A DNA stretch of 55,595 bases from Phycisphaerales bacterium (GTDB lineage Bacteria; Planctomycetota; Phycisphaerae; Phycisphaerales; SM1A02): NCBI GenBank assembly GCA_028823105.1, contig JAPKCC010000006.1, forward strand, positions 1 to 55,595. The letters are read 5' to 3'. The translations under genes and the position numbers were made by a program. The first letter of the stretch is position 1. The number at the start of each line of letters is the position of its first letter. Shown in pieces: positions 1 through 55,595 of this stretch. The notes under the pieces were generated by a model, which was not told the origin of the DNA, searched no databases, and saw nothing but the letters and a program-made list of their open reading frames with translations.

Positions 1-1092
1 CTTGATCCCTGACCGGCGCGGTATGGCGACGTCGCTCGAGAGCAGAATGCTGGCGGGGACCCCGCCGACCACGTCGGTCAACTCGGTGAGGAACAAGCCC
101 TCCCTCGACATGGAGATGCCTCGGTCCGCATCGAGCATGCAGGCCGACATCGTGCCTTCAGAGAACGGTCGGGCCAGATCTCGATCCGGCGACCACTCGA
201 TTAACCGTCGAAGATCCGGGTGAAGAAAAATGATCCGCGGCGGGCCACCTGGGGGTGATGCCTCGATGCCGATCTGAGGCGCCAACATGGAGTGAACGAT
301 TCGGTCATTCGTGCGAACGGAGATCGGGATCGTCTGCATTCCTTCTTCGAATCGCGTGCGTTCCGTCAACCGTGACCAGGCGAGTTCGACGGTTCCGTCG
401 CCTTTGCGCAATGCGAAGATCGTTCGCCCGTCCGGGGCGATGACCGGGTCAACCCACGAGCGGTCGAATCTACTCTCAATCGTCCAGGTGCTTCCATCGG
501 GACGTCGGACCACCAGATCGAGACCGTGTGCGTCGATCGACCGACGGCACCAAGCGAGGGTGCCATCCGCTCCGATGGTGGCGAATGCATTGACGAACTC
601 ATCATCGATCAACCAAGTTACTTCGCCCGTTCCCCAGTCCACGCGGCCGATCCGTCGTGCCCCATCCGGGCGGTAGCCTTCGACGAGGAACCCGATTTCG
701 TCGGCAGATCGGCCGAGCAACCAAGGGCCTCGAATGGTCTGGAGCGACACCGCGCCTTCGGAGTCGAGGCGGAGTATCTCGAAGGGAACGACGGGGAGTC
801 GTTGAGCGTCCGGCCGCGCGAGGATCGCCGGCCAAGCAGGTGGAGCCCCCGCTCGAACCGCAAGGAATCGACCATCTGGTGAAGAAAGAGGGATTGAGAA
901 GTCGTCGTAGTCGACCTCGCCGACGGATCGCCAACTGATCTGTGCCGAGACGTCTCTGGGGTCGAGTCGGTCCGATCGGCGATCACGCTCTGGAGTGATG
1001 TACGCACCCGGGGTGCGACTCACTTCACGTGAGACGCACCCCTGGTTGAAGACGAGAGGAAGGACGAGTGTGAGCAGGGCCTTCAGGTTCAT
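1..1092 (-). CDS. Exported beta-propeller-like protein, 3' end cut by window edge
   Basis: An uninterrupted frame of 364 codons runs from an ATG at 1092 to the left edge with no stop, so the C-terminus is outside the window. The start overlaps the gspD stop as ATGA, which implies coupled translation and makes it the last visible gene of the secretion operon. The N-terminus has one basic residue, a hydrophobic stretch (ALLTLVLPLVF) and a Cys at residue 19 (NQGC), a poor lipobox but still possibly a lipoprotein or Sec signal. The body has recurrent short beta-like segments with D/G turns and phrases such as SPDGRFLAVR and APDGRTIFAL, typical of WD40/TolB-like propeller blades. Function is not known; placement suggests an envelope protein linked to secretion. 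Confidence 0.75.
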   Translation of the reverse strand, partial: MNLKALLTLVLPLVFNQGCVSREVSRTPGAYITPERDRRSDRLDPRDVSAQISWRSVGEVDYDDFSIPLSSPDGRFLAVRAGAPPAWPAILARPDAQRLPVVPFEILRLDSEGAVSLQTIRGPWLLGRSADEIGFLVEGYRPDGARRIGRVDWGTGEVTWLIDDEFVNAFATIGADGTLAWCRRSIDAHGLDLVVRRPDGSTWTIESRFDRSWVDPVIAPDGRTIFALRKGDGTVELAWSRLTERTRFEEGMQTIPISVRTNDRIVHSMLAPQIGIEASPPGGPPRIIFLHPDLRRLIEWSPDRDLARPFSEGTMSACMLDADRGISMSREGLFLTELTDVVGGVPASILLSSDVAIPRRSGIK

Positions 1093-3815
1093 TCGCCGCT
1101 GGTGGCCGGCTCGGCGGTCTTCTTGGCCTCGGGTTCCGCCGTGTCATCTTCGATCTGGTCGAAGAACTCGTCTCCACCCAGTGTCTTGGCCATTTCATCA
1201 AGCGGTTTGCTGAGTTCGTCGAGACGCTTCCGTTCTTCGACGTTGAAGTTCGTGTCGTTCTCATCAGGATTGTCGACGACGATGGGGGTGATAAAGATGA
1301 CCAGCTCGACCAGCGATTTAGCCTTCTCCGTGCTGGTGAAGAGAGCGCCCAGGAGCGGGATGTCCCCAAGCAACGGGACCTTTCGTTCCACATCCGTATC
1401 GTCTTCACGTCGAATGCCGCTCAGCACGATGGTCTGATTGTTCTTTACGGTGACGGTGGTGGTCGTCTGGCGACGATTGACCACGGGGTTTGAATTGACT
1501 TGATTGCTTGTACTGAACGAGGAAATATTCGAGAGGAGAATCTCAATTTCCATCGCGACGTTTTTCTCGGTAGTGATTCGAGGCCTGACATTCAGGCCGA
1601 TGCCGATCGCTTCCTGCTCGAAGGACGTGGTCGTGCCGCTGTCACCCGTCGTGGATCCGGTTTGGAACGTGACGTCCTGACCGGCGAAGAACTTCGCTTC
1701 CTTGTTGTCGCTGGTGAAGACTCTTGGCCGCTGCAGGATTCGGACGTTGTTCTCTTCTGCCAGCGCCGACAGAACGTAGTCCACCGTGGTATCGAGGTTG
1801 AGGAAAGACGTATCGAAAGCGGGGCTTAGGAAGTTGTTCTCGGGGCTGCTATCCGATCCCTTCGTCATCGTAAGGCCCGCGCTGCCAACGATGGTGTTAT
1901 CCCCCGAGGCAGTAAGTCCCGAACCCACGCGGATGCCGAGACTCAAGGAATCACCGAGGGTGACTTCCGCGAGCGTGGCCGTGATCATGACCTGCCGTCC
2001 GGGCCGGTCGAGGTCCTGGATGATGTTCAAGAGGGCCTCTTGGATCTCGGCAGGGGCAAGCACCAGAAGCGAATTCTGGCCCGGGTTCGGAACCACCCGG
2101 CTCTTGCCGACGAGGGCGGAGACTTCGGCGGCCTCCTCGCCGTTGGCGCCGCGACCCGACTGCCAGGGGAAGGTGATTTCATCGCCGGACGTATCGGTGC
2201 CACCATCCTCGCCACCGCCGGCGGATTCGAAGTTGATGCCGGTGAGGCCTTCATCAGGAGCTTGAATCCCCCGTCCACCACCACCGGCGGCCCCGAGCAG
2301 GGCGTTCAGGATGTCGGCGACCTCGATGGCGCTGGCGTGCTTGAGTTCGATGTTCACGGGCATGCCGACACTCAGCGGCTGATCGATCTCCTCGATCATC
2401 GAGTCGAGCCAGTCGAAGTTGTCGGGGGTCTTTGAGATGACGACGAGCCGGTTGGAGTCTGGATAGGCTTCGATGCGAAAGATGTCTGCGACCGCCGCGT
2501 CTGCGCCGGATGATCCGCCGCCACCGCCTCGGCCCGCCGGCGCGGACCCTCCTCCGCCTTCTTCGAGCAGGGCGACCAGAAGAGTCTTGACCTTCACCGG
2601 ATCGGTGTACTTGAGGTCGTAGAGACGGAAGATGTTTCCCTCACGGCTCGGCGGGATATCCCACGCCGTCTTGATGAGGTGTCCGATGTCCGCGAGGATC
2701 TCGGGCTCGGCACGGACCGTCACCGCGTTGGTTTGGGGAAGCACGCTGACCTGAAGTTGCTCGCTGGTTCCGACCTGTGGAAGTTCCTGAGGGGAAGCTT
2801 GGCCACCTCGCTGATTTCTTGAAGTGGGCGCCCGGCTCTGGGTCCGGCTGCTGCTATTGGGGTTCGGGCTGAAGAGCTCCAGAACGATGTCCGCGATCGT
2901 CTGAGCATCGGCGTACGCGAGTCGGAAGGTCTCGGTCTTGACTGCGAGGAACGGAGGCACGTCGAGCAGGCTGATCAGTTTCTGAACCCGCTTGGCCCAC
3001 CCGATGTCGCCCTCAAGAATGATCTGATTGGAGTTGACGTCCGCCGTGAGGTTGCCGTACTCGGGGGCGCCTTCGCTCAGTTGTGATTCAAGATCACCGA
3101 CTTTGGCGTGTTGGAGTCGGAAGACCTTGGTGACCAGACTGCCGTCTTCGCTCATGCTGGTGACATCGACTTCGGGGCCAAGAACCACGTTCGGCTGGAA
3201 GTTATTCAACTCCATGATGGTGTTGAGCATGATGAGGTCGGGAGTCTCCACCACGCCGATGCCGTTCAGGCGGAACGCCTGAAAGATCAGGTCGAGTGCA
3301 TCGTGCTTTGCCAGCGGGCGATCACTGAAGAGCGTGATCTTGGTGGTGGTCAACATGGTCGACTTGGGCATGACCGCCTTGCCGGTCCAATCGACGATGT
3401 AGGGGAGGAGGTCCTGAACGGTGACGCCATCGAAGTTCAACGGCACGGGATCATCGTCCACGGTTCGTCGGGTGCCACTGAGCGAAGATCCCTGGTCGGT
3501 CGAATTCGGAGGCGTGGCGGTTTTCGCTGGCCCCGTCCGCTCGGGCGTAGTCTCTGCTTGTGCGTCCGGGGCGTTGGAGGGCCCGTCTCGGCGAGGCGCC
3601 GTCGACTCGGCCGCGGCTTCCTGGGTGGACGCGGGAGCAGGCTGTGTCGCTGGACCGACTCTCTCCGGGCGATCTCCGCCATCTCGCGGAAACGCCGAGG
3701 CGAGAGAGACCCCTGCGAGGGCGAGCACGGCAACGAGTGAAAGACCGCCGGTCCGTCGAAAGCGACGAAGGGATCGGGCGTCGTAATTGAGGATGGCGTT
3801 GCGTCGAGCTTGCAC
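1089..3815 (-). CDS. gspD: Type II secretion system secretin GspD
   Basis: Predicted outer-membrane secretin, the multimeric gate through which folded substrates leave the periplasm; 908 residues, on the long side for GspD. A basic N-terminus and hydrophobic segment (about residues 16-42) form the signal sequence, followed by a Pro/Ala/Thr-rich linker. N0/N1/N2-type domains follow (about 115-560), with Gly/Ser-rich inserts such as the stretch around GGGGSAPAGRGGGGGSS. The secretin core lies at about 600-840 and carries the hallmark VPLLGDIPLLGALF. The charged C-terminal tail after the core may be the pilotin-binding S domain or a lineage extension. It follows the gspC-like gene after a gap of about 200 bases and overlaps the next gene by four bases. 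Assignment is very secure. Confidence 0.95.
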   Translation of the reverse strand: MQARRNAILNYDARSLRRFRRTGGLSLVAVLALAGVSLASAFPRDGGDRPERVGPATQPAPASTQEAAAESTAPRRDGPSNAPDAQAETTPERTGPAKTATPPNSTDQGSSLSGTRRTVDDDPVPLNFDGVTVQDLLPYIVDWTGKAVMPKSTMLTTTKITLFSDRPLAKHDALDLIFQAFRLNGIGVVETPDLIMLNTIMELNNFQPNVVLGPEVDVTSMSEDGSLVTKVFRLQHAKVGDLESQLSEGAPEYGNLTADVNSNQIILEGDIGWAKRVQKLISLLDVPPFLAVKTETFRLAYADAQTIADIVLELFSPNPNSSSRTQSRAPTSRNQRGGQASPQELPQVGTSEQLQVSVLPQTNAVTVRAEPEILADIGHLIKTAWDIPPSREGNIFRLYDLKYTDPVKVKTLLVALLEEGGGGSAPAGRGGGGGSSGADAAVADIFRIEAYPDSNRLVVISKTPDNFDWLDSMIEEIDQPLSVGMPVNIELKHASAIEVADILNALLGAAGGGGRGIQAPDEGLTGINFESAGGGEDGGTDTSGDEITFPWQSGRGANGEEAAEVSALVGKSRVVPNPGQNSLLVLAPAEIQEALLNIIQDLDRPGRQVMITATLAEVTLGDSLSLGIRVGSGLTASGDNTIVGSAGLTMTKGSDSSPENNFLSPAFDTSFLNLDTTVDYVLSALAEENNVRILQRPRVFTSDNKEAKFFAGQDVTFQTGSTTGDSGTTTSFEQEAIGIGLNVRPRITTEKNVAMEIEILLSNISSFSTSNQVNSNPVVNRRQTTTTVTVKNNQTIVLSGIRREDDTDVERKVPLLGDIPLLGALFTSTEKAKSLVELVIFITPIVVDNPDENDTNFNVEERKRLDELSKPLDEMAKTLGGDEFFDQIEDDTAEPEAKKTAEPATSGE

Positions 3816-4013
3816 GTCGATATTCCTTGCTGGGCTGGGCGTGGCCGGTCCTAGCCGGCGTCGTCACCCGAATCCTGCCGGGCGACTTCGGTCGCTCGGA
3901 GTTGGTTCACTTCTTCACCTTGAACAAAGAAGGTGGACGTCATTCGACGTCATCCGGTGTCATGTCACGTCGTCGATGCGGGAGAAACGACTCGATCGCC
4001 CGCGGATTGCCAT

Positions 4014-4946
4014 TCATCCACTTCCCTGAGCGGTCTTTCTGTCACGGACCGCTTCTAACTGCTCGACTTCGTGTTGGAGTCTGATCCTTGATCTTGGATC
4101 GAGGTCCGTCCGTTGGAGGGCCTTGGTGGCGCGATTGAACGCCATGGTCGCGTCGGAGGGGCTCATCGCCATGATCTCATCATCTGAAAGCGAGGAGGGG
4201 AGCGTCTTCGGATCGGCGTACTCAGGGGGTGCGTCGTCGGCGGTCGAAGGCTCGGTGGCCGGGATCTCCGTCGCCGGTGCTTCTTCCGTTCGGTCATCCA
4301 CCTCGGTGGCCGCTTCGGGTTTGGCATCAACGCGCATCGGAATCTTGGAGTTGCTCGCGAAGATTTCTTGTGTGGCGGAGGGAGGTGGTGATGGATTTTC
4401 GAAGAACTTCGACTCGCGGGCGATGATGTCGACCTCGTATTCGCCGCCCTTGTGGGCCAGAAGAACCTGCCAGATGTCGATGATGGCGAGAACCTTCACG
4501 CCGTCCTTCTCGTCGCCCAGAGCGATCACATTCTCGGCAGAGCCGAAGAGCACCAGGGTTCCGAGGATGCCGGTGGGCTTGGGACCGCTGTACGTCGTCG
4601 GCGGTGGTGGTGGTCCCTTGGGCGGCTCGGCCGCGGTCGGTGTCTCACGTGTTCGGGCGGCCGGCGCCTTTGGCCGGCTCCTTGGTCGTGAAGGGACCAC
4701 GAACGGCGAGCGTCCCGTGAATCGTCGGCGGTTGATTTCGGCCTGCTCGGCGTGGTTTGCGGCCAGCACCGCGATCGGATCTTCGGCGTCATTCTCCCAC
4801 GATGGCGTCGCCACCGCGGAGAAAAGGCCGGGTACTTGGATCACCAGCACGCCGAGAGCGATGGCGACGGCCAGCAGACTGGTGATCAGGGGACCGGACA
4901 TCCGGACCTCTGAGAGCGACGAGAAGTTGAAGGAGACTCGGCTCAT
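4014..4946 (-). CDS. GspC/PilP-like inner-membrane linker of the type II secretion system
   Basis: Start chosen at the ATG (MSRVSFNF) that overlaps the upstream gspM-like stop as ATGA; an open extension of 8 codons is ignored. The 310-residue product has a short cytoplasmic N-terminus, one membrane segment (about 24-44, SLLAVAIALGVLVIQVPGLF), a proline-rich spacer (PPKGPPPPPTTYSGPKPTG) and a small beta domain (about residues 125-185) resembling the GspC HR/PilP fold that touches the secretin N0 domain. The C-terminal third is Glu/Pro/Ala-rich and then helical. Position directly before gspD and topology support a GspC role; sequence identity to known GspC is not obvious, so this rests mostly on context. 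Confidence 0.65.
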   Translation of the reverse strand: MSRVSFNFSSLSEVRMSGPLITSLLAVAIALGVLVIQVPGLFSAVATPSWENDAEDPIAVLAANHAEQAEINRRRFTGRSPFVVPSRPRSRPKAPAARTRETPTAAEPPKGPPPPPTTYSGPKPTGILGTLVLFGSAENVIALGDEKDGVKVLAIIDIWQVLLAHKGGEYEVDIIARESKFFENPSPPPSATQEIFASNSKIPMRVDAKPEAATEVDDRTEEAPATEIPATEPSTADDAPPEYADPKTLPSSLSDDEIMAMSPSDATMAFNRATKALQRTDLDPRSRIRLQHEVEQLEAVRDRKTAQGSG

Positions 4947-5554
4947 GTTTTCTTCCCAGGGACGATCCACGCCTCGACCATGATTCGAACCTCGAGTTTG
5001 GGCCCGTCGTCGACGAGTTGCAACCTCAAGGAACTGATCGACTCGATTTCAGGCTCTGCTTCAAGATCGCGAATGACGTCTGCCACGGTCTCGGAGTCGG
5101 AGATGAACTCCAGCTCGCAGATGATCCGCTCCACCCGGCCACCGGCCATGGCGCTGAGTGGACTGCTGCTGGGAAGTTTGCTTCCGGTTCGACCGTCGAT
5201 TTTGGGGACGATCTGATACTGCGAACAGATCTTGCTGACCGTCGACTCCAGCCGGGTCGCGCCGGGAGCAGCCGATCGGGGGACTTCGATCGGTCCGAGT
5301 GCGGTGGCAAGGCGTTCGATCTTCGGATCCGTCCTTTGGTCGAGCGTTCTTGCTCGCTCGATGGTGCTCGAGATGCGATCGCTCTCCGTATTCCAGTCGT
5401 TGGCGGTCGGCTGAACGTATTCGTCCCAGACGAGGATCGCGACGAGGACCATCGCGGCGGCGCCGATGACCCGCCAGATCGGCTGGAGCGCGAGGTAGCG
5501 ATCGACCAGATCAGTTTCGTTTTCTGAGGATGTTCGAGTGGATCCCTTGCTCAC
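4943..5554 (-). CDS. GspM/PilO-like assembly-platform protein
   Basis: The 203-residue protein starts at a GTG that overlaps the gspL stop. It has a cytoplasmic N-terminus, one membrane helix (about 29-46, VIGAAAMVLVAILVW), a helical stalk (residues 50-90) and a ferredoxin-like beta-alpha-beta C-terminal domain (about 115-200). This is the topology of GspM/PilO, which pairs with GspL/PilN in the inner-membrane platform of type II secretion and type IV pilus machines. It sits between gspL and the gspC-like gene, the expected place. Divergent in sequence, so named by topology and synteny. Confidence 0.7.
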   Translation of the reverse strand: MSKGSTRTSSENETDLVDRYLALQPIWRVIGAAAMVLVAILVWDEYVQPTANDWNTESDRISSTIERARTLDQRTDPKIERLATALGPIEVPRSAAPGATRLESTVSKICSQYQIVPKIDGRTGSKLPSSSPLSAMAGGRVERIICELEFISDSETVADVIRDLEAEPEIESISSLRLQLVDDGPKLEVRIMVEAWIVPGKKT

Positions 5555-7497
5555 TTGGAGGTCTCCCGAACGCGGGCCATGATCAAAGTGAATTCCGCTC
5601 GAAGCCTGGCTTTGGTTTCGTCATCCAAGCCCGGCATCAACTTTGCGCTGGCAACCTTGCTGAGCCGATCCTTTGCCTCGGCGTTGCTCAAGGTCGCGAT
5701 CTCTTCTGGAGAGATCGGATCCGGCACTTCGGTCACGAAGTTGCGTGCGGCTGATCTGCTTGAGGGGTTGCTTCGCGAGGAGCTCCCAGCCCCGCGACTG
5801 GAGGGTCGGGTGGATCCGTTCGAACCGCGAGCGGTTCTCGAAGCGGAAGGTTCTTCGGTTTGAACGTCACCCGCGACGTCGGTCTCCGGGGCTTGATCGT
5901 CCGCGACCGCGGACGACCGTCCCGAACTCCCGGTCACCGGGCGTTTCGAGGGAATGGACCCGATTCCGGCCAAGCCCGCTTCGATGCGTGCGTCCATGGC
6001 CGCCTGTGCCGCGTCGCCTTCAAGAAGGTAGCCGTCCGAGTCGACCGGTCCGTAACGTCGCTCGGAGTAGGAAGTGATCGCGTAGTCCTCGTCGGAGGTA
6101 TAGCGGACGAGTCGGAGTGCATCATCGATCTCGGCGGTGATCTTGAATTCGGTGTATCCCCGCCCGTCGGGCTCTTCGATCGACGACTCGGGGCCGGAGT
6201 TTGCGAGGAGTCCGCTCTCCCGCAGGCGCTTGTTGAAGTCGAAGACGGCATCGGCACCGCTTTGATCGCGACTGGCCTTTGCGTAGCCGCCGATGACCAG
6301 CGGTTCGCCGTGCTGGATGGTGATGGATTCCAACTCGATCGACTCCGGCATGAGATTGGCGACATCCCCAAGGAGCTTCGTCATGCTCCAGGCTTGGCGG
6401 TCGAGTTCCCGATACACCTTCTGCAGGTTGTCAACCTTCTCGACATGGGCCTCCAGAACCTGAAGGTCCGCCACCTTGGCCCGCATGACCATGAGTCGGA
6501 GTCCGGCACCCGCCAACGGGACGAGGAGAACCAGAATGAGGGCGACCATGCCGACCGCGACTGCGACTCGTCCTTCAGAGAGTCGGTTCGCGACTCCTCG
6601 AACGAAGCTTGGTCGCTCATGGACCTCGTATTCCCGCATCTCCGCGAGCGTCGAAAGGGGGCCACCGGCGACACCGACCGCCGCGAGAATGATGCGGTCG
6701 TCCGCGGGTGCGGAGCCGTCCATCGCGATGGATGCGTTCTTTACCGTCTCCCGGAGAAGATCATCTGCTCCGGGTGAAATGACGAGTGATGCATCGATGG
6801 TTCGGGATTGGATTCCCTCGAACATCGACTCGATGGCGGATTCGATTCGTGTGGGAGGAACACCCTCGCTCAGCAGGCTCTCGACCACGAGAGGTCGAAG
6901 CCTCGATTCGATCCCATCCGCATCGCGTTCGCGGTTTCGAGCCGCCCGGAAGGACGGTCCATGTTCGGTGGGGATCACTGCGGCGATCGCGGCATTGTCC
7001 GCATCGACGATGGCGGAGAGGGAATCAAGCCCATCCCCGGCAAGGAACGCGAGACAGGCGATCTCGGGCACCCAGCGGACTTCCGTGGCAGGGTCCAGCG
7101 CTGGAAAATCGACGTCGATGGCTTCCGGCCAAGCGACCACCAATCCTGTTGGATGGCTCGAATCCCGTCCTAGAACCGAGATTCCCGAGCGATGGGCCGG
7201 CGTTGCCCCGAGCATTCTTGCCTCGGCTTCGAGCCGGATGGCGGCCTCCACCTGAGCGGGATTGCCCGGAGGGGTGTGAATCGTTCGCACAAGGCTTGCT
7301 GAGGACGGGAGAATCGCCAGAATCCGGCCGCATTGGGCGGTCTCAAGTCGCGTCCGAAGATCACCTGGGGAGCACCAGAAAGTCTCCTCAATGGTCTTGG
7401 AGCCGTTCCCCCGGAGAATCGCGACCCGAAAGCCGTCTCCGCGGCGTCGGCAGACGGCGGTCAGGTTGGAATCAAATTCAATGCGGCGTTTGGACAT
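5551..7497 (-). CDS. GspL-like protein: PilM-type cytoplasmic domain joined to a PilN-type periplasmic domain
   Basis: The 648-residue product couples a cytoplasmic actin-like (PilM/GspL-N) domain, about residues 1-300 (for example ILAILPSSASLVRTIHTP and EAAIRLEAEARMLG), to a single membrane helix at about 314-334 (VAVAVGMVALILVLLVPLAG), a coiled-coil and a PilN-like ferredoxin domain to about 470. A long Ser/Arg-rich, probably disordered tail (residues 510-600) ends in a short helix. GspL recruits the GspE ATPase to the membrane and contacts GspM. ATG at 7497 overlaps the gspK stop by one base. The tail is longer than in proteobacterial GspL (about 400 residues). Confidence 0.75.
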   Translation of the reverse strand: MSKRRIEFDSNLTAVCRRRGDGFRVAILRGNGSKTIEETFWCSPGDLRTRLETAQCGRILAILPSSASLVRTIHTPPGNPAQVEAAIRLEAEARMLGATPAHRSGISVLGRDSSHPTGLVVAWPEAIDVDFPALDPATEVRWVPEIACLAFLAGDGLDSLSAIVDADNAAIAAVIPTEHGPSFRAARNRERDADGIESRLRPLVVESLLSEGVPPTRIESAIESMFEGIQSRTIDASLVISPGADDLLRETVKNASIAMDGSAPADDRIILAAVGVAGGPLSTLAEMREYEVHERPSFVRGVANRLSEGRVAVAVGMVALILVLLVPLAGAGLRLMVMRAKVADLQVLEAHVEKVDNLQKVYRELDRQAWSMTKLLGDVANLMPESIELESITIQHGEPLVIGGYAKASRDQSGADAVFDFNKRLRESGLLANSGPESSIEEPDGRGYTEFKITAEIDDALRLVRYTSDEDYAITSYSERRYGPVDSDGYLLEGDAAQAAMDARIEAGLAGIGSIPSKRPVTGSSGRSSAVADDQAPETDVAGDVQTEEPSASRTARGSNGSTRPSSRGAGSSSRSNPSSRSAARNFVTEVPDPISPEEIATLSNAEAKDRLSKVASAKLMPGLDDETKARLRAEFTLIMARVRETSK

Positions 7498-8893
7498 CAG
7501 TCTTCTCGGTATTCGATGATCTTCACGGGAAGTGTCGAACGATCAACTACCGCGTGGATTTCCACCTCTTGCCCACTTGTGGATTTACCACGGCTGGAGA
7601 TCGAATAGACCCAGCCAGTCACGTCGAGCTGGTCTGCGACCGTGGCGAGCACGTCCGGATCGATGCGACGTAGTTCCAAGAGGTCCACGATACTCGTGAT
7701 TCCTTCCGCCCGCGACTGTCGGTAGGCCATGATGGACTCCGCAACCGCGGAATCACCCGCGAAAATGATTCGAAGTACTTCGGGCCCGGCGGTATTGAGA
7801 TTCACTTTTCCCGAAATGATCTCCGGGCCTTCGTAGGTGGTGGTCGTGCATTCGGCGAAAACGGCGCGAAGTTGCTCCGGTGAGAGCGATGACACCGGTT
7901 CCTGATCGTTGTTACTCGAACCTCCACTGCTTCGACCGGTGGTTCTTCGGCTTGACGTGTTGGACGCGGCTGGGGCGCCGACGAGTTCGCCGAGATCGAT
8001 GGCGAGCAGGGAACCCATGAGCGCGTTCGGGGTCGCCCCGTACGTCATCAGGGCGTCGGCCTGCGACTCATCGACGCCGGTGGTCTCCATCAGTTCCTCG
8101 ACCGAGGTGTCTGCGAGGTTGACTTTGGGGTACCCACTTCGTCCGAGCGGAGAGTCGACGCTTCTCGCGGTGAGATAGCCGGCCCAACCCGAGTCCATCT
8201 GGCCGTCGAAGTCGTCGTCCGGCGCGGAACCTTCACCGTCATCCTCATTGCCGTCGAGGCGATTGTTGAGATTCCAGTCTTCACCTCGGATGTACTCCGG
8301 CCACGCCCCGGCAACCAGTTCGAGTTCGGTGATCGATCTGAAGGCTGCGTTTCTCGGGATGTATCCCAGATCGCGTCCTTCATAGAAACTTCGTTCCGCA
8401 CCGATTCCCTGAACCTCGTCGTCTTCATCCTTCCAGTCGAGGATCGCGTCCGTGGTGTCGATGTTCATCTCGGGTAGTTCGAGCAATTGCATCTTGGTGA
8501 TCGAGTTGATGTTGAGTCGCGAATGAAGATCGAGTGGCCCCCGGAACTCCTCTCCTTCGGCAATGTGCCGGATGTCCCAGCTACCGCTCTCGAGTGATCC
8601 TTCCCAATCGAGCTCAAGATCCCTGACGATCGACATCGGATCCTCGGCGTCCGGAGTCTCGGTGTGTGATGCGAGCGTCGCAATCACCCGTTCCATGCCG
8701 GCCCGAGCTGCCCAGCGTGCCTGCACCCGGCCGAGGGCGGCTCGGCCGAGGACCGTCGTCCGCCAGGTGACCATCTGCGTGGCGGCAACGATCATCGACG
8801 CAATGGCGATTGACCAGAGAACTACGATCGTCGCCGATCCTCGTTCGCGGGTTCGAATGTTGCGGGCGCGTGTCACGCGGGTTCCACCGTCAG

Positions 8894-8897
<4 letters not shown>
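7497..8897 (-). CDS. gspK: Type II secretion minor pseudopilin GspK
   Basis: GspK is the large pseudopilin at the tip of the pseudopilus. The 466-residue product has a basic leader, a Gly at the cleavage site and a hydrophobic helix (SATIVVLWSIAIASMIV) lacking the usual Glu at +5, which is typical of GspK. The globular part contains the expected helix-hairpin-like repeats (LLELPEMNIDTTDAILDW, VNLNTAGPEVLRIIF) and a long acidic loop (about 225-265) rich in Asp, perhaps calcium-binding. The frame begins at a TTG overlapping the gspJ stop; a GTG at 8876 is an equally plausible start. Confidence 0.88.
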
Positions 8898-9920
<1,023 letters not shown>

Positions 9921-9943
<23 letters not shown>

Positions 9944-10394
9944 AACGAGCCTCGCGATCAATGGGTTCCTGTGGTTGCCGGATCGGATCGGGCTCTTCGC
10001 CCAGTTTTCCGGCGATCAATGTTTCACATACGAATGAACGACCGGTCTCGTGCGTGACGGTGGCCAGCACTCGGTACGGTTCCCCGACGCCGGGATCCGA
10101 GATTCGCACCTGAAAATCAAATTCTTCGTAGGGGAATTCGCCTCGGCCGGAAGACGAGTGGAGATTCGGGTAGTCGGCTGGCCCCTCGAGCAATACTTCG
10201 CTGAGGAGGTTGTCGAGCATGCCGGCCGCCATCACTCGAACCTCGCCGTCTCGTTGGAGGGCGAGTGATTTCGAGGTAATCGAGAAAATGGTCGCGAGTC
10301 CGATGGCGAGAATCACTCCGGCGATCACGACATCCAACAGGGCGAACCCTGGTCGTCGGGCACCATGCGGCATGCGAGAATGTGTTCGGGTCAT
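9921..10394 (-). CDS. gspI: Type II secretion minor pseudopilin GspI
   Basis: The 157-residue product has a short basic leader ending RRPG and a helix FALLDVVIAGVILAIGLATIF. At +5 there is Asp rather than Glu (FALLD), a conservative change from the usual prepilin motif. The rest is the small beta domain expected of GspI. GspI together with GspJ and GspK forms the pseudopilus tip. ATG at 10394 shares one base with the gspH stop; a GTG one codon upstream is an alternative. Confidence 0.88.
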
Positions 10395-11002
10395 CACCAG
10401 TCCTCCCGATCGGCGCCCATCTCGCTGAGATCGGCACGTTCTCTGAGCAGAGGCGGATTCGGATCGCCATCGCGAATGATCACCGGCCCGAGACCGTGGG
10501 GGAGCAGGGCCACTTCGGCGCCGTCGCCGGTATCTGACTCAATTCGAATTCGAATGTCGGGACGGCGCCCGCTCGAGCTGGAGGAAACAAACCAGTCTCT
10601 TGGATCGTAGGCCGCTCCGTCCACGGTGACGCGGGCGAACGTGATTTGGTCGGGAAGGATGAGCGAGGGCGCCAATGTCAGCGGTCGCCAGTCGACTTCG
10701 CCGGAATCGTCTGGAGCCAGCACGAAGACGTCGAGTCTCCGGTTCTCATCGGTGTAACTCAGGGCGACCAGTTTCTCGTCGGTCGCTTCGGCGAAGGCGA
10801 AGGTGGCGACGATGGTGCCCACGCTCTCGACGGCGACGTCGAGTTCGCCCCGTGCCATGCCGGACATCCGCGGAACCAAGATCGTTCCCAGAACGACGAG
10901 CAGCACCGCCGCGATGATCACCTCGATCAAGGTGAAACCGCGTCGTGTCGCCGGGCGAGGATGGTGCGTTCGAAGGTTCAGGGGCTGTTCCAGGTGAGTC
11001 AC
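10394..11002 (-). CDS. gspH: Type II secretion pseudopilin GspH
   Basis: I place the start at a GTG overlapping the gspG stop (GTGA), giving 202 residues; an open extension further upstream has no similarity. Leader RPATRRG is followed by FTLIEVIIAAVLLVVLGTILVPRM, a textbook prepilin cleavage site with Glu at +5. The globular domain is beta-rich and ends in a Pro/Glu-rich tail. The position between gspG and gspI identifies it as the GspH adapter between the major pseudopilus and the tip complex. Confidence 0.85.
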   Translation of the reverse strand: MTHLEQPLNLRTHHPRPATRRGFTLIEVIIAAVLLVVLGTILVPRMSGMARGELDVAVESVGTIVATFAFAEATDEKLVALSYTDENRRLDVFVLAPDDSGEVDWRPLTLAPSLILPDQITFARVTVDGAAYDPRDWFVSSSSSGRRPDIRIRIESDTGDGAEVALLPHGLGPVIIRDGDPNPPLLRERADLSEMGADREDW

Positions 11003-11502
11003 CGCTTGCCGTGAATGATGTCGTCCTCGCCACCCTGTCTCTGGTCGGGGCCGTAACAGATGACGTCGAATTCGATGTTCTGTTCTCCGGGGATCACGAT
11101 GTCGTAGGGAGTGCCCCACGGATCGATGAGATCGGCGGAGTTGTCGAGATAGGGATCATCACCTTCGACGAGCATCTCCAATGTGAAGTCGTCGTCGAGG
11201 TTGCCCGTGGTGTTCTGGGTGATGTAGAGCCTGACGGCGTTCGCCAGACTGTTGACCTCGGCCGTCGCCTTGTCCTCGTGTGCTCCCTGGAGGAAGCGGG
11301 TGAGACGCGGCACGACCAGCGTGGCGAGGAGCGCAACGATGGTCACCGCGATGATCACTTCGAGAAGAGTGAAGCCTCTTCGAGGAGCCTGAGATCGAGT
11401 CAGATGCTTGGTCATGGTGCGTTGCATGGAGGATCGGTCCGGATCAAGGGGTGTGGGTTGGTCGGCCAGAGGGAGACGGGACGGAGGTGGATCTTGAATC
11501 AT
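10999..11502 (-). CDS. gspG: Type II secretion major pseudopilin GspG
   Basis: GspG polymerises into the pseudopilus piston. The frame opens at an ATG overlapping the gspF stop (ATGA, 167 residues), but this leaves an unusually long leader of about 43 residues; ATGs at 11427 or 11415 would give a more normal leader. The site RRG/FTLLEVIIAVTIVALL has Glu at +5, and the C-terminal half has the GspG signature DPWGTPYDIVIPG and an Asp-rich end (GEDDIIHG) typical of the calcium-binding loop region. Confidence 0.92.
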   Translation of the reverse strand: MIQDPPPSRLPLADQPTPLDPDRSSMQRTMTKHLTRSQAPRRGFTLLEVIIAVTIVALLATLVVPRLTRFLQGAHEDKATAEVNSLANAVRLYITQNTTGNLDDDFTLEMLVEGDDPYLDNSADLIDPWGTPYDIVIPGEQNIEFDVICYGPDQRQGGEDDIIHGKR

Positions 11503-12716
11503 CGACCACCGGCGACGGCCTCCTGCATTTCAAGCATGGGGAGGAGGATGGCGGAAAGCACGAAGGCCGCGACGCATGCCATGATGACGAGCATTACGGG
11601 CGGAAGGGCCTTGGTGAAGATCTTCAGGCTGTTGTTCACTTGTCGATCGAAGGCCGAGGCGGCATGGAGGAGCATGCCTTCCAAGCGACCGGATCGTTCT
11701 CCGATGTTGACGATCTGGACGAGAAGCGGCGGGAAATGGCCGCATCGTTCCAAGGGCGTGGCCAGTGATCCGCCGGTCGTGACCCGCTCGCGCACGTCGT
11801 CGATGGCATCCATCATCACCGTGTTTCCAAGCGTGTCGCGAACGATTCCAAGGGCCGTGAGAATCGGTATGCCGGCGGAGCAGAGCGTGCCGAGGGTTCG
11901 CGTGAAGCGGGCAACGGCGATGTCACGAAGTAGATTTCCCAGCAAGGGGACCCGAAGCAGCAGGCCGTCGACGATCCGCCGGTTCTTGGGGACGGCCGTC
12001 CATGCTCGCCATCCGAAGAAACCTCCGATCGCCGCGGCGATCATCAGCCACCACCAGGCGGCGAAGAAGTCCGCGATCGCGAGAAGGACCTGAGTCGGCC
12101 ACGGAAGTGGGACGTTCTGGGCCTGCAGGGGGACCATCAGTTTCGGAAGCAGGATGGTCACGAAGATCGCGACGCTGATCGCCATGATCACCATGACGAT
12201 CATGGGGTAGATCGTGGCTCCGACGAGTTCCCGACGAACCTCGACGCTGCGTTCCAGGAGATCGGACAACTGGTGGAGGACTTCGTGCATCTTGCCAGAG
12301 GCGTCGGCGGCTCGGATCATGCCGACCACCATGTCGTCGAACGGAGGTCCGTATTCGCGGCATGCCTCGTGCAGCGGCCGGCCCGATTCCACGCGTTCGA
12401 TGAGAAAATCGAGGACGGTCTCCTGCCGAGGATTGGCCGCCTGACGACGGACGATCACCAGCCCCTGCATCAGCGGCAGTCCAGCTTCCACCGCGGTGGC
12501 GAGTTCCCGCATCAGGTTCGCAAGTTCGACAGCCGAGATCGTGGGGCGATTCTGAGCCTTCGATGATGCCGAGCCGGTTTTCGATTCGATGATCTCGGTC
12601 GCCTGTTGGCCCATGGAACGAATGCGTTCCATGGCGACATTACGACTGCTCGCGGTGATCGTGCCGGACACCACGCGTCCCTGCTCATCTATTCCTTGGT
12701 ATGCAAAGGCCGGCAT
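11499..12716 (-). CDS. gspF: Type II secretion inner-membrane platform protein GspF
   Basis: Polytopic platform protein that couples the GspE ATPase to pseudopilus assembly; 405 residues, normal length. It opens with the GspF-type PAFAYQGIDEQGRVVSGTI segment, then two repeated helical cytoplasmic domains (about 70-195 and 275-400), with membrane helices near 172-195 (MIVMVIMAISVAIFVTILLP), 220-242 and 378-398. The motif LMRELATAVEAGLPL and its second copy FTRTLGTLCSAGIPI are typical of the family. Six bases separate it from gspE. Confidence 0.95.
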   Translation of the reverse strand: MPAFAYQGIDEQGRVVSGTITASSRNVAMERIRSMGQQATEIIESKTGSASSKAQNRPTISAVELANLMRELATAVEAGLPLMQGLVIVRRQAANPRQETVLDFLIERVESGRPLHEACREYGPPFDDMVVGMIRAADASGKMHEVLHQLSDLLERSVEVRRELVGATIYPMIVMVIMAISVAIFVTILLPKLMVPLQAQNVPLPWPTQVLLAIADFFAAWWWLMIAAAIGGFFGWRAWTAVPKNRRIVDGLLLRVPLLGNLLRDIAVARFTRTLGTLCSAGIPILTALGIVRDTLGNTVMMDAIDDVRERVTTGGSLATPLERCGHFPPLLVQIVNIGERSGRLEGMLLHAASAFDRQVNNSLKIFTKALPPVMLVIMACVAAFVLSAILLPMLEMQEAVAGGR

Positions 12717-12722
12717 GTTGAA

Positions 12723-14411
12723 TCAAGCCCCGAAGTCGTCGACATCCTGAGTGGCCCGGAGTACTTCCTCCGGCGTCGTGAGTCCCTCGATCGCCTTCCG
12801 GATCCCGTCTTCCCGCATCGAGACGAAATCGTCGCCGAGCATCTTCCGGAGTTCCATCAACGATCGTCCTTCCGAAATGCCTCCGCGGAGCGAGGTAGAG
12901 ATCCGGATCAGTTCATAGAACCCGATCCGCCCGCGAAATCCGGTGTTGGAGCATTTGTCGCAACCCGTTCCGACGGAACTTCTTCCGTTGAAACGGCTGA
13001 ATTCACCGGGGGGAAGCCGATGGAGCAGGTCTTCGGTCATCGGAATCTCGGTCCGGCAGTGATTGCAGATGCGCCGGCCGAGTCGCTGGGCGAGGATGCC
13101 CTCGAGCACCGATGCGACGAGATACGGTTCGGCGCCCATGTCGATCATCCGGCCCACCGACGAGATTGCGTCATTGGTATGCAGAGTCGAGAACACGAGG
13201 TGGCCGGTGAGGGCCGACCGGATCACAATGTCAACCGTCTCGGCATCACGGATCTCACCGACAAAGATCACGTCGGGATCCTGACGAAGGATGGAGCGGA
13301 GGCCCGATGCGAAGGTCAGTCCCCGCTTTGGATTGACGGGGATCTGGTTGATGCCACTGAGCTCGTACTCGACGGGATCCTCGATGGTGATGATCTTCTT
13401 GCGTGGGTCGTAGAGCTTGCTGAGTCCGGCGTACAGAGACGTTGTCTTGCCTGAACCGGTGGGTCCGGTGACCAGAACCAGCCCGTGAGGCTTCGCGATC
13501 AACTTGTCCATGGTCTCTCGATCCCGCTCGGCCATGCCGAGGCTTTTGAGATCGAGTGGAAGGGACGACTTGTCGAGAATTCTCATGACCACCGATTCGC
13601 CGTACAGCGTCGGTACGGTCGAGACTCGAATATCCACTTTTCGGCCTTCGAACCGAAGCGAGATGTGACCGTCCTGCGGAACGTATCGCTCAGCGATGTT
13701 CATGTGAGCCATGATCTTGATTCGGCCCACCAACGCGGCCTGGAGATGCTTGGGGGGCGAAGGTTGCTCCCGTAGCACGCCGTCGATCCGATACTTCACC
13801 TTGAGTTCGTCTTCGAATGGTTCGACGTGGACGTCGCTGGTCCGGGACTGGATCGCCTCCAGCAGCACCAAGTTGACCAGGTTGATGAGCGAGGGCTGCT
13901 CGGCCATCTGGTGAACGTCGTCGGCTTCGATCGCGTCTAGGTTGTGCTCGTTCTCGCTCGCGATTCCGTCCTCGGCGGCGAGGCTTTCGGCCATCCGCGC
14001 CGCAGTCGTTCCGTAGGCGGCTTTCATCAATTCCGCGAAGGACGGTGCTTCGAGGCCCACTCGGCCGACTTCTCGCGAAGTTCGGATCGCCACTTCATCC
14101 ACCGCTTCCGTATCGAGCGGGTTGAGCATGGCGATTCGAATTCTGCCGTTCTCCATCGAGATTGGTACGACGCGGAGTCGGACCGCGACTTCCGGCGGGA
14201 GTAGCGCCGCGGCGTCGGTGTCGAGTTCCGGAATGCCGTCGAAGACCTCGATTCCGAGGAGTCGGAGTCGTTCCAGATCCACACCCTCCCCAGACTCTGA
14301 GACGGGCTCGCCGGGAACCTCCAGCGTGATCTCAGGAGCGGCGACTTCGGCGTCTCCACCGAAATCGACCGGGTTCTCGAACCGTGTTTCTTCGCCGATT
14401 TGCTCGCTCAC
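12723..14411 (-). CDS. gspE: Type II secretion assembly ATPase GspE
   Basis: Hexameric ATPase that powers pseudopilus assembly; 562 residues from a GTG. An N-terminal GspE/MshEN-like domain (about residues 30-140) precedes the ATPase core with Walker A GPTGSGKTTSLYA, the Asp box and Walker B-like PDVIFVGEIRDAET. A zinc-binding tetracysteine (CNHC and CDKC, about residues 450-490) is present as in GspE proper. It is the first gene of the secretion operon, 72 bases after the upstream secreted-protein gene, so the two may share a transcript. Confidence 0.95.
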   Translation of the reverse strand: MSEQIGEETRFENPVDFGGDAEVAAPEITLEVPGEPVSESGEGVDLERLRLLGIEVFDGIPELDTDAAALLPPEVAVRLRVVPISMENGRIRIAMLNPLDTEAVDEVAIRTSREVGRVGLEAPSFAELMKAAYGTTAARMAESLAAEDGIASENEHNLDAIEADDVHQMAEQPSLINLVNLVLLEAIQSRTSDVHVEPFEDELKVKYRIDGVLREQPSPPKHLQAALVGRIKIMAHMNIAERYVPQDGHISLRFEGRKVDIRVSTVPTLYGESVVMRILDKSSLPLDLKSLGMAERDRETMDKLIAKPHGLVLVTGPTGSGKTTSLYAGLSKLYDPRKKIITIEDPVEYELSGINQIPVNPKRGLTFASGLRSILRQDPDVIFVGEIRDAETVDIVIRSALTGHLVFSTLHTNDAISSVGRMIDMGAEPYLVASVLEGILAQRLGRRICNHCRTEIPMTEDLLHRLPPGEFSRFNGRSSVGTGCDKCSNTGFRGRIGFYELIRISTSLRGGISEGRSLMELRKMLGDDFVSMREDGIRKAIEGLTTPEEVLRATQDVDDFGA

Positions 14412-14483
14412 GTTGACCTTGCTTCAATGCGTCCCGCAGAGATCGTCGATCCACTGCGGAAGAGGGGTTCTCTGGATCCTGAA

Positions 14484-15872
14484 TCAGTCGCGGTCGCCAC
14501 GCTTGCCACCCTTGCCGGATCCAGTGGGATCGAGGGATCTGGAACCATCGGATCCTCTTCCCTCCTCCTTGCTGGCTTCGCCGGGGCTCTTGAATCTTGG
14601 TCGCGACGCGTTGTTCTTGCCCGGAGCCAAGGTCCGGGTCTTCTCTTTCGCGATTCCGTTCTCATCGAGTTCGACACCATCGATGCCGGGAATTCGATTT
14701 GCCTTCGAGGAGTTCCCGGGGATGCTCCCGGTCTGTTCCGGACTGAGAATCGCGAGAATCCGTCGTCGTGTCTCGTCCACGAGGTCATTCTTCTCGGCGA
14801 TAAGCCGATCGGCGAGGCTGGTGACTCGGTCGACCGCCTTCCCGTTCCGGCGATCGATCATTCGCTGAACCTTCTCGCGGGATTCGCTCGGTTGGTTGAT
14901 TCGGTAGGCGTCGACGATTCTCGTCTCGAGGTTGTCGAGTCGAAGCTTGAAATCGGCTTCGATTTCGTCCAGTTGTGCGATCTGGGAATCGCTCAGATCG
15001 GGGAGGCCACGGATCGACTCGATGAGACGGGGGATGGGCGTCGGTCGGAACGCACGCGGATAACCACTGAGTAACGCAGCGTGGCGGAACTGCTCGCCGA
15101 ATTCGCTCGGAAGCGAGGCGGAGATCTTCTCGATGTAATCATCTTGAACACGTCGCACGCCCACTCTCGTAGACATGATCTGGTCGGTCGCTCGAAGACC
15201 GGCCTCAAAGTTCATTCCTGCCATCGCGTCCTTGATCTCATCTTGTAGCGACGCGATCTTCGCGGCTCGGACTGAGAGCGCCGCATCGAGCGAAAGTTCG
15301 TATTCGACCAAGACCGGATCGAGGCTCACTTCGACTTCGAATGGGAAACGCATGGTGCGGACAAGGGTGTAGAGGTCCACCGATTCGCCCATGAGTTCAC
15401 CCTTCGGAAGTTCCTTCTCCCGTCGGAGTGTTCGCTCGAATCGAGGCCAGCGGGAGATCTGGTCGCTGGTGAGTTGGGCCTTGATGTTGTTGAGGAAGAG
15501 GGCGCCCAGTGCGGCCCGTTCGGTGTCCCAGGCCGCGAGCGGCTCCAGAATGAGTTCCATGACGGCGTCAGGGCGAGCGTTGCCGATCCGGCCCTGGAGC
15601 GCCCTCATCTTGTTCTTGACGTCCTCGACCCCGGAATCGAAGGAGATCATGTAGTCCTGCAGAAGGACCTCGACGATGGGTCGCTGCCAGTCTTCGAGTT
15701 TCAGAATCTCCACGAAGAGCGGCATGTCCCGATCGAGGAACTCAGGCCGAAACGAGTCAGCGAAACCCGCTTGTGCTCCGAATTGGGCATGTGCGGGCGT
15801 CGCCACCACGAACACGGAACCGGCTGAGAGGACGGCGGCGAGGGCACAGGTTTTGAGGCTTCGAAAGGACAT
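14484..15872 (-). CDS. Secreted helical protein with LTxxQ-like motifs (family unassigned)
   Basis: Start placed at ATG 15872: AGGAG lies about 14 bases upstream and the product then begins with a good Sec signal peptide (MSFRSLKTC... ending AHA/Q near residue 28). The 462-residue protein is almost entirely helical and charged. It contains repeated short motifs resembling the LTxxQ box of Spy/CpxP-type periplasmic chaperones: QLTSDQISRW, DLSDSQIAQL and ILSPEQTGSIP. The C-terminal 75 residues are Lys/Gly/Ser-rich. The gene at 34995-36734 is a distant paralogue (shared RPEFL.RD, PI.E..L..Y, ILxPE). No function can be named; a periplasmic role next to the secretion operon is inference. Confidence 0.75.
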   Translation of the reverse strand: MSFRSLKTCALAAVLSAGSVFVVATPAHAQFGAQAGFADSFRPEFLDRDMPLFVEILKLEDWQRPIVEVLLQDYMISFDSGVEDVKNKMRALQGRIGNARPDAVMELILEPLAAWDTERAALGALFLNNIKAQLTSDQISRWPRFERTLRREKELPKGELMGESVDLYTLVRTMRFPFEVEVSLDPVLVEYELSLDAALSVRAAKIASLQDEIKDAMAGMNFEAGLRATDQIMSTRVGVRRVQDDYIEKISASLPSEFGEQFRHAALLSGYPRAFRPTPIPRLIESIRGLPDLSDSQIAQLDEIEADFKLRLDNLETRIVDAYRINQPSESREKVQRMIDRRNGKAVDRVTSLADRLIAEKNDLVDETRRRILAILSPEQTGSIPGNSSKANRIPGIDGVELDENGIAKEKTRTLAPGKNNASRPRFKSPGEASKEEGRGSDGSRSLDPTGSGKGGKRGDRD

Positions 15873-16108
15873 GATTCTGGAACTCCTGACAGGAACAGGC
15901 TTTAGGCGCTCGAGCAGGTATGACTGGGCCTGACGGGCATCACAGACTTGAGGATTCCGGCCCTCGGGAGGAGGAACGCGGCACAGGGGAGAATATGGCA
16001 CTGGAGAGGCATTAATCCGGGGTTGGGGCCGGATTTTGGTCTTAGATGTTCGATCTGCAGCCACATGGGGGATCTAGAACGATCAGGGAACCGAAAATCA
16101 GACCTTGC

Positions 16109-16807
16109 TCAACCGGGTCGAACCGTTCTCTGCTCGATTCGCTTCTCGGACGTCGTGACCACGATCCGGTCCACGAAGATGCCGGGAGTGTGGATACCGT
16201 CCGGATCGAGTTGGCCGATCTCGACGAGTTCCTCGACTTCAACGACCGTGTGCTTCCCGCAGGCCGCCACCATCGGATTGAAGTTCCTTGCGGTGCGACG
16301 GAACACCAGATTACCGCTCCGATCGGCCTTCCAAGCCTTCACAAGGGACAGATCGGCTCGGATTCCTCGTTCCATGACGTACGTCTCGCCATCGAAATCG
16401 CGTGTCTCCTTGCCCTCGGCAACCAGGGTTCCGACACCGGCCTTGGTGAAGAACGCTGGGATTCCAGCGCCACCAGCCCTCAGCCGCTCGGCGAGCGTCC
16501 CCTGAGGATTGAACTCGACCTCGAGTTCGCCTGCCATGAACTGCCGCTCGAATTCAGCGTTCTCGCCGACGTAACTGGAGACCATCTTCCGGATTTGTCT
16601 GGTCTTCAGCAGCAGGCCGAGCCCCCAGTCATCCACGCCGGCATTGTTACTGACGGCGACCAGATCACGAGCCCCGGTATCTCGAAGGGCGGTGATCAAC
16701 AGCTCAGGGATGCCACAGAGTCCGAAGCCACCCACGGCGACGGTCATTCCACTCTCAACGAGATCCGCGAGCGCGGCGGACGGTGAATCGAAGACCTTGT
16801 CGACCAT
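16109..16807 (-). CDS. 3-oxoacid CoA-transferase, subunit A (orphan)
   Basis: Start at ATG 16807 gives 232 residues, the usual length for the A subunit; the frame stays open upstream but without similarity. The product begins [17 protein letters not shown] and has the family glycine motif [14 protein letters not shown], followed by SNNAG and the [19 protein letters not shown] segment, all typical of ScoA/AtoD-like subunits of succinyl-CoA:3-ketoacid CoA-transferase. The enzyme normally works as A2B2 and the catalytic Glu is in the B subunit, yet no B-subunit gene lies on either side: upstream is a divergent transporter and downstream an unrelated secreted protein. Confidence 0.88.
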
Positions 16808-16879
16808 GACGCCATCCTTCCACTGAACATCATCGAAACCCGTCCAGCGGGGGCTCGATGCGGTTTTCACGGCCGTAGA

Positions 16880-18241
16880 GTGTACCCCTTCCTCGGTATC
16901 CTCGGACTCGCGAGTTTCCCGCCGACCGACCATGCATCCCCATTTGCGGGACGGAATTTCTTGATCTCAGTGAAGCAATCCTCGAAGAACGAAGTCTGTA
17001 GGCGGAGCACTCGTGATCGCCAGCCGGGTGACCTTCTGGTGATCGGCGTACTGCTGGTTCTCACGGCACTCCCGGACGCCATGGTCGTTCCGATTCTCGA
17101 GGAACTCTTGGTCGGTCGCTACGACGTCGATCCTGGGTTGTCGCATGCATTCATCTCGATCAACCTGCTCGGCGGTCTTTGTGCGTTGCCGCTCCTTCGA
17201 ATCGCGATGCGACGGGGCCGCCCGATTCTGGCGGTGGCGATCGCCGCGGTCGCCGACGCCGCACTTCTCGCGGCGATGTGGCTTCCAATCGGGTTCGGCC
17301 CGACGATCCTCCTGCGCGCCGTGGAAGGCGCCGCGGATGTCATCGTCTTCGCGGTGGTCTTCGATCTCATCGGGCAGGCGGGCGGGCGACGTGGGGCGGG
17401 ACTCCGTTTCGGATTCGGCGCAGCACTGCTGAGCACGGCGCTTGGTGGGGGCGCGATTCTCGGAGGGCAACTCGCAGATGGTGATGCCGGGTCTGGGGAC
17501 GTGGCTCGGGCGGTCTATCTCGTCGGTGCGTCGGCATGTCTCCTTGCTGGGATCATCGCCTTCGTCTGTCGCAACCGACTTCGACGACTGGAGGGTGTCG
17601 CGGCGGAGTGTGCGAACGAGAAACCGGAACCACCGCCGATCCAGATCGCGCGGGCGCCGCTCTGGCCGCTCATGTTGATGGCGGGCGCAGATCGAGCGGC
17701 GGGTGGATTGCTCACCGGAACGCTTGGGCTGTTCCTGGCGGAAGCGGTGGGATTGGCGCCTTCACTTCGAGGCGGACTGATCGGTTCCGTCCTGCTGCTC
17801 ATGGGGCTGGGAGCCATCCCCGCGGGATGGGTCTCCGACCGGTTCGGCGACCTGCGCGTTCGGGCCGTCGGGGGCGTCACGTTCGCGATGGGTCTTTTCA
17901 TCCTGCCCATTGCTGCGACCGATCTATCAAGTTTGTCCGCCATGATGCTGCTTCTCGGCGTCGGCGGAGCGACGTTGCTGCCGACGTCACTTTCGCTGCT
18001 CGATCGCCTTCATGGTGGGCTGGTCAGCATGGGTGGATTCCGCGCCGCCGGCGACATCGGGTTCCTGGTTGGCGTCTCGGTCGCCGGTTTTCTGGTTCAC
18101 ATGCTTGGCGACGGTGAAGCCTCGCGATTCGGATATGCAAGCGTCATTGCCGGGTTCGCGATCATGCATCTCTGCTGTACCGCCATCGTGATCCCGCTGC
18201 TGGCACGATACGATCGGCGAACGAGCAGAGGCTCCGACTGA
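16880..18241 (+). CDS. Major facilitator superfamily transporter
   Basis: The 453-residue product has about 12 hydrophobic segments, a cytoplasmic loop between helices 2 and 3 ([10 protein letters not shown]) and a second copy of the MFS loop motif ([18 protein letters not shown]) after the central hydrophilic loop (about residues 230-255), so it is a typical two-halves MFS protein. Substrate cannot be told from sequence. The start is uncertain: a GTG at 16880 or a GTG at 16970 close to the first helix; no strong ribosome-binding site marks either. It is divergent from the CoA-transferase gene. Confidence 0.85.
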
Positions 18242-18251
18242 CCGCGAAACG

Positions 18252-18292
18252 AGCCGCCCCGCATCATCATCACGAAGAGACACGGGGCGGCT
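18252..18292. terminator. Hairpin between convergent MFS and sigma-factor genes
   Basis: A perfect 10-bp stem (AGCCGCCCCG pairing with CGGGGCGGCT, arms 18252-18261 and 18283-18292) with a 21-base loop lies between two converging genes. On the minus strand it is followed by TCGTTTCG, so it best serves the sigma-factor gene but may act both ways. Confidence 0.65.
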
Positions 18293-18323
18293 GGAATGGA
18301 GGAAAAGTTCGGGCGCGAATCGT

Positions 18324-19424
18324 TCAGTTGTCGAGGGGCCGACTGAACTCTCTCGGGTTCTGAAGACCTTCGATCGTCGATCGAAGTTTCTCGAGCGCCT
18401 TGTTCTGGATCTGGCGGACGCGTTCCTTGGTCACTCCGATGATCTGTCCAACCTGCTCGAGCGTGAGGGTCGGAGCCTGGCTCGGTGTGCCGATCCCGAA
18501 TCGGTGCCCGATGACGGTTTGTTCCACCTGAGTGAGATCCGCCTCGTTGGTATCCATGAGATGTCGGACTTCTGCAGCAGAGTCGGCGATGAACTCGGCA
18601 CGTCGTGTCTCGAGATGGTCGGATCGTTCGAAGGCAGGGTCGAAGTCGGTGATGAACCGCTGCCGATGGCGGGTGCTCTTCATGCCATGGCGACTGAAGG
18701 CCTTGAGGATCGCACGACATGCATACGTGCTGAACTTAAAGCCTCGCTCACAATCGAACTTGTCGACCGATCGCATCAAGGCCATGTTTCCTTCGCTCAC
18801 CAGATCGGCGAATTCACCGTCCATGATGCGGACGCGTTTCGCCATCGCAAGCACCAGGGCGAGGTTGGTCTCGGCGATCTGCTCCCGGAAGCTGGAGGCG
18901 ATCGCGTGCCAACGCAGCATTTCGCGGGCTTCAGCCAGATCAGGGCGACTGGTCCCGATCGTCATCTGGACCGTTCGCATCTGAAAACGGGCGTAGTTGA
19001 ATTTGAGAAAAAGGATTCGTTCCTGCGCTCCCGTGAGCAGGACCGACTTGCCGCTCCGAGGCGTGTCTATCCGTCCTCGTGCGGGGATCAGGTCATCCAT
19101 CAGCGGGCGGTACCACGAGACGTCGGGCTTTTCTACTTCGTCAAGTCCGAAGATCGTCGACTCGGCATCGTCCTGATGAAAGACATTTGCGTCGGTGAAG
19201 TCGATCTCTTTCTCGAGCAGCCGGCCGAGGAAGTGCTCCTCCCGCCGCGAGAGTTGTCGGAGTTTTCGCTCGGCTGATCTTCTGCCTGCTCGGGTTCCGT
19301 CGAGGGGCTTCGAACGAGCGTTGGGGAGTACCGACACGGATGCCCTCGCTCGGGACCGAGCCCGGTCCAGCGGTGAGTTGCGTCCGATCAGAGATTTTGT
19401 TTCGCGAGTTCGAGGCATAGTCAT
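18324..19424 (-). CDS. Sigma-70 family RNA polymerase sigma factor
   Basis: The 366-residue product has a long basic N-terminal extension (about 130 residues, Arg/Ser-rich), then region 2 (NLALVLAMAKRVRIMDGEF, DLVSEGNMALMRSVDKFD, GFKFSTYACRAILKAFSRH) and a region 4 helix-turn-helix (LTLEQVGQIIGVTKERVRQI) that binds the -35 element. Region 3 is short or missing, so it is not the housekeeping RpoD and resembles group 2/3 sigma factors common in planctomycetes. Two ATGs (19424 and 19418) are close; the first is used. Transcribed towards the MFS gene and ended by the hairpin at 18252-18292. Confidence 0.9.
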   Translation of the reverse strand: MTMPRTRETKSLIGRNSPLDRARSRARASVSVLPNARSKPLDGTRAGRRSAERKLRQLSRREEHFLGRLLEKEIDFTDANVFHQDDAESTIFGLDEVEKPDVSWYRPLMDDLIPARGRIDTPRSGKSVLLTGAQERILFLKFNYARFQMRTVQMTIGTSRPDLAEAREMLRWHAIASSFREQIAETNLALVLAMAKRVRIMDGEFADLVSEGNMALMRSVDKFDCERGFKFSTYACRAILKAFSRHGMKSTRHRQRFITDFDPAFERSDHLETRRAEFIADSAAEVRHLMDTNEADLTQVEQTVIGHRFGIGTPSQAPTLTLEQVGQIIGVTKERVRQIQNKALEKLRSTIEGLQNPREFSRPLDN

Positions 19425-19785
19425 GTGATTGCTCGGTCTGGTGGACCAGCGCACCCCCTGTGTTGTGCCACCCCGCGTGGAAGTCGACGTGAGGGTTTAC
19501 GCCGGCAACCGGAAAAGACTCCTCCGTTCATCCTGAATCGGAGTGACGAGTCGTCCAAGGTGGCGGCGTTTTGGCCGCCCTCTCGATACGCTTCGACGCA
19601 CTATCTGGTTCGGATTCTCTCCGAGTGTCTCTCTTGGATATTCGTACTCCTCGCTCCCGTGGTTGCACCCCGTCGTTCCATTCGGTGACCGAAAAACGAG
19701 CTAAAATGGTTGAAACGGGGGATTGAGCCTGCAGGGGTGCGGACCCAGGCCCCTGGCGGGAGGAATTCAAAACGACGAAAAGAGA
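19425..19785. other. Intergenic region upstream of the sigma factor
   Basis: About 360 bases without a convincing gene. A short hairpin (GGCGGC at 19562-19567 pairing with GCCGCC at 19574-19579) lies about 140 bases upstream of the sigma-factor start and could be part of its leader. No clear promoter or tRNA could be identified. Confidence 0.5.
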
Positions 19786-19818
19786 CAGGCCGGTCGACGA
19801 ATCACGTCGACCGGCCTG
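19786..19818 (-). terminator. Rho-independent terminator of ndk
   Basis: A perfect 14-bp stem (CAGGCCGGTCGACG pairing with CGTCGACCGGCCTG) with a 5-base loop lies 44 bases past the ndk stop. On the minus strand it is followed by TCTCTTTTCGTCGTTTTG, a T-rich tail. Confidence 0.88.
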
Positions 19819-19861
19819 CGTTGTCCATTCGAATTCCGTCCGTGATCTCACGGCCGTCGGT

Positions 19862-20332
19862 TCACTCCGGGCTGCCGGAGGACATGTCATAGACCCATGC
19901 ATCTCCGGGTCGGGACCAGTCAAGAACTTCACCGTCGTTGAAGAACAAGCCGAGTTCGCGGCTGGCCGCTTCAGGGCTGTCACTTCCGTGGATGAGGTTG
20001 AACGAACTCGAGACACCGAAATCGCCTCGGATCGTTCCAGGATCAGCCTTGAACCCGAACGTGGCGCCCATCATCGAGCGGCAGATGGCGATGGCGCCGT
20101 TGCCACGGAGGGCGAGCACGAGTACTGGCGAGGACGTCATGAACGCGACCAGGCCCGGGTAAAACGGTCGTTCCTTGTGATCGGCGTAGTGGGTTGCGGC
20201 GAGTTCGTGACTGATCTTCATGAGCTTCGCACCGACGACCTGGAGGCCCTTTTCCTCGAAGCGGCTGATGATGCGTCCCATGAGGCCCCGTTGCACGGCG
20301 TCGGGCTTCAGAATGATGAGGGTGGTTTCCAT
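19862..20332 (-). CDS. ndk: Nucleoside diphosphate kinase
   Basis: Transfers the gamma phosphate between nucleoside triphosphates and diphosphates through a phosphohistidine. ATG 20332 gives METTLIILKPDAVQRGLMG, the standard N-terminus, and 156 residues. The catalytic His is in NLIHGSDSPEAA, with the nearby RGDFGV loop conserved. A C-terminal extension of about 12 residues (WSRPGDAWVYDMSSGSPE) is slightly longer than in short bacterial Ndk. Monocistronic by its own terminator; divergent from topoisomerase VI. Confidence 0.96.
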   Translation of the reverse strand: METTLIILKPDAVQRGLMGRIISRFEEKGLQVVGAKLMKISHELAATHYADHKERPFYPGLVAFMTSSPVLVLALRGNGAIAICRSMMGATFGFKADPGTIRGDFGVSSSFNLIHGSDSPEAASRELGLFFNDGEVLDWSRPGDAWVYDMSSGSPE

Positions 20333-20607
20333 GGTGTCTCCAAGGGCTTGGGAACGAATCCGGAGGCCGATCCACTCCAGAGGCGGGTCTCGGCCAGACC
20401 GCGGCTCCGCCGCGGGGGGTCGGGGACGATAGCGGATCGGGTCCAGATGGGGGGGAAAGCCAGTCGGATTCGTCGCTCCGGCTCGGAATCCGGTAGTTTC
20501 TAAGTCAGGCGGCAGGAAGCCGCTTTGTCTCCGGATAGGACCAGCTTCTCCACGAGCCGGCCCATCCCGTTCGGGTGAAGATCCGAGACCGCGTCGTGAG
20601 CAATGGA

Positions 20608-22437
20608 ATGCCGAGCACCGTGACCCCACCAACCTCCCCGAAGAAGTCCTCCGGCAAGACCGGCAGCCGTGCCACCGCCGAAGAGATGGCGTCGAAGCAA
20701 CGAGAGATCTCGGTCAGCGAGTTCTTCGCCAAGAATCGTCACTTGCTGGGATTCGACAATCCCCGAAAGGCGCTTCTGACGACCGTGAAGGAGGCGGTGG
20801 ACAATGCGCTTGATGCATGCGAGGAGGGGGGGATCCTTCCTGACATCAGGGTGGAACTCCTTCAGCTCGCAGAGACCCGATTCAAAGTCACGATTCGCGA
20901 CAACGGCCCGGGCATCGTTCGCAGGCAGATCGAGAACATCTTCGGGAAGTTGCTCTACGGATCGAAATTTCATCGGATGAAAATGAGCCGGGGTCAGCAG
21001 GGCATCGGCATCTCCGCGGCTGGAATGTACGGGCTCATGACCACCGGGCAACCGGTGCTGATCATCTCGAAGACCGGCCGCCGGAAACCCGCGCACGAGG
21101 TCCTTCTGAAGATGGATACGGCTCGAAATCGCGCCGAGGTGATCAGCGAGACGGAGCATTCGGAGGATGACCTACTCTTCGCCGACGGGCATGGAACGCA
21201 GGTCACCATCGAGCTCGAAGGCCGGTATCAGAAGGGACGCGCATCCGTCGACGAGTATCTCGAGCAGACGGCGATCGCGAATCCGCACGCTCAATTCAGC
21301 TACGTGACCCCGGCAAACGAGAAGATCGAGTATCCGAGAGCCGTCGATGAACTTCCCCCGGAAGCGAAGGAAATCAAGCCGCATCCCAAGGGGATCGAAC
21401 TCGGAACGCTCATCCAGATGCTGGAGCGAACAGAGAAAACCCAGCTGGGGGCGTTCTTCAAGGAGGACTTCTGCCGGGTGGGTCCGAGGATCGCCAAGGA
21501 GATCTGCGGATATGCCAATCTGACCGACCGCAGCTGGGTCAAGCAGGTGGGCCACACCGAAGCGGAAGCGCTCTACAAGGGGATCCAGGCGGTCAAGATT
21601 ATGTCGCCGCCCACCGATTGTCTTGTTCCGATCGGCACCAAGGCGATGCTTGCCGGACTCCTGAAGGAAGTGAAGGCAGAGTTCTTCGCGGCCAGCAGTC
21701 GGCCCGCCGCGGTCTATCGCGGCAATCCGTTCCAGATCGAGGTGGGAATCGCGTACGGCGGCAACCTGCCCGGTGATGATCTGGGGCGGGTGATTCGATT
21801 CGCCAATCGGGTTCCGTTGCTCTACCAGCAGTCGGCATGTTGTTCGTTTAAGGCGGTGATCGAAGCTGGATGGCGGAACTACGGTCTCCAGCAGGCACGC
21901 GGGAGTCTCCCCTCCGGGCCGGTGGTGGTGATGATCCACATGGCGAGTACCTGGGTGCCGTTCACCAGCGAGTCCAAGGAAGCCATCGCGGACTACGACG
22001 AGATCCGCAAGGAGATGCGTCTCGCACTCCAGGAGTGCGGCCGAAAACTTGGGACCTACCTTCGGCGGCGTCAGAAGATGCGACGGGAGTCCGAGCGTCG
22101 GAACGTCTTCACTCGCTACATCGGCGAAATCTCGATGGCGTGCGAGCGGATCACGGGATCTGATGCGGGAGGAATCCGAGACGCTCTGGAAGCCATCGCT
22201 GGCCGAAAGACCGCCGAGGCCGATCAACAACTCGACGACGAGGGACGCGTGATTGACGGCGGGGGCCGACTCGCCGTTGACGATTCGGTGATCATCATCG
22301 ATGCGTCGACCGAGAGCATCGAGGCTGGCGTGGAGGCTGAAGAGGTCGCCGAGGGTCTTTTTGCCGCCCCGACTCCACCGATGAAGACCCGGGGGAAAAT
22401 CCTCAAGAAGTCCCGCAAGAAGTCAGGCAAGAAGTAA
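20608..22437 (+). CDS. top6B: DNA topoisomerase VI subunit B
   Basis: ATPase subunit of the type IIB topoisomerase, an enzyme characteristic of archaea and plants. With ATG 20608 the product is 609 residues (a GTG at 20575 adds 11). All GHKL motifs are visible: KEAVDNALDAC (N box), IRDNGPGI (G1) and SRGQQGIGISAAGMYG (G2). An H2TH-like region follows, then the transducer domain with the switch lysine in FTSESKEAIADY. The C-terminus carries an extra segment of roughly 90 residues ending in a Lys-rich tail (LKKSRKKSGKK). It is followed after 64 bases by the A subunit, the usual B-A order. Identification is secure; presence in a bacterium is notable. Confidence 0.95.
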   Translation: MPSTVTPPTSPKKSSGKTGSRATAEEMASKQREISVSEFFAKNRHLLGFDNPRKALLTTVKEAVDNALDACEEGGILPDIRVELLQLAETRFKVTIRDNGPGIVRRQIENIFGKLLYGSKFHRMKMSRGQQGIGISAAGMYGLMTTGQPVLIISKTGRRKPAHEVLLKMDTARNRAEVISETEHSEDDLLFADGHGTQVTIELEGRYQKGRASVDEYLEQTAIANPHAQFSYVTPANEKIEYPRAVDELPPEAKEIKPHPKGIELGTLIQMLERTEKTQLGAFFKEDFCRVGPRIAKEICGYANLTDRSWVKQVGHTEAEALYKGIQAVKIMSPPTDCLVPIGTKAMLAGLLKEVKAEFFAASSRPAAVYRGNPFQIEVGIAYGGNLPGDDLGRVIRFANRVPLLYQQSACCSFKAVIEAGWRNYGLQQARGSLPSGPVVVMIHMASTWVPFTSESKEAIADYDEIRKEMRLALQECGRKLGTYLRRRQKMRRESERRNVFTRYIGEISMACERITGSDAGGIRDALEAIAGRKTAEADQQLDDEGRVIDGGGRLAVDDSVIIIDASTESIEAGVEAEEVAEGLFAAPTPPMKTRGKILKKSRKKSGKK

Positions 22438-22501
22438 CCAACCAAACCGACCGGAACCAACGGTTGAGCATTCCGCGGCCGAGCGGAGAGAGTCGAATTC
22501 A

Positions 22502-23785
22502 ATGGCACTGAAGCGGTCAGATGAACCAGGGAAGGGCGAGGCCGATTCCACCCGAGGGAAGGTCGGCGCGAAGTCCGCCGGGGCGACAAAGCCGAAGGCT
22601 GCCGCTTCTTCGAAGAAGGTGGCCAAAACGACGACCAAGACCAAGAGCAAGGTCCGAAAGATCGGTACCAAGGCCGATCAGGCTGATCGGGCTCGGGTCG
22701 ATGCGAGGACCGTTCAACGGATTGAGGCGCTCGGAGAATCAGTGGTTGGTCAGAGCCTCAAACTCACCGACCCATTCGTGGATGTTCCGACCAGATCCAT
22801 CTCGAATGTCAATTTCAACAAATCGAAACGGGTGCTCGAGATGGGCGACGCCAAGCAGCGGCGAACGCTTTTCAATCTCGGACAAGCGAAAAAGTTCATG
22901 CAGACCCTGCTGGTCGCGGACGGTTGTCGCGATCTAGTCCGGGCGGGCAAGACGCTCAGTCTTCGAGGCATGTACTACAAGTCGTTGCACACGATTTCCG
23001 GTACGAAGGAGAAAACCTTCGACGGTCAGGACGAATCGGATGTTGTGCTCGAGGATCTTGAGGTCGCGATCGACTCGCTTCGAGAGAATCTCCACGTCTT
23101 CGCCAAGAAGCGGGGGACCATGATCGGGAACATCACGGTCTTCGACAATGGCGACGAGATCAACTGTCGGCGAATGGGAACCGGGGGCTATGCCATTCCG
23201 TCCATCTGCGAGCCGAGCGTTCTGAAGTTCGGCAAGTGCGAAGCTGATTTTGTCCTTCACGTCGAGAAGGACACCGTCTGGAGCCGGTTCAACGAGGATC
23301 GATTCTGGGAGACGCACAATTGCATCCTGACCGAAGGGTCAGGCCAACCCCCGCGGGGCGTTCGACGGCTGTTGCACCGGCTCAATGCCGAACTCGGATT
23401 GCCGATCTACTGCCTCCTCGACTGCGACCCATGGGGGCATTACATCTACAGCGTCATCAAGCAGGGGTCGATCAACCTCGCGTACGAGAGCGGGCGAATG
23501 GCGGTCCCGGAAGCGAAGTACCTCGGCATCCGGTCGGACGACTATGAGCGTTGCGATCTGTCCGACGATGTGAAGATCGAACTGAATGATCGCGACCGCG
23601 AGCGGGCGAAGCAGATCGCCGCATATCCCTGGTTCGCGGATCGGCGTCACTGGCAGAAGGAGATCAAGCGGATGCTCTCCAACGGGTTCAAGATGGAAGT
23701 TGAGTCTCTGATCACCAAGGACATCTCCTATGTGACTGAGACGTACGTTCCCGAGCGACTCAAGGCGAAGGATTGGATCGACTGA
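22502..23785 (+). CDS. top6A: DNA topoisomerase VI subunit A (Spo11-like)
   Basis: DNA-cleaving subunit related to Spo11; 427 residues. The winged-helix CAP domain has the catalytic tyrosine pair in SLRGMYYKSLH (Tyr158/159), and the Toprim domain has the metal-binding acidic residues in LHVEKDTVWSRF and LLDCDPWGHYIYS, with the conserved SGQPPRGVRRLLHRL. The first 60 residues are Lys/Ala/Thr-rich (for example KVAKTTTKTKSKVRK), resembling a histone H1-like tail, and are not part of archaeal Top6A. The stop overlaps the 3' end of the convergent histidine kinase by 26 bases. Confidence 0.95.
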   Translation: MALKRSDEPGKGEADSTRGKVGAKSAGATKPKAAASSKKVAKTTTKTKSKVRKIGTKADQADRARVDARTVQRIEALGESVVGQSLKLTDPFVDVPTRSISNVNFNKSKRVLEMGDAKQRRTLFNLGQAKKFMQTLLVADGCRDLVRAGKTLSLRGMYYKSLHTISGTKEKTFDGQDESDVVLEDLEVAIDSLRENLHVFAKKRGTMIGNITVFDNGDEINCRRMGTGGYAIPSICEPSVLKFGKCEADFVLHVEKDTVWSRFNEDRFWETHNCILTEGSGQPPRGVRRLLHRLNAELGLPIYCLLDCDPWGHYIYSVIKQGSINLAYESGRMAVPEAKYLGIRSDDYERCDLSDDVKIELNDRDRERAKQIAAYPWFADRRHWQKEIKRMLSNGFKMEVESLITKDISYVTETYVPERLKAKDWID

Positions 23786-24644
23786 TCTCATCGTCCTTCG
23801 ACGACGTCGCGTCGTCTTCCGCGGCCGATCGAGGAAGGATGATCGCGAAATCGCTGCCGCGACCGGGGAGGACATCCAGTCCGATCCGGCCGCCGTGCTC
23901 CTCGATGATCCTCCTCGCAGTCGGTAGTCCGAGCCCGGAGCCTCCGGGTGTCCCACTGACGTAGGGATGGAAGATCCGCTCTCGGATCTCCTCGGGCACG
24001 CCCGGGCCGCTGTCAATGACGTGGACCGCGGCGTTCTCCGATTCCTCCAGCACCCGGACCAAGAGTTCTCGCGGTCGGTCGGGCGGATTCTGCTCCATCG
24101 CATGCACGGCATTGATCAGAAGATTTAGCAGTGCCTGCTTGAAGAGGGAGGCGTCGATCGGGATCATGAGCGTTCCGGTGGGCAGATCCGGCCTCAAGAC
24201 CACTTCGGCGGCATTGGCTTGAGGATGGAAGAAATCCAGAACGTCTTCGACTTCGCGGATCAGGTCCGTCGGCTGGAGATCGAGCCGGAATCTCCCGGCG
24301 AATCGCAGGAAATCGGCGAGGATGGTTCGAAGTCGATCCGCTTCCCGAACCAGCGCATCAACTCGACGGAGTATTGGCGTGGTCTCATCTTCGGATGCTT
24401 CGAGATCTCGGATCGCCTCTTCGACCAGTTGTGCATTCAGGATGACCGTCGACAGTGGATTTTTAATCTCGTGCGCCAGGCCGCTCGTGAGCGAGCCTAG
24501 TTCGGCGAGTCGCTCGGCGTCCGCTGCTCGGCGTTCTGCGATTCGGGCTCGTTGTTCGCGAATCCGATTCGCCCGTCGATTCGACAAGAGTGAGAGCACG
24601 ATGCCGACCGCGACGCCGATGCCCAGTCCGAGGAAGAGGGTCAT
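23760..24644 (-). CDS. Membrane-anchored orphan sensor histidine kinase
   Basis: The 294-residue product has one N-terminal membrane helix (LFLGLGIGVAVGIVLSLL), a short coiled-coil and directly the kinase core: H box LAHEIKNPLSTV with the phospho-acceptor His, N box LNLLINAVHAME, G1 DSGPGVPEE and F/G2 GGSGLGLPTARRII. No periplasmic sensor domain and no adjacent response regulator, so input and partner are unknown; it resembles the NtrB/AtoS-type catalytic end. It lies downstream of the cold-shock gene on the same strand and overlaps the end of top6A. Confidence 0.9.
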   Translation of the reverse strand: MTLFLGLGIGVAVGIVLSLLSNRRANRIREQRARIAERRAADAERLAELGSLTSGLAHEIKNPLSTVILNAQLVEEAIRDLEASEDETTPILRRVDALVREADRLRTILADFLRFAGRFRLDLQPTDLIREVEDVLDFFHPQANAAEVVLRPDLPTGTLMIPIDASLFKQALLNLLINAVHAMEQNPPDRPRELLVRVLEESENAAVHVIDSGPGVPEEIRERIFHPYVSGTPGGSGLGLPTARRIIEEHGGRIGLDVLPGRGSDFAIILPRSAAEDDATSSKDDEISRSNPSP

Positions 24645-24768
24645 CGCGCGGGCTCACTGTTTCGAGAGGAGAGGTCGTTGAGATCGGAACCGACGACCAC
24701 GCGGTTGGCGTGAGAACTGACGTCTCGTGATCTCAGTATCCGGGGTCGCACGTGATTCGTTCGGTCAA

Positions 24769-25098
24769 TCAGTCGACGCTCGGTTCGGTGGCCGGCGTGG
24801 TTTCTGGGTTCGCTTCGGTGGTCTGGGCAGTGTCTGGCTTCGCTTCGGTGATCGAGGACTCGATGGGCCTTGGCGTGACGGCGCGGGCCTTGGTGGCGGA
24901 CCATCCCTTGGATCCGTCGTTCGCGTCGTAGATCACTCGCTCGCCATCCCGAAACGTCCGGAATCCCTCGTCCTGCTCGATCACCGTGAAGTGCACGAAG
25001 ATGTCCTGCGCCTCCGGGCCAACGATGAATCCGTAGCCTTTTCGCGGATCGAACCACTTGACTTCACCTTCGATTTCAATCAGGTTCGAGTCGGACAT
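24769..25098 (-). CDS. Cold-shock domain protein with a Thr/Glu/Pro-rich tail
   Basis: The 109-residue product has an N-terminal cold-shock domain (residues 6-73) with RNA-binding motifs KGYGFI and DIFVHF, preceded by GEVKWFDPR, so it should bind single-stranded RNA/DNA. The last 35 residues are a low-complexity Thr/Glu/Pro/Ala tail (TEAKPDTAQTTEANPETT) encoded by imperfect 18-bp repeats; typical Csp proteins of about 67 residues lack it. The long 5' region with a nested hairpin (25144-25176) may be a cold-responsive leader. Confidence 0.9.
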   Translation of the reverse strand: MSDSNLIEIEGEVKWFDPRKGYGFIVGPEAQDIFVHFTVIEQDEGFRTFRDGERVIYDANDGSKGWSATKARAVTPRPIESSITEAKPDTAQTTEANPETTPATEPSVD

Positions 25099-25143
25099 GT
25101 CTTTAATTCTCTCAGTCAGAGGTTTAGGAAGTCGAGATGTTGT

Positions 25144-25176
25144 GTGTGAATGAAACGTCCGAGGACGGATTCACAC
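25144..25176 (-). promoter_or_regulatory. Nested hairpin in the leader of the cold-shock gene
   Basis: GTGTGAAT (25144-25151) pairs perfectly with ATTCACAC (25169-25176), and inside it CGTC (25156-25159) pairs with GACG (25164-25167) around a 4-base loop. It lies 46-78 bases upstream of the cold-shock start. Cold-shock mRNAs often have long structured leaders; a role here is inference. Confidence 0.45.
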
Positions 25177-25431
25177 CCGAGCGAACAAGCCGGTTCCGGG
25201 GGAAAAATGCCATTCTTCCACCGATTCGGGCGTGCGACCAGAGTTCACCAGGCTCAGGTCAATCTGGCGAGGCACCACTGGTTCCCTGATTCTCGGAAGA
25301 ACGGAGGTATTTGGCAAGTGTCAGCTGGCGAGATTCTCGGAACTCTTCTGGCTCATGATCGCAAAGCCTTCCGGTTGCAGGGCTTGCGGTCAGTACCGAT
25401 TTGAGCCGAGAACCGGGTCAAGGCAAGAAAA
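25177..25431. other. Remaining intergenic region between the cold-shock gene and pnp
   Basis: About 250 bases in which I see no convincing gene or RNA. It must contain the promoter of the cold-shock gene on the minus strand, but no clear -35/-10 pair could be picked. Confidence 0.4.
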
Positions 25432-25458
25432 GCCCCGGGCCTGAAGCAGGCCCGGGGC
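25432..25458 (-). terminator. Rho-independent terminator of the rpsO-pnp operon
   Basis: A perfect 12-bp GC-rich stem (GCCCCGGGCCTG pairing with CAGGCCCGGGGC) with a 3-base loop lies 42 bases past the pnp stop and is followed on the minus strand by TTTTCTTGCCTT. Confidence 0.92.
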
Positions 25459-25499
25459 GATTTCTTGATGTATCTATGGCGTCGGTGGACACCATTTGA

Positions 25500-27713
25500 T
25501 CAGGCGGGGGCACCAGTGCGATCGTTGTCGCGGCGGCCACCATGGCTCCCACTGCGATCGCCGTCACCTTCGCCCTCGGCCGACGGCTCGAGGAGCGCCC
25601 GGCGAGAGAGCTTGATGCGGCCCGTATCGTCGACATTGATGACCTTCACCTTGACCGAGTCGCCGATGGAAACGATGTCGCTGACCGACTTCACGAATCC
25701 ATGAGCAAGTTCGGAGATGTGGCACATTCCGTCGGTGCCAGGGGCGAGTTCGATGAAGGCACCGAAGTCCTTGACCGAGACGACCTTGCCGTCATAGACG
25801 GTACCGACGCGGATCTCGGCGCCGAGCGCCTCGACCTCTGCCTTGCATTGCAGGCCCATATCGGCATCGGTCGAGCCGATGAGGACGGTGCCGTCCTCTT
25901 CCACGTCGATCGAACAACCGGTCCGTTCCTGGATGCCGCGAATGGTCTTGCCGCCAGGGCCAATGAGCTTGCCGATCTTGTCGGGATCGATCTTGACCGT
26001 GATGATTCGAGGGGCGTACATCGAGATGTCCTCGCGGGGAGCCGCGAGCACCGATTCCATCTGTTCGATGATCTGGAATCGCCCTTCCTTGGCCTGGATG
26101 AAGACGGTCCCGATCTCCTCGACCGTCAGGCCGAGTGCCTTGAGGTCGAGCTGAATGCCCGTGATGCCTTCGCGGGTGCCTGACACCTTGAAGTCCATCT
26201 CGCCGAAGAAGTCCTCTTCGCCAAGAATGTCCGTGACATGGGAGACCTTGCCATCGACCGAAGTGAATCGTCCGACGGAGATGCCGGCACAGATGTTCCG
26301 GATGGGAACACCGGCGTCCATCAGTGCGAGGCAGCCGCCGCAGACCGAAGCCATGCTCGACGACCCGTTGGACTCAGTGATGTCACTGACCAGTCGAATG
26401 GTGTACGGGAAGTCGTCGGTGCTCGGGATGATCCCAAGAAGCGATCGCTCCGCCAGTGCGCCGTGTCCGACTTCTCTTCGTCCGGGGCCCATGATGCGAC
26501 CGGCTTCGCCGACGCAGAAGGGTGGGAAGTTGTAGTGAAGATAGAACTTCTTCGCGTACTCGGGGAGTAGACCGTCGACGATCTGCTCCGCCTTGTTGGT
26601 GCCGAGAGCACACGTCACGAGTGACTGGGTCTCACCACGCTGGAAGAAGGCTGAACCGTGGGTTCGACTGAAGATCCCCGGCTCCATCTCGATCGCACGG
26701 ATCTCCTTGAGACCGCGGCCATCGGCTCGAATGCCGTGCTCGGCGACGAGCATGTGAGTGATCTTCTTTTCAAGCGAGCGGAAGGCGTCCTTCGCCTGTG
26801 AGCGATTGTCTTCCGCTTTCTTGTACTCGGCGTAGGGGCCGTCCTGCGGAAGCGGGAAGCACTCGTGGAGCGCTTCCTCGCGAAGTTCGCCGACCGCGGC
26901 GCTTCGTTCCTTCTTGCTCGAGATCTTCCGAGCTTCGACCAGTCGGTCGTAGACCTGACCCTTCACGGCATTCATGACTTCCTCGGAGGGAACATGAAGC
27001 TTGCCGGGATTGGCTTCAGGAGCGCCGCACTTCTCTCGGAGTTCGAGAACGAGCTCGAGGATGGGCTTGACGCCTTCTTCGTAGCCGAATCGGATTGCCT
27101 CGAGGACCGCGTCATCTTCGACTTCGGCAGCGCCGACTTCGATCATGTTGATGCCGTTGGGATGGCCGGAAAGGACGAGGTCCAGATCCGAGTACTCCAT
27201 CTGTGAGACCGTGGGGTTGAGGACGAAGGTCTCGCCGCTGTCGGTCATGATTCGACCGACGCGGACGGTGGCGACGGGGCCCATGAAAGGGGCATCCGTC
27301 AGGCAGACCGCGGCGGAGCCGGCGGTGCAAGCGAGCACGTCGGTGTCATTCTGGCCGTCATGGCTCATGACCCATGCCTGGATCTGGATCTCGTCGATGA
27401 ATCCTTCTGGGAAGAGGGGGCGGATGGGACGGTCCATCATCCGCATGGTGAGCACTTCCTTCTCGTTCGGAGCGCCTTCACGCTTGCGGAATCCGCCGGG
27501 GAACTTGCCCGCAGCGGTCAGCTTCTCGCGGTAGTCGCACTGAAGGGGGAAGAAGTCGATTCCCGGTCGGGGGTTCGCCCGGACACAGGTGGCCAAGACG
27601 GTGGAATCGGCGTAACTCGCCACGACGGCGCCCGACGCGAGCCTGGCGACACGACCGGTTTCGAGCCGCATGATGCGACCGCCGATCTCTCGTTCAACGA
27701 AGGTGACTGGCAT
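25500..27713 (-). CDS. pnp: Polyribonucleotide nucleotidyltransferase (PNPase)
   Basis: 3'-5' phosphorolytic exoribonuclease of RNA decay. ATG 27713 is preceded by AGAGAGG and gives 737 residues. Two RNase PH domains (about 1-230 and 320-550; for example DRPIRPLFPEGF and the catalytic-site region MDFKVSGTREGITGIQLD) flank an all-helical linker. A KH domain (KIGKLIGPGGKTIRGI) and a C-terminal S1 domain (VKDFGAFIELAPGTDGMCHI) complete the standard architecture. The C-terminus is Gly/Asp/Arg-rich. It follows rpsO, the classical arrangement in bacteria. Confidence 0.97.
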   Translation of the reverse strand: MPVTFVEREIGGRIMRLETGRVARLASGAVVASYADSTVLATCVRANPRPGIDFFPLQCDYREKLTAAGKFPGGFRKREGAPNEKEVLTMRMMDRPIRPLFPEGFIDEIQIQAWVMSHDGQNDTDVLACTAGSAAVCLTDAPFMGPVATVRVGRIMTDSGETFVLNPTVSQMEYSDLDLVLSGHPNGINMIEVGAAEVEDDAVLEAIRFGYEEGVKPILELVLELREKCGAPEANPGKLHVPSEEVMNAVKGQVYDRLVEARKISSKKERSAAVGELREEALHECFPLPQDGPYAEYKKAEDNRSQAKDAFRSLEKKITHMLVAEHGIRADGRGLKEIRAIEMEPGIFSRTHGSAFFQRGETQSLVTCALGTNKAEQIVDGLLPEYAKKFYLHYNFPPFCVGEAGRIMGPGRREVGHGALAERSLLGIIPSTDDFPYTIRLVSDITESNGSSSMASVCGGCLALMDAGVPIRNICAGISVGRFTSVDGKVSHVTDILGEEDFFGEMDFKVSGTREGITGIQLDLKALGLTVEEIGTVFIQAKEGRFQIIEQMESVLAAPREDISMYAPRIITVKIDPDKIGKLIGPGGKTIRGIQERTGCSIDVEEDGTVLIGSTDADMGLQCKAEVEALGAEIRVGTVYDGKVVSVKDFGAFIELAPGTDGMCHISELAHGFVKSVSDIVSIGDSVKVKVINVDDTGRIKLSRRALLEPSAEGEGDGDRSGSHGGRRDNDRTGAPA

Positions 27714-27841
27714 GATTGCCTCTCTGTTATGGGTGCAACTCTGGACCGTGAAATGGTCCGGCGAGTCGCGGGTTGTGCGTCGGTTCCGGCCTATCCGGAT
27801 CCGAGCGCGAGATCGCAGCACCGCAACTGGGAGGCAGAGGG

Positions 27842-27875
27842 CGGAGTGCAGTTCGAACTGTCAGACTGCACTCCG
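27842..27875 (-). promoter_or_regulatory. Intercistronic hairpin between rpsO and pnp
   Basis: A perfect 11-bp stem (CGGAGTGCAGT pairing with ACTGCACTCCG) with a 12-base loop lies in the 201-base gap between rpsO and pnp. It has no T tract on the minus strand, so it is more likely an RNA-processing or attenuation element than a full terminator. In E. coli an RNase III hairpin at this same place controls pnp; equivalence here is inference. Confidence 0.6.
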
Positions 27876-27914
27876 TCGACTGCCGCCGGAGGCGGTTGCC
27901 ACGGCAAATCGGTC

Positions 27915-28184
27915 CTACTTGCGGAGACCGAGCTTTTTGATGGTTTCAAGGTAGTTGTCGCGGTTGGTCCGCTGCAGATAACGCAGCAGGCTGTTGCGAC
28001 GACTCACCATTGCCAGAAGTCCACGCCGCGAATGGTTATCGTGCTTGTGGCCGGCGAAGTGATCCTGAAGGTTCTTGATCCGATCCGTGAGGATGGCGAT
28101 CTGAACTTCAGGAGACCCGGTATCCGAGTCGTGGCGGCGGTGGTCATTGCGAACTTCGGCCTTGCGAGCGATTGAAATACTCAT
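27915..28184 (-). CDS. rpsO: 30S ribosomal protein S15
   Basis: The 89-residue product is full length, with the S15 core HDSDTGSPEVQIAILTDRI, HKHDNHSRRGLLAMVSRR and the C-terminal RDNYLETIKKLGLRK. It binds 16S rRNA in the central domain and starts assembly of the platform. First gene of the rpsO-pnp unit; only a weak purine run (GAAGAA) precedes the ATG, and a hairpin (28209-28227) lies 25 bases upstream. Confidence 0.97.
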   Translation of the reverse strand: MSISIARKAEVRNDHRRHDSDTGSPEVQIAILTDRIKNLQDHFAGHKHDNHSRRGLLAMVSRRNSLLRYLQRTNRDNYLETIKKLGLRK

Positions 28185-28208
28185 GTGATTCTTCGATCCC
28201 GTCGGTTG

Positions 28209-28227
28209 GGCGGCCGTCTCGGCCGCC
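28209..28227 (-). promoter_or_regulatory. Hairpin in the rpsO leader
   Basis: GGCGGCC (28209-28215) pairs with GGCCGCC (28221-28227) around a 5-base loop, 25 bases upstream of the rpsO start. S15 represses its own mRNA in several bacteria through different leader structures, so this could be an autoregulatory element; the role is not demonstrated by sequence alone. Confidence 0.4.
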
Positions 28228-28440
28228 GCCTAATGTGGTGCGATACATTTCTCGAATCGGAGATTGTAGCGATCCTCGGGGAGTCATCAACCCCGGATCG
28301 GGATTTGAATCCTTACCGCCCCGTCTTGACGAGGTATCCTGCAGGGCGGTTTCTTCAGGAAAGCCGATTTTCACCCCAAGAACCCTGATTTTCCACTCCC
28401 GAGATCTTCGGAGTGCGTCCAACGAGGTACTCAAATCACC

Positions 28441-30072
28441 ATGGCGGCCGATTCCCTCCAGACGGCGATCGATTCGATGTTGGCTCAAGCGGAGCAGATT
28501 CGCCTAGGTGGCGGTTCCAAGGGGATCGAACGCCAGCATCGTCATGGTCGGCTCACGGCTCGCGAGCGACTTGAGAAGCTGGTCGATCCCGGAGCGCCGC
28601 GGTTCGAGTGCGGGCTGTTTGCCGCCCAGGGGATGTACTCGGAATACGGGGGTGCGGCGTCCGCCGGCGTGGTGACCGAGATCGGTCAGATCGGTGGTCG
28701 GCCCACGATGATCATCGCGAACGATGCCACCGTGAAGGCAGGCGCGTTCTTCCCGATGACCTGTAAGAAGATCATCCGCGCCCAGAACATCGCGGAGATG
28801 GCCCGCCTGCCACTGGTCTACCTCGTGGACAGTGCCGGTGTCTTCCTCCCGCTGCAGGAGGATGTCTTCCCTGACACCGACGACTTCGGGCGCATCTTCC
28901 GAAACAACGCCGTGATCAGCGCGAAGGGAATTCCTCAGATCGCCGCGATCATGGGTAATTGCGTCGCCGGTGGCGGATACCTGCCCGTTCTCTGTGACAC
29001 GATTCTCATGACCGAGGGAAGCGGCCTCTATCTCGCCGGTCCGGCGTTGGTGAAGGCTGCGATTGGTCAGGAAGTCGAAAGCGAGGATCTCGGCGGCGCA
29101 TTGATGCACGCGGAGATCTCGGGAACGATCGACTTCCGCGAGAAGGACGACGACGCCTGCATCGAGAGATTGCAGCGGATCATGCTCGCTTGCATGTCCG
29201 CAAGGACTCGGCCGGAGCCGCCGTTTTCTGCGTCACCGCCGGCCCGCCCTGCCTCGGAGATTCTGGAGGTCTTCCGGCCGGAGCCGGGGCGACAGTATGA
29301 CATGAGGGACCTGCTGGCCTGCGTCGTCGATGGTGATTCCTTCGACGAGTATCGCGCGGACTTCGGTCGGTCGCTGGTCTGCGGGTATTCGCGAATCGAG
29401 GGCTGGCCGTGCGGAATCGTGGCCAACCAGAAGATGATGACCAAACGGCGAATGCCCGGAGGCAAGTCTGGGCCGACTGACGCCGTGAACATGCCTGCAG
29501 TCATCTACGACGATGCCGCCGACAAGGCCGCACGGTTCATCATGGATTGCAACCAGAAGCGGGTGCCCATCGTCTTCGTCCATGACACGACGGGTTTCAT
29601 GGTCGGGCGGGACAGCGAGCAGGGAGGGATCATCCGGGCCGGGGCGAAGATGGTCAATGCGATGAGCAATTGCGTGGTACCCAAGATCTCGTTGCTCGCG
29701 AACGCCAGTTATGGCGCCGGCAACTACGCGATGTGCGGTCGAGCCTTCGATCCGTTCCTGACCTTGGCATGGCCGGGGTCGCGTTGTGCGGTGATGGGCG
29801 CGGCCCAGGCGGCCAACGTCTTGCTCCAGATCGATCTCGCGGCGCGAACGCGGCGAGGTGAAGAGATTGATGAGACAACCCGGGAACAATTACTGTCCGC
29901 GATCACCGCGAGTTATTCCGAGCAGCAGGATGTTCTCTACGGCGCCGCTCGAGGCTGGGTTGATCGCATGATCGAGCCCGATCAGACCCGGCGGGAACTC
30001 GGCGAAGCGCTCATGCTCGCCAGCGGGGTCGACTCCTCGCGTCCGTTCGCGACCGGCGTGCTTCAGACCTGA
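28441..30072 (+). CDS. Acyl-CoA carboxylase carboxyltransferase (beta) subunit, methylcrotonyl-CoA type
   Basis: Transfers carboxyl from biotin to an acyl-CoA. The 543-residue product has both crotonase-like halves of the family: N-terminal RHGRLTARERLEKLVDPG, the acyl-CoA oxyanion region GNCVAGGGYLPVLCDTILM, GLYLAGPALVKAAIGQEVE and LGGALMHAEISG, then the C-terminal biotin side (PIVFVHDTTGFMVGRDSEQGG, SYGAGNYAMCGRAFDP). The LAGPALVKAA..GEEV-type segment is closest to methylcrotonyl-CoA carboxylase beta; propionyl or geranyl specificity cannot be excluded. No biotin carboxylase alpha subunit is adjacent. No Shine-Dalgarno sequence is seen before the ATG. Confidence 0.88.
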   Translation: MAADSLQTAIDSMLAQAEQIRLGGGSKGIERQHRHGRLTARERLEKLVDPGAPRFECGLFAAQGMYSEYGGAASAGVVTEIGQIGGRPTMIIANDATVKAGAFFPMTCKKIIRAQNIAEMARLPLVYLVDSAGVFLPLQEDVFPDTDDFGRIFRNNAVISAKGIPQIAAIMGNCVAGGGYLPVLCDTILMTEGSGLYLAGPALVKAAIGQEVESEDLGGALMHAEISGTIDFREKDDDACIERLQRIMLACMSARTRPEPPFSASPPARPASEILEVFRPEPGRQYDMRDLLACVVDGDSFDEYRADFGRSLVCGYSRIEGWPCGIVANQKMMTKRRMPGGKSGPTDAVNMPAVIYDDAADKAARFIMDCNQKRVPIVFVHDTTGFMVGRDSEQGGIIRAGAKMVNAMSNCVVPKISLLANASYGAGNYAMCGRAFDPFLTLAWPGSRCAVMGAAQAANVLLQIDLAARTRRGEEIDETTREQLLSAITASYSEQQDVLYGAARGWVDRMIEPDQTRRELGEALMLASGVDSSRPFATGVLQT

Positions 30073-30139
30073 GCGCCGTAGTACCGGGAGAAATTCTTCC
30101 CAAGGCACTCCCCGGCTTCAACGGCAGGTTCCAATCGGC

Positions 30140-30877
30140 TCAGGCTCGGCGATTCCGGCGGCGTATTCCAGCCAGACCGAAGACCGCCAGCACGCCAGGC
30201 GCTGGAACTGCGGCGTATTCCACAATCATCTGCGGTCGAAATTCCTCGTTACCCAAGTACATCGAGTCGAAACGCTTGGTCGTCCCGTTGGTGGACTCGT
30301 TCCCGAGGAGCATCCATCCGAGCTCGTCGAGTTCTCCTGCAAGCATTCCCTCAACGTCGCTGATGAGTCCGCTGTCGGACCAGTCGTACCAGCCGACGCC
30401 ATCGACGGCCGTCGACGCGGACGCCAGCGTTGCAAAGTCGCCTCCGGCAGTCTGCCACGGCGAGGTATCCCAGAATGCATGCGTCCAAGTCGCGGATCCC
30501 GGGGTCGCCGGACCGCCGCCGCCTTCGCCGCCACCAGCGTCGGTCGATCCGACGCCCCAGTCGGTGAGCATGCGATGGAGACCGATCGCCTCCGGACCGG
30601 CGCCGCTCTGCGACATGTGCAGTCGGAGGGTGACCGAGAGAATTTCGACCGACTGGCCGGACAGTGGCGAGAGATCGAAGTCGAGAAGTCCGCGTCTGCG
30701 GAAGTTCTGATTGGTCACACCGGCGAAGAGGTGCTGGCCGAGCCCGTTGGCGAGCGGGGCCCCGTCGGTCTCGTACAACGTGCCATGGCGACTCGATTGG
30801 AGCGACACCAGATCCGCGGTGGCGGGGATGGTGAGGATGGCGACGGAGAGACAGAGAAGGGTGGAACGATTTCGCAT
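30140..30877 (-). CDS. Exported DNRLRE-like protein with a PEP-CTERM-type anchor
   Basis: ATG 30877 gives 245 residues beginning with a signal peptide (MRNRSTLLCLSVAILTIPATA). The middle is a beta-rich jelly-roll-like domain (LLDFDLSPLSGQSVEILSVTLRLHM) similar to DNRLRE domains of surface proteins. The end is a sorting signal: PAPG, a hydrophobic stretch (VLAVFGLAGI) and a basic cluster RRRNRRA, a PEP-CTERM-like variant (PAPG instead of PEP). Such proteins are handled by exosortase in Gram-negative bacteria; no exosortase is in the window. Confidence 0.8.
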   Translation of the reverse strand: MRNRSTLLCLSVAILTIPATADLVSLQSSRHGTLYETDGAPLANGLGQHLFAGVTNQNFRRRGLLDFDLSPLSGQSVEILSVTLRLHMSQSGAGPEAIGLHRMLTDWGVGSTDAGGGEGGGGPATPGSATWTHAFWDTSPWQTAGGDFATLASASTAVDGVGWYDWSDSGLISDVEGMLAGELDELGWMLLGNESTNGTTKRFDSMYLGNEEFRPQMIVEYAAVPAPGVLAVFGLAGIRRRNRRA

Positions 30878-31046
30878 GTCATGAGCCTCGAAAAAGGATG
30901 GTGGACTGCAACGAGGATGTCGGCATTCCCCTCGTCCACAAGACCAAGTGGGTTTTTTGACGTAATTGGCCGTGTCCCAGACCTCAAGATTCCTACGATG
31001 CGACCACTCGATGGTTCGCCTCACTCCATTTCTCAGGAAACAACCC

Positions 31047-31664
31047 GTGGAAGAAGTCCTTCTGGCCAGTGGCAACCCTCACAAGTTGGATGAGGTTCGT
31101 GCGGTTCTCGAACCACTCGGGATCAAGGTTCTAGGGCTCGACGATCTCCCGGCCGTCCCCGAGGAACCGGTCGAAGATGCATTGACCTTTGAAGCGAACG
31201 CGCGCCTCAAGGCGCTCGCCTACGCCCGTGACACCGGCCGAAACGCGCTCGCCGACGATTCCGGTCTGGAGGTCGACGCCCTCGGCGGTGACCCTGGCGT
31301 TCGAAGCGCCCGTTGGTCCGGGGTCAATGGGACTCGTGAGGAGCGGGACTCCGCGAACAACCGAAAACTCATCGAGTCATTGCGTGAGGTGCCGGAATCC
31401 GAGCGGACCGCTCGGTTCGTCTGCGCCATGTGTCTCGCGTCGCCCGAGGGCGAGGTGCTCGCGGAGACTCGAGGGACCTTCGAAGGGGTCATCACCCTCG
31501 AGCCGCGCGGGGCCAACGGGTTCGGCTACGACCCTCATCTGCATCTCCCCGAAGAGGGGCGGACCAGCGCCGAACTTTCTCCGGCGGAAAAGAACGCTCG
31601 AAGCCATCGCGGCGCTGCCACACGTGCCATGGTTCCGTTGCTGGAGGCGATGACCCGAGACTGA
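31047..31664 (+). CDS. rdgB: XTP/dITP diphosphatase (RdgB/HAM1)
   Basis: Hydrolyses non-canonical purine nucleoside triphosphates (ITP, XTP) to monophosphates. GTG 31047 is chosen because AGGAAA lies just upstream and translation then starts directly at VEEVLLASGNPHKLDEV; ATG 31011 would add 12 residues. Family motifs: ASGNPHK, EANARLKA, ADDSGLEVDALGG, NGFGYDP and SHRGAATRAM. 205 residues is normal length. The stop is only one base from the next gene. Confidence 0.93.
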   Translation: MEEVLLASGNPHKLDEVRAVLEPLGIKVLGLDDLPAVPEEPVEDALTFEANARLKALAYARDTGRNALADDSGLEVDALGGDPGVRSARWSGVNGTREERDSANNRKLIESLREVPESERTARFVCAMCLASPEGEVLAETRGTFEGVITLEPRGANGFGYDPHLHLPEEGRTSAELSPAEKNARSHRGAATRAMVPLLEAMTRD

Positions 31665-31665
31665 C

Positions 31666-32916
31666 ATGGCGAAACGCATTCCGCTCGAAATCCTCGATTT
31701 GAAGGACCAACGTTATTCCTGTCATGGATGCGGCGACTGTTGTCGTGATTTCAGCGTCCAGTTGCGAGACGAAGATCTGGACCGACTCGCCAAGCAGGGC
31801 TGGGAGGAGAAACTGGGCCAATCGGTCACGGTCGAGTTCCGAGGTCGTCGCTACCTGCGGCAGCAGGCGGACGGCGCGTGCCTGTTCCTGCAGGAGGACG
31901 GACTCTGCCGCATCCATGGCGAGTTTGGTTTTCAAGAAAAACCGGTGGCGTGCCGGCTGTTTCCCTTCAATCTCGCCCCGGACGGCAACGGGACGCACGC
32001 CGGTTTGAACTTCGCCTGCCAGAGCGTCAGAGCGAATCGCGGCGCCTCTCTGGAGTCGCATCGTGACGACCTGCGGCGAGCGATCCGTGAAGTTCCGGAA
32101 TCCAATGCGATCTCACCGCCACGCCTGGCGGGGGACCTCCGTGCCGACGGGCAGGAGGTCGAAGCGGTGGTGTCGGGATTCGATCGCTGGCTGGGGACGA
32201 CCGAAGTTCCTCTCTCGATCAGGCTCGATGGTTTCGCCTGGCTTTCGCAGAGTCTCGGCGCCGCGTCCTTCGCGGAGGTTCGGGGTTCGCGAGTCACCGA
32301 GCTTGTTGATCTTCTGGTCTCGGCGCTTCCGGATGAACTGCTGCACCTCCCGGTGGACTCACCGGGAAGAGGACAGCGACGGCAGTTGCGTCAGGCCGCC
32401 TTCGCCCGGATCGAAGATCCTCGATTCACCGGTGACGAGAAGAAGGCATCGCTTTCCGCACGCCTCGATCAGTGGTCGCGCAGTCGACGCTTCGCTCGAG
32501 GCCGGGGGGTGATTCCCGGATTGGCGCGAGGATGGGCGGTCCCCGGAGACTTTCGGGATGTGGAATCGATGCCGAGCGTACCGGGGACGCCGGAGATCTC
32601 GGATCTGGTCACGAGATGGCTTCGTTCGACGATCCGCGGGGGGAGAGCCTGGGGAACCGCGTACTACGGTTGGACGATCGCCGAAGGCGTGCAGGGCCTG
32701 GCACTCAACGCGGCGTGTCTCGGCTGGCTGGCCAGAGCGCACGCCGCCGGGAAGGGACACGAGGTTGTCACGATCGAGTCGGTCGGCGAAGCACTGGGAA
32801 GGATCGATCGGTCGTCCGGACGAGCAGTGTGGCTGGGGACCGCGGCCGAGCGGCTTCGGCTTCGATATCTCGCCGCCGACGATGGCCTTCGCCGTCTGGT
32901 CCGCTCGACCTGGTGA
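31666..32916 (+). CDS. YkgJ-type Cys-cluster protein with a long C-terminal extension
   Basis: The 416-residue product opens with the YkgJ/UPF0153 cluster: CHGCGDCCRDF, CLFLQEDGLCRIHG, KPVACRLFPF and NFACQSV, that is about eight cysteines expected to bind zinc or an iron-sulfur cluster. The domain covers only the first 120 residues; the remaining 300, helical with Arg/Ala/Leu, have no recognised family. Function of the family is unknown. Translation is probably coupled to rdgB, whose stop it almost touches. Confidence 0.8.
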   Translation: MAKRIPLEILDLKDQRYSCHGCGDCCRDFSVQLRDEDLDRLAKQGWEEKLGQSVTVEFRGRRYLRQQADGACLFLQEDGLCRIHGEFGFQEKPVACRLFPFNLAPDGNGTHAGLNFACQSVRANRGASLESHRDDLRRAIREVPESNAISPPRLAGDLRADGQEVEAVVSGFDRWLGTTEVPLSIRLDGFAWLSQSLGAASFAEVRGSRVTELVDLLVSALPDELLHLPVDSPGRGQRRQLRQAAFARIEDPRFTGDEKKASLSARLDQWSRSRRFARGRGVIPGLARGWAVPGDFRDVESMPSVPGTPEISDLVTRWLRSTIRGGRAWGTAYYGWTIAEGVQGLALNAACLGWLARAHAAGKGHEVVTIESVGEALGRIDRSSGRAVWLGTAAERLRLRYLAADDGLRRLVRSTW

Positions 32917-32918
32917 GA

Positions 32919-34214
32919 TCACTCGGTCGGAGCCGGTTCCGCCGGCCGGCCTCGCGTGAACGGCCAGACCGGATAACGACGCCCGTTGAGTAGGACACCG
33001 AGTCCGGTTCCGCGCACCGCAAGGTGATAGATGACGAGCAACACCGCGGTCACCAGCAGGATCATCACTGGCATCTTCACGAGCCCGGGGGCATCCCAAC
33101 CGCGGAAGAGCGATGGAATGAAGAAGCACAGTGGAAGATGCATGAGGTAGATCCAGTACGACGCATCGACGAAATATCGCACCACGCGATTTTCACGACG
33201 GAACAGCCGTTCGGCCACGCCGGTGAGTCCCAGGATGAGTACCCAACAGGTCGTGGCCTGAATCACTTGATTCACGATGAACATGCCCTTGGCGTGTTCG
33301 TCCTCTGCGTCCACGGCGAAGTGCGTGGCGATTCCCATGATCACGGCGACGATCAGGAGGAACACGCCGAGGCCGAACCGCCACCACGCCCACTCTTTGA
33401 GGCGATCGACGATCTGTCGATCGCCGAAGACCAGCCAACCGATTCCGAAGTAGAAGCCGAACAGGAAGATCACGTGCCAGAGTGGCCAGAACGACTCGGC
33501 GGTATCGATCCCCGGCTCCTCCATCGTGAGCATCAGCGCCGACGTCGCCAGCACGAGAATCGGGAGCCGGATCCAGCGGGCGGGGCCCGTGGAAAACGCG
33601 TTGAAGCCTTTTCGTAGCCAGCCGCCCACCGGCCCCGTGAAATTGCGGAGGATGATGGTGAGTACCCCAAACGCGAGGTAGTAGTAGACGAGGTAGTACA
33701 GGAACCAGAGATGCATCGGGCCTGCCTCGGCAAAGTCCGCGTTCAGCGACATCTTCTCGTACGCGATTCCGAGCGTCCGATCACCCGCAGGCAGGTATGA
33801 CCACGTATAGGCGAAACTGATCGACCAACTGAGCAGTGGGAAGAGTACGAACCAACCGATGACCAGCGGAAGCACGATGCGGTCGAAGCGATGGCTCGCG
33901 AAGCCCGTCGGACCGCGACGATTGAAGAGCATGGCGCCGAAGAATCCGGCCATCACGAAGAACACCGGCATGCGAAAGATGTGGATTCCCAGCACCAAAA
34001 TCCCCGCGAACGCGGTGCGGTTCGGGTCTTCGTAGATCCAAATCTGCGGCTCGTGGTAGACAAGGGCGGTGTGAATGACCACACCAAGCAGCATCATGGC
34101 TGCCCGCACGAAATCCAGCCCGTGATACCGCCCGGTTCCGGGGGCTCGCGGATGAAGTGGATGCAAGGTCGGTTTCGGTGGCGGTGGAGCCGCTGCGGCG
34201 ACATCGAAACTCAT
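32919..34214 (-). CDS. Acyltransferase 3 family membrane protein
   Basis: ATG 34214 overlaps the stop of the ankyrin gene (ATGA) and gives 431 residues. After a Pro-rich N-terminus comes the acyltransferase-3 signature YHGLDFVRAAMMLLGVVIHTALV with the essential His, then about ten membrane helices, RMPVFFVMAGFFGAMLFNRRG and FRIVLPLVIGWFVLFPL-like segments, and a last DASYWIYLMHLPL motif. This places it with OpgC/WecH-type enzymes that O-acylate glucans or surface polysaccharides from a cytoplasmic acyl donor; the substrate cannot be told. Confidence 0.87.
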   Translation of the reverse strand: MSFDVAAAAPPPPKPTLHPLHPRAPGTGRYHGLDFVRAAMMLLGVVIHTALVYHEPQIWIYEDPNRTAFAGILVLGIHIFRMPVFFVMAGFFGAMLFNRRGPTGFASHRFDRIVLPLVIGWFVLFPLLSWSISFAYTWSYLPAGDRTLGIAYEKMSLNADFAEAGPMHLWFLYYLVYYYLAFGVLTIILRNFTGPVGGWLRKGFNAFSTGPARWIRLPILVLATSALMLTMEEPGIDTAESFWPLWHVIFLFGFYFGIGWLVFGDRQIVDRLKEWAWWRFGLGVFLLIVAVIMGIATHFAVDAEDEHAKGMFIVNQVIQATTCWVLILGLTGVAERLFRRENRVVRYFVDASYWIYLMHLPLCFFIPSLFRGWDAPGLVKMPVMILLVTAVLLVIYHLAVRGTGLGVLLNGRRYPVWPFTRGRPAEPAPTE

Positions 34215-34849
34215 CGGAGCGACGCCTTGATCAGCGGTCGGCATGCGGCGCGGCCTTGTTCGACGTCCTCGCGGTCCAATGACATCTGGAGGAATTCGAT
34301 GATCGGCTGGGTGTATTCCCATGGAACATCGAGTGCGGTGGTGGGGTTGGTTCCGTTCTTGTCCACGATTCGAGGATCGGCGCCCGCTTCGAGAAGGAGG
34401 CGTACGCAGTCGGGTCGTCCGAAGAACGCGGCGCCCAGCAGTGCGGAGCCTCGATCCTTGCTCCGCGCATTCACGTCACCGCCCGCGTCGAGGATGGCGC
34501 GAATGGCCTCTGTCCGGCCGAAGTCCGCGGCGAACTCGATTGCCGAGACGCCGAAAGTGGGATCGAGCGCGTTGGGGTCGCCGCACTCCGCGAGTCGTCG
34601 CTTCAGGGTCGCAATCTCGCCGACCGCGGCGGGCGTCCAGATGTCGATGACCTCGGTCGGATTCGAAGGCGGCGTTGCGGCAACCGGGGCGTCGCTGATC
34701 GTCGCCGTCGAAGGCGCCGCGACCGTCGGGGTGGAATCATCACTGCAACCCGTCAATACGATGGCGGCGGTGGTCAAGAGTAGGGCGCTCCTGACCGACT
34801 GGCGGATGGAAGAGACTCGGGCGTATCTGGGAGTACATGTGGTATTCAT
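34211..34849 (-). CDS. Ankyrin-repeat lipoprotein
   Basis: ATG 34849 gives 212 residues with a signal peptide and a good lipobox (IVLTGC at about residue 33-36), then a Thr/Pro/Ala linker and two to three ankyrin repeats (TFGVSAIEFAADFGRTEAIR..ILDAGGDVN and SALLGAAFFGRPDCVRLLLEAGADP). It is expected to be anchored on the periplasmic face of a membrane. Coupled by a 4-base overlap to the acyltransferase, which suggests they work together, though how is unknown. Confidence 0.85.
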   Translation of the reverse strand: MNTTCTPRYARVSSIRQSVRSALLLTTAAIVLTGCSDDSTPTVAAPSTATISDAPVAATPPSNPTEVIDIWTPAAVGEIATLKRRLAECGDPNALDPTFGVSAIEFAADFGRTEAIRAILDAGGDVNARSKDRGSALLGAAFFGRPDCVRLLLEAGADPRIVDKNGTNPTTALDVPWEYTQPIIEFLQMSLDREDVEQGRAACRPLIKASLR

Positions 34850-34994
34850 GTGAGGTTCCGGTGTTTGATGGTCTAACCGGGCCACAGGCCGTCGGCGGCA
34901 GTATCGAGGTTCTCGGGTCGACGCTCATGTCCGAAGGAAGTCGGGATCGGACATTTTGTGGTGATGTTCGGCGTCAGCACCCTGTCGACTGATC

Positions 34995-36734
34995 CTATGT
35001 GCTCTTCCCACCGTCATTACGAACTCGCTTCTGTCCGTCCTTGGCGGCGGGTCTTTTTTCCTTTTTCACGGTTTTCTCCTTCGAGGATCCCCGGCGGCGC
35101 GGAAGTTCATCGAAGCGTTCGGGGCCGAGGATCGTGAGTAACTGCGACTCGATTTGATCGTCCAGCCGATCGAAACCTTCGTATCCCGGCTCTTTCCAAG
35201 CGGCTTCGCCGAGCGACTTCGCTTCGACGCCATCGTCGACGACGGCCTCGACCATCGCCCTTGCCACCCTCGTCTCCGCATTCAGTCTTCGTTGAATCGC
35301 ATCGGTTCGAAGGAAACCGAGCTGGGGCTCCATGTCCGTGACGATCTCCGTGAGGCTGATCTGGCCATCCTGGTCGAGATCGTCAAGACCCATCGCGGCG
35401 TCGATCGCCAGCTCGCACCATCGGGGGCGCATCTGGGCGCGGAAACCACTCCGACGGGCCACGTCGATGAACATGGCGGCGGCATCCGGATCGATTCTCT
35501 CCAGCCGTTCTCGAACCAATTCGATCACGGAGAGAAGGGTGTCTCGCACCGCAAGTTCGGCGGTGAGCTCCGCGGTCGCGGCCCTCCGAACGGCCGACCG
35601 AGATCTCGCACCGCCATCAGTTCCATTCTTGAGGACGTCGATGGTGAGTTCCAGCGCCTGCTTCTCACGGCGAATCCTCGCCTCGGTGCGAGCGTCAAAG
35701 AGAATGGCGATCTCGCTCATGGATCGACGCCGCAACTCTTCGAGTTTGCCGGCTTCAAACTCCGTCGGCCCGATCGATCGGAACGCTTCGGCGAGATCCG
35801 TGGTCGCGCCACCCATCCGGGAGTCGGCTTGTCCGTGCCGGAGACGGATCTCGTCGAGTACGAGTTCGAAAGCAGCCTCGCGGTCCGATTCGATCACCGT
35901 GCGGAGCGAGTCGACGGTCGTGGAACGAAGCTCACGACGGGCCAGCTCGAGCCGGGTCATGGACGCGAGCACACTCCGGCCATCGACGAGGCCGCCCGCA
36001 ACGTCCATCGCTGCCCAACGTCGGTCGGCGATCGGCTGGAGCAGCGCGAGCCGTTGCCGCATCCCCTCGAATCTCGCGTCGACCCATGCAACCGTGCCTT
36101 GGATCTTCTCTTCGGTTGCACCCCGTTCGGCCATCGAATCAACGATGCGATCTTCGATCGCGGGCCAATTCGCGGGATCCGCGGCTCGAGCCCCGCTTCC
36201 GAGGCTGGCAAGTTCCACCTGGAGCGCGCCCTGATCAAGTGCTTGCTGGAATTTCGCCGCTTCGGCTTCGAACGCCTCTTCGTATTCGAGCAAGACAATC
36301 TCGGCGATGGGGGCGGTGGTCTCGTCGAGTTCGAGTCGATTCACGACCAACTCGATGTCTCGTCGGAGGAACTCGGGTCGAAGGAGGGTGTCGAAGCTCC
36401 CACCTTCGGGAATTCGCATCGTGAACCACAGGTGCTGTCCGTCGTCGCCGGACTTCTCATCCTTGCTCGAGGTTCCCTGGCCGATCAGGTTCGAGGCGGC
36501 TTCGTAGACCGCCCGGGCGTCCGCCTCGTTCATGGCCTGCACTCGAACGGCGAGTTTCAGGTCGCCACCGAGTTGCTCCAAAAACAGATTGGGATTTGAT
36601 TCCGGCGATGCGGGCGGCCCGGCGTCGCCCCTTTGGGCCACGGCGGTGAGTGGCATTCCCGCGAGCGCGACCCACAGGATGGTGGACCGGAGTGTGCGGC
36701 CGGGTCGGGGTTTTTCTGTGTGGATTGAAGGCAT
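34995..36734 (-). CDS. Exported helical protein with an EF-hand, paralogue of the 14484-15872 product
   Basis: ATG 36734 gives 579 residues with a signal peptide ending LTAVAQ near residue 33. The rest is largely helical and charged. It shares with the product of 14484-15872 the segment RPEFLRRDIELVVNRLEL and PIAEIVLLEYEEAF, and the C-terminal ILGPERFDELP. Uniquely it has one perfect EF-hand loop, DLDQDGQISLTE, preceded by a helix, so it probably binds calcium. The C-terminus is Lys/Arg-rich. Family unknown; a periplasmic or surface protein is likely. Confidence 0.75.
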   Translation of the reverse strand: MPSIHTEKPRPGRTLRSTILWVALAGMPLTAVAQRGDAGPPASPESNPNLFLEQLGGDLKLAVRVQAMNEADARAVYEAASNLIGQGTSSKDEKSGDDGQHLWFTMRIPEGGSFDTLLRPEFLRRDIELVVNRLELDETTAPIAEIVLLEYEEAFEAEAAKFQQALDQGALQVELASLGSGARAADPANWPAIEDRIVDSMAERGATEEKIQGTVAWVDARFEGMRQRLALLQPIADRRWAAMDVAGGLVDGRSVLASMTRLELARRELRSTTVDSLRTVIESDREAAFELVLDEIRLRHGQADSRMGGATTDLAEAFRSIGPTEFEAGKLEELRRRSMSEIAILFDARTEARIRREKQALELTIDVLKNGTDGGARSRSAVRRAATAELTAELAVRDTLLSVIELVRERLERIDPDAAAMFIDVARRSGFRAQMRPRWCELAIDAAMGLDDLDQDGQISLTEIVTDMEPQLGFLRTDAIQRRLNAETRVARAMVEAVVDDGVEAKSLGEAAWKEPGYEGFDRLDDQIESQLLTILGPERFDELPRRRGSSKEKTVKKEKRPAAKDGQKRVRNDGGKST

Positions 36735-36768
36735 CGTGACGTCCCGAGGGGTGTGGATGTGATCTGGT

Positions 36769-36894
36769 TCAGGAGGAGATCTCGTTCGACGAACCTCGAT
36801 CCTGACGAGGGAAGTACGAGTTCGCAAGACAAACCACGAAGAAAATCGTGATGTCGGTCGCGGCCGTCCAAGGCAACGTTTGGTCGTTGGTCAT
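36769..36894 (-). CDS. Possible small membrane protein (41 residues)
   Basis: An ATG at 36894, only 7 bases after the upstream gene's stop, opens a 41-codon frame with a central hydrophobic part (ITIFFVVCLANSYF). No good ribosome-binding site is seen. It may be a real small protein translated after the AglD-like gene or chance. Confidence 0.25.
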   Translation of the reverse strand: MTNDQTLPWTAATDITIFFVVCLANSYFPRQDRGSSNEISS

Positions 36895-36901
36895 CTGGGT
36901 C

Positions 36902-37876
36902 TCAGGAATCGGCGTTGGCGGTCGAAGGAGTCGATCGCCCGGCGCGGATCTTCCGGATCCACCAGACGAAGGCGACGATCCCCAGCGGAATGGTGATCGA
37001 GGCTTCTGCCGCGCTCTCGAGGATCGCGAGCTGTTGGAAAGTCGCGTCCAGTTCCGTGACACCAAGCCCCGGTGCGGCCAGTTGAGCGGCGAGGATGGCG
37101 ACTGCGGCCTCTCGCCATCCAAGTCGGCCGAGTGGATTCAAGGAGACCACGAGGGCGGTGATCGCAAGCAGAAGAACGTCGCCGGTGGGGAGATCGATGT
37201 CGAGAATGGACGCGGCGATGCCGAGCCGCATCGCCCACATGCCGAGATCGAAGGCGCGAAGACCGAAGGCGGTGGCAATCCAACCGCGATCCGTGAGCAT
37301 CGCCTCTCCGCCGCGGGTGAAGCGTCGAACAAAAGGAAGACGGGCCAGCAGCGGCAGCGCGATGATCAGACCAATGAGCGGGGCCAGAAACGACATCGCC
37401 CAGGCGAATCCCGGCCGTGGTTGAAGCAGGGTGGCGCCGACCGCGGCACCCATCACCGCAAGGACGGTGATGCCGACGACCACGATCCACCCGGTCACGA
37501 AGAGGATCGAGAACCGATCCACGCGTACGTGATAGAAGTAGCGGCTCATCACGCCGAGTCGGATCGGGGCGTAGTTCAGCAGGCTCGACACGAGGTTGAC
37601 GCCTTGAAGCACCATGAAACCTTCGCGGTGTACGGGGCGGATCGTCGCGAAGAAGATGGCGCCGTTGGCGATGACGCTGGCGAGCGAGCAGCCGATCATC
37701 GCGGCGATCAGCCCCGGATCTGCATCCTTGAACTTCTCCCAGCCCGCTTCCCCGCCTTCGAGCGCGCCCCGGATGCACCAGATCACGAGCAACAGTCCGA
37801 TGACGAAACCGAGCAGTTGAAGTACCAGTCGCAGGCCGCGAGGCATGCCGGCGCGGGCTTCCTTGCTGAGCGTCAT
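36902..37876 (-). CDS. UPF0104/AglD-like (lysylphosphatidylglycerol-synthase TM domain) membrane protein
   Basis: ATG 37876 overlaps the glycosyltransferase stop as ATGA and gives 324 residues with about eight membrane helices (for example LVLQLLGFVIGLLLVIWCI and SILFVTGWIVVVGITVLAVMG). The overall pattern matches the UPF0104/AglD family of polytopic proteins often paired with dolichyl-phosphate-mannose-type glycosyltransferases, as here. It may help move a lipid-linked sugar, but that is inference. Confidence 0.72.
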   Translation of the reverse strand: MTLSKEARAGMPRGLRLVLQLLGFVIGLLLVIWCIRGALEGGEAGWEKFKDADPGLIAAMIGCSLASVIANGAIFFATIRPVHREGFMVLQGVNLVSSLLNYAPIRLGVMSRYFYHVRVDRFSILFVTGWIVVVGITVLAVMGAAVGATLLQPRPGFAWAMSFLAPLIGLIIALPLLARLPFVRRFTRGGEAMLTDRGWIATAFGLRAFDLGMWAMRLGIAASILDIDLPTGDVLLLAITALVVSLNPLGRLGWREAAVAILAAQLAAPGLGVTELDATFQQLAILESAAEASITIPLGIVAFVWWIRKIRAGRSTPSTANADS

Positions 37877-38628
37877 TGCGAGGTGCTCCGTCGATGGCGA
37901 CGACTCCGTCGCCATTCCCGAATCATCGAGGCCACCGCGTCGAAACCGTCCCTGACGCCGATCTTCTTGCCCTCGGCGAAACTCCGTGGGTCGTAGGAGA
38001 CGCCGACCTCGGCCACTCGGGCTCCATGGCGGGCGAGCGCCGCGGCGATCTGGGGTTCGACGGCGAACTGGTCCTCGTCGAGATCGGGAAGGATCTTCCG
38101 AAGCATTGGCACTCTGATGAGCTTGTAGCAACACTCCATGTCGTGGATCTTGAGGCCGGTCAGCCGGTTCGAGACGAGGGTCAGGAAGCCGTTGGCGAGC
38201 CGATGGACTCGGCGAATGACGTTGGGTTGGAGTTCGAGCCAACGGTTGCCGACGATCGCGTCGATGGACGCATCATCGAGTCCAAAGGTCTCGACGAATT
38301 GAACCAGATCGGAAGGCGCGTACTCGAGGTCGGCATCCTGAACCCCGACCAGATCGGCCGCGTCCGCGTGCTCAATTGCCTGGGCGAACCCAGTTCTGAG
38401 CGCCGCGCCCTTGCCGAAGTTGGAGGCATGACGAAGGAGTTGTAGATCGGGATGCCGATCGCGGAGTGCCGCGGCGGATGTTGCCGCATCTTCCGAGGAG
38501 CCGTCGTCCACGAGGATCATCCTGACGGACCAGCCGCGAGGCCAGATGACCTGCTCGACCCGTCCGACCACGGTCTCGAGGGTGTCCTGCTCGTTCAGGA
38601 ACGGGATGACCAAGTGAAGGACTGGCAC
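37873..38628 (-). CDS. Glycosyltransferase family 2 (dolichyl-phosphate-mannose-synthase-like)
   Basis: A 251-residue GT-A enzyme starting at a GTG. It has the family N-terminus VLHLVIPFLNEQDTLE, a donor-site DDGSSED, NFGKGAALRTGF and the QDADLEY metal-binding DxD, then a region typical of polyprenyl-phosphate sugar transferases (DMECCYKLIRV). No C-terminal membrane helices, so it probably uses the neighbouring membrane protein. Substrate not determinable. Confidence 0.87.
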   Translation of the reverse strand: MPVLHLVIPFLNEQDTLETVVGRVEQVIWPRGWSVRMILVDDGSSEDAATSAAALRDRHPDLQLLRHASNFGKGAALRTGFAQAIEHADAADLVGVQDADLEYAPSDLVQFVETFGLDDASIDAIVGNRWLELQPNVIRRVHRLANGFLTLVSNRLTGLKIHDMECCYKLIRVPMLRKILPDLDEDQFAVEPQIAAALARHGARVAEVGVSYDPRSFAEGKKIGVRDGFDAVASMIREWRRSRRHRRSTSQ

Positions 38629-38708
38629 GCGTAAGAGAATCCTCGACGGCTCTTTCGATCTGACACCGCGCGTAGCGGACGGGCGGCCTTCTTCAATCGG
38701 TTATTCGC

Positions 38709-39710
38709 TCAACCGCCTTCGGGGCCGTCTTCCCCTTCGGCGACCGCCTTCCGCATGGAGGTGTCGGCAAGGACATTCTGCATTCTGTAGTGATCCATGA
38801 CTCCGAGATTTCCATCGCGGAACGCCTGAGCCATGGCCTTTGGAACCTCGGCTTCGGCCAGAATCACCAGGGCACGGTTCTTGGCGGCTTCGGCCGTATG
38901 TTCGGCTTCATGCGCGATCGCCAACGCCCGTCGCTGCTCGGCTTCTGCTTGATACCGCTTGGTATCGGCTTCCGCCTGATCCGTCTGAAGGTGGGCGCCG
39001 ATGTTGGTGCCGACGTCGATGTCGGCGATGTCGATGGAAAGGATCTCGAAGGCGGTTCCGGAGTCGAGTCCCTTTGCCAGCACGGTCTTGGAGATCTGGT
39101 CGGGGTTCTCGAGGACACGCTTGTGACTTTCGGCGGAACCGATGGTCGAGATGATGCCCTCGCCGACTCGGGCGACGATGGTCTCTTCGGTCGCACCACC
39201 GACGAGCTGCGCGATGTTCGTTCGAACCGTCACGCGAGCGCGGGCTCTAAGTTGGATGCCGTCACCGGCCACGGCATCGATGGTCGATCGGCCGCCGTGC
39301 TCGCTCGGGCAATCGATCACCTTGGGGTCGACCGAGGTCCGCACCGCTTCGAGTATGTCTCGGCCGGCGAGATCGATCGCCGTCGCACGGTCCCACGGAA
39401 GATCGATCTTCGCCTTGTCCGCCGCGATCATCGCGCGGACCACGCGTTCGATGTTTCCGCCCGCGAGGTAATGCGCTTCGAGTTGGGAAGCAGAGAGGTC
39501 TAGGCCCGCCTTCTTCGCAGAGATTCGATTCAATACGATCACCGAGGGCGGCACCTTCCGGAGTCGCATCATGAAGAGGTCGAGTAGCCCGACGGGAGCA
39601 CCGGACACCACCGACTGGATCCACAGGCTGAGAAAGCGTCCGAATACGGCGAGCAGGACGAGGGCGAAAAGGCCAGCGATGACGATGACGACGATCAGCC
39701 AAGTATCCAT
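38709..39710 (-). CDS. floA: Flotillin-like protein FloA
   Basis: Scaffold of functional membrane microdomains. The 333-residue product has an N-terminal membrane hairpin ([20 protein letters not shown]), the SPFH-like domain ([32 protein letters not shown]) and a coiled-coil rich in Glu/Ala ([19 protein letters not shown]), as in B. subtilis YqfA. Downstream of two nfeD genes, the conserved nfeD-floA arrangement. Confidence 0.95.
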
Positions 39711-39794
39711 GGGCTGGGATCCTTACGAGGGAGTTTGCAAGTCAGAGAGTCAGGCAGTCTATCCGGATGCGGTCGGCTGTCCCGCATCACACGC

Positions 39795-40400
39795 TCAGAG
39801 CGAATCTTGATCCACAGGGCGAACCTTCAATTGGTTGTCGATGATCTCGACGATCCGGACTTCCGTGCCTTGATCAATGATTCCAGCCTCTGCAAGGGCG
39901 TCTCGACGATGCCCATCGAGTTTGATGACCCCGATCGGTCGGAGTGGGGTCACGGCCAGGGCGGTGCGGCCGATCAACGCGGCGGTGTTCTCTGTTTCTT
40001 CTCGCTGTCGTCGAGCGATCTCTACGGCGACCTCAGTTTCATCAAGCCCCTTGGTGGCCACGGTCTCGGTCCCGCCAAGGATCAATCGGCGGCCGAGTCG
40101 ACTCCCAGACCAGAATTTCACCCCGTAGACCACGACGAAAGGCGTGGCCACGATGTAACTGGCGATGGCAAAAACGCCGGCGGCTTGCGAGTGATAGAAG
40201 AAACTAATGATCGAAGCGACCACCGTCAGGCCGCAGAGAATGCCCAGCATGCCGCCCGTCGGGACGAAGAGTTCGATGACGAAGATCGCAAGGGCGAGTG
40301 CGCCGAGGCCGAATCCGATGGCCAGCCACGAACCATCAGGGGGTGTGGTCGTTGCGGTCTGCGCGAGGATGACGCCGATCGAGGCAATGAGAATTTTCAT
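39795..40400 (-). CDS. Short NfeD-like membrane protein
   Basis: The 201-residue product has a hydrophobic N-terminus, four membrane helices (for example LAIGFGLGALALAIFVIELFV, MLGILCGLTVVASIISFF) and a C-terminal OB-fold-like NfeD domain (IGRTALAVTPLRPIGVIKLDGHRRDALAEAG). It lacks a protease domain. It overlaps the stop of the long nfeD gene by four bases and lies before floA, so the three form one unit; NfeD proteins associate with flotillins. Confidence 0.88.
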   Translation of the reverse strand: MKILIASIGVILAQTATTTPPDGSWLAIGFGLGALALAIFVIELFVPTGGMLGILCGLTVVASIISFFYHSQAAGVFAIASYIVATPFVVVYGVKFWSGSRLGRRLILGGTETVATKGLDETEVAVEIARRQREETENTAALIGRTALAVTPLRPIGVIKLDGHRRDALAEAGIIDQGTEVRIVEIIDNQLKVRPVDQDSL

Positions 40401-42214
40401 GATTCGAGTTCTTCCACCTTGATACAGAAGTCATCCGAAGCGATGACCCGGACTTTTATTCCGCGTTCGATGTACCCACCGGCGCTCTGGGCATCCACCA
40501 GCCGATCGCCGATCCGTACCCGTCCTGACGTGCGGAGCGGGGTTGCCGTGACGCCCTCCGTCCCTAGAACGATCGTGGCGGGGCTGGAGATCGGAGCCGG
40601 CGGCGTCGGCCGCTCCGAAGGGTCGTCGGCGATGACGCCAACCTGCTCGGCGAGAATGAGACCACGAGCGAGCGTGAGCCTTGGAAGATTGCGCCACAGC
40701 AGCCAAATTCCGACGCCCGCCCCAAGAAATCCGACGCTGGTGGCGAGCAGGCCTCGCACGAGGTCCTCCCGGATCGAGTCATCAAATGGCCGACCTCCGA
40801 TGAAGGTGCCCACGAGCCCTCCGAAGATGAACGCGCCTCCGAGGATTCCGGCGAAGCCGAAGCCCGGCAGGACGAACAGCTCGAGGGCGACGAGCATCAA
40901 TCCAAGAAGCACTGCCGCGACGGTCCACCACTCGGCCATTCCGGCCAAGAGTGGGGCGCCGAGGAGAAGGGCGAGGCTCACTAATGACACGAGGCCGAAG
41001 GCTCCGTAGCCCGGTGCCGCGATTTCGACGAAGAAACCCACGAGCATGACGGCGATCAGGATCGCGCGGACCGGCCAGAGCGTCATGAACCTGACGAGTC
41101 GTTCCGACCAGTTCTCGTCGAAACGCACGGTTTTGCCGGCGCCGAAGAAGGATTTTAGTTCGGTCTCATCGTTGATCTCGCCGCTCGTGAAGCCGTAGGC
41201 AGCGGCTTCATCGGCCCTCAACACGAGAAGTTCGTCCGGAGAAACGACCTGGCCCAGCAGGACCCAGTCCGGGGCGTCGTCCGGTCCGAGTACCAGGCGC
41301 TTTGACGGGAAGTCCTGGACGAACTCGATCGCGTCGTCGCGTTCGGCCAACGACGGAACCGTTTCATCTTCGTCTGGGCTTCCGAGCAGACCGGCGAACT
41401 GGTCCCGTGCCGGAGGGGCCGGAAGTCTCGTGAGACGAGTGGACACCGGAGTCTCGCCGAAGATCCGCTCATACTCCGCCGAATCGACGAAAAGACGGTC
41501 TCCGTTGGTTCGATTCTGAATGAGCCAGAGTTCGACATCCACGGCGACGAAGGCCTGAACCAGTTTCTCGTCCCATCCTTGTCGGCGGGCGTCGAAGACG
41601 ACCTCCGAAAGAAGCGGCGCCTCGATCTTGGCTCGTTCCGCCGCGGGGAGTTGCCGAAGTCCGACCACCGGCATGCCTTGAATGGGGGCCGCGTCGCCGA
41701 AGACCCCGGTCGGCGTGATGATGATCTCTCGAGTCGCCAGTGCGATGATCGTGCCCGCACTGAATGCCTTGGGACGAACCCATGCCACGGTATTCGCGGG
41801 TGCCTTGTTGCGGATCAGTTCGAGGATGTCGAAGGTCGCCATCAGGTCGCCACCCGGCGTGTCCAGTTCGATGACCACCGCATCGCAGCCTGCTTCGCTT
41901 GCTTCCTGGAGTCGTCGCGCGATGCTTCGCGTCGTCACTCCGTCGATCGGGCCATCGATGGAGATGATGGCGATCGTCTCGGCCTTTCGGCCCGCGGGAA
42001 TCGAGCTCAGGTCGGAATCGGGGACCGTCTGGGCCGGGCGGTGCAAGGCGCCGCTGCCGAGGAGCAACATGAGGGTTGCCATGGCCATGAACGAACGGGA
42101 GATCCTCCGGGACGTTCTCGTTCGATTCGGATGTATCCCGGAGTTCAGCATCAGGTTCATGATACGCCGCTGCTCGATCCAGACGCGGTCGCGGCGCCGG
42201 GCGGCGGCGTTCAT
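40397..42214 (-). CDS. NfeD-type membrane serine protease (ClpP-like domain plus NfeD)
   Basis: ATG 42214 (GGAAGGG upstream) gives 605 residues. After a hydrophobic anchor (about 45-60) comes a ClpP/crotonase-fold protease domain: IISIDGPIDGVTTRSI, VVIELDTPGGDLMATFD, with the nucleophile Ser in AFSAGTIIALA. Four to five membrane helices (about 365-500) and a C-terminal NfeD OB domain follow. Such proteins cleave membrane targets, e.g. stomatin in archaea. It heads the nfeD-nfeD-floA cluster; because the pilin terminator lies just upstream of its start, its promoter must lie nearby, perhaps within the pilin gene. Confidence 0.9.
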   Translation of the reverse strand: MNAAARRRDRVWIEQRRIMNLMLNSGIHPNRTRTSRRISRSFMAMATLMLLLGSGALHRPAQTVPDSDLSSIPAGRKAETIAIISIDGPIDGVTTRSIARRLQEASEAGCDAVVIELDTPGGDLMATFDILELIRNKAPANTVAWVRPKAFSAGTIIALATREIIITPTGVFGDAAPIQGMPVVGLRQLPAAERAKIEAPLLSEVVFDARRQGWDEKLVQAFVAVDVELWLIQNRTNGDRLFVDSAEYERIFGETPVSTRLTRLPAPPARDQFAGLLGSPDEDETVPSLAERDDAIEFVQDFPSKRLVLGPDDAPDWVLLGQVVSPDELLVLRADEAAAYGFTSGEINDETELKSFFGAGKTVRFDENWSERLVRFMTLWPVRAILIAVMLVGFFVEIAAPGYGAFGLVSLVSLALLLGAPLLAGMAEWWTVAAVLLGLMLVALELFVLPGFGFAGILGGAFIFGGLVGTFIGGRPFDDSIREDLVRGLLATSVGFLGAGVGIWLLWRNLPRLTLARGLILAEQVGVIADDPSERPTPPAPISSPATIVLGTEGVTATPLRTSGRVRIGDRLVDAQSAGGYIERGIKVRVIASDDFCIKVEELES

Positions 42215-42235
42215 GTCCCTTCCACGAAAGAGAAA

Positions 42236-42263
42236 GCCGCCCGCGGAGTGATCCGCGGGCGGC
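42236..42263 (-). terminator. Rho-independent terminator of the prepilin genes
   Basis: A perfect 12-bp stem (GCCGCCCGCGGA pairing with TCCGCGGGCGGC) with a GTGA-strand loop of 4 bases lies 40 bases past the prepilin stop and is followed on the minus strand by TTTCTCTTTCG. It sits only about 20 bases upstream of the nfeD start. Confidence 0.88.
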
Positions 42264-42302
42264 ATATGGGTTTCGATGCTGAAATTCGAGCCGACCTGTG
42301 GA

Positions 42303-43166
42303 TCAGTCCCAGGAAAGGGAGGGTTCCCAGATGTAATCACCGCAGTTGCCGGTGGCTGAGCCTGTGTCGCTCATGACGAGGAAGACATCTCCGCCTTCTC
42401 CGTCGAGATCCACGTCTTCGGCGAAGAGCGTATCTTCGACGACGATCCCGTTACTGGAGATCTGGGCCAGCGCGTCAGGCGCGAAGGTGCGAGTCAGTTC
42501 GATGTGGTTGTCGTTGTAACAGACGTTGCCGATCCACTCCTTGCGGCTTCCGTGGATCAATAGCGTCTTCGAGCTGAGGTATTCCTGCTCGTCGTAGCTG
42601 GAGTCCTCGACGCCTCGATTGCTGAGCACAGCAAATTTGGAGTCGAGCGACTTTTTCCACTGACGGGACTTACGGTTTCCGTTGAGGAGCATGGTGGCGT
42701 AACTGGTGTTGCAAATGCCCTGGAGGTCGCACTTGAAACGTGAGAAGTCGCTGTCATCCCAATAGACGTCGCCCGGTGGGCTGTACCGTTCGATGTCGTA
42801 GGTCGAAGCGATGGCGACGTTACCCGAAGCCTCGCTGGGATCGACCAGCAACTGTGGGGTGAAGTACTCGCCAGAGATGCAGGCGCCGTAGAGGTTGGCG
42901 GAACTATTGACGCTATTGTCCTCGGGTCCCTTGCCGGGTGTGGTGCCGCAACGATTGATGCGGCCCGGAGTGGGAAAGTAATCATTGTCGTTGGTCGACA
43001 TGATCAAGAAACCCTTGTGGATCTGATTCAACTGGGTGGCGCTCTTCACCTGACGTGCCGTGGCTCGAGCCTTGGCCAGTGCCGGGAGAAGGAGGCCGAG
43101 AAGAAGGGCAATGATCGCCATTACCACGAGCAACTCGATGAGCGTGAAGCCTTTTCGCTTTCGCAT
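42303..43166 (-). CDS. Prepilin-like protein (type II/IV pilin N-terminus)
   Basis: ATG 43166 is preceded by GGAG. The 287-residue product starts MRKRKG/FTLIELLVVMAIIALLLGLLLP, a perfect prepilin peptidase site with a Glu at +5. The globular part contains LNQIHKGFLIM and YFPTPGRINR, and near the end NVCYNDNHIELTR, which resembles the DG-containing CTERM motif of planctomycete pilins (NVxFxDGHV) with Asn in place of Gly. Paralogous to the upstream gene; function is probably assembly into a pilus- or pseudopilus-like structure. Confidence 0.88.
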   Translation of the reverse strand: MRKRKGFTLIELLVVMAIIALLLGLLLPALAKARATARQVKSATQLNQIHKGFLIMSTNDNDYFPTPGRINRCGTTPGKGPEDNSVNSSANLYGACISGEYFTPQLLVDPSEASGNVAIASTYDIERYSPPGDVYWDDSDFSRFKCDLQGICNTSYATMLLNGNRKSRQWKKSLDSKFAVLSNRGVEDSSYDEQEYLSSKTLLIHGSRKEWIGNVCYNDNHIELTRTFAPDALAQISSNGIVVEDTLFAEDVDLDGEGGDVFLVMSDTGSATGNCGDYIWEPSLSWD

Positions 43167-43236
43167 GATTATGAACTCCAAAGTTCGAAAGTGTTCGTTA
43201 CTAGAAACGCTATGAAGAGATTGATTGGTACGAAGA

Positions 43237-44214
43237 TCAGGGTCGCTTCGCGTCGTAGATGGGAGTTGTCTTGGGTTTGTTACCGCCTCCGTCAATCACA
43301 ATCTCGTTCATTGCGAGAATGGTATCGCCGGCTTCCCAAGTGTTGCAGTCCTCGAATTCCCAAGTGAAGATGTTGTCCTTCGTCAGCTCGCGGTCGCCAC
43401 ACTCGTAGGCAGTGTTCGCCGGATAGAAGTTCTTCGAGTACTCGACGTGGTTGTCGTTGAAGCAGATGTTTCCCTGCCACTCAGTGTCGGGGCCCATAAA
43501 GAGAAGGGTCCAACTCTTTCGATACTCGTCGGACGTGGTGTCGCCGTTCTTGGTTCCACGGGTGCTGAAGACGGGCTTGGAACTGTCCTGGTTGTTTCGC
43601 CAGGTGTTTGTCTTTCGGTCACCGCACATCTGAAGGTGGGCATACGAGCAATGAGACCGGCCGTAAGGGGCGGCCCGGTTGATCTTCGACAGGAAGACCT
43701 GGTTGGCGGCGCCCACAGGAGGCGTTCCTTCGCTGACCTGAACCGGATCAGCAGTGTCTCCCATCCAGTAGATGTCGCTCGCCGGATCGATGACGGTGTA
43801 GTCGTAACTAATCGCGCCGTCATCGGCGTTCTGGCCGAACTGTGCCACGACGGGGTTGGCTTCGACGGGACTGATGCAGATGTCAGAGTTGAAGAAGCCC
43901 TGGCCGATCATCGACGAGTAGAGGTGACCGGTCGAGTCCTTCTTCCAGTTATTGGGGCCGTAGCCGGGCTGGCGACCGATTCGAGGATCAGTGAATCGAT
44001 TGATTCGACCGGGGCTCGGGAGCCAGCCAGCCGAGTCGTTCTGAGACCAGATGAGACAAGCCTTGTGGATCTGTGCGATCGAGTTTGCGTCTTTCACAAC
44101 CCGTGCAGCCTGTTGAGCACGGGAGAGTGCAGGAAGGAGAAGTCCGATGAGCAAGGCGATAATCGCGATGACCACCAGCAACTCCACGAGTGTGAAACCA
44201 TTTCGCTTTCGCAT
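43237..44214 (-). CDS. Prepilin-like protein, paralogue of the 42303-43166 product
   Basis: ATG 44214 is chosen because GGAGG lies 9 bases upstream; a nearby ATG at 44229 would overlap that site. The 325-residue product has MRKRNG/FTLVELLVVIAIIALLIGLLLPAL, then IAQIHKACLIWSQND, WLPSPGRINRF and the late motif NICFNDNHVEYSKNF, matching the downstream paralogue segment by segment. The spacer between the two genes is 70 bases, so they are probably co-transcribed and end at the terminator 42236-42263. Confidence 0.88.
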   Translation of the reverse strand: MRKRNGFTLVELLVVIAIIALLIGLLLPALSRAQQAARVVKDANSIAQIHKACLIWSQNDSAGWLPSPGRINRFTDPRIGRQPGYGPNNWKKDSTGHLYSSMIGQGFFNSDICISPVEANPVVAQFGQNADDGAISYDYTVIDPASDIYWMGDTADPVQVSEGTPPVGAANQVFLSKINRAAPYGRSHCSYAHLQMCGDRKTNTWRNNQDSSKPVFSTRGTKNGDTTSDEYRKSWTLLFMGPDTEWQGNICFNDNHVEYSKNFYPANTAYECGDRELTKDNIFTWEFEDCNTWEAGDTILAMNEIVIDGGGNKPKTTPIYDAKRP

Positions 44215-45261
44215 ATTTTTGGCCTCCATTGAGCCACGCCTGAAAAAGAATTCAACGATCGAACGACCGTTGCAATGAACACGATCAGCCGGAATTCGGC
44301 CGGTGTCTTCTCCTGTGATGGAGAAAGACAACGGCACTGAAACCGGTTCAGTAGAACCGAAGGGGAGAACCTCGCGGTGGGATTGAACGCATCCCCGATG
44401 CCCGGCTTTAGGATTGCTCCCGTGGCCGACTCACGAATCCGAATTCGATCTGCACTTCAAGAGACTCTTGGCCTGGAATTCAGACGTCCACCTAGTCCAT
44501 GCGAACGTTGTGGGCGTTCCTGATTTTCCAGACTTTGAACCTCTGTCGTATGTCTTGCATGCGATGCATGCCATGCAAGACGCAGATGACAGGGATCCGA
44601 CCGCCGTCGAACCCGACCAACTTGCTGGTTTCATTGGATGGTGAAGTCTCTTTCAAGCCCCGAAAGGGGGTTTGAAACGCATTCATGCCAAGAGAACAAC
44701 CACGTCCCCGTGCGGGGGCGATTGGTCGGTATGTCTCGGGCGGCGGCGAATGAGTGCCGACGAATCGGCGAATGAGGGCAGGTGAGCACAAGACTCCGGC
44801 GAGGAATGAATAAAAGATGCCGGAGGAACTTCTCGGGGGACTCATGCGATCGTGGAAATAAGTCCACGGTGGCTTTTGAGTGAAGCCCGCGAAGGCTCGG
44901 ATATGGAAGGACCTGCCGCGGCCCGTATGTGGTGTCTGAAATCCAGACACGTCTAGGTTAGTCCGACGGAAGTCGGTGTCAAGTTCCCCCGATCGATGTT
45001 TTTTAGGCTCAATTTCCGGTTGGAGTCCGGTGATGGTCTGCCAATCCCCTCCGCCGAGCCAGTCGGATCTGCGTTCCGCTGTGTCAGGTTGCAACGCGTA
45101 TGGGCTCAGAGACGACCGACTGGCGATGGTCAACGTTTTTCATTGGTCGAAATCTAAGTTATTCTCGGACGTTCTTCGCGGTTCGCATCGAGGATGTTCG
45201 TTCGTCATGATGTGCCCGCGTGCCACCGGACTTCTGAGTGGCGCGAAAAAAGGAATTCAGT
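44215..45261. other. Hairpin-rich intergenic region of about 1 kb without a convincing gene
   Basis: Frames of 76 (plus) and 213 (minus) codons exist but have poor composition and no motifs. The DNA is instead full of stem-loops: 44552-44581 (10-bp arms), 44651-44677 (12 bp, one bulge, GAAA loop), 44703-44720 (7 bp), 44756-44769 (5 bp), 44794-44825 (7 bp), 44851-44868 (6 bp), 44932-44950 (7 bp) and 44963-44976 (5 bp, GGAA loop). A run of six T ends at 45004. It contains the leaders of the minus-strand prepilin gene and the plus-strand RidA gene, but is far longer than needed. Confidence 0.6.
44552..44581. repeat. Inverted repeat GTCTTGCATG...CATGCAAGAC
   Basis: Perfect 10-base arms (44552-44561 and 44572-44581) flank a 10-base spacer that itself contains the palindrome ATGCAT. 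It may be a protein-binding site or a hairpin; no gene explains it. Confidence 0.7.
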
Positions 45262-45726
45262 ATGAGTGCCATCGAAAATCGTCTTGCTGATCTTGGAATC
45301 ACGCTTCCAGAACCCCCTCGTCCCGTCGCGTCCTACGTGCCGGCGGTCCAGAGTGACCGACTCTTGATCGTGAGCGGGCAGATTCCGTTTCAAGACGGGG
45401 TTCTCATGGCCAACGGGGCCGTGCCCTCGGCAGCCTCCATCGATCTGGCGACCGCGGCAGCTCGATGCTGTGCGATCAACGGGCTTGCGGTCGCGAAGGC
45501 CGCCCTGGGTGGCGACCTCGGTCGAATTCGGCGTGTCCTCAGGTTGGGCGTCTTCGTCCAATGCGATCCGGGTTTCGATGCCCAACCTTCGGTGGCGAAT
45601 GGAGCCAGCGACTTCATGGTGGAAGTCTTCGGCGATGCGGGGCGTCACGCGCGAGCGGCGGTTGGCGTCAATGCGCTTCCGCTCGATGCGACGGTCGAAG
45701 TCGAGTTCACGTTCGAGGTCGAGTAA
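45262..45726 (+). CDS. RidA/YjgF-YER057c-UK114 family protein
   Basis: Start ATG 45262 follows AAGGA. The 154-residue product has the family features: SDRLLIVSGQIPFQDG, the substrate-binding Arg in HARAAVGVNALP and the terminal ATVEVEFTFEV. RidA proteins hydrolyse reactive enamine/imine intermediates; this longer (about 150 residue) subgroup is less studied, so the exact substrate is open. It follows the hairpin-rich region. Confidence 0.9.
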   Translation: MSAIENRLADLGITLPEPPRPVASYVPAVQSDRLLIVSGQIPFQDGVLMANGAVPSAASIDLATAAARCCAINGLAVAKAALGGDLGRIRRVLRLGVFVQCDPGFDAQPSVANGASDFMVEVFGDAGRHARAAVGVNALPLDATVEVEFTFEVE

Positions 45727-45771
45727 GGGTCGCCGCACGCCGAGGTCTGACCGAAACCGGCCGGCTTAAGC

Positions 45772-47079
45772 TCACGTGTTGGAGACGGCCACGGCGACCA
45801 GGATGAGGTTGACGAGGACGCTGAGCACAAGTCCCGCGATCATGGCGAGGTTCAGCGCCCGCGTATCGCCCTTCTCACGTCGAGGTGCGTTCATCGAAGG
45901 AGCGCCAGCGTCGGCCGACATCGATGAGACCACGGAAGCGATGTCCATGGCACTGCGGGCGTGTCGAGGTGGGCGCCCAGCCTCTACCTCGTCGAGATCT
46001 TCGAGCAACTCCTCGGCGTTGCGATATCGATCTCTGGGGTCCTTGGCCATCATCATTTCGATGATCTGCGCAAGGCCGCTCGAGATGCTTGGATTGACTT
46101 GATCCGGGGGGATGATCTCGTCCTTCAGATGCCGATGCATGACTTCGGAAGGGTTCTTGCCGTGGAAAGGGACCCGCCCCGTGACCATGTGGTAAAGCGT
46201 AGCGCCGAGCCCGTAGATGTCGGCTTGCGGTCCGATGTCGACCTTTCCTCGGATCTGCTCCGGTGAGATGTAGAAAGGCGTTCCATAGGCTTTTCCAGCC
46301 TCCGCTTCGGCCGCTTCCTTGTCGCTGAGGGCCCGTGCCAGTCCGAGGTCGGCGAGTTTTACATCGCCCGACTCGGTCATCATGATGTTCTTGGGCTTGA
46401 TGTCGCGATGAATGAAGCCGCGAGCATGGGCATGCTGAAGCGCGGAGCCGACCTGTCGGGTGACCGAGATCGCTTCCAACTCCTCGAACCGTTTGTTGGC
46501 GCTGATTCGGTCGAAGACGGTCTCGCCATCCACGAACTCCATCACGAAGAAATGATGTTCGCCGGACTGGGCGACGTCATAGGCCGCAACGATGTTCGGA
46601 TCGTTGAGCTTCGCGGCGGCCCGGCCTTCCTTGTAGAAGCGGGCGATGAAGTCGGCGTTGTCGTTGTATCGACGTGGTAGCACCTTGATGGCGACCAGTC
46701 TGTCGAGCGAGAGCTGCTTGGCGAGAAAGACCGTCGCCATCGCCCCGGCGCCGAGTTTTCGAATGATCTTGTAGCCCGGAATGCGTGCGGTGCTCTTCTC
46801 GGATTCGAGTTCGGTTCGGAGCCGGTCGACTTGGCTGGGGGTCATGAACCCGGAGCGAAGCAGGGCATCCGCCAGACTTCCCTCGGGGTCGTCTTCGCGT
46901 GCATTGCGGACACCCTCGAGCTCATCAGGGCTGACCAGGCCGCGTTCGATGACCACTCGCCCGAGGAGCGTCTCGAACCCGGCACCGGCGCGGCTGCCAC
47001 CTTCGCCGCCACCGTTTCGGGTGGCATCGCTGCTGGTGGACTCTGGCGGGTTGGGAGATGAGTCGGGTTGGTCGCTCAC
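45772..47079 (-). CDS. Transmembrane Ser/Thr protein kinase with an MshEN-like N-terminus
   Basis: GTG 47079 gives 435 residues. A short N-terminal region (about 30-95: LGRVVIERGLVSPDELEGV and LLRSGFMTPSQVDRL) resembles the MshEN/GspE-N fold seen in planctomycete kinases. The Hanks-type catalytic domain follows: KLGAGAMATVFLA (P-loop), VAIKVL (Lys), HRDIKPKNIMM (catalytic loop), DLGLAR in place of DFG, GTPFYISPEQI and DIYGLGATLYHMVTG. One C-terminal membrane helix (LAMIAGLVLSVLVNLILVAV) anchors it with the kinase in the cytoplasm and almost nothing outside, so no sensor domain is seen. Confidence 0.92.
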   Translation of the reverse strand: MSDQPDSSPNPPESTSSDATRNGGGEGGSRAGAGFETLLGRVVIERGLVSPDELEGVRNAREDDPEGSLADALLRSGFMTPSQVDRLRTELESEKSTARIPGYKIIRKLGAGAMATVFLAKQLSLDRLVAIKVLPRRYNDNADFIARFYKEGRAAAKLNDPNIVAAYDVAQSGEHHFFVMEFVDGETVFDRISANKRFEELEAISVTRQVGSALQHAHARGFIHRDIKPKNIMMTESGDVKLADLGLARALSDKEAAEAEAGKAYGTPFYISPEQIRGKVDIGPQADIYGLGATLYHMVTGRVPFHGKNPSEVMHRHLKDEIIPPDQVNPSISSGLAQIIEMMMAKDPRDRYRNAEELLEDLDEVEAGRPPRHARSAMDIASVVSSMSADAGAPSMNAPRREKGDTRALNLAMIAGLVLSVLVNLILVAVAVSNT

Positions 47080-47231
47080 GTCGATGGGTCTTCTCGTCTG
47101 GGAACGGTGTTTGGCGATTTTAGAGTCGAGCGTGGCCCGTCGAGCAGGGTCTAGACCCCTCAACGAACCGAAGATTGAATCGGTGACTATTCTCCGAACT
47201 CCGCAACCTGTCAAGCGAGCCGAGCCGGAAC

Positions 47232-48272
47232 GTGACCGAGACCCAACGAATTCTACTTATCCGTCCGAGTGCCTTGGGCGATGTGTTCCGCTCGATACCG
47301 GTTCTGAACTCACTCTCTCATGCGTTCCCCGGCGTTCCGATCGACTGGGTGGTTCAGGAGGGCTTCCAAGACGCCATCCGGGCACATCCTGCCGTCTCCC
47401 GCGTCATCGGCTTCCCACGACACCGAATTCAGCATTGGTGGCGATCACCGGCCCATTCACGTCGTGCCATCAGTTTCTTTCGCGGGCTTCGTGGAGGGTA
47501 TGAGGTCGTGGTCGACGCTCAGGGGCTTGCTCGAAGCGGACTGATGGCCTTGGCCAGCAGAGGGCGGAGGCGGATTGGATTCGCGGATGCGGGTGAAGGG
47601 GCCTGGCTGGGCTATACGGACCGGATTACGGTGCCAGATGGCCTCCATGCCGTCGATCGCATGCTGGCGCTTCTCAAGGGTGCCGGAATGGAGCCCATTG
47701 CGGACTCGACGCTCTTTGTTCCCGAAGACGTCGAAGTCGACTGGTCTTCGTGGCGGTCGTCGTCGATCGGGGATGACTCGTACGTGGCGTTGGCCCCGAC
47801 CAGTCGATGGGTGAGCAAGGAGTGGCCCGCGGAATTCTGGTCCGAATTGGCGGCACGATTGCTCGGTGATGGTCATGCAAGGCGAATCGTCCTGCTGGGG
47901 GGATCCGGGGAAGTCGAACGGCTCGCGGAGATCGCCGGCGGGAGACGCGGCATCGAGATCGCGGCGGGGCAAGGCACGCTCGCGTTTTCCATGGCGGCGG
48001 TTCGAGATGCATCGCTCGTCGTGGCCAACGATTCCGCGATGATTCACGCCGCCGCCGGTCTGGGCGTGCCACTGGTTGGCCTCTTCGGCCCGACCGACGC
48101 TTCCATTTCGGGCCCCTTTGGCCGAGTCTCGGACTGCATCACGTCGCCAGCCGCAGATCCATCGCTTCATTATCGAGACACGCAGATCGGCGATCGGGTG
48201 ATGCGTGCCATTTCCGTTGATTCCGTGCAGGCGGCTTGTATCGCCAGACTCTCGTCGGAAGGTAAGGCGTGA
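47232..48272 (+). CDS. Lipopolysaccharide heptosyltransferase family protein (GT9)
   Basis: The 346-residue product is a GT-B enzyme starting at a GTG. N-terminal ILLIRPSALGDVFRSIPVLN and the donor-side APTSRWVSKEWPAEFW, VVANDSAMIHAAAGLGVPLVGLFGPT are typical of WaaC/WaaF/WaaQ, which add ADP-L-glycero-D-manno-heptose to the inner core. Which of these it is cannot be told. The presence of hldE downstream in the same operon supports heptose use. Confidence 0.9.
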   Translation: MTETQRILLIRPSALGDVFRSIPVLNSLSHAFPGVPIDWVVQEGFQDAIRAHPAVSRVIGFPRHRIQHWWRSPAHSRRAISFFRGLRGGYEVVVDAQGLARSGLMALASRGRRRIGFADAGEGAWLGYTDRITVPDGLHAVDRMLALLKGAGMEPIADSTLFVPEDVEVDWSSWRSSSIGDDSYVALAPTSRWVSKEWPAEFWSELAARLLGDGHARRIVLLGGSGEVERLAEIAGGRRGIEIAAGQGTLAFSMAAVRDASLVVANDSAMIHAAAGLGVPLVGLFGPTDASISGPFGRVSDCITSPAADPSLHYRDTQIGDRVMRAISVDSVQAACIARLSSEGKA

Positions 48273-48871
48273 CTCGGTCGGTACTTCTTGGGAGTGCGAG
48301 TCCTCGTCGCCGATTGCTGCTCGAGCAGGCAGGCTGGGGTGTCGAGCAGGTCGCACCTGCGATCGACGACGGTCGGATTCACCTTGAGACCGATTCCCCT
48401 CCGCAGATCGTCGAGGCACTGGCCTGGTTCAAGGCCGCGCAGATCGGTCCGCCGTGCCATCCGCATGTTGCGTGCGTTGCTGCCGACACCGTGTGCGTGG
48501 TCGATGGCGAGATCCTCGGCAAGCCGCGGGATCGGGAGCACGCGGCGCGAATGATCGGCAGCATGGTGGGGCGGCGTCACCAGACGATCACCGGCGTCTG
48601 CGTTCGGGATCGAGCAGGCGGGAGACTTCTCTTCAGCGACGTCGCCAGCGTCGAGATCGGTGATCTCTCACCGGAAACGCTGGATCGGTATCTCGATTCG
48701 GGGGAATGGAACGGGAAGGCGGGTGGCTACAACTTGATCGATCGGGTCGAGGATGGCTGGCCGCTGGCATGTGTCGATGATCCGACGACCGTCATGGGTC
48801 TGCCGATCCGTCGCCTGATTCCAATTCTCGATCGGATGGATCGAGGGCATCGGTCTGAAGGGCGTCGATGA
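48269..48871 (+). CDS. Maf-like nucleotide pyrophosphatase
   Basis: The 200-residue product starts at a GTG overlapping the GT9 stop. It has GSASPRRRLLLEQAG, the acidic AADTVCVVDGEILGKPRD and the motif EWNGKAGGYNLIDR. Maf enzymes hydrolyse (modified) nucleoside triphosphates such as dTTP/UTP or m7GTP. The end of the typical motif GKAGxYxIQ reads GKAGGYNLID, a small divergence. Confidence 0.9.
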   Translation: MTRSVLLGSASPRRRLLLEQAGWGVEQVAPAIDDGRIHLETDSPPQIVEALAWFKAAQIGPPCHPHVACVAADTVCVVDGEILGKPRDREHAARMIGSMVGRRHQTITGVCVRDRAGGRLLFSDVASVEIGDLSPETLDRYLDSGEWNGKAGGYNLIDRVEDGWPLACVDDPTTVMGLPIRRLIPILDRMDRGHRSEGRR

Positions 48872-49347
48872 TCACGTTCTCAAGTTTCTCCAGACCGCCC
48901 TGCGGCGTCGATGATGTTCTGTACCGACCCTTCTTGGGGCTGGGCCGAACCCACCTTTCCGCCCCGACGGTGACGGCGATCGCCATGCCTCTTCTGCTCG
49001 CTGGTTTCTGGTACTGGCGTCGACTGGGGCGAATCTCCGTCCTTCCGATTCGGCGTCGGATCCGGCGGATCAGCCTCTTGATGGCCGGCGTCGCGATGAT
49101 TGCGACCGCGGCGGCAACCGGTTGGATCGACCCCGATGTGTGGCCGATCTCCTACCTTTCCGTGTGGGCAGTCGCGATGATCACCCTCTTGATCCTCGTT
49201 TTGTGCGCGGTCCTCGACGCCGTCGTCTCGATCCGGCGGCATCAGCGAATCGTCGATCGTCGTCTGTTCCGGGATACGATCCGCCTCCGATCGGCCATCG
49301 AGCGGTCCGGCGTGGACCATGTTGGGAAGGAGCCGCCGAATGCATGA
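48868..49347 (+). CDS. Small membrane protein of unknown function
   Basis: The 159-residue product begins at ATG 48868, overlapping the maf stop (ATGA). Three hydrophobic segments (TVTAIAMPLLLAGFWYW, ISLLMAGVAMIATAAATG, YLSVWAVAMITLLILVLCAV) flank a very basic loop (RRIRRIS) and the C-terminus is charged. No family recognised. Its stop overlaps the lpxK start, so it belongs to the LPS operon. Confidence 0.75.
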   Translation: MITFSSFSRPPCGVDDVLYRPFLGLGRTHLSAPTVTAIAMPLLLAGFWYWRRLGRISVLPIRRRIRRISLLMAGVAMIATAAATGWIDPDVWPISYLSVWAVAMITLLILVLCAVLDAVVSIRRHQRIVDRRLFRDTIRLRSAIERSGVDHVGKEPPNA

Positions 49348-50359
49348 GCCATCACCATGGGTTTCGATCCTGCTACGACCGGCGAGTTGGTGCTTCGAAG
49401 CGATCGTGCAGGTCCGACGTCGTCGATTCGATTCCGGGCGAGGAAGCGTTCGTCTCGGCATGCCGGTGATTTCCGTGGGGAACCTCACTGCCGGAGGCAC
49501 CGGAAAGACGCCGATGTGCCGATGGATCGTGGAGCAGGTCCAGGACGCGGGAAGGCGACCAGCCATCGCGCTCCGTGGATACCGCGCTGCCGCCACCGGA
49601 TTCTCGGATGAAGCCGCGGAATACGAGGAACGACTTGATGGAGTCCCGATCGCGGTCGGCGCCGACCGGGTCGCCTCCGTCTCCCTGATCGATCCTCCGC
49701 CCCAGGTCCTTGTGCTCGATGATGGTTTTCAGCATCGCCGTGTCCATCGTGATCTGGACGTCGTGCTCATCGATGCGACGCGCCCCGGACTCGATCAACC
49801 GATGCTTCCCGCAGGCATTCGCCGGGAGCCCTGCAGCGCGCTGCGCCGCGCGGACGCGGTGATCGTGACGCGTTCATCCGGCGTCGATCAGTCGCTGTCC
49901 GAGGTGATCGAACGTCACCACGGTCGACCGCCGCTTGCGTGGACCAGGCATCGATGGACGAGTGTCATGGAATTTCGTGAGGAGAAAAAAACAGAACTCG
50001 AGATCGGGCAGTTGCAAGGCCGGCGTCTGGCGACCTTGTTTGGTGTCGGCAACCCGGCATCCATTCGAGATGCCGTCGAGTCAGCAGGCGGGGTGATCGT
50101 GCATGACCAACCCGCTCGTGATCACGCGGCGCATGACGCCGCGAGCGTGTCGCGCCTCGTCGCCGCCGCGAGGGCGGCGGGGGCGGATGCGGTCATCACG
50201 ACCTTCAAGGACTGGGTCAAGCTTCGGCTGCATATCACGAGCCTTGACGGTCTTCCGGTCATCGTGCCGATGGTGGAAATCGAGTTTCTAGAGGGTGAAG
50301 AGCTCTTTCGAGGTCTCATCGACGAGGTGCTCGAAGCATCGCCGTCGGTTCCGGGGTGA
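49340..50359 (+). CDS. lpxK: Tetraacyldisaccharide 4'-kinase LpxK
   Basis: Phosphorylates the 4' position of the lipid A disaccharide at the inner membrane. ATG 49340 has AAGGAG upstream and overlaps the previous stop by 8 bases; 339 residues. Markers: VISVGNLTAGGTGKTPM (Walker A), ALRGYRAA, VLDDGFQHRRVHRDLD and the C-terminal TFKDWVKL. The usual N-terminal amphipathic region precedes it. Its presence shows lipid A synthesis, hence an LPS-type outer membrane. Confidence 0.94.
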   Translation: MHEPSPWVSILLRPASWCFEAIVQVRRRRFDSGRGSVRLGMPVISVGNLTAGGTGKTPMCRWIVEQVQDAGRRPAIALRGYRAAATGFSDEAAEYEERLDGVPIAVGADRVASVSLIDPPPQVLVLDDGFQHRRVHRDLDVVLIDATRPGLDQPMLPAGIRREPCSALRRADAVIVTRSSGVDQSLSEVIERHHGRPPLAWTRHRWTSVMEFREEKKTELEIGQLQGRRLATLFGVGNPASIRDAVESAGGVIVHDQPARDHAAHDAASVSRLVAAARAAGADAVITTFKDWVKLRLHITSLDGLPVIVPMVEIEFLEGEELFRGLIDEVLEASPSVPG

Positions 50360-51897
50360 TATTCTCCCCAGCCGTGACTGACCCAATCCACAACACCGCC
50401 GCCGAACCTGGCATCGATTTCGTCGAGGCGGTCGCTCGATTGAAGGGGGGGCGACTCCTGCTGGTCGGTGATCTCATGCTCGACGAGACGGTCCGTGGTG
50501 CCGCCGAGAGGCTGAGTCCCGATGCGCCGGTTCCCGTGCTTTCGATCGACGGCGAGTCAGCCATTGATCGCCGTCCCGGTGGGACCGGCAACGTCGCGGC
50601 CTGTCTGAGAGGACTTGAGGCGGAAGTTTCGGTCGTCGGCCTGGTTGGCGACGACGAGTCTGGTCGGCATCTCACGGCCTTGCTTGAGTTGGCAGGTTGC
50701 GAGACGGGGGGAATCGTGATCGACTCGAGTCGGCCGACCACCGTCAAGCGAAGTCTGGTCGGCCTGGCGCAACATCGACATCCCCAGAAGATGTTCAGGC
50801 TCGATGTGGAGTCTCGAAAACCGGCGTCCGACGAAGTCGTCGATCGGCTTCTTCAATCGATCGACGCCCGGATCGGCGATGTCGACTGCATCTGCCTCGA
50901 GGACTATGACAAGGGCGCCTGTCCTCCGGCGTTGTGCCAGGCGCTGGTGGAACGATGTCGGACTCGTGGCATTCCGCTCTTGGTGGATCCCGCTGCGATC
51001 GAGGATTACGCTCGCTATGCAGGGGCAAACCTGATCACGCCGAATCGAAGTGAAGCCGAACTGGCGATGAATCGCCCCGGCGGTTTGAAGACGGATCTCG
51101 GGGCGGCAGTCGGAATCGCGACCGGACTCCGCGAAAGGCATGGGTTCGATGTCGTGGTTCTGACGTTGGATCGGGATGGCGCCATGATGGCAAGCGAAAG
51201 CGGATGCACGCATCTCCCGACAAAGGCGAAGTCCGTCTACGACGTGACTGGTGCAGGCGACATGGTTCTGGCGGCGCTGGCCGTGGCCTGGGCGCACGGC
51301 TTGTGTGGCGTCGAGGGCGTGCGGCTCGCAAATCTCGCCGCCGGAATCGAAGTCGGGTTGACAGGGGCGCAGCCCGTCCCGCTGGCCGATCTGCGAAGGG
51401 CCGCGCTTCAGGCAAGCGGTGCCGGACGCGGAAAAGTACGCCAACTGGAGCATCTGCTTCTTGAGTTGGATGTCCTTCGTCGTGACGGGCGACGCATCGT
51501 GCTGACCAACGGTTGCTTCGACGTCATTCACGCGGGTCATGTCGCATATCTCAAGGAGGCGCGTCAGCAAGGGGACGTGCTGGTCGTCGGGATCAACGCC
51601 GATGCTTCCGTACGGGCGCTCAAAGGCCCAGAGAGACCGATCTTCAACGAGGCGGAACGGCTCGAAGTGCTTTCCGAGTTTCAGTCGATCGATTACCTCG
51701 TGGTGTTCGAGGAACCGACCGCCGATCGTCTGATCGAGTCCGTCGCCCCGAACGTGTACGTGAAGGGGGGGGACTACCACGCGACGGAGATCGCGGAGTT
51801 CGACCTTCTGAAGCGGCTGGGAATCGAGATTGGCATTCTGGCGCACCGGCCTGGTCTTGGCTCGACCGCCATCATCGATCGACTTCGCGCCCCCTGA
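50356..51897 (+). CDS. hldE: Bifunctional heptose-7-phosphate kinase / heptose-1-phosphate adenylyltransferase
   Basis: Makes ADP-heptose for LPS cores. GTG 50356 overlaps the lpxK stop; 513 residues, the size of fused HldE/RfaE. The N-terminal ribokinase-fold domain (about 1-345) has LLVGDLMLDETVRG, PGGTGNVAACLRGL and catalytic DVTGAGDMVLAALA. The C-terminal nucleotidyltransferase domain (370-513) has TNGCFDVIHAGHVAYLKEAR with the HxGH motif and KGPERPIFNEAERLE. Both activities therefore appear intact. Confidence 0.95.
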   Translation: MIFSPAVTDPIHNTAAEPGIDFVEAVARLKGGRLLLVGDLMLDETVRGAAERLSPDAPVPVLSIDGESAIDRRPGGTGNVAACLRGLEAEVSVVGLVGDDESGRHLTALLELAGCETGGIVIDSSRPTTVKRSLVGLAQHRHPQKMFRLDVESRKPASDEVVDRLLQSIDARIGDVDCICLEDYDKGACPPALCQALVERCRTRGIPLLVDPAAIEDYARYAGANLITPNRSEAELAMNRPGGLKTDLGAAVGIATGLRERHGFDVVVLTLDRDGAMMASESGCTHLPTKAKSVYDVTGAGDMVLAALAVAWAHGLCGVEGVRLANLAAGIEVGLTGAQPVPLADLRRAALQASGAGRGKVRQLEHLLLELDVLRRDGRRIVLTNGCFDVIHAGHVAYLKEARQQGDVLVVGINADASVRALKGPERPIFNEAERLEVLSEFQSIDYLVVFEEPTADRLIESVAPNVYVKGGDYHATEIAEFDLLKRLGIEIGILAHRPGLGSTAIIDRLRAP

Positions 51898-52021
51898 TCG
51901 AGCCGAAATCCGCCACCGTCGACATGGTCCGAGAACCCGATCCGCGGGGCAAAATCTCGCGTCGATTTCTAGAAAATGAGTGGTCTAAGTTCATTCTGCG
52001 CAGATACTTGGCGTTCAGCCA

Positions 52022-52381
52022 ATGTTCTACTATCAATCAGCCAATCTCGGTCGGATCGCACTCTTGAGTGTGGCATTGGCGGGCTGTCAGGCTCAGAAAG
52101 CAGCCACGTCCGCACCGGCGGTTCGATCGATCGTCAACCCGACCGCGTCCGTGCTGGTCCTCCCGTCGGCTCAACAGCGGATGCTGGCGCTGGACACCGG
52201 AATTACAGGCTCCTGGGCCGGTTCCGGGCGGAATAACAGGCTTCTCGGTGGCGAGCCGTACTCTGTCGCGGGTCCCTCAGTCGCCCTTCGGCAAATGGAC
52301 GACCGTCAGCGGATCATCAACGGGCAGGTCCGATCGACTCTGACGCTCCGAACCAGAGATCAGACGGTCAAGTCCCGCTGA
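52022..52381 (+). CDS. Small lipoprotein of unknown function
   Basis: A 119-residue frame with a signal peptide and lipobox (SVALAGC, Cys near residue 22), then a small Ser/Arg-rich domain without a recognised family. It follows hldE after 124 bases without clear terminator, so co-transcription is possible. The call rests on the lipobox and clean composition. Confidence 0.55.
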   Translation: MFYYQSANLGRIALLSVALAGCQAQKAATSAPAVRSIVNPTASVLVLPSAQQRMLALDTGITGSWAGSGRNNRLLGGEPYSVAGPSVALRQMDDRQRIINGQVRSTLTLRTRDQTVKSR

Positions 52382-52486
52382 GCCAACGATTCAAGAAAAG
52401 GCTCAGAGTGTCTCCTCGACGCCGTTTTCGACCCCGTCGAGTGTCTGTAAGTCCTTCTTCAACTTGAAGTTAGGTGAATGAAGCCC

Positions 52487-52516
52487 TTGACAGGAGGGGG
52501 GGTTGACTTCGATACT
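52487..52516 (+). promoter_or_regulatory. Sigma-70-type promoter of the HU/IHF gene
   Basis: TTGACA at 52487-52492 is followed after 18 bases by GATACT at 52511-52516, a consensus -35 with a fair -10, about 80 bases before the start codon. The only clear promoter found in the window. Confidence 0.55.
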
Positions 52517-52598
52517 CAGAAGTCGTGGTATCGGGTTTCGGGGAGGAATGGCCGGTAGGCCCACGTTGATCATTCACCACAGCGGAGCGCGTCAAGAA

Positions 52599-52937
52599 AT
52601 GCCGATCAACCCACCGACCACCACTGGAAAGACCATCACAAAGAAAGACATGGTCGAGCGAATCGCAGCGGAGACCAATCAGCCTCGCTCCGAGGTAAAA
52701 AAGACGATCCAGGCTTTTCTCGACGAGGTGATCGAAGAGCTTGGTCGAGGACACCGGCTCGAGTTCCGAGACTTCGGTGTCTTTGAGATTCGAGAGCAGG
52801 CACCGCGTCGAGCGCAGAACCCCAAGACGCTCGAGCAAGTCGCGATTCCGGCCCGGAAGACGGTGAAATTCAAGACCGGGCGCTTGATGAAATCGCGCAT
52901 CGTCGGACCCGAAGTCGACGATCTCGATGACCAATAG
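52599..52937 (+). CDS. HU/IHF-family DNA-binding protein
   Basis: Histone-like dimeric protein that bends DNA. ATG 52599 (MPINPPTTTG) gives 112 residues; an ATG at 52548 has GGAGG too close to it. Core: ITKKDMVERIAAETNQPRSEV, FGVFEIREQAPRRAQNPKT with the DNA-intercalating beta-arm containing the conserved Pro (VAIPARKTVKFKTG). The C-terminus has an acidic extension (EVDDLDDQ). Confidence 0.93.
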   Translation: MPINPPTTTGKTITKKDMVERIAAETNQPRSEVKKTIQAFLDEVIEELGRGHRLEFRDFGVFEIREQAPRRAQNPKTLEQVAIPARKTVKFKTGRLMKSRIVGPEVDDLDDQ

Positions 52938-52980
52938 TTCGATTCCGCCCTTCTGCCGGACGGCTTGAAGGATCGGTTCT

Positions 52981-52998
52981 TCCACAACCGGTTGTGGA
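52981..52998. promoter_or_regulatory. Perfect 18-bp palindrome upstream of dnaB
   Basis: TCCACAACCGGTTGTGGA is its own reverse complement and lies about 45 bases after the HU/IHF gene and 63 bases before dnaB. It lacks a T tract, so it is not a good terminator. Each half contains TCCACA, the right part of the DnaA-box consensus TTATCCACA (7 of 9 bases match on both sides: TCTTCCACA and TCGTCCACA). Confidence 0.7.
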
Positions 52999-53060
52999 CG
53001 ATGCGTCGCGGCACGGATCGCCGCCGGCAAGGTTCTTGATTCACGGGGACAATCTTGACC

Positions 53061-54539
53061 ATGAACGAGTCTCAGGGACGATCCCGAAAACGTCTTCGCG
53101 AAGAACGACCGACGCTCCGCGCCGACGAGTTAACTCGTCTCGCCGAAGCCATTCCGCCGCATGCGATGGAAGCTGAGATCTCCTTGCTCGGGTCGATGAT
53201 TCTCGATCCTCGAGTAATCGCGGACATCATCAATGTCGTCAAGACCGGTGGCGACTTTCATCGACCCGCCCACACGATCCTCTTCGATCTGATGATCGAG
53301 TGTTACGACAAGACGGCATCGCTCGATGTGGTCCAGCTGCATCAGATCCTTAGCGACAAGTCGCTGCTCGATGAAGTTGGCGGGATGGATTACCTGGTGC
53401 ATCTCGCGGAGAGTGTTCCCACGGCCGCGAACGCAACGAGGTACGCGCGTCTGGTCCGCGAGAAGGCGACGCTCCGGGAGTTGATCGCCGCAGCCGGAGA
53501 GACCCTTCGGGATGCTCATCAGGGCGAACTCGAAGTCGTTGAGGTGCTTGAGGCGGCGGAGAAGCGGATTTTTCAGATCGCGGAACACCGCGAGCAGCAG
53601 AGCGCGTCGTCGCTCAACGTCCTCCTCGATGAAGTGATGAAGTCGATCGAGGAATCCGATGGCTCGAGGTTCAGCGGCGTTCCCACGGGATTCGGCGAAC
53701 TCGACGATATGCTCAATGGCTTTCAACGAGGCGAGTTGCTCATTCTCGCGGCTCGTCCATCAATGGGAAAGACGGCGTTCGCGCTGAACATCGCGGAGCA
53801 GATGGCGGTGGCCGGCCACCCGACAGCGATCTTCAGTCTCGAGATGGGCAAGCAGCAACTGGTACAGCGGATGCTCTGTGCACGAGGGCAGATCGATTCG
53901 CAGCGGCTGCGCCGAGGCCAGCTTCGAGACGAGGACTACAAACGCCTGATGGCCGCGTGCAACGACCTTTCCGAGGCACCGGTCTACATCGACGATACGC
54001 CGGGATTGACGCTGCTCCAGCTTCGCTCGAAGGCCCGTCGGATGAAGGACCGCCACGACATCGGGGCGATCGTGATCGACTATCTGCAGTTGATGAGCGC
54101 GGGCGGACGGGTTGAGAGCCGGCAACTTGAAGTCTCGGAGATTAGTCGAGGCGTCAAGGCAATGGCCCGTGAGATAAACGTGCCGGTGCTGTGTCTGAGT
54201 CAGCTCAATCGTGCGGCGGAACAACGCGAGGGGCATCGTCCCCGGATGAGCGATCTCCGTGAGTCCGGGGCGATCGAACAAGACGCCGACGTGGTGATGA
54301 TGCTCCACCGGGAGGAGTACTACCACAAGGGCGAGCCGGAATGGGCGGAACAGAATCCGGACAAGGCGGGTATCGCGGAAGTCATCGTTGCGAAACAGCG
54401 GAACGGGCCGACCGGCGTCGTGACGCTTGGCTGGAATGCCCAGAGCACCCGATTCCATGACCTCACGTACGCCACGCCACCCCCGGGCGCAGCTTCGGCA
54501 GACTCGGGTTGGAGCGGTTCCGCCGGTATCCCGATCTGA
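53061..54539 (+). CDS. dnaB: Replicative DNA helicase DnaB
   Basis: Hexameric fork helicase. ATG 53061 gives 492 residues. N-terminal helical domain with PHAMEAEISLLGSMI (about 34-130), then the RecA-like motor: Walker A AARPSMGKTAFALNIAEQM, Walker B region GAIVIDYLQLMSAGG, the catalytic and DNA-binding loops VLCLSQLNRAAEQR and the arginine-finger region RMSDLRESGAIEQDADVV. A complete and ordinary DnaB. Confidence 0.96.
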   Translation: MNESQGRSRKRLREERPTLRADELTRLAEAIPPHAMEAEISLLGSMILDPRVIADIINVVKTGGDFHRPAHTILFDLMIECYDKTASLDVVQLHQILSDKSLLDEVGGMDYLVHLAESVPTAANATRYARLVREKATLRELIAAAGETLRDAHQGELEVVEVLEAAEKRIFQIAEHREQQSASSLNVLLDEVMKSIEESDGSRFSGVPTGFGELDDMLNGFQRGELLILAARPSMGKTAFALNIAEQMAVAGHPTAIFSLEMGKQQLVQRMLCARGQIDSQRLRRGQLRDEDYKRLMAACNDLSEAPVYIDDTPGLTLLQLRSKARRMKDRHDIGAIVIDYLQLMSAGGRVESRQLEVSEISRGVKAMAREINVPVLCLSQLNRAAEQREGHRPRMSDLRESGAIEQDADVVMMLHREEYYHKGEPEWAEQNPDKAGIAEVIVAKQRNGPTGVVTLGWNAQSTRFHDLTYATPPPGAASADSGWSGSAGIPI

Positions 54540-54630
54540 GTACCGTCGGGGCACATCCGCGAAGAAGCCTGTCGGATCTGCAATCCAGCAAGATGGAACC
54601 TCGTTTTTATTCTGGAGTCGGTCGAAGTCG

Positions 54631-54670
54631 CGTGCCATCACGTGCCATCACGTGGCATCACGTGGCGTCT
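54631..54670 (+). repeat. Four 10-bp direct repeats upstream of the ECF sigma gene
   Basis: CGTGCCATCA, CGTGCCATCA, CGTGGCATCA and CGTGGCGTCT follow one another without gaps, that is one unit per helical turn. Centred about 110 bases upstream of the sigma-factor start and just after dnaB. Confidence 0.85.
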
Positions 54671-54763
54671 CGCATCTCGGCGGCTGAAGGGCGGTAGAGT
54701 TCGACCCGTACCGCGGCGCCCACCGACGTGGCGGCCGAAGATTCGACTGGCAGACCTCCTGGC

Positions 54764-55339
54764 ATGAACGAGATCTCCCCCGACCAACTCGCCACCCTCG
54801 TCGTGACCGCAGGCCGCGGTGACGAGGATGCTTGGCGCGAGCTGGTCGATCGATTCTCCCCTCGGGTATTCGGATTGATCCGGGCGCAGTGTCGTGATGA
54901 GGATCTGGCCGAGGAGATCACGCAGTCGACGTTCTGCACCATCGCGGCAAAGCTGCGGGACTACGAGGAAGTCGGGCGTTTCGAGTCCTGGTTGATGCGA
55001 ATCGCCATGAATCGGTTTCGGGATGAGATGCGGCGGCGAGCCCGCCAGGCGAATCCCGCGGATGAGGCGACGCTCGTGGGGCTCGCAGGTGACGGGGGGC
55101 GTGCTGAAAAGGGCGTCGAGACGGACAGCCTGCCCGCCGGTCCACTCCGAGAAGCCATCGAGCAACTTCCGGAGGCCGATCGAGAAGTGCTGTATCTCCG
55201 GCATGTCAGCGGACTGAGCTTCAAGCAACTGGCCGAGGCCTTGGATGCGCCGGTGGGGACGCTGCTGGCGCGGCATCACCGGGCGTTGAAGAAGGTCAAG
55301 GCCATCCTCGAAGGCAATGGGGGGGAGGATTTCTCATGA
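54764..55339 (+). CDS. ECF-type sigma-70 factor
   Basis: ATG 54764 (MNEISPDQLATLV) gives 191 residues; a GTG 36 bases upstream is an alternative. Region 2: AWRELVDRFSPRVFGLIRAQ, DLAEEITQSTFCTIAAKL, FESWLMRIAMNRFRDEMRR. Region 4 helix-turn-helix: EQLPEADREVLYLRHVSGLSFKQLAEAL and APVGTLLARHHRALKKVK. Typical of small extracytoplasmic-function sigma factors, normally held by an anti-sigma factor encoded next to them; the two coupled frames downstream are candidates. Confidence 0.93.
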   Translation: MNEISPDQLATLVVTAGRGDEDAWRELVDRFSPRVFGLIRAQCRDEDLAEEITQSTFCTIAAKLRDYEEVGRFESWLMRIAMNRFRDEMRRRARQANPADEATLVGLAGDGGRAEKGVETDSLPAGPLREAIEQLPEADREVLYLRHVSGLSFKQLAEALDAPVGTLLARHHRALKKVKAILEGNGGEDFS

Positions 55340-55476
55340 AAACCACGATTATCGGGTTCTCCAGCCTATTCCGGCGGGAAGCGATGGGATTCCGCAAGGA
55401 AGCCCACCGTGTCTGCAATCCAGAGGCGGAAACCTCGTTCCTATTGGCGAGGCATTGCTTGGAGTTACGTTCATGA
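55336..55476 (+). CDS. Possible micro-protein coupled to the ECF sigma gene (46 residues)
   Basis: An ATG overlaps the sigma-factor stop (TCATGA) and the frame ends with a TGA overlapping the next ATG, the same 4-base coupling used elsewhere here. The product (MKTTIIGFSSLFRREAMG...) has no membrane helix and no recognised motif except a Cys/His pair late in the sequence. It may be real or only bridge to the next gene. Confidence 0.35.
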   Translation: MKTTIIGFSSLFRREAMGFRKEAHRVCNPEAETSFLLARHCLELRS

Positions 55477-55595
55477 ACTCATCTGATTCATTCCACGACG
55501 GCGAATCCGTCGACGAATCCAACTTCCCGAACCAGCAAGGTCCGGACCATCTGGATCATTCGGATCATTCGGATCATTCGGATCATTCGGATCAT
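55473..55595 (+). CDS. Asp/His-repeat protein, 3' end cut by window edge
   Basis: ATG 55473 overlaps the micro-ORF stop (ATGA) and 41 codons are visible before the window ends. The N-terminus is acidic and Ser-rich; from residue 28 it is a HSD repeat (HLDHSDHSDHSD) coded by the 9-bp unit at 55553-55595. By position it could be the anti-sigma factor or another regulated gene, but nothing after the repeat is seen. Confidence 0.5.
   Translation, partial: MNSSDSFHDGESVDESNFPNQQGPDHLDHSDHSDHSDHSDH
55553..55595 (+). repeat. 9-bp tandem repeat (GGATCATTC), nearly five copies to the window edge
   Basis: Four perfect units and seven bases of a fifth, in frame, coding for repeated HSD tripeptides. 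The true number is unknown because the window ends inside it. Confidence 0.95.

Follow-up and report, generated by a model that had tools for sequence, protein, structure and literature searches.

Topoisomerase VI of a planctomycete and its relatives: evidence suggesting exchange of a Top6B tail and Top6A under a conserved Top6B core

Topoisomerase VI (topo VI) is the relative that gave rise to the Spo11 machinery. Two genes in the window, by which we mean the whole 55,595-nucleotide stretch of a Phycisphaerales contig analysed here, raise three questions: (i) whether this bacterium carries a complete archaeal-type topo VI, (ii) what such an enzyme does there, and (iii) how its two subunits came together. 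Top6B matched Topo-VIb_trans in Pfam (197.5 bits, cut-off 24), the NCBIfam equivalog top6B PRK04184 (670.5 bits, cut-off 274) and M. mazei Top6B in the PDB (E 8.7e-152). Top6A matched TOP6A-Spo11_Toprim (196.7 bits, cut-off 24.1), TP6A_N (53.5 bits, cut-off 26), the equivalog top6A PRK04342.1-2 (530.2 bits, cut-off 465) and S. shibatae Top6A (E 3.2e-71). Judged from sequence, chance is excluded as the source of these family matches, and 20608-23785 is, by its equivalog-level matches, an intact Top6B-Top6A pair, that is, a topoisomerase VI (type IIB; Table 1). An in-frame GTG at 20575 is an alternative start for top6B. The type IIA domains PF00521 and PF00204 were not found within the pair, which is hence not a topo IV (ParC/ParE).

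Table 1. Positions of the topo VI genes, catalytic residues and Top6B segments in the window.
Feature	Position	Strand	Remarks
top6B, topoisomerase VI subunit B	20608..22437	+	609 aa from ATG; ORF calls and family matches
top6A, topoisomerase VI subunit A, type P	22502..23785	+	427 aa
Switch-loop lysine K457 of Top6B	21976..21978	+	invariant in 22 sequences
Catalytic tyrosine Y159 of Top6A	22976..22978	+	aligned with M. mazei Y106
Toprim E255 of Top6A	23264..23266	+	invariant in alignment
Toprim D307 and D309 (DCD) of Top6A	23420..23428	+	invariant in alignment
Top6B core, residues 1-480	20608..22047	+	GHKL ATPase, H2TH region, transducer, first part of stalk
Top6B residues 450-490, proposed crossover zone	21955..22077	+	conserved 450-480, then boundary 480-490
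Top6B tail, residues 485-540, type P	22060..22227	+	distal stalk helix and helical hairpin
Top6B C-terminal 69 residues	22228..22434	+	acidic, then Lys-rich

These matches uphold the claim of an earlier note, made from the letters, that a bacterial genome here holds a complete archaeal-type topo VI, and its reading of the GHKL motifs, transducer lysine and Toprim acidic residues as intact agrees with their conservation in aligned homologues. The GHKL residues N66, DNGPGI (98-103) and GQQGIG (129-134) are invariant across 22 aligned Top6B homologues. A separate H2TH model gave no match in Top6B; we infer this region because residues 23-533 align to 2q2e_B without interruption, with AF2 helices within 265-328. 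In Top6A, no variation occurs at R155, Y159, E255, D307 or D309 across 83 rows of the two types described below, and E399 is E in 82 of them, with one gap. The note's "tyrosine pair" needs amending: the second tyrosine (Y159) is universal, but the first is often replaced by F in type P rows (9/22 planctomycete and 14/21 archaeal).

The separate B and A genes stand beside pnp, rpsO and ndk. GC at the locus (0.595-0.612) is similar to that of the remainder of the window and ndk adjoins top6B in 9/10 other own-family loci fetched, both in keeping with the earlier view that this is no recent island. Beyond the phylum, the closest relatives of the pair in our archaeal sample are DPANN. The trees support the view that the pair descends from a DPANN (Nanoarchaeota-like) topo VI by transfer, and the transfer looks old because the composition of the locus is not foreign and the gene has spread through the phylum. 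The earlier note had set a tree of foreign origin, with foreign composition, against its own reading; the archaeal affinity is there, but the composition is not foreign and the gene is widespread in the phylum.

A single GyrA-type gene, carrying a GyrA box, and a single GyrB-type gene occur in the window's genome (PF00521 and PF00204, one each), and the same search found no topo IV. Gyrase therefore coexists with topo VI, a point that the note had left to be checked. With only one gene of each type, topo VI probably takes the place of topo IV, and the untangling of chromosomes appears, from gene content, to fall to an archaeal-type enzyme instead of the usual bacterial one. Topo VI is present in 210/392 sampled genomes of the phylum; it is thus common in Planctomycetota, and the note's description of it as only sporadic in bacteria does not fit this phylum. 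We judged the sampled phylum to be Planctomycetota from PF07596, which we take to be a family expanded in planctomycetes; it was found in 12/12 phylum members tried (11 over cut-off; >40 copies in four; a single weak copy in the genome of the window) and 0/14 control genomes. A second GyrA/ParC-type gene was present in 17/204 genomes with topo VI versus 102/180 without (Fisher test across the phylum, excluding 8 genomes without a PF00521 match), and topo VI largely excludes such a gene both across the phylum and within families. The pair would form a working A2B2 enzyme that, with gyrase, would cover the decatenation and relaxation performed by topo IV.

Comparison of relatives showed that Top6B of one lineage is paired with either of two deeply separate types of Top6A: type P, that of the window, which is DPANN/Saccharolobus-like, and type E, which is Methanocaldococcus-like. 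In trees the two types fall into clans that lie far apart, separated by other archaea. Top6A matches over the 392 phylum genomes were bimodal, with 74 of type P at E <= 6.2e-116 (one of the 74, interrupted by a contig end, at E 4.8e-75) and 133 others, the best at E 3.6e-61. Across 75 planctomycete loci, Top6B identity was 46-92% (best local alignment). The same split runs through a DPANN archaeal phylum, where 193/211 genomes matched (86 P-like, 107 E-like) and the gene order was B-A in the 40 loci examined. None of 8 genomes checked was shown to hold both types. Two genomes carry two E-type copies each; three genomes of one family gave a weak, untyped second match, and one further genome gave no match.

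Careful trees were built for full-length Top6B from 63 of 95 rows, chosen by hand, and for the core up to residue 478 from 115 of 134 rows; eight short, fused or redundant loci and one further locus had been excluded before counts. In the core trees P- and E-holders are intermixed, a single clade of E-holders is rejected (p-AU 1.8e-41), and the 115-row tree calls for 19 type changes, 8-9 of them forced by well-supported branches. The history of the core is thus independent of Top6A type. Within planctomycetes only, the core rejected neither P-holders (p 0.127) nor E-holders (p 0.135) as one clade.

The Top6B tail (about 485-540) follows Top6A instead. It predicts Top6A type in 88/88 proteins, compared with 55-69 of 88 for nine core windows of the same length, and similarity begins to track Top6A type at a boundary at residues 480-490 (identity means along Top6B were taken over 600 random pairs of each kind). 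Among pairs with 70-80% core identity, those of the same type had identities of 54% in the tail and 70% in Top6A (n=106), and mixed pairs 27% and 35% (n=53), one incomplete locus being left aside. In a same-type control pair DNA identity also falls after codon 490, less so at 490-499 (53% vs 33-43%). AF2 places helices at 464-516 and 520-534, and the segment beyond is mostly of low confidence (pLDDT <50 at 542-546, 550-556 and 568-609). In M. mazei, Top6A docks on the hairpin that follows the stalk (PMC13040014).

Because the core is discordant and the tail concordant with Top6A type, tail and Top6A together behave as one exchangeable cassette; in the window both are of type P. A conserved ATPase/transducer core (Top6B 1 to about 480) would be joined to one of two ancient DNA-gate cassettes, each comprising the end of top6B (distal stalk and Top6A-docking hairpin) and the entire top6A. 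One crossover near codon 480, in the conserved transducer/stalk segment, would swap the cleaving subunit and its matching docking hook together, because the gene order is usually B-A. We infer that homologous recombination was the agent and that hybrids were active at once. The pattern suggests that, in archaea and bacteria alike, a conserved motor half has repeatedly been given a different DNA-cutting half together with the hook on which it docks. We regard a modular topo VI with such a cassette, an old DPANN origin and a topo IV-like role as the best explanation, and a quite probable one. With somewhat less assurance, we lean towards DPANN and planctomycete topo VI being a naturally recombining two-module machine, with many stalk crossovers and the tail as a portable partner-recognition code. 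Our literature search found no report of exchange of a tail and Top6A cassette. The natural swaps bear on the open question of how the ATPase half of topo VI commands the cleaving half: they offer a large set of ready-made hybrids and point towards about 55 residues as a partner-specificity element. The distribution of topo VI is also a natural experiment on topo IV substitutes in bacteria, and it reveals that genes have moved between DPANN archaea and planctomycetes.

Alternatively, Top6A may have been swapped alone and the tail later adapted to its new partner, which we consider unlikely but worth weighing. In M. mazei it is through the tail that Top6B contacts Top6A (PMC13040014), tails match where read even in several E-type families whose Top6A is separated from the Top6B gene, and tail and core stay correlated once A is accounted for (partial r 0.50 in P, 0.34 in E). 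However, every 20-residue window from 485 on discriminates type completely or almost so (125-127 of 127), which extends beyond a few contact residues, and with core distance controlled for, tail distance tracks that of A (partial r 0.38 in P, 0.32 in E; 0/2000 permutations each); in archaeal E rows this link is weak (0.22, reached by 124/2000 permutations). Some GyrA frames had been chosen wrongly for these partial correlations; those that were traced were corrected for the 88-protein comparison. Furthermore, tails of 3 Micrarchaeota, Aenigmatarchaeota and Nanohaloarchaeota, with P-like Top6A, are closer to P by 10-16 points and that of Methanocaldococcus to E by 11, though their cores are distant and equidistant from the two types. 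We therefore favour co-transfer of tail and Top6A. Beyond these two phyla the tail gives an uneven signal: in Hadesarchaea and FK5 Top6A is not P-like, yet their tails are closer to P (by 7 and 6); the S. shibatae, LFW283 and B88 tails show little or contrary difference; and of 24 further archaea whose Top6A is non-P, 22 lean mildly towards P in a P/E tail model.

A less probable reading, and the published one, is that two or more intact A+B pairs passed from different archaea to bacteria with no subunit exchange. Allen & Maxwell 2024 (PMC11302465), who had already reported topo VI in planctomycetes, found two bacterial clusters in the A tree and B tree alike. Planctomycete L072 and archaeal G522 share 69% (B) and 76% (A) identity, and the full-length careful Top6B tree places the archaeal E rows G522 and G533 together with the E rows of planctomycetes (99/98), a grouping that the core does not reject (p 0.127). 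Full-length trees also need fewer type changes (5 on 95 rows, 3 on 63) and do not reject E-holders as one clade (p 0.084). We rejected two intact-pair transfers as the full story because this split vanished, and P and E intermixed, once the tail columns were removed. Moreover, in 33 mixed-type pairs Top6B is at least 60% identical but Top6A merely 32-38%. Intact transfers probably also occurred, but they do not account for the discordance. We dropped the idea of a single Top6A swap inside the bacterial phylum on finding the same dimorphism in named archaea and the 40 DPANN loci. That the pair is a non-functional or accessory remnant is very improbable, given its intact, invariant catalytic residues, the synteny retained in most of the family and the near exclusion of a second GyrA/ParC-type gene.

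Topo VIII has B and A fused in one chain, unlike the window's separate genes. It lies on free or integrated plasmids (PMC11302465). Plasmid records gave only 3 Top6A matches, all haloarchaeal, phage records none, and the pattern VEKDAVF 19 matches in viral contigs, none of them Top6A. In the Spo11/topo VIB-like meiotic complex the B partner lacks H2TH and has a degenerate ATPase (PMC11302465), whereas the window's GHKL and H2TH regions are intact. Like us, Allen & Maxwell describe topo VI A and B alongside gyrase, with topo IV absent (in five planctomycete families), an origin through transfer from archaea, and two bacterial clusters; they concluded from 17 bacterial sequences that whole enzymes had been transferred at least twice, where we propose subunit exchange, and the available part of their paper does not mention A/B discordance, a tail that follows A, or the frequency of topo VI in the phylum. 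M. mazei topo VI (PDB 2Q2E, 9O0G and others) has the same domain order and a close Top6B (510 bits over 511 residues), but its Top6A belongs to another clan (161 bits) and its Top6B carries an additional Ig-like domain at the C terminus (PMC11302465), which is not seen in the model of the window's protein. Conversely, S. shibatae (PDB 2ZBK) has a Top6A of the window's clan (244 bits, Toprim VEKD motif) and a far more distant Top6B (287 bits), with a tail no nearer P than E (28 and 32). DPANN (Nanoarchaeota-like) pairs, from archaeal genomes of about 0.5-2.3 Mb, include both Top6A types, and their P-type loci are up to 54% (A) and 57% (B) identical to those of the window.

The earlier note had read a complete topoisomerase VI (topo VI), Top6B plus Top6A, at 20608-23785. 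This reading is confirmed: both frames are intact, both subunits are assigned to topo VI by Pfam and NCBIfam with scores above the curated cut-offs, and the catalytic residues are kept. A residue check found the GHKL boxes and switch-loop K457 in place in Top6B, and R155, Y159, E255, D307, D309 and E399 in Top6A. As to the tyrosine pair named in that note, Y159 stands; the first tyrosine is inessential to the family, since phenylalanine takes its place in 9 of 22 sequences from planctomycetes and 14 of 21 from archaea, all of the window's Top6A type (type P). As a kind, the enzyme was largely known before: planctomycete topo VI of archaeal origin, with gyrase and without topo IV, is already published (PMC11302465).

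Topo VI genes of the window
Gene	Position	Strand	State
top6B	20608-22437 (alternative GTG start 20575)	+	intact open frame
top6A	22502-23785	+	intact open frame

Base composition over the locus is the same as in the remainder of the window. The window's family largely conserves the gene order sigma - ndk - top6B - top6A - histidine kinase - cold shock - pnp - rpsO, with ndk adjoining top6B in 9 of the 10 loci that we retrieved from 13 other sampled members; other families of the order retain little of it. The genome (3.35 Mb, 97% complete, with the window as contig 49) has one GyrB-type gene and one GyrA-type gene, whose product carries QSRGGKG at residue 839, which we take to be the GyrA box. 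On the question of whether gyrase and topo IV coexist here, the answer is that gyrase stands beside topo VI; a topo IV was not found in the 3.35 Mb.

The window's phylum is judged to be Planctomycetota, on the strength of an expanded protein family that 14 control genomes lack. We surveyed an evenly drawn sample of 392 phylum genomes, and scored the same set for GyrA/ParC-type genes. The Top6B proteins located in 75 planctomycete loci share 46-92% identity with that of the window (best local alignments). Top6A was bimodal over 69 loci, 41 having at least 49% identity and 28 at most 36%. Across the 392 genomes, 74 had type P Top6A, in 22 families, and 133 were non-P; the 28 non-P loci entered in the tree formed a single clade, type E, and the others were typed by score only. 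Family f50 alone held both P and non-P, its non-P genome having no Top6A match. With archaea added, type P grouped with Parvarchaeota, Nanohaloarchaeota, Aenigmatarchaeota, Micrarchaeota, Saccharolobus and Asgard sequences, and type E with Woesearchaeota and Methanocaldococcus. In one DPANN archaeal phylum, 193 of 211 genomes matched Top6A, 86 P-like and 107 E-like, separated by a gap between E values of 3.5e-83 and 2.0e-54, and B and A were adjacent in all 40 loci first examined. In the Top6A tree, planctomycete sequences of type P are interspersed among archaeal ones, and those of type E fall with archaeal G522 and G533 within archaeal E (SH-aLRT 82-98 en route), a placement pointing to DPANN donors. 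Two type E copies occur in each of G014 and G050, and the Thorarchaeota genomes G398 and G414 each have three Top6A and three Top6B matches, some partial.

The body of Top6B does not follow this division. Full-length Top6B trees gave an apparent partial split by type, with a single E clade unrejected (p 0.084), because type-specific columns concentrate at residues 489-537, in planctomycetes and archaea alike; mean Jensen-Shannon divergence between P and E columns was 0.35-0.37 from residue 481 onward and 0.04-0.12 elsewhere. When only the core (residues 1-478, 63 rows) was used, P and E were mixed, with 12 type changes, and a single E clade was rejected (log-likelihood 268 worse, p 1.8e-41). 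A 115-row core tree, its bootstrap not fully settled, required 19 type changes; branches with good support force 8-9 of these. Well-supported mixed groups included P rows G442, G453, G478, G481 and G516 with E row G588 (support 100/100), G523 (P) with G584 (E; 99/97), and planctomycete loci L121 (P) with L054 (E; 96/98). Among planctomycetes only, neither a single P clade (p 0.127) nor a single E clade (p 0.135) was rejected on the core.

The change from core to tail comes near residues 480-490. Identity was the same in same-type and mixed-type pairs at residues 450-459 (90 and 90) and 470-479 (71 and 71), parity holding up to 479, and then diverged (55 versus 28 at 500-509, 34 versus 14 at 530-539). 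In leave-one-out assignment, tail residues 489-537 gave the Top6A type correctly in 88 of 88 rows, and nine other equal-length Top6B windows in 55-69. With 20-residue windows and 127 rows, ten core windows assigned 68-100 correctly, residues 465-484 assigned 94, 475-494 assigned 111, 485-504 all 127, and later ones 125-127; all 14 Top6A windows were correct in 122-123 of 123. At core identities of 70-80%, median tail and Top6A identities were 27 and 35 in mixed pairs (n=53) versus 54 and 70 in same-type pairs (n=106). Between codons 470-479 and 490-499, nucleotide identity in seven close mixed pairs fell from 63-83% to 33-43%. The drop also occurred in a control pair of the same type, from 87 to 53 and later to values as low as 30, so the tail is fast-evolving regardless of type. 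In the predicted Top6B structure of the window (mean pLDDT 76), a stalk helix spans 464-516 and a hairpin helix 520-534; matched to the M. mazei structure, these place the boundary mid-stalk, ahead of the Top6A-docking part.

Within the two phyla, modular exchange of tail plus Top6A is a well-supported pattern; as a mechanism it is probable. In the simplest account, the two would be exchanged by crossover in the conserved segment just upstream of the tail, a single event being possible since the genes are usually ordered B-A. The main rival is that Top6A was swapped alone and the tail co-adapted afterwards. In favour of co-transfer, the tail correlates with Top6A given the core, with partial correlations of 0.38 for P and 0.32 for E that none of 2000 permutations reached in either type. 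A tail-core link nevertheless persists (0.50 and 0.34), and in archaeal E alone the tail-Top6A correlation is weak (0.22; 124 of 2000 permutations). In families where no top6A was found beside top6B, tails are still E-type where readable, and interface selection is therefore also at work. At such loci (L054-L058 of the window's class, families f6-f8; L061; L073), a Top6A frame lies elsewhere in the genome, and the Top6B neighbours scanned were phosphomannomutase-type or other genes. Among archaeal clades, the C-terminus is reported to vary more than any other part of Top6B, a variation linked there to gyrase (PMC9348778); a GyrA-type gene is present in 384 of the 392 phylum genomes, so gyrase presence does not explain two tails there.

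The rule that the tail follows Top6A is clean within the two phyla and patchy beyond. Tails of Micrarchaeota (3), Aenigmatarchaeota and Nanohaloarchaeota were 10-16 points closer to P at equal core distances, and that of Methanocaldococcus 11 points closer to E. Counter-cases were Hadesarchaea and FK5, both with non-P Top6A and tails 7 and 6 points closer to P, and Saccharolobus, 4 points closer to E; LFW283 and B88 showed no difference, and of 24 other archaea whose Top6A is non-P, 22 leaned mildly toward P in the tail model. This patchiness slightly lowers our confidence in modular exchange, which is the new part of the story behind the window's topo VI. In literature listings and the openly available papers cited here, including a term search of PMC11302465, we met no description of discordant A and B histories or of tail and Top6A being exchanged as one unit.

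Across the phylum, the Top6B transducer was present in 210 of 392 genomes and Top6A in 207. One GyrA/ParC-type gene was found in 187 genomes with topo VI and at least two in 17, versus 78 and 102 without it (Fisher p 8e-26 over 384 genomes, 8 lacking any such gene being set aside; kinship makes genomes non-independent). By majority state, the 92 families comprised 46 with topo VI and one GyrA-type gene, 22 with two and no topo VI, 15 with one and no topo VI (e.g. f27, f37, f47), 5 with topo VI and two, and 4 others. Gyrase may be the sole type II topoisomerase in those 15. The association persisted inside 13 varying families (Cochran-Mantel-Haenszel p 1.6e-4; 6 as expected, 2 opposite, 5 flat). 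None of the 9 genomes of family f4, which belongs to the window's own order, has topo VI, and each encodes two GyrA-type proteins, one boxed and the other lacking the box.

Planctomycete G092 pairs topo VI with a boxed GyrA and also encodes a second copy without the box; if ParE is confirmed, it would carry into planctomycetes a state that PMC11302465 makes exclusive to Pseudomonadota and Terrabacteria. G023, G107, G162, G173 and G110 likewise combine topo VI with a second PF00521 protein; box absence is demonstrated only for G092, and G110 has a GyrA-box-like motif in both copies. G159 (98% complete), of otherwise topo VI-bearing family f2, is without topo VI or a second GyrA-type gene. In f67, f76, f87, f91 and f92 the Top6B transducer match is split in two, probably by a long insert, perhaps the PVC-bacterial helical bundle of PMC11302465.

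Contigs catalogued as viral also carry such genes. IMGVR_UViG_3300037657_000197 (34.7 kb; L145 and L148) has a type P top6B-top6A pair, its Top6A 60% identical to the window's, and IMGVR_UViG_3300028558_000016 (482 kb; L151) has a clear Top6B (494 bits) adjoining a Top6A (198 bits). Four further IMG/VR contigs (L146, L147, L149, L150) hold highly divergent Top6B-like frames (37-69 bits against the Top6B profile), three of them also carrying a weakly scoring Top6A-like frame (22-26 bits); judged by these scores, they are possible viral topo VI-like pairs.
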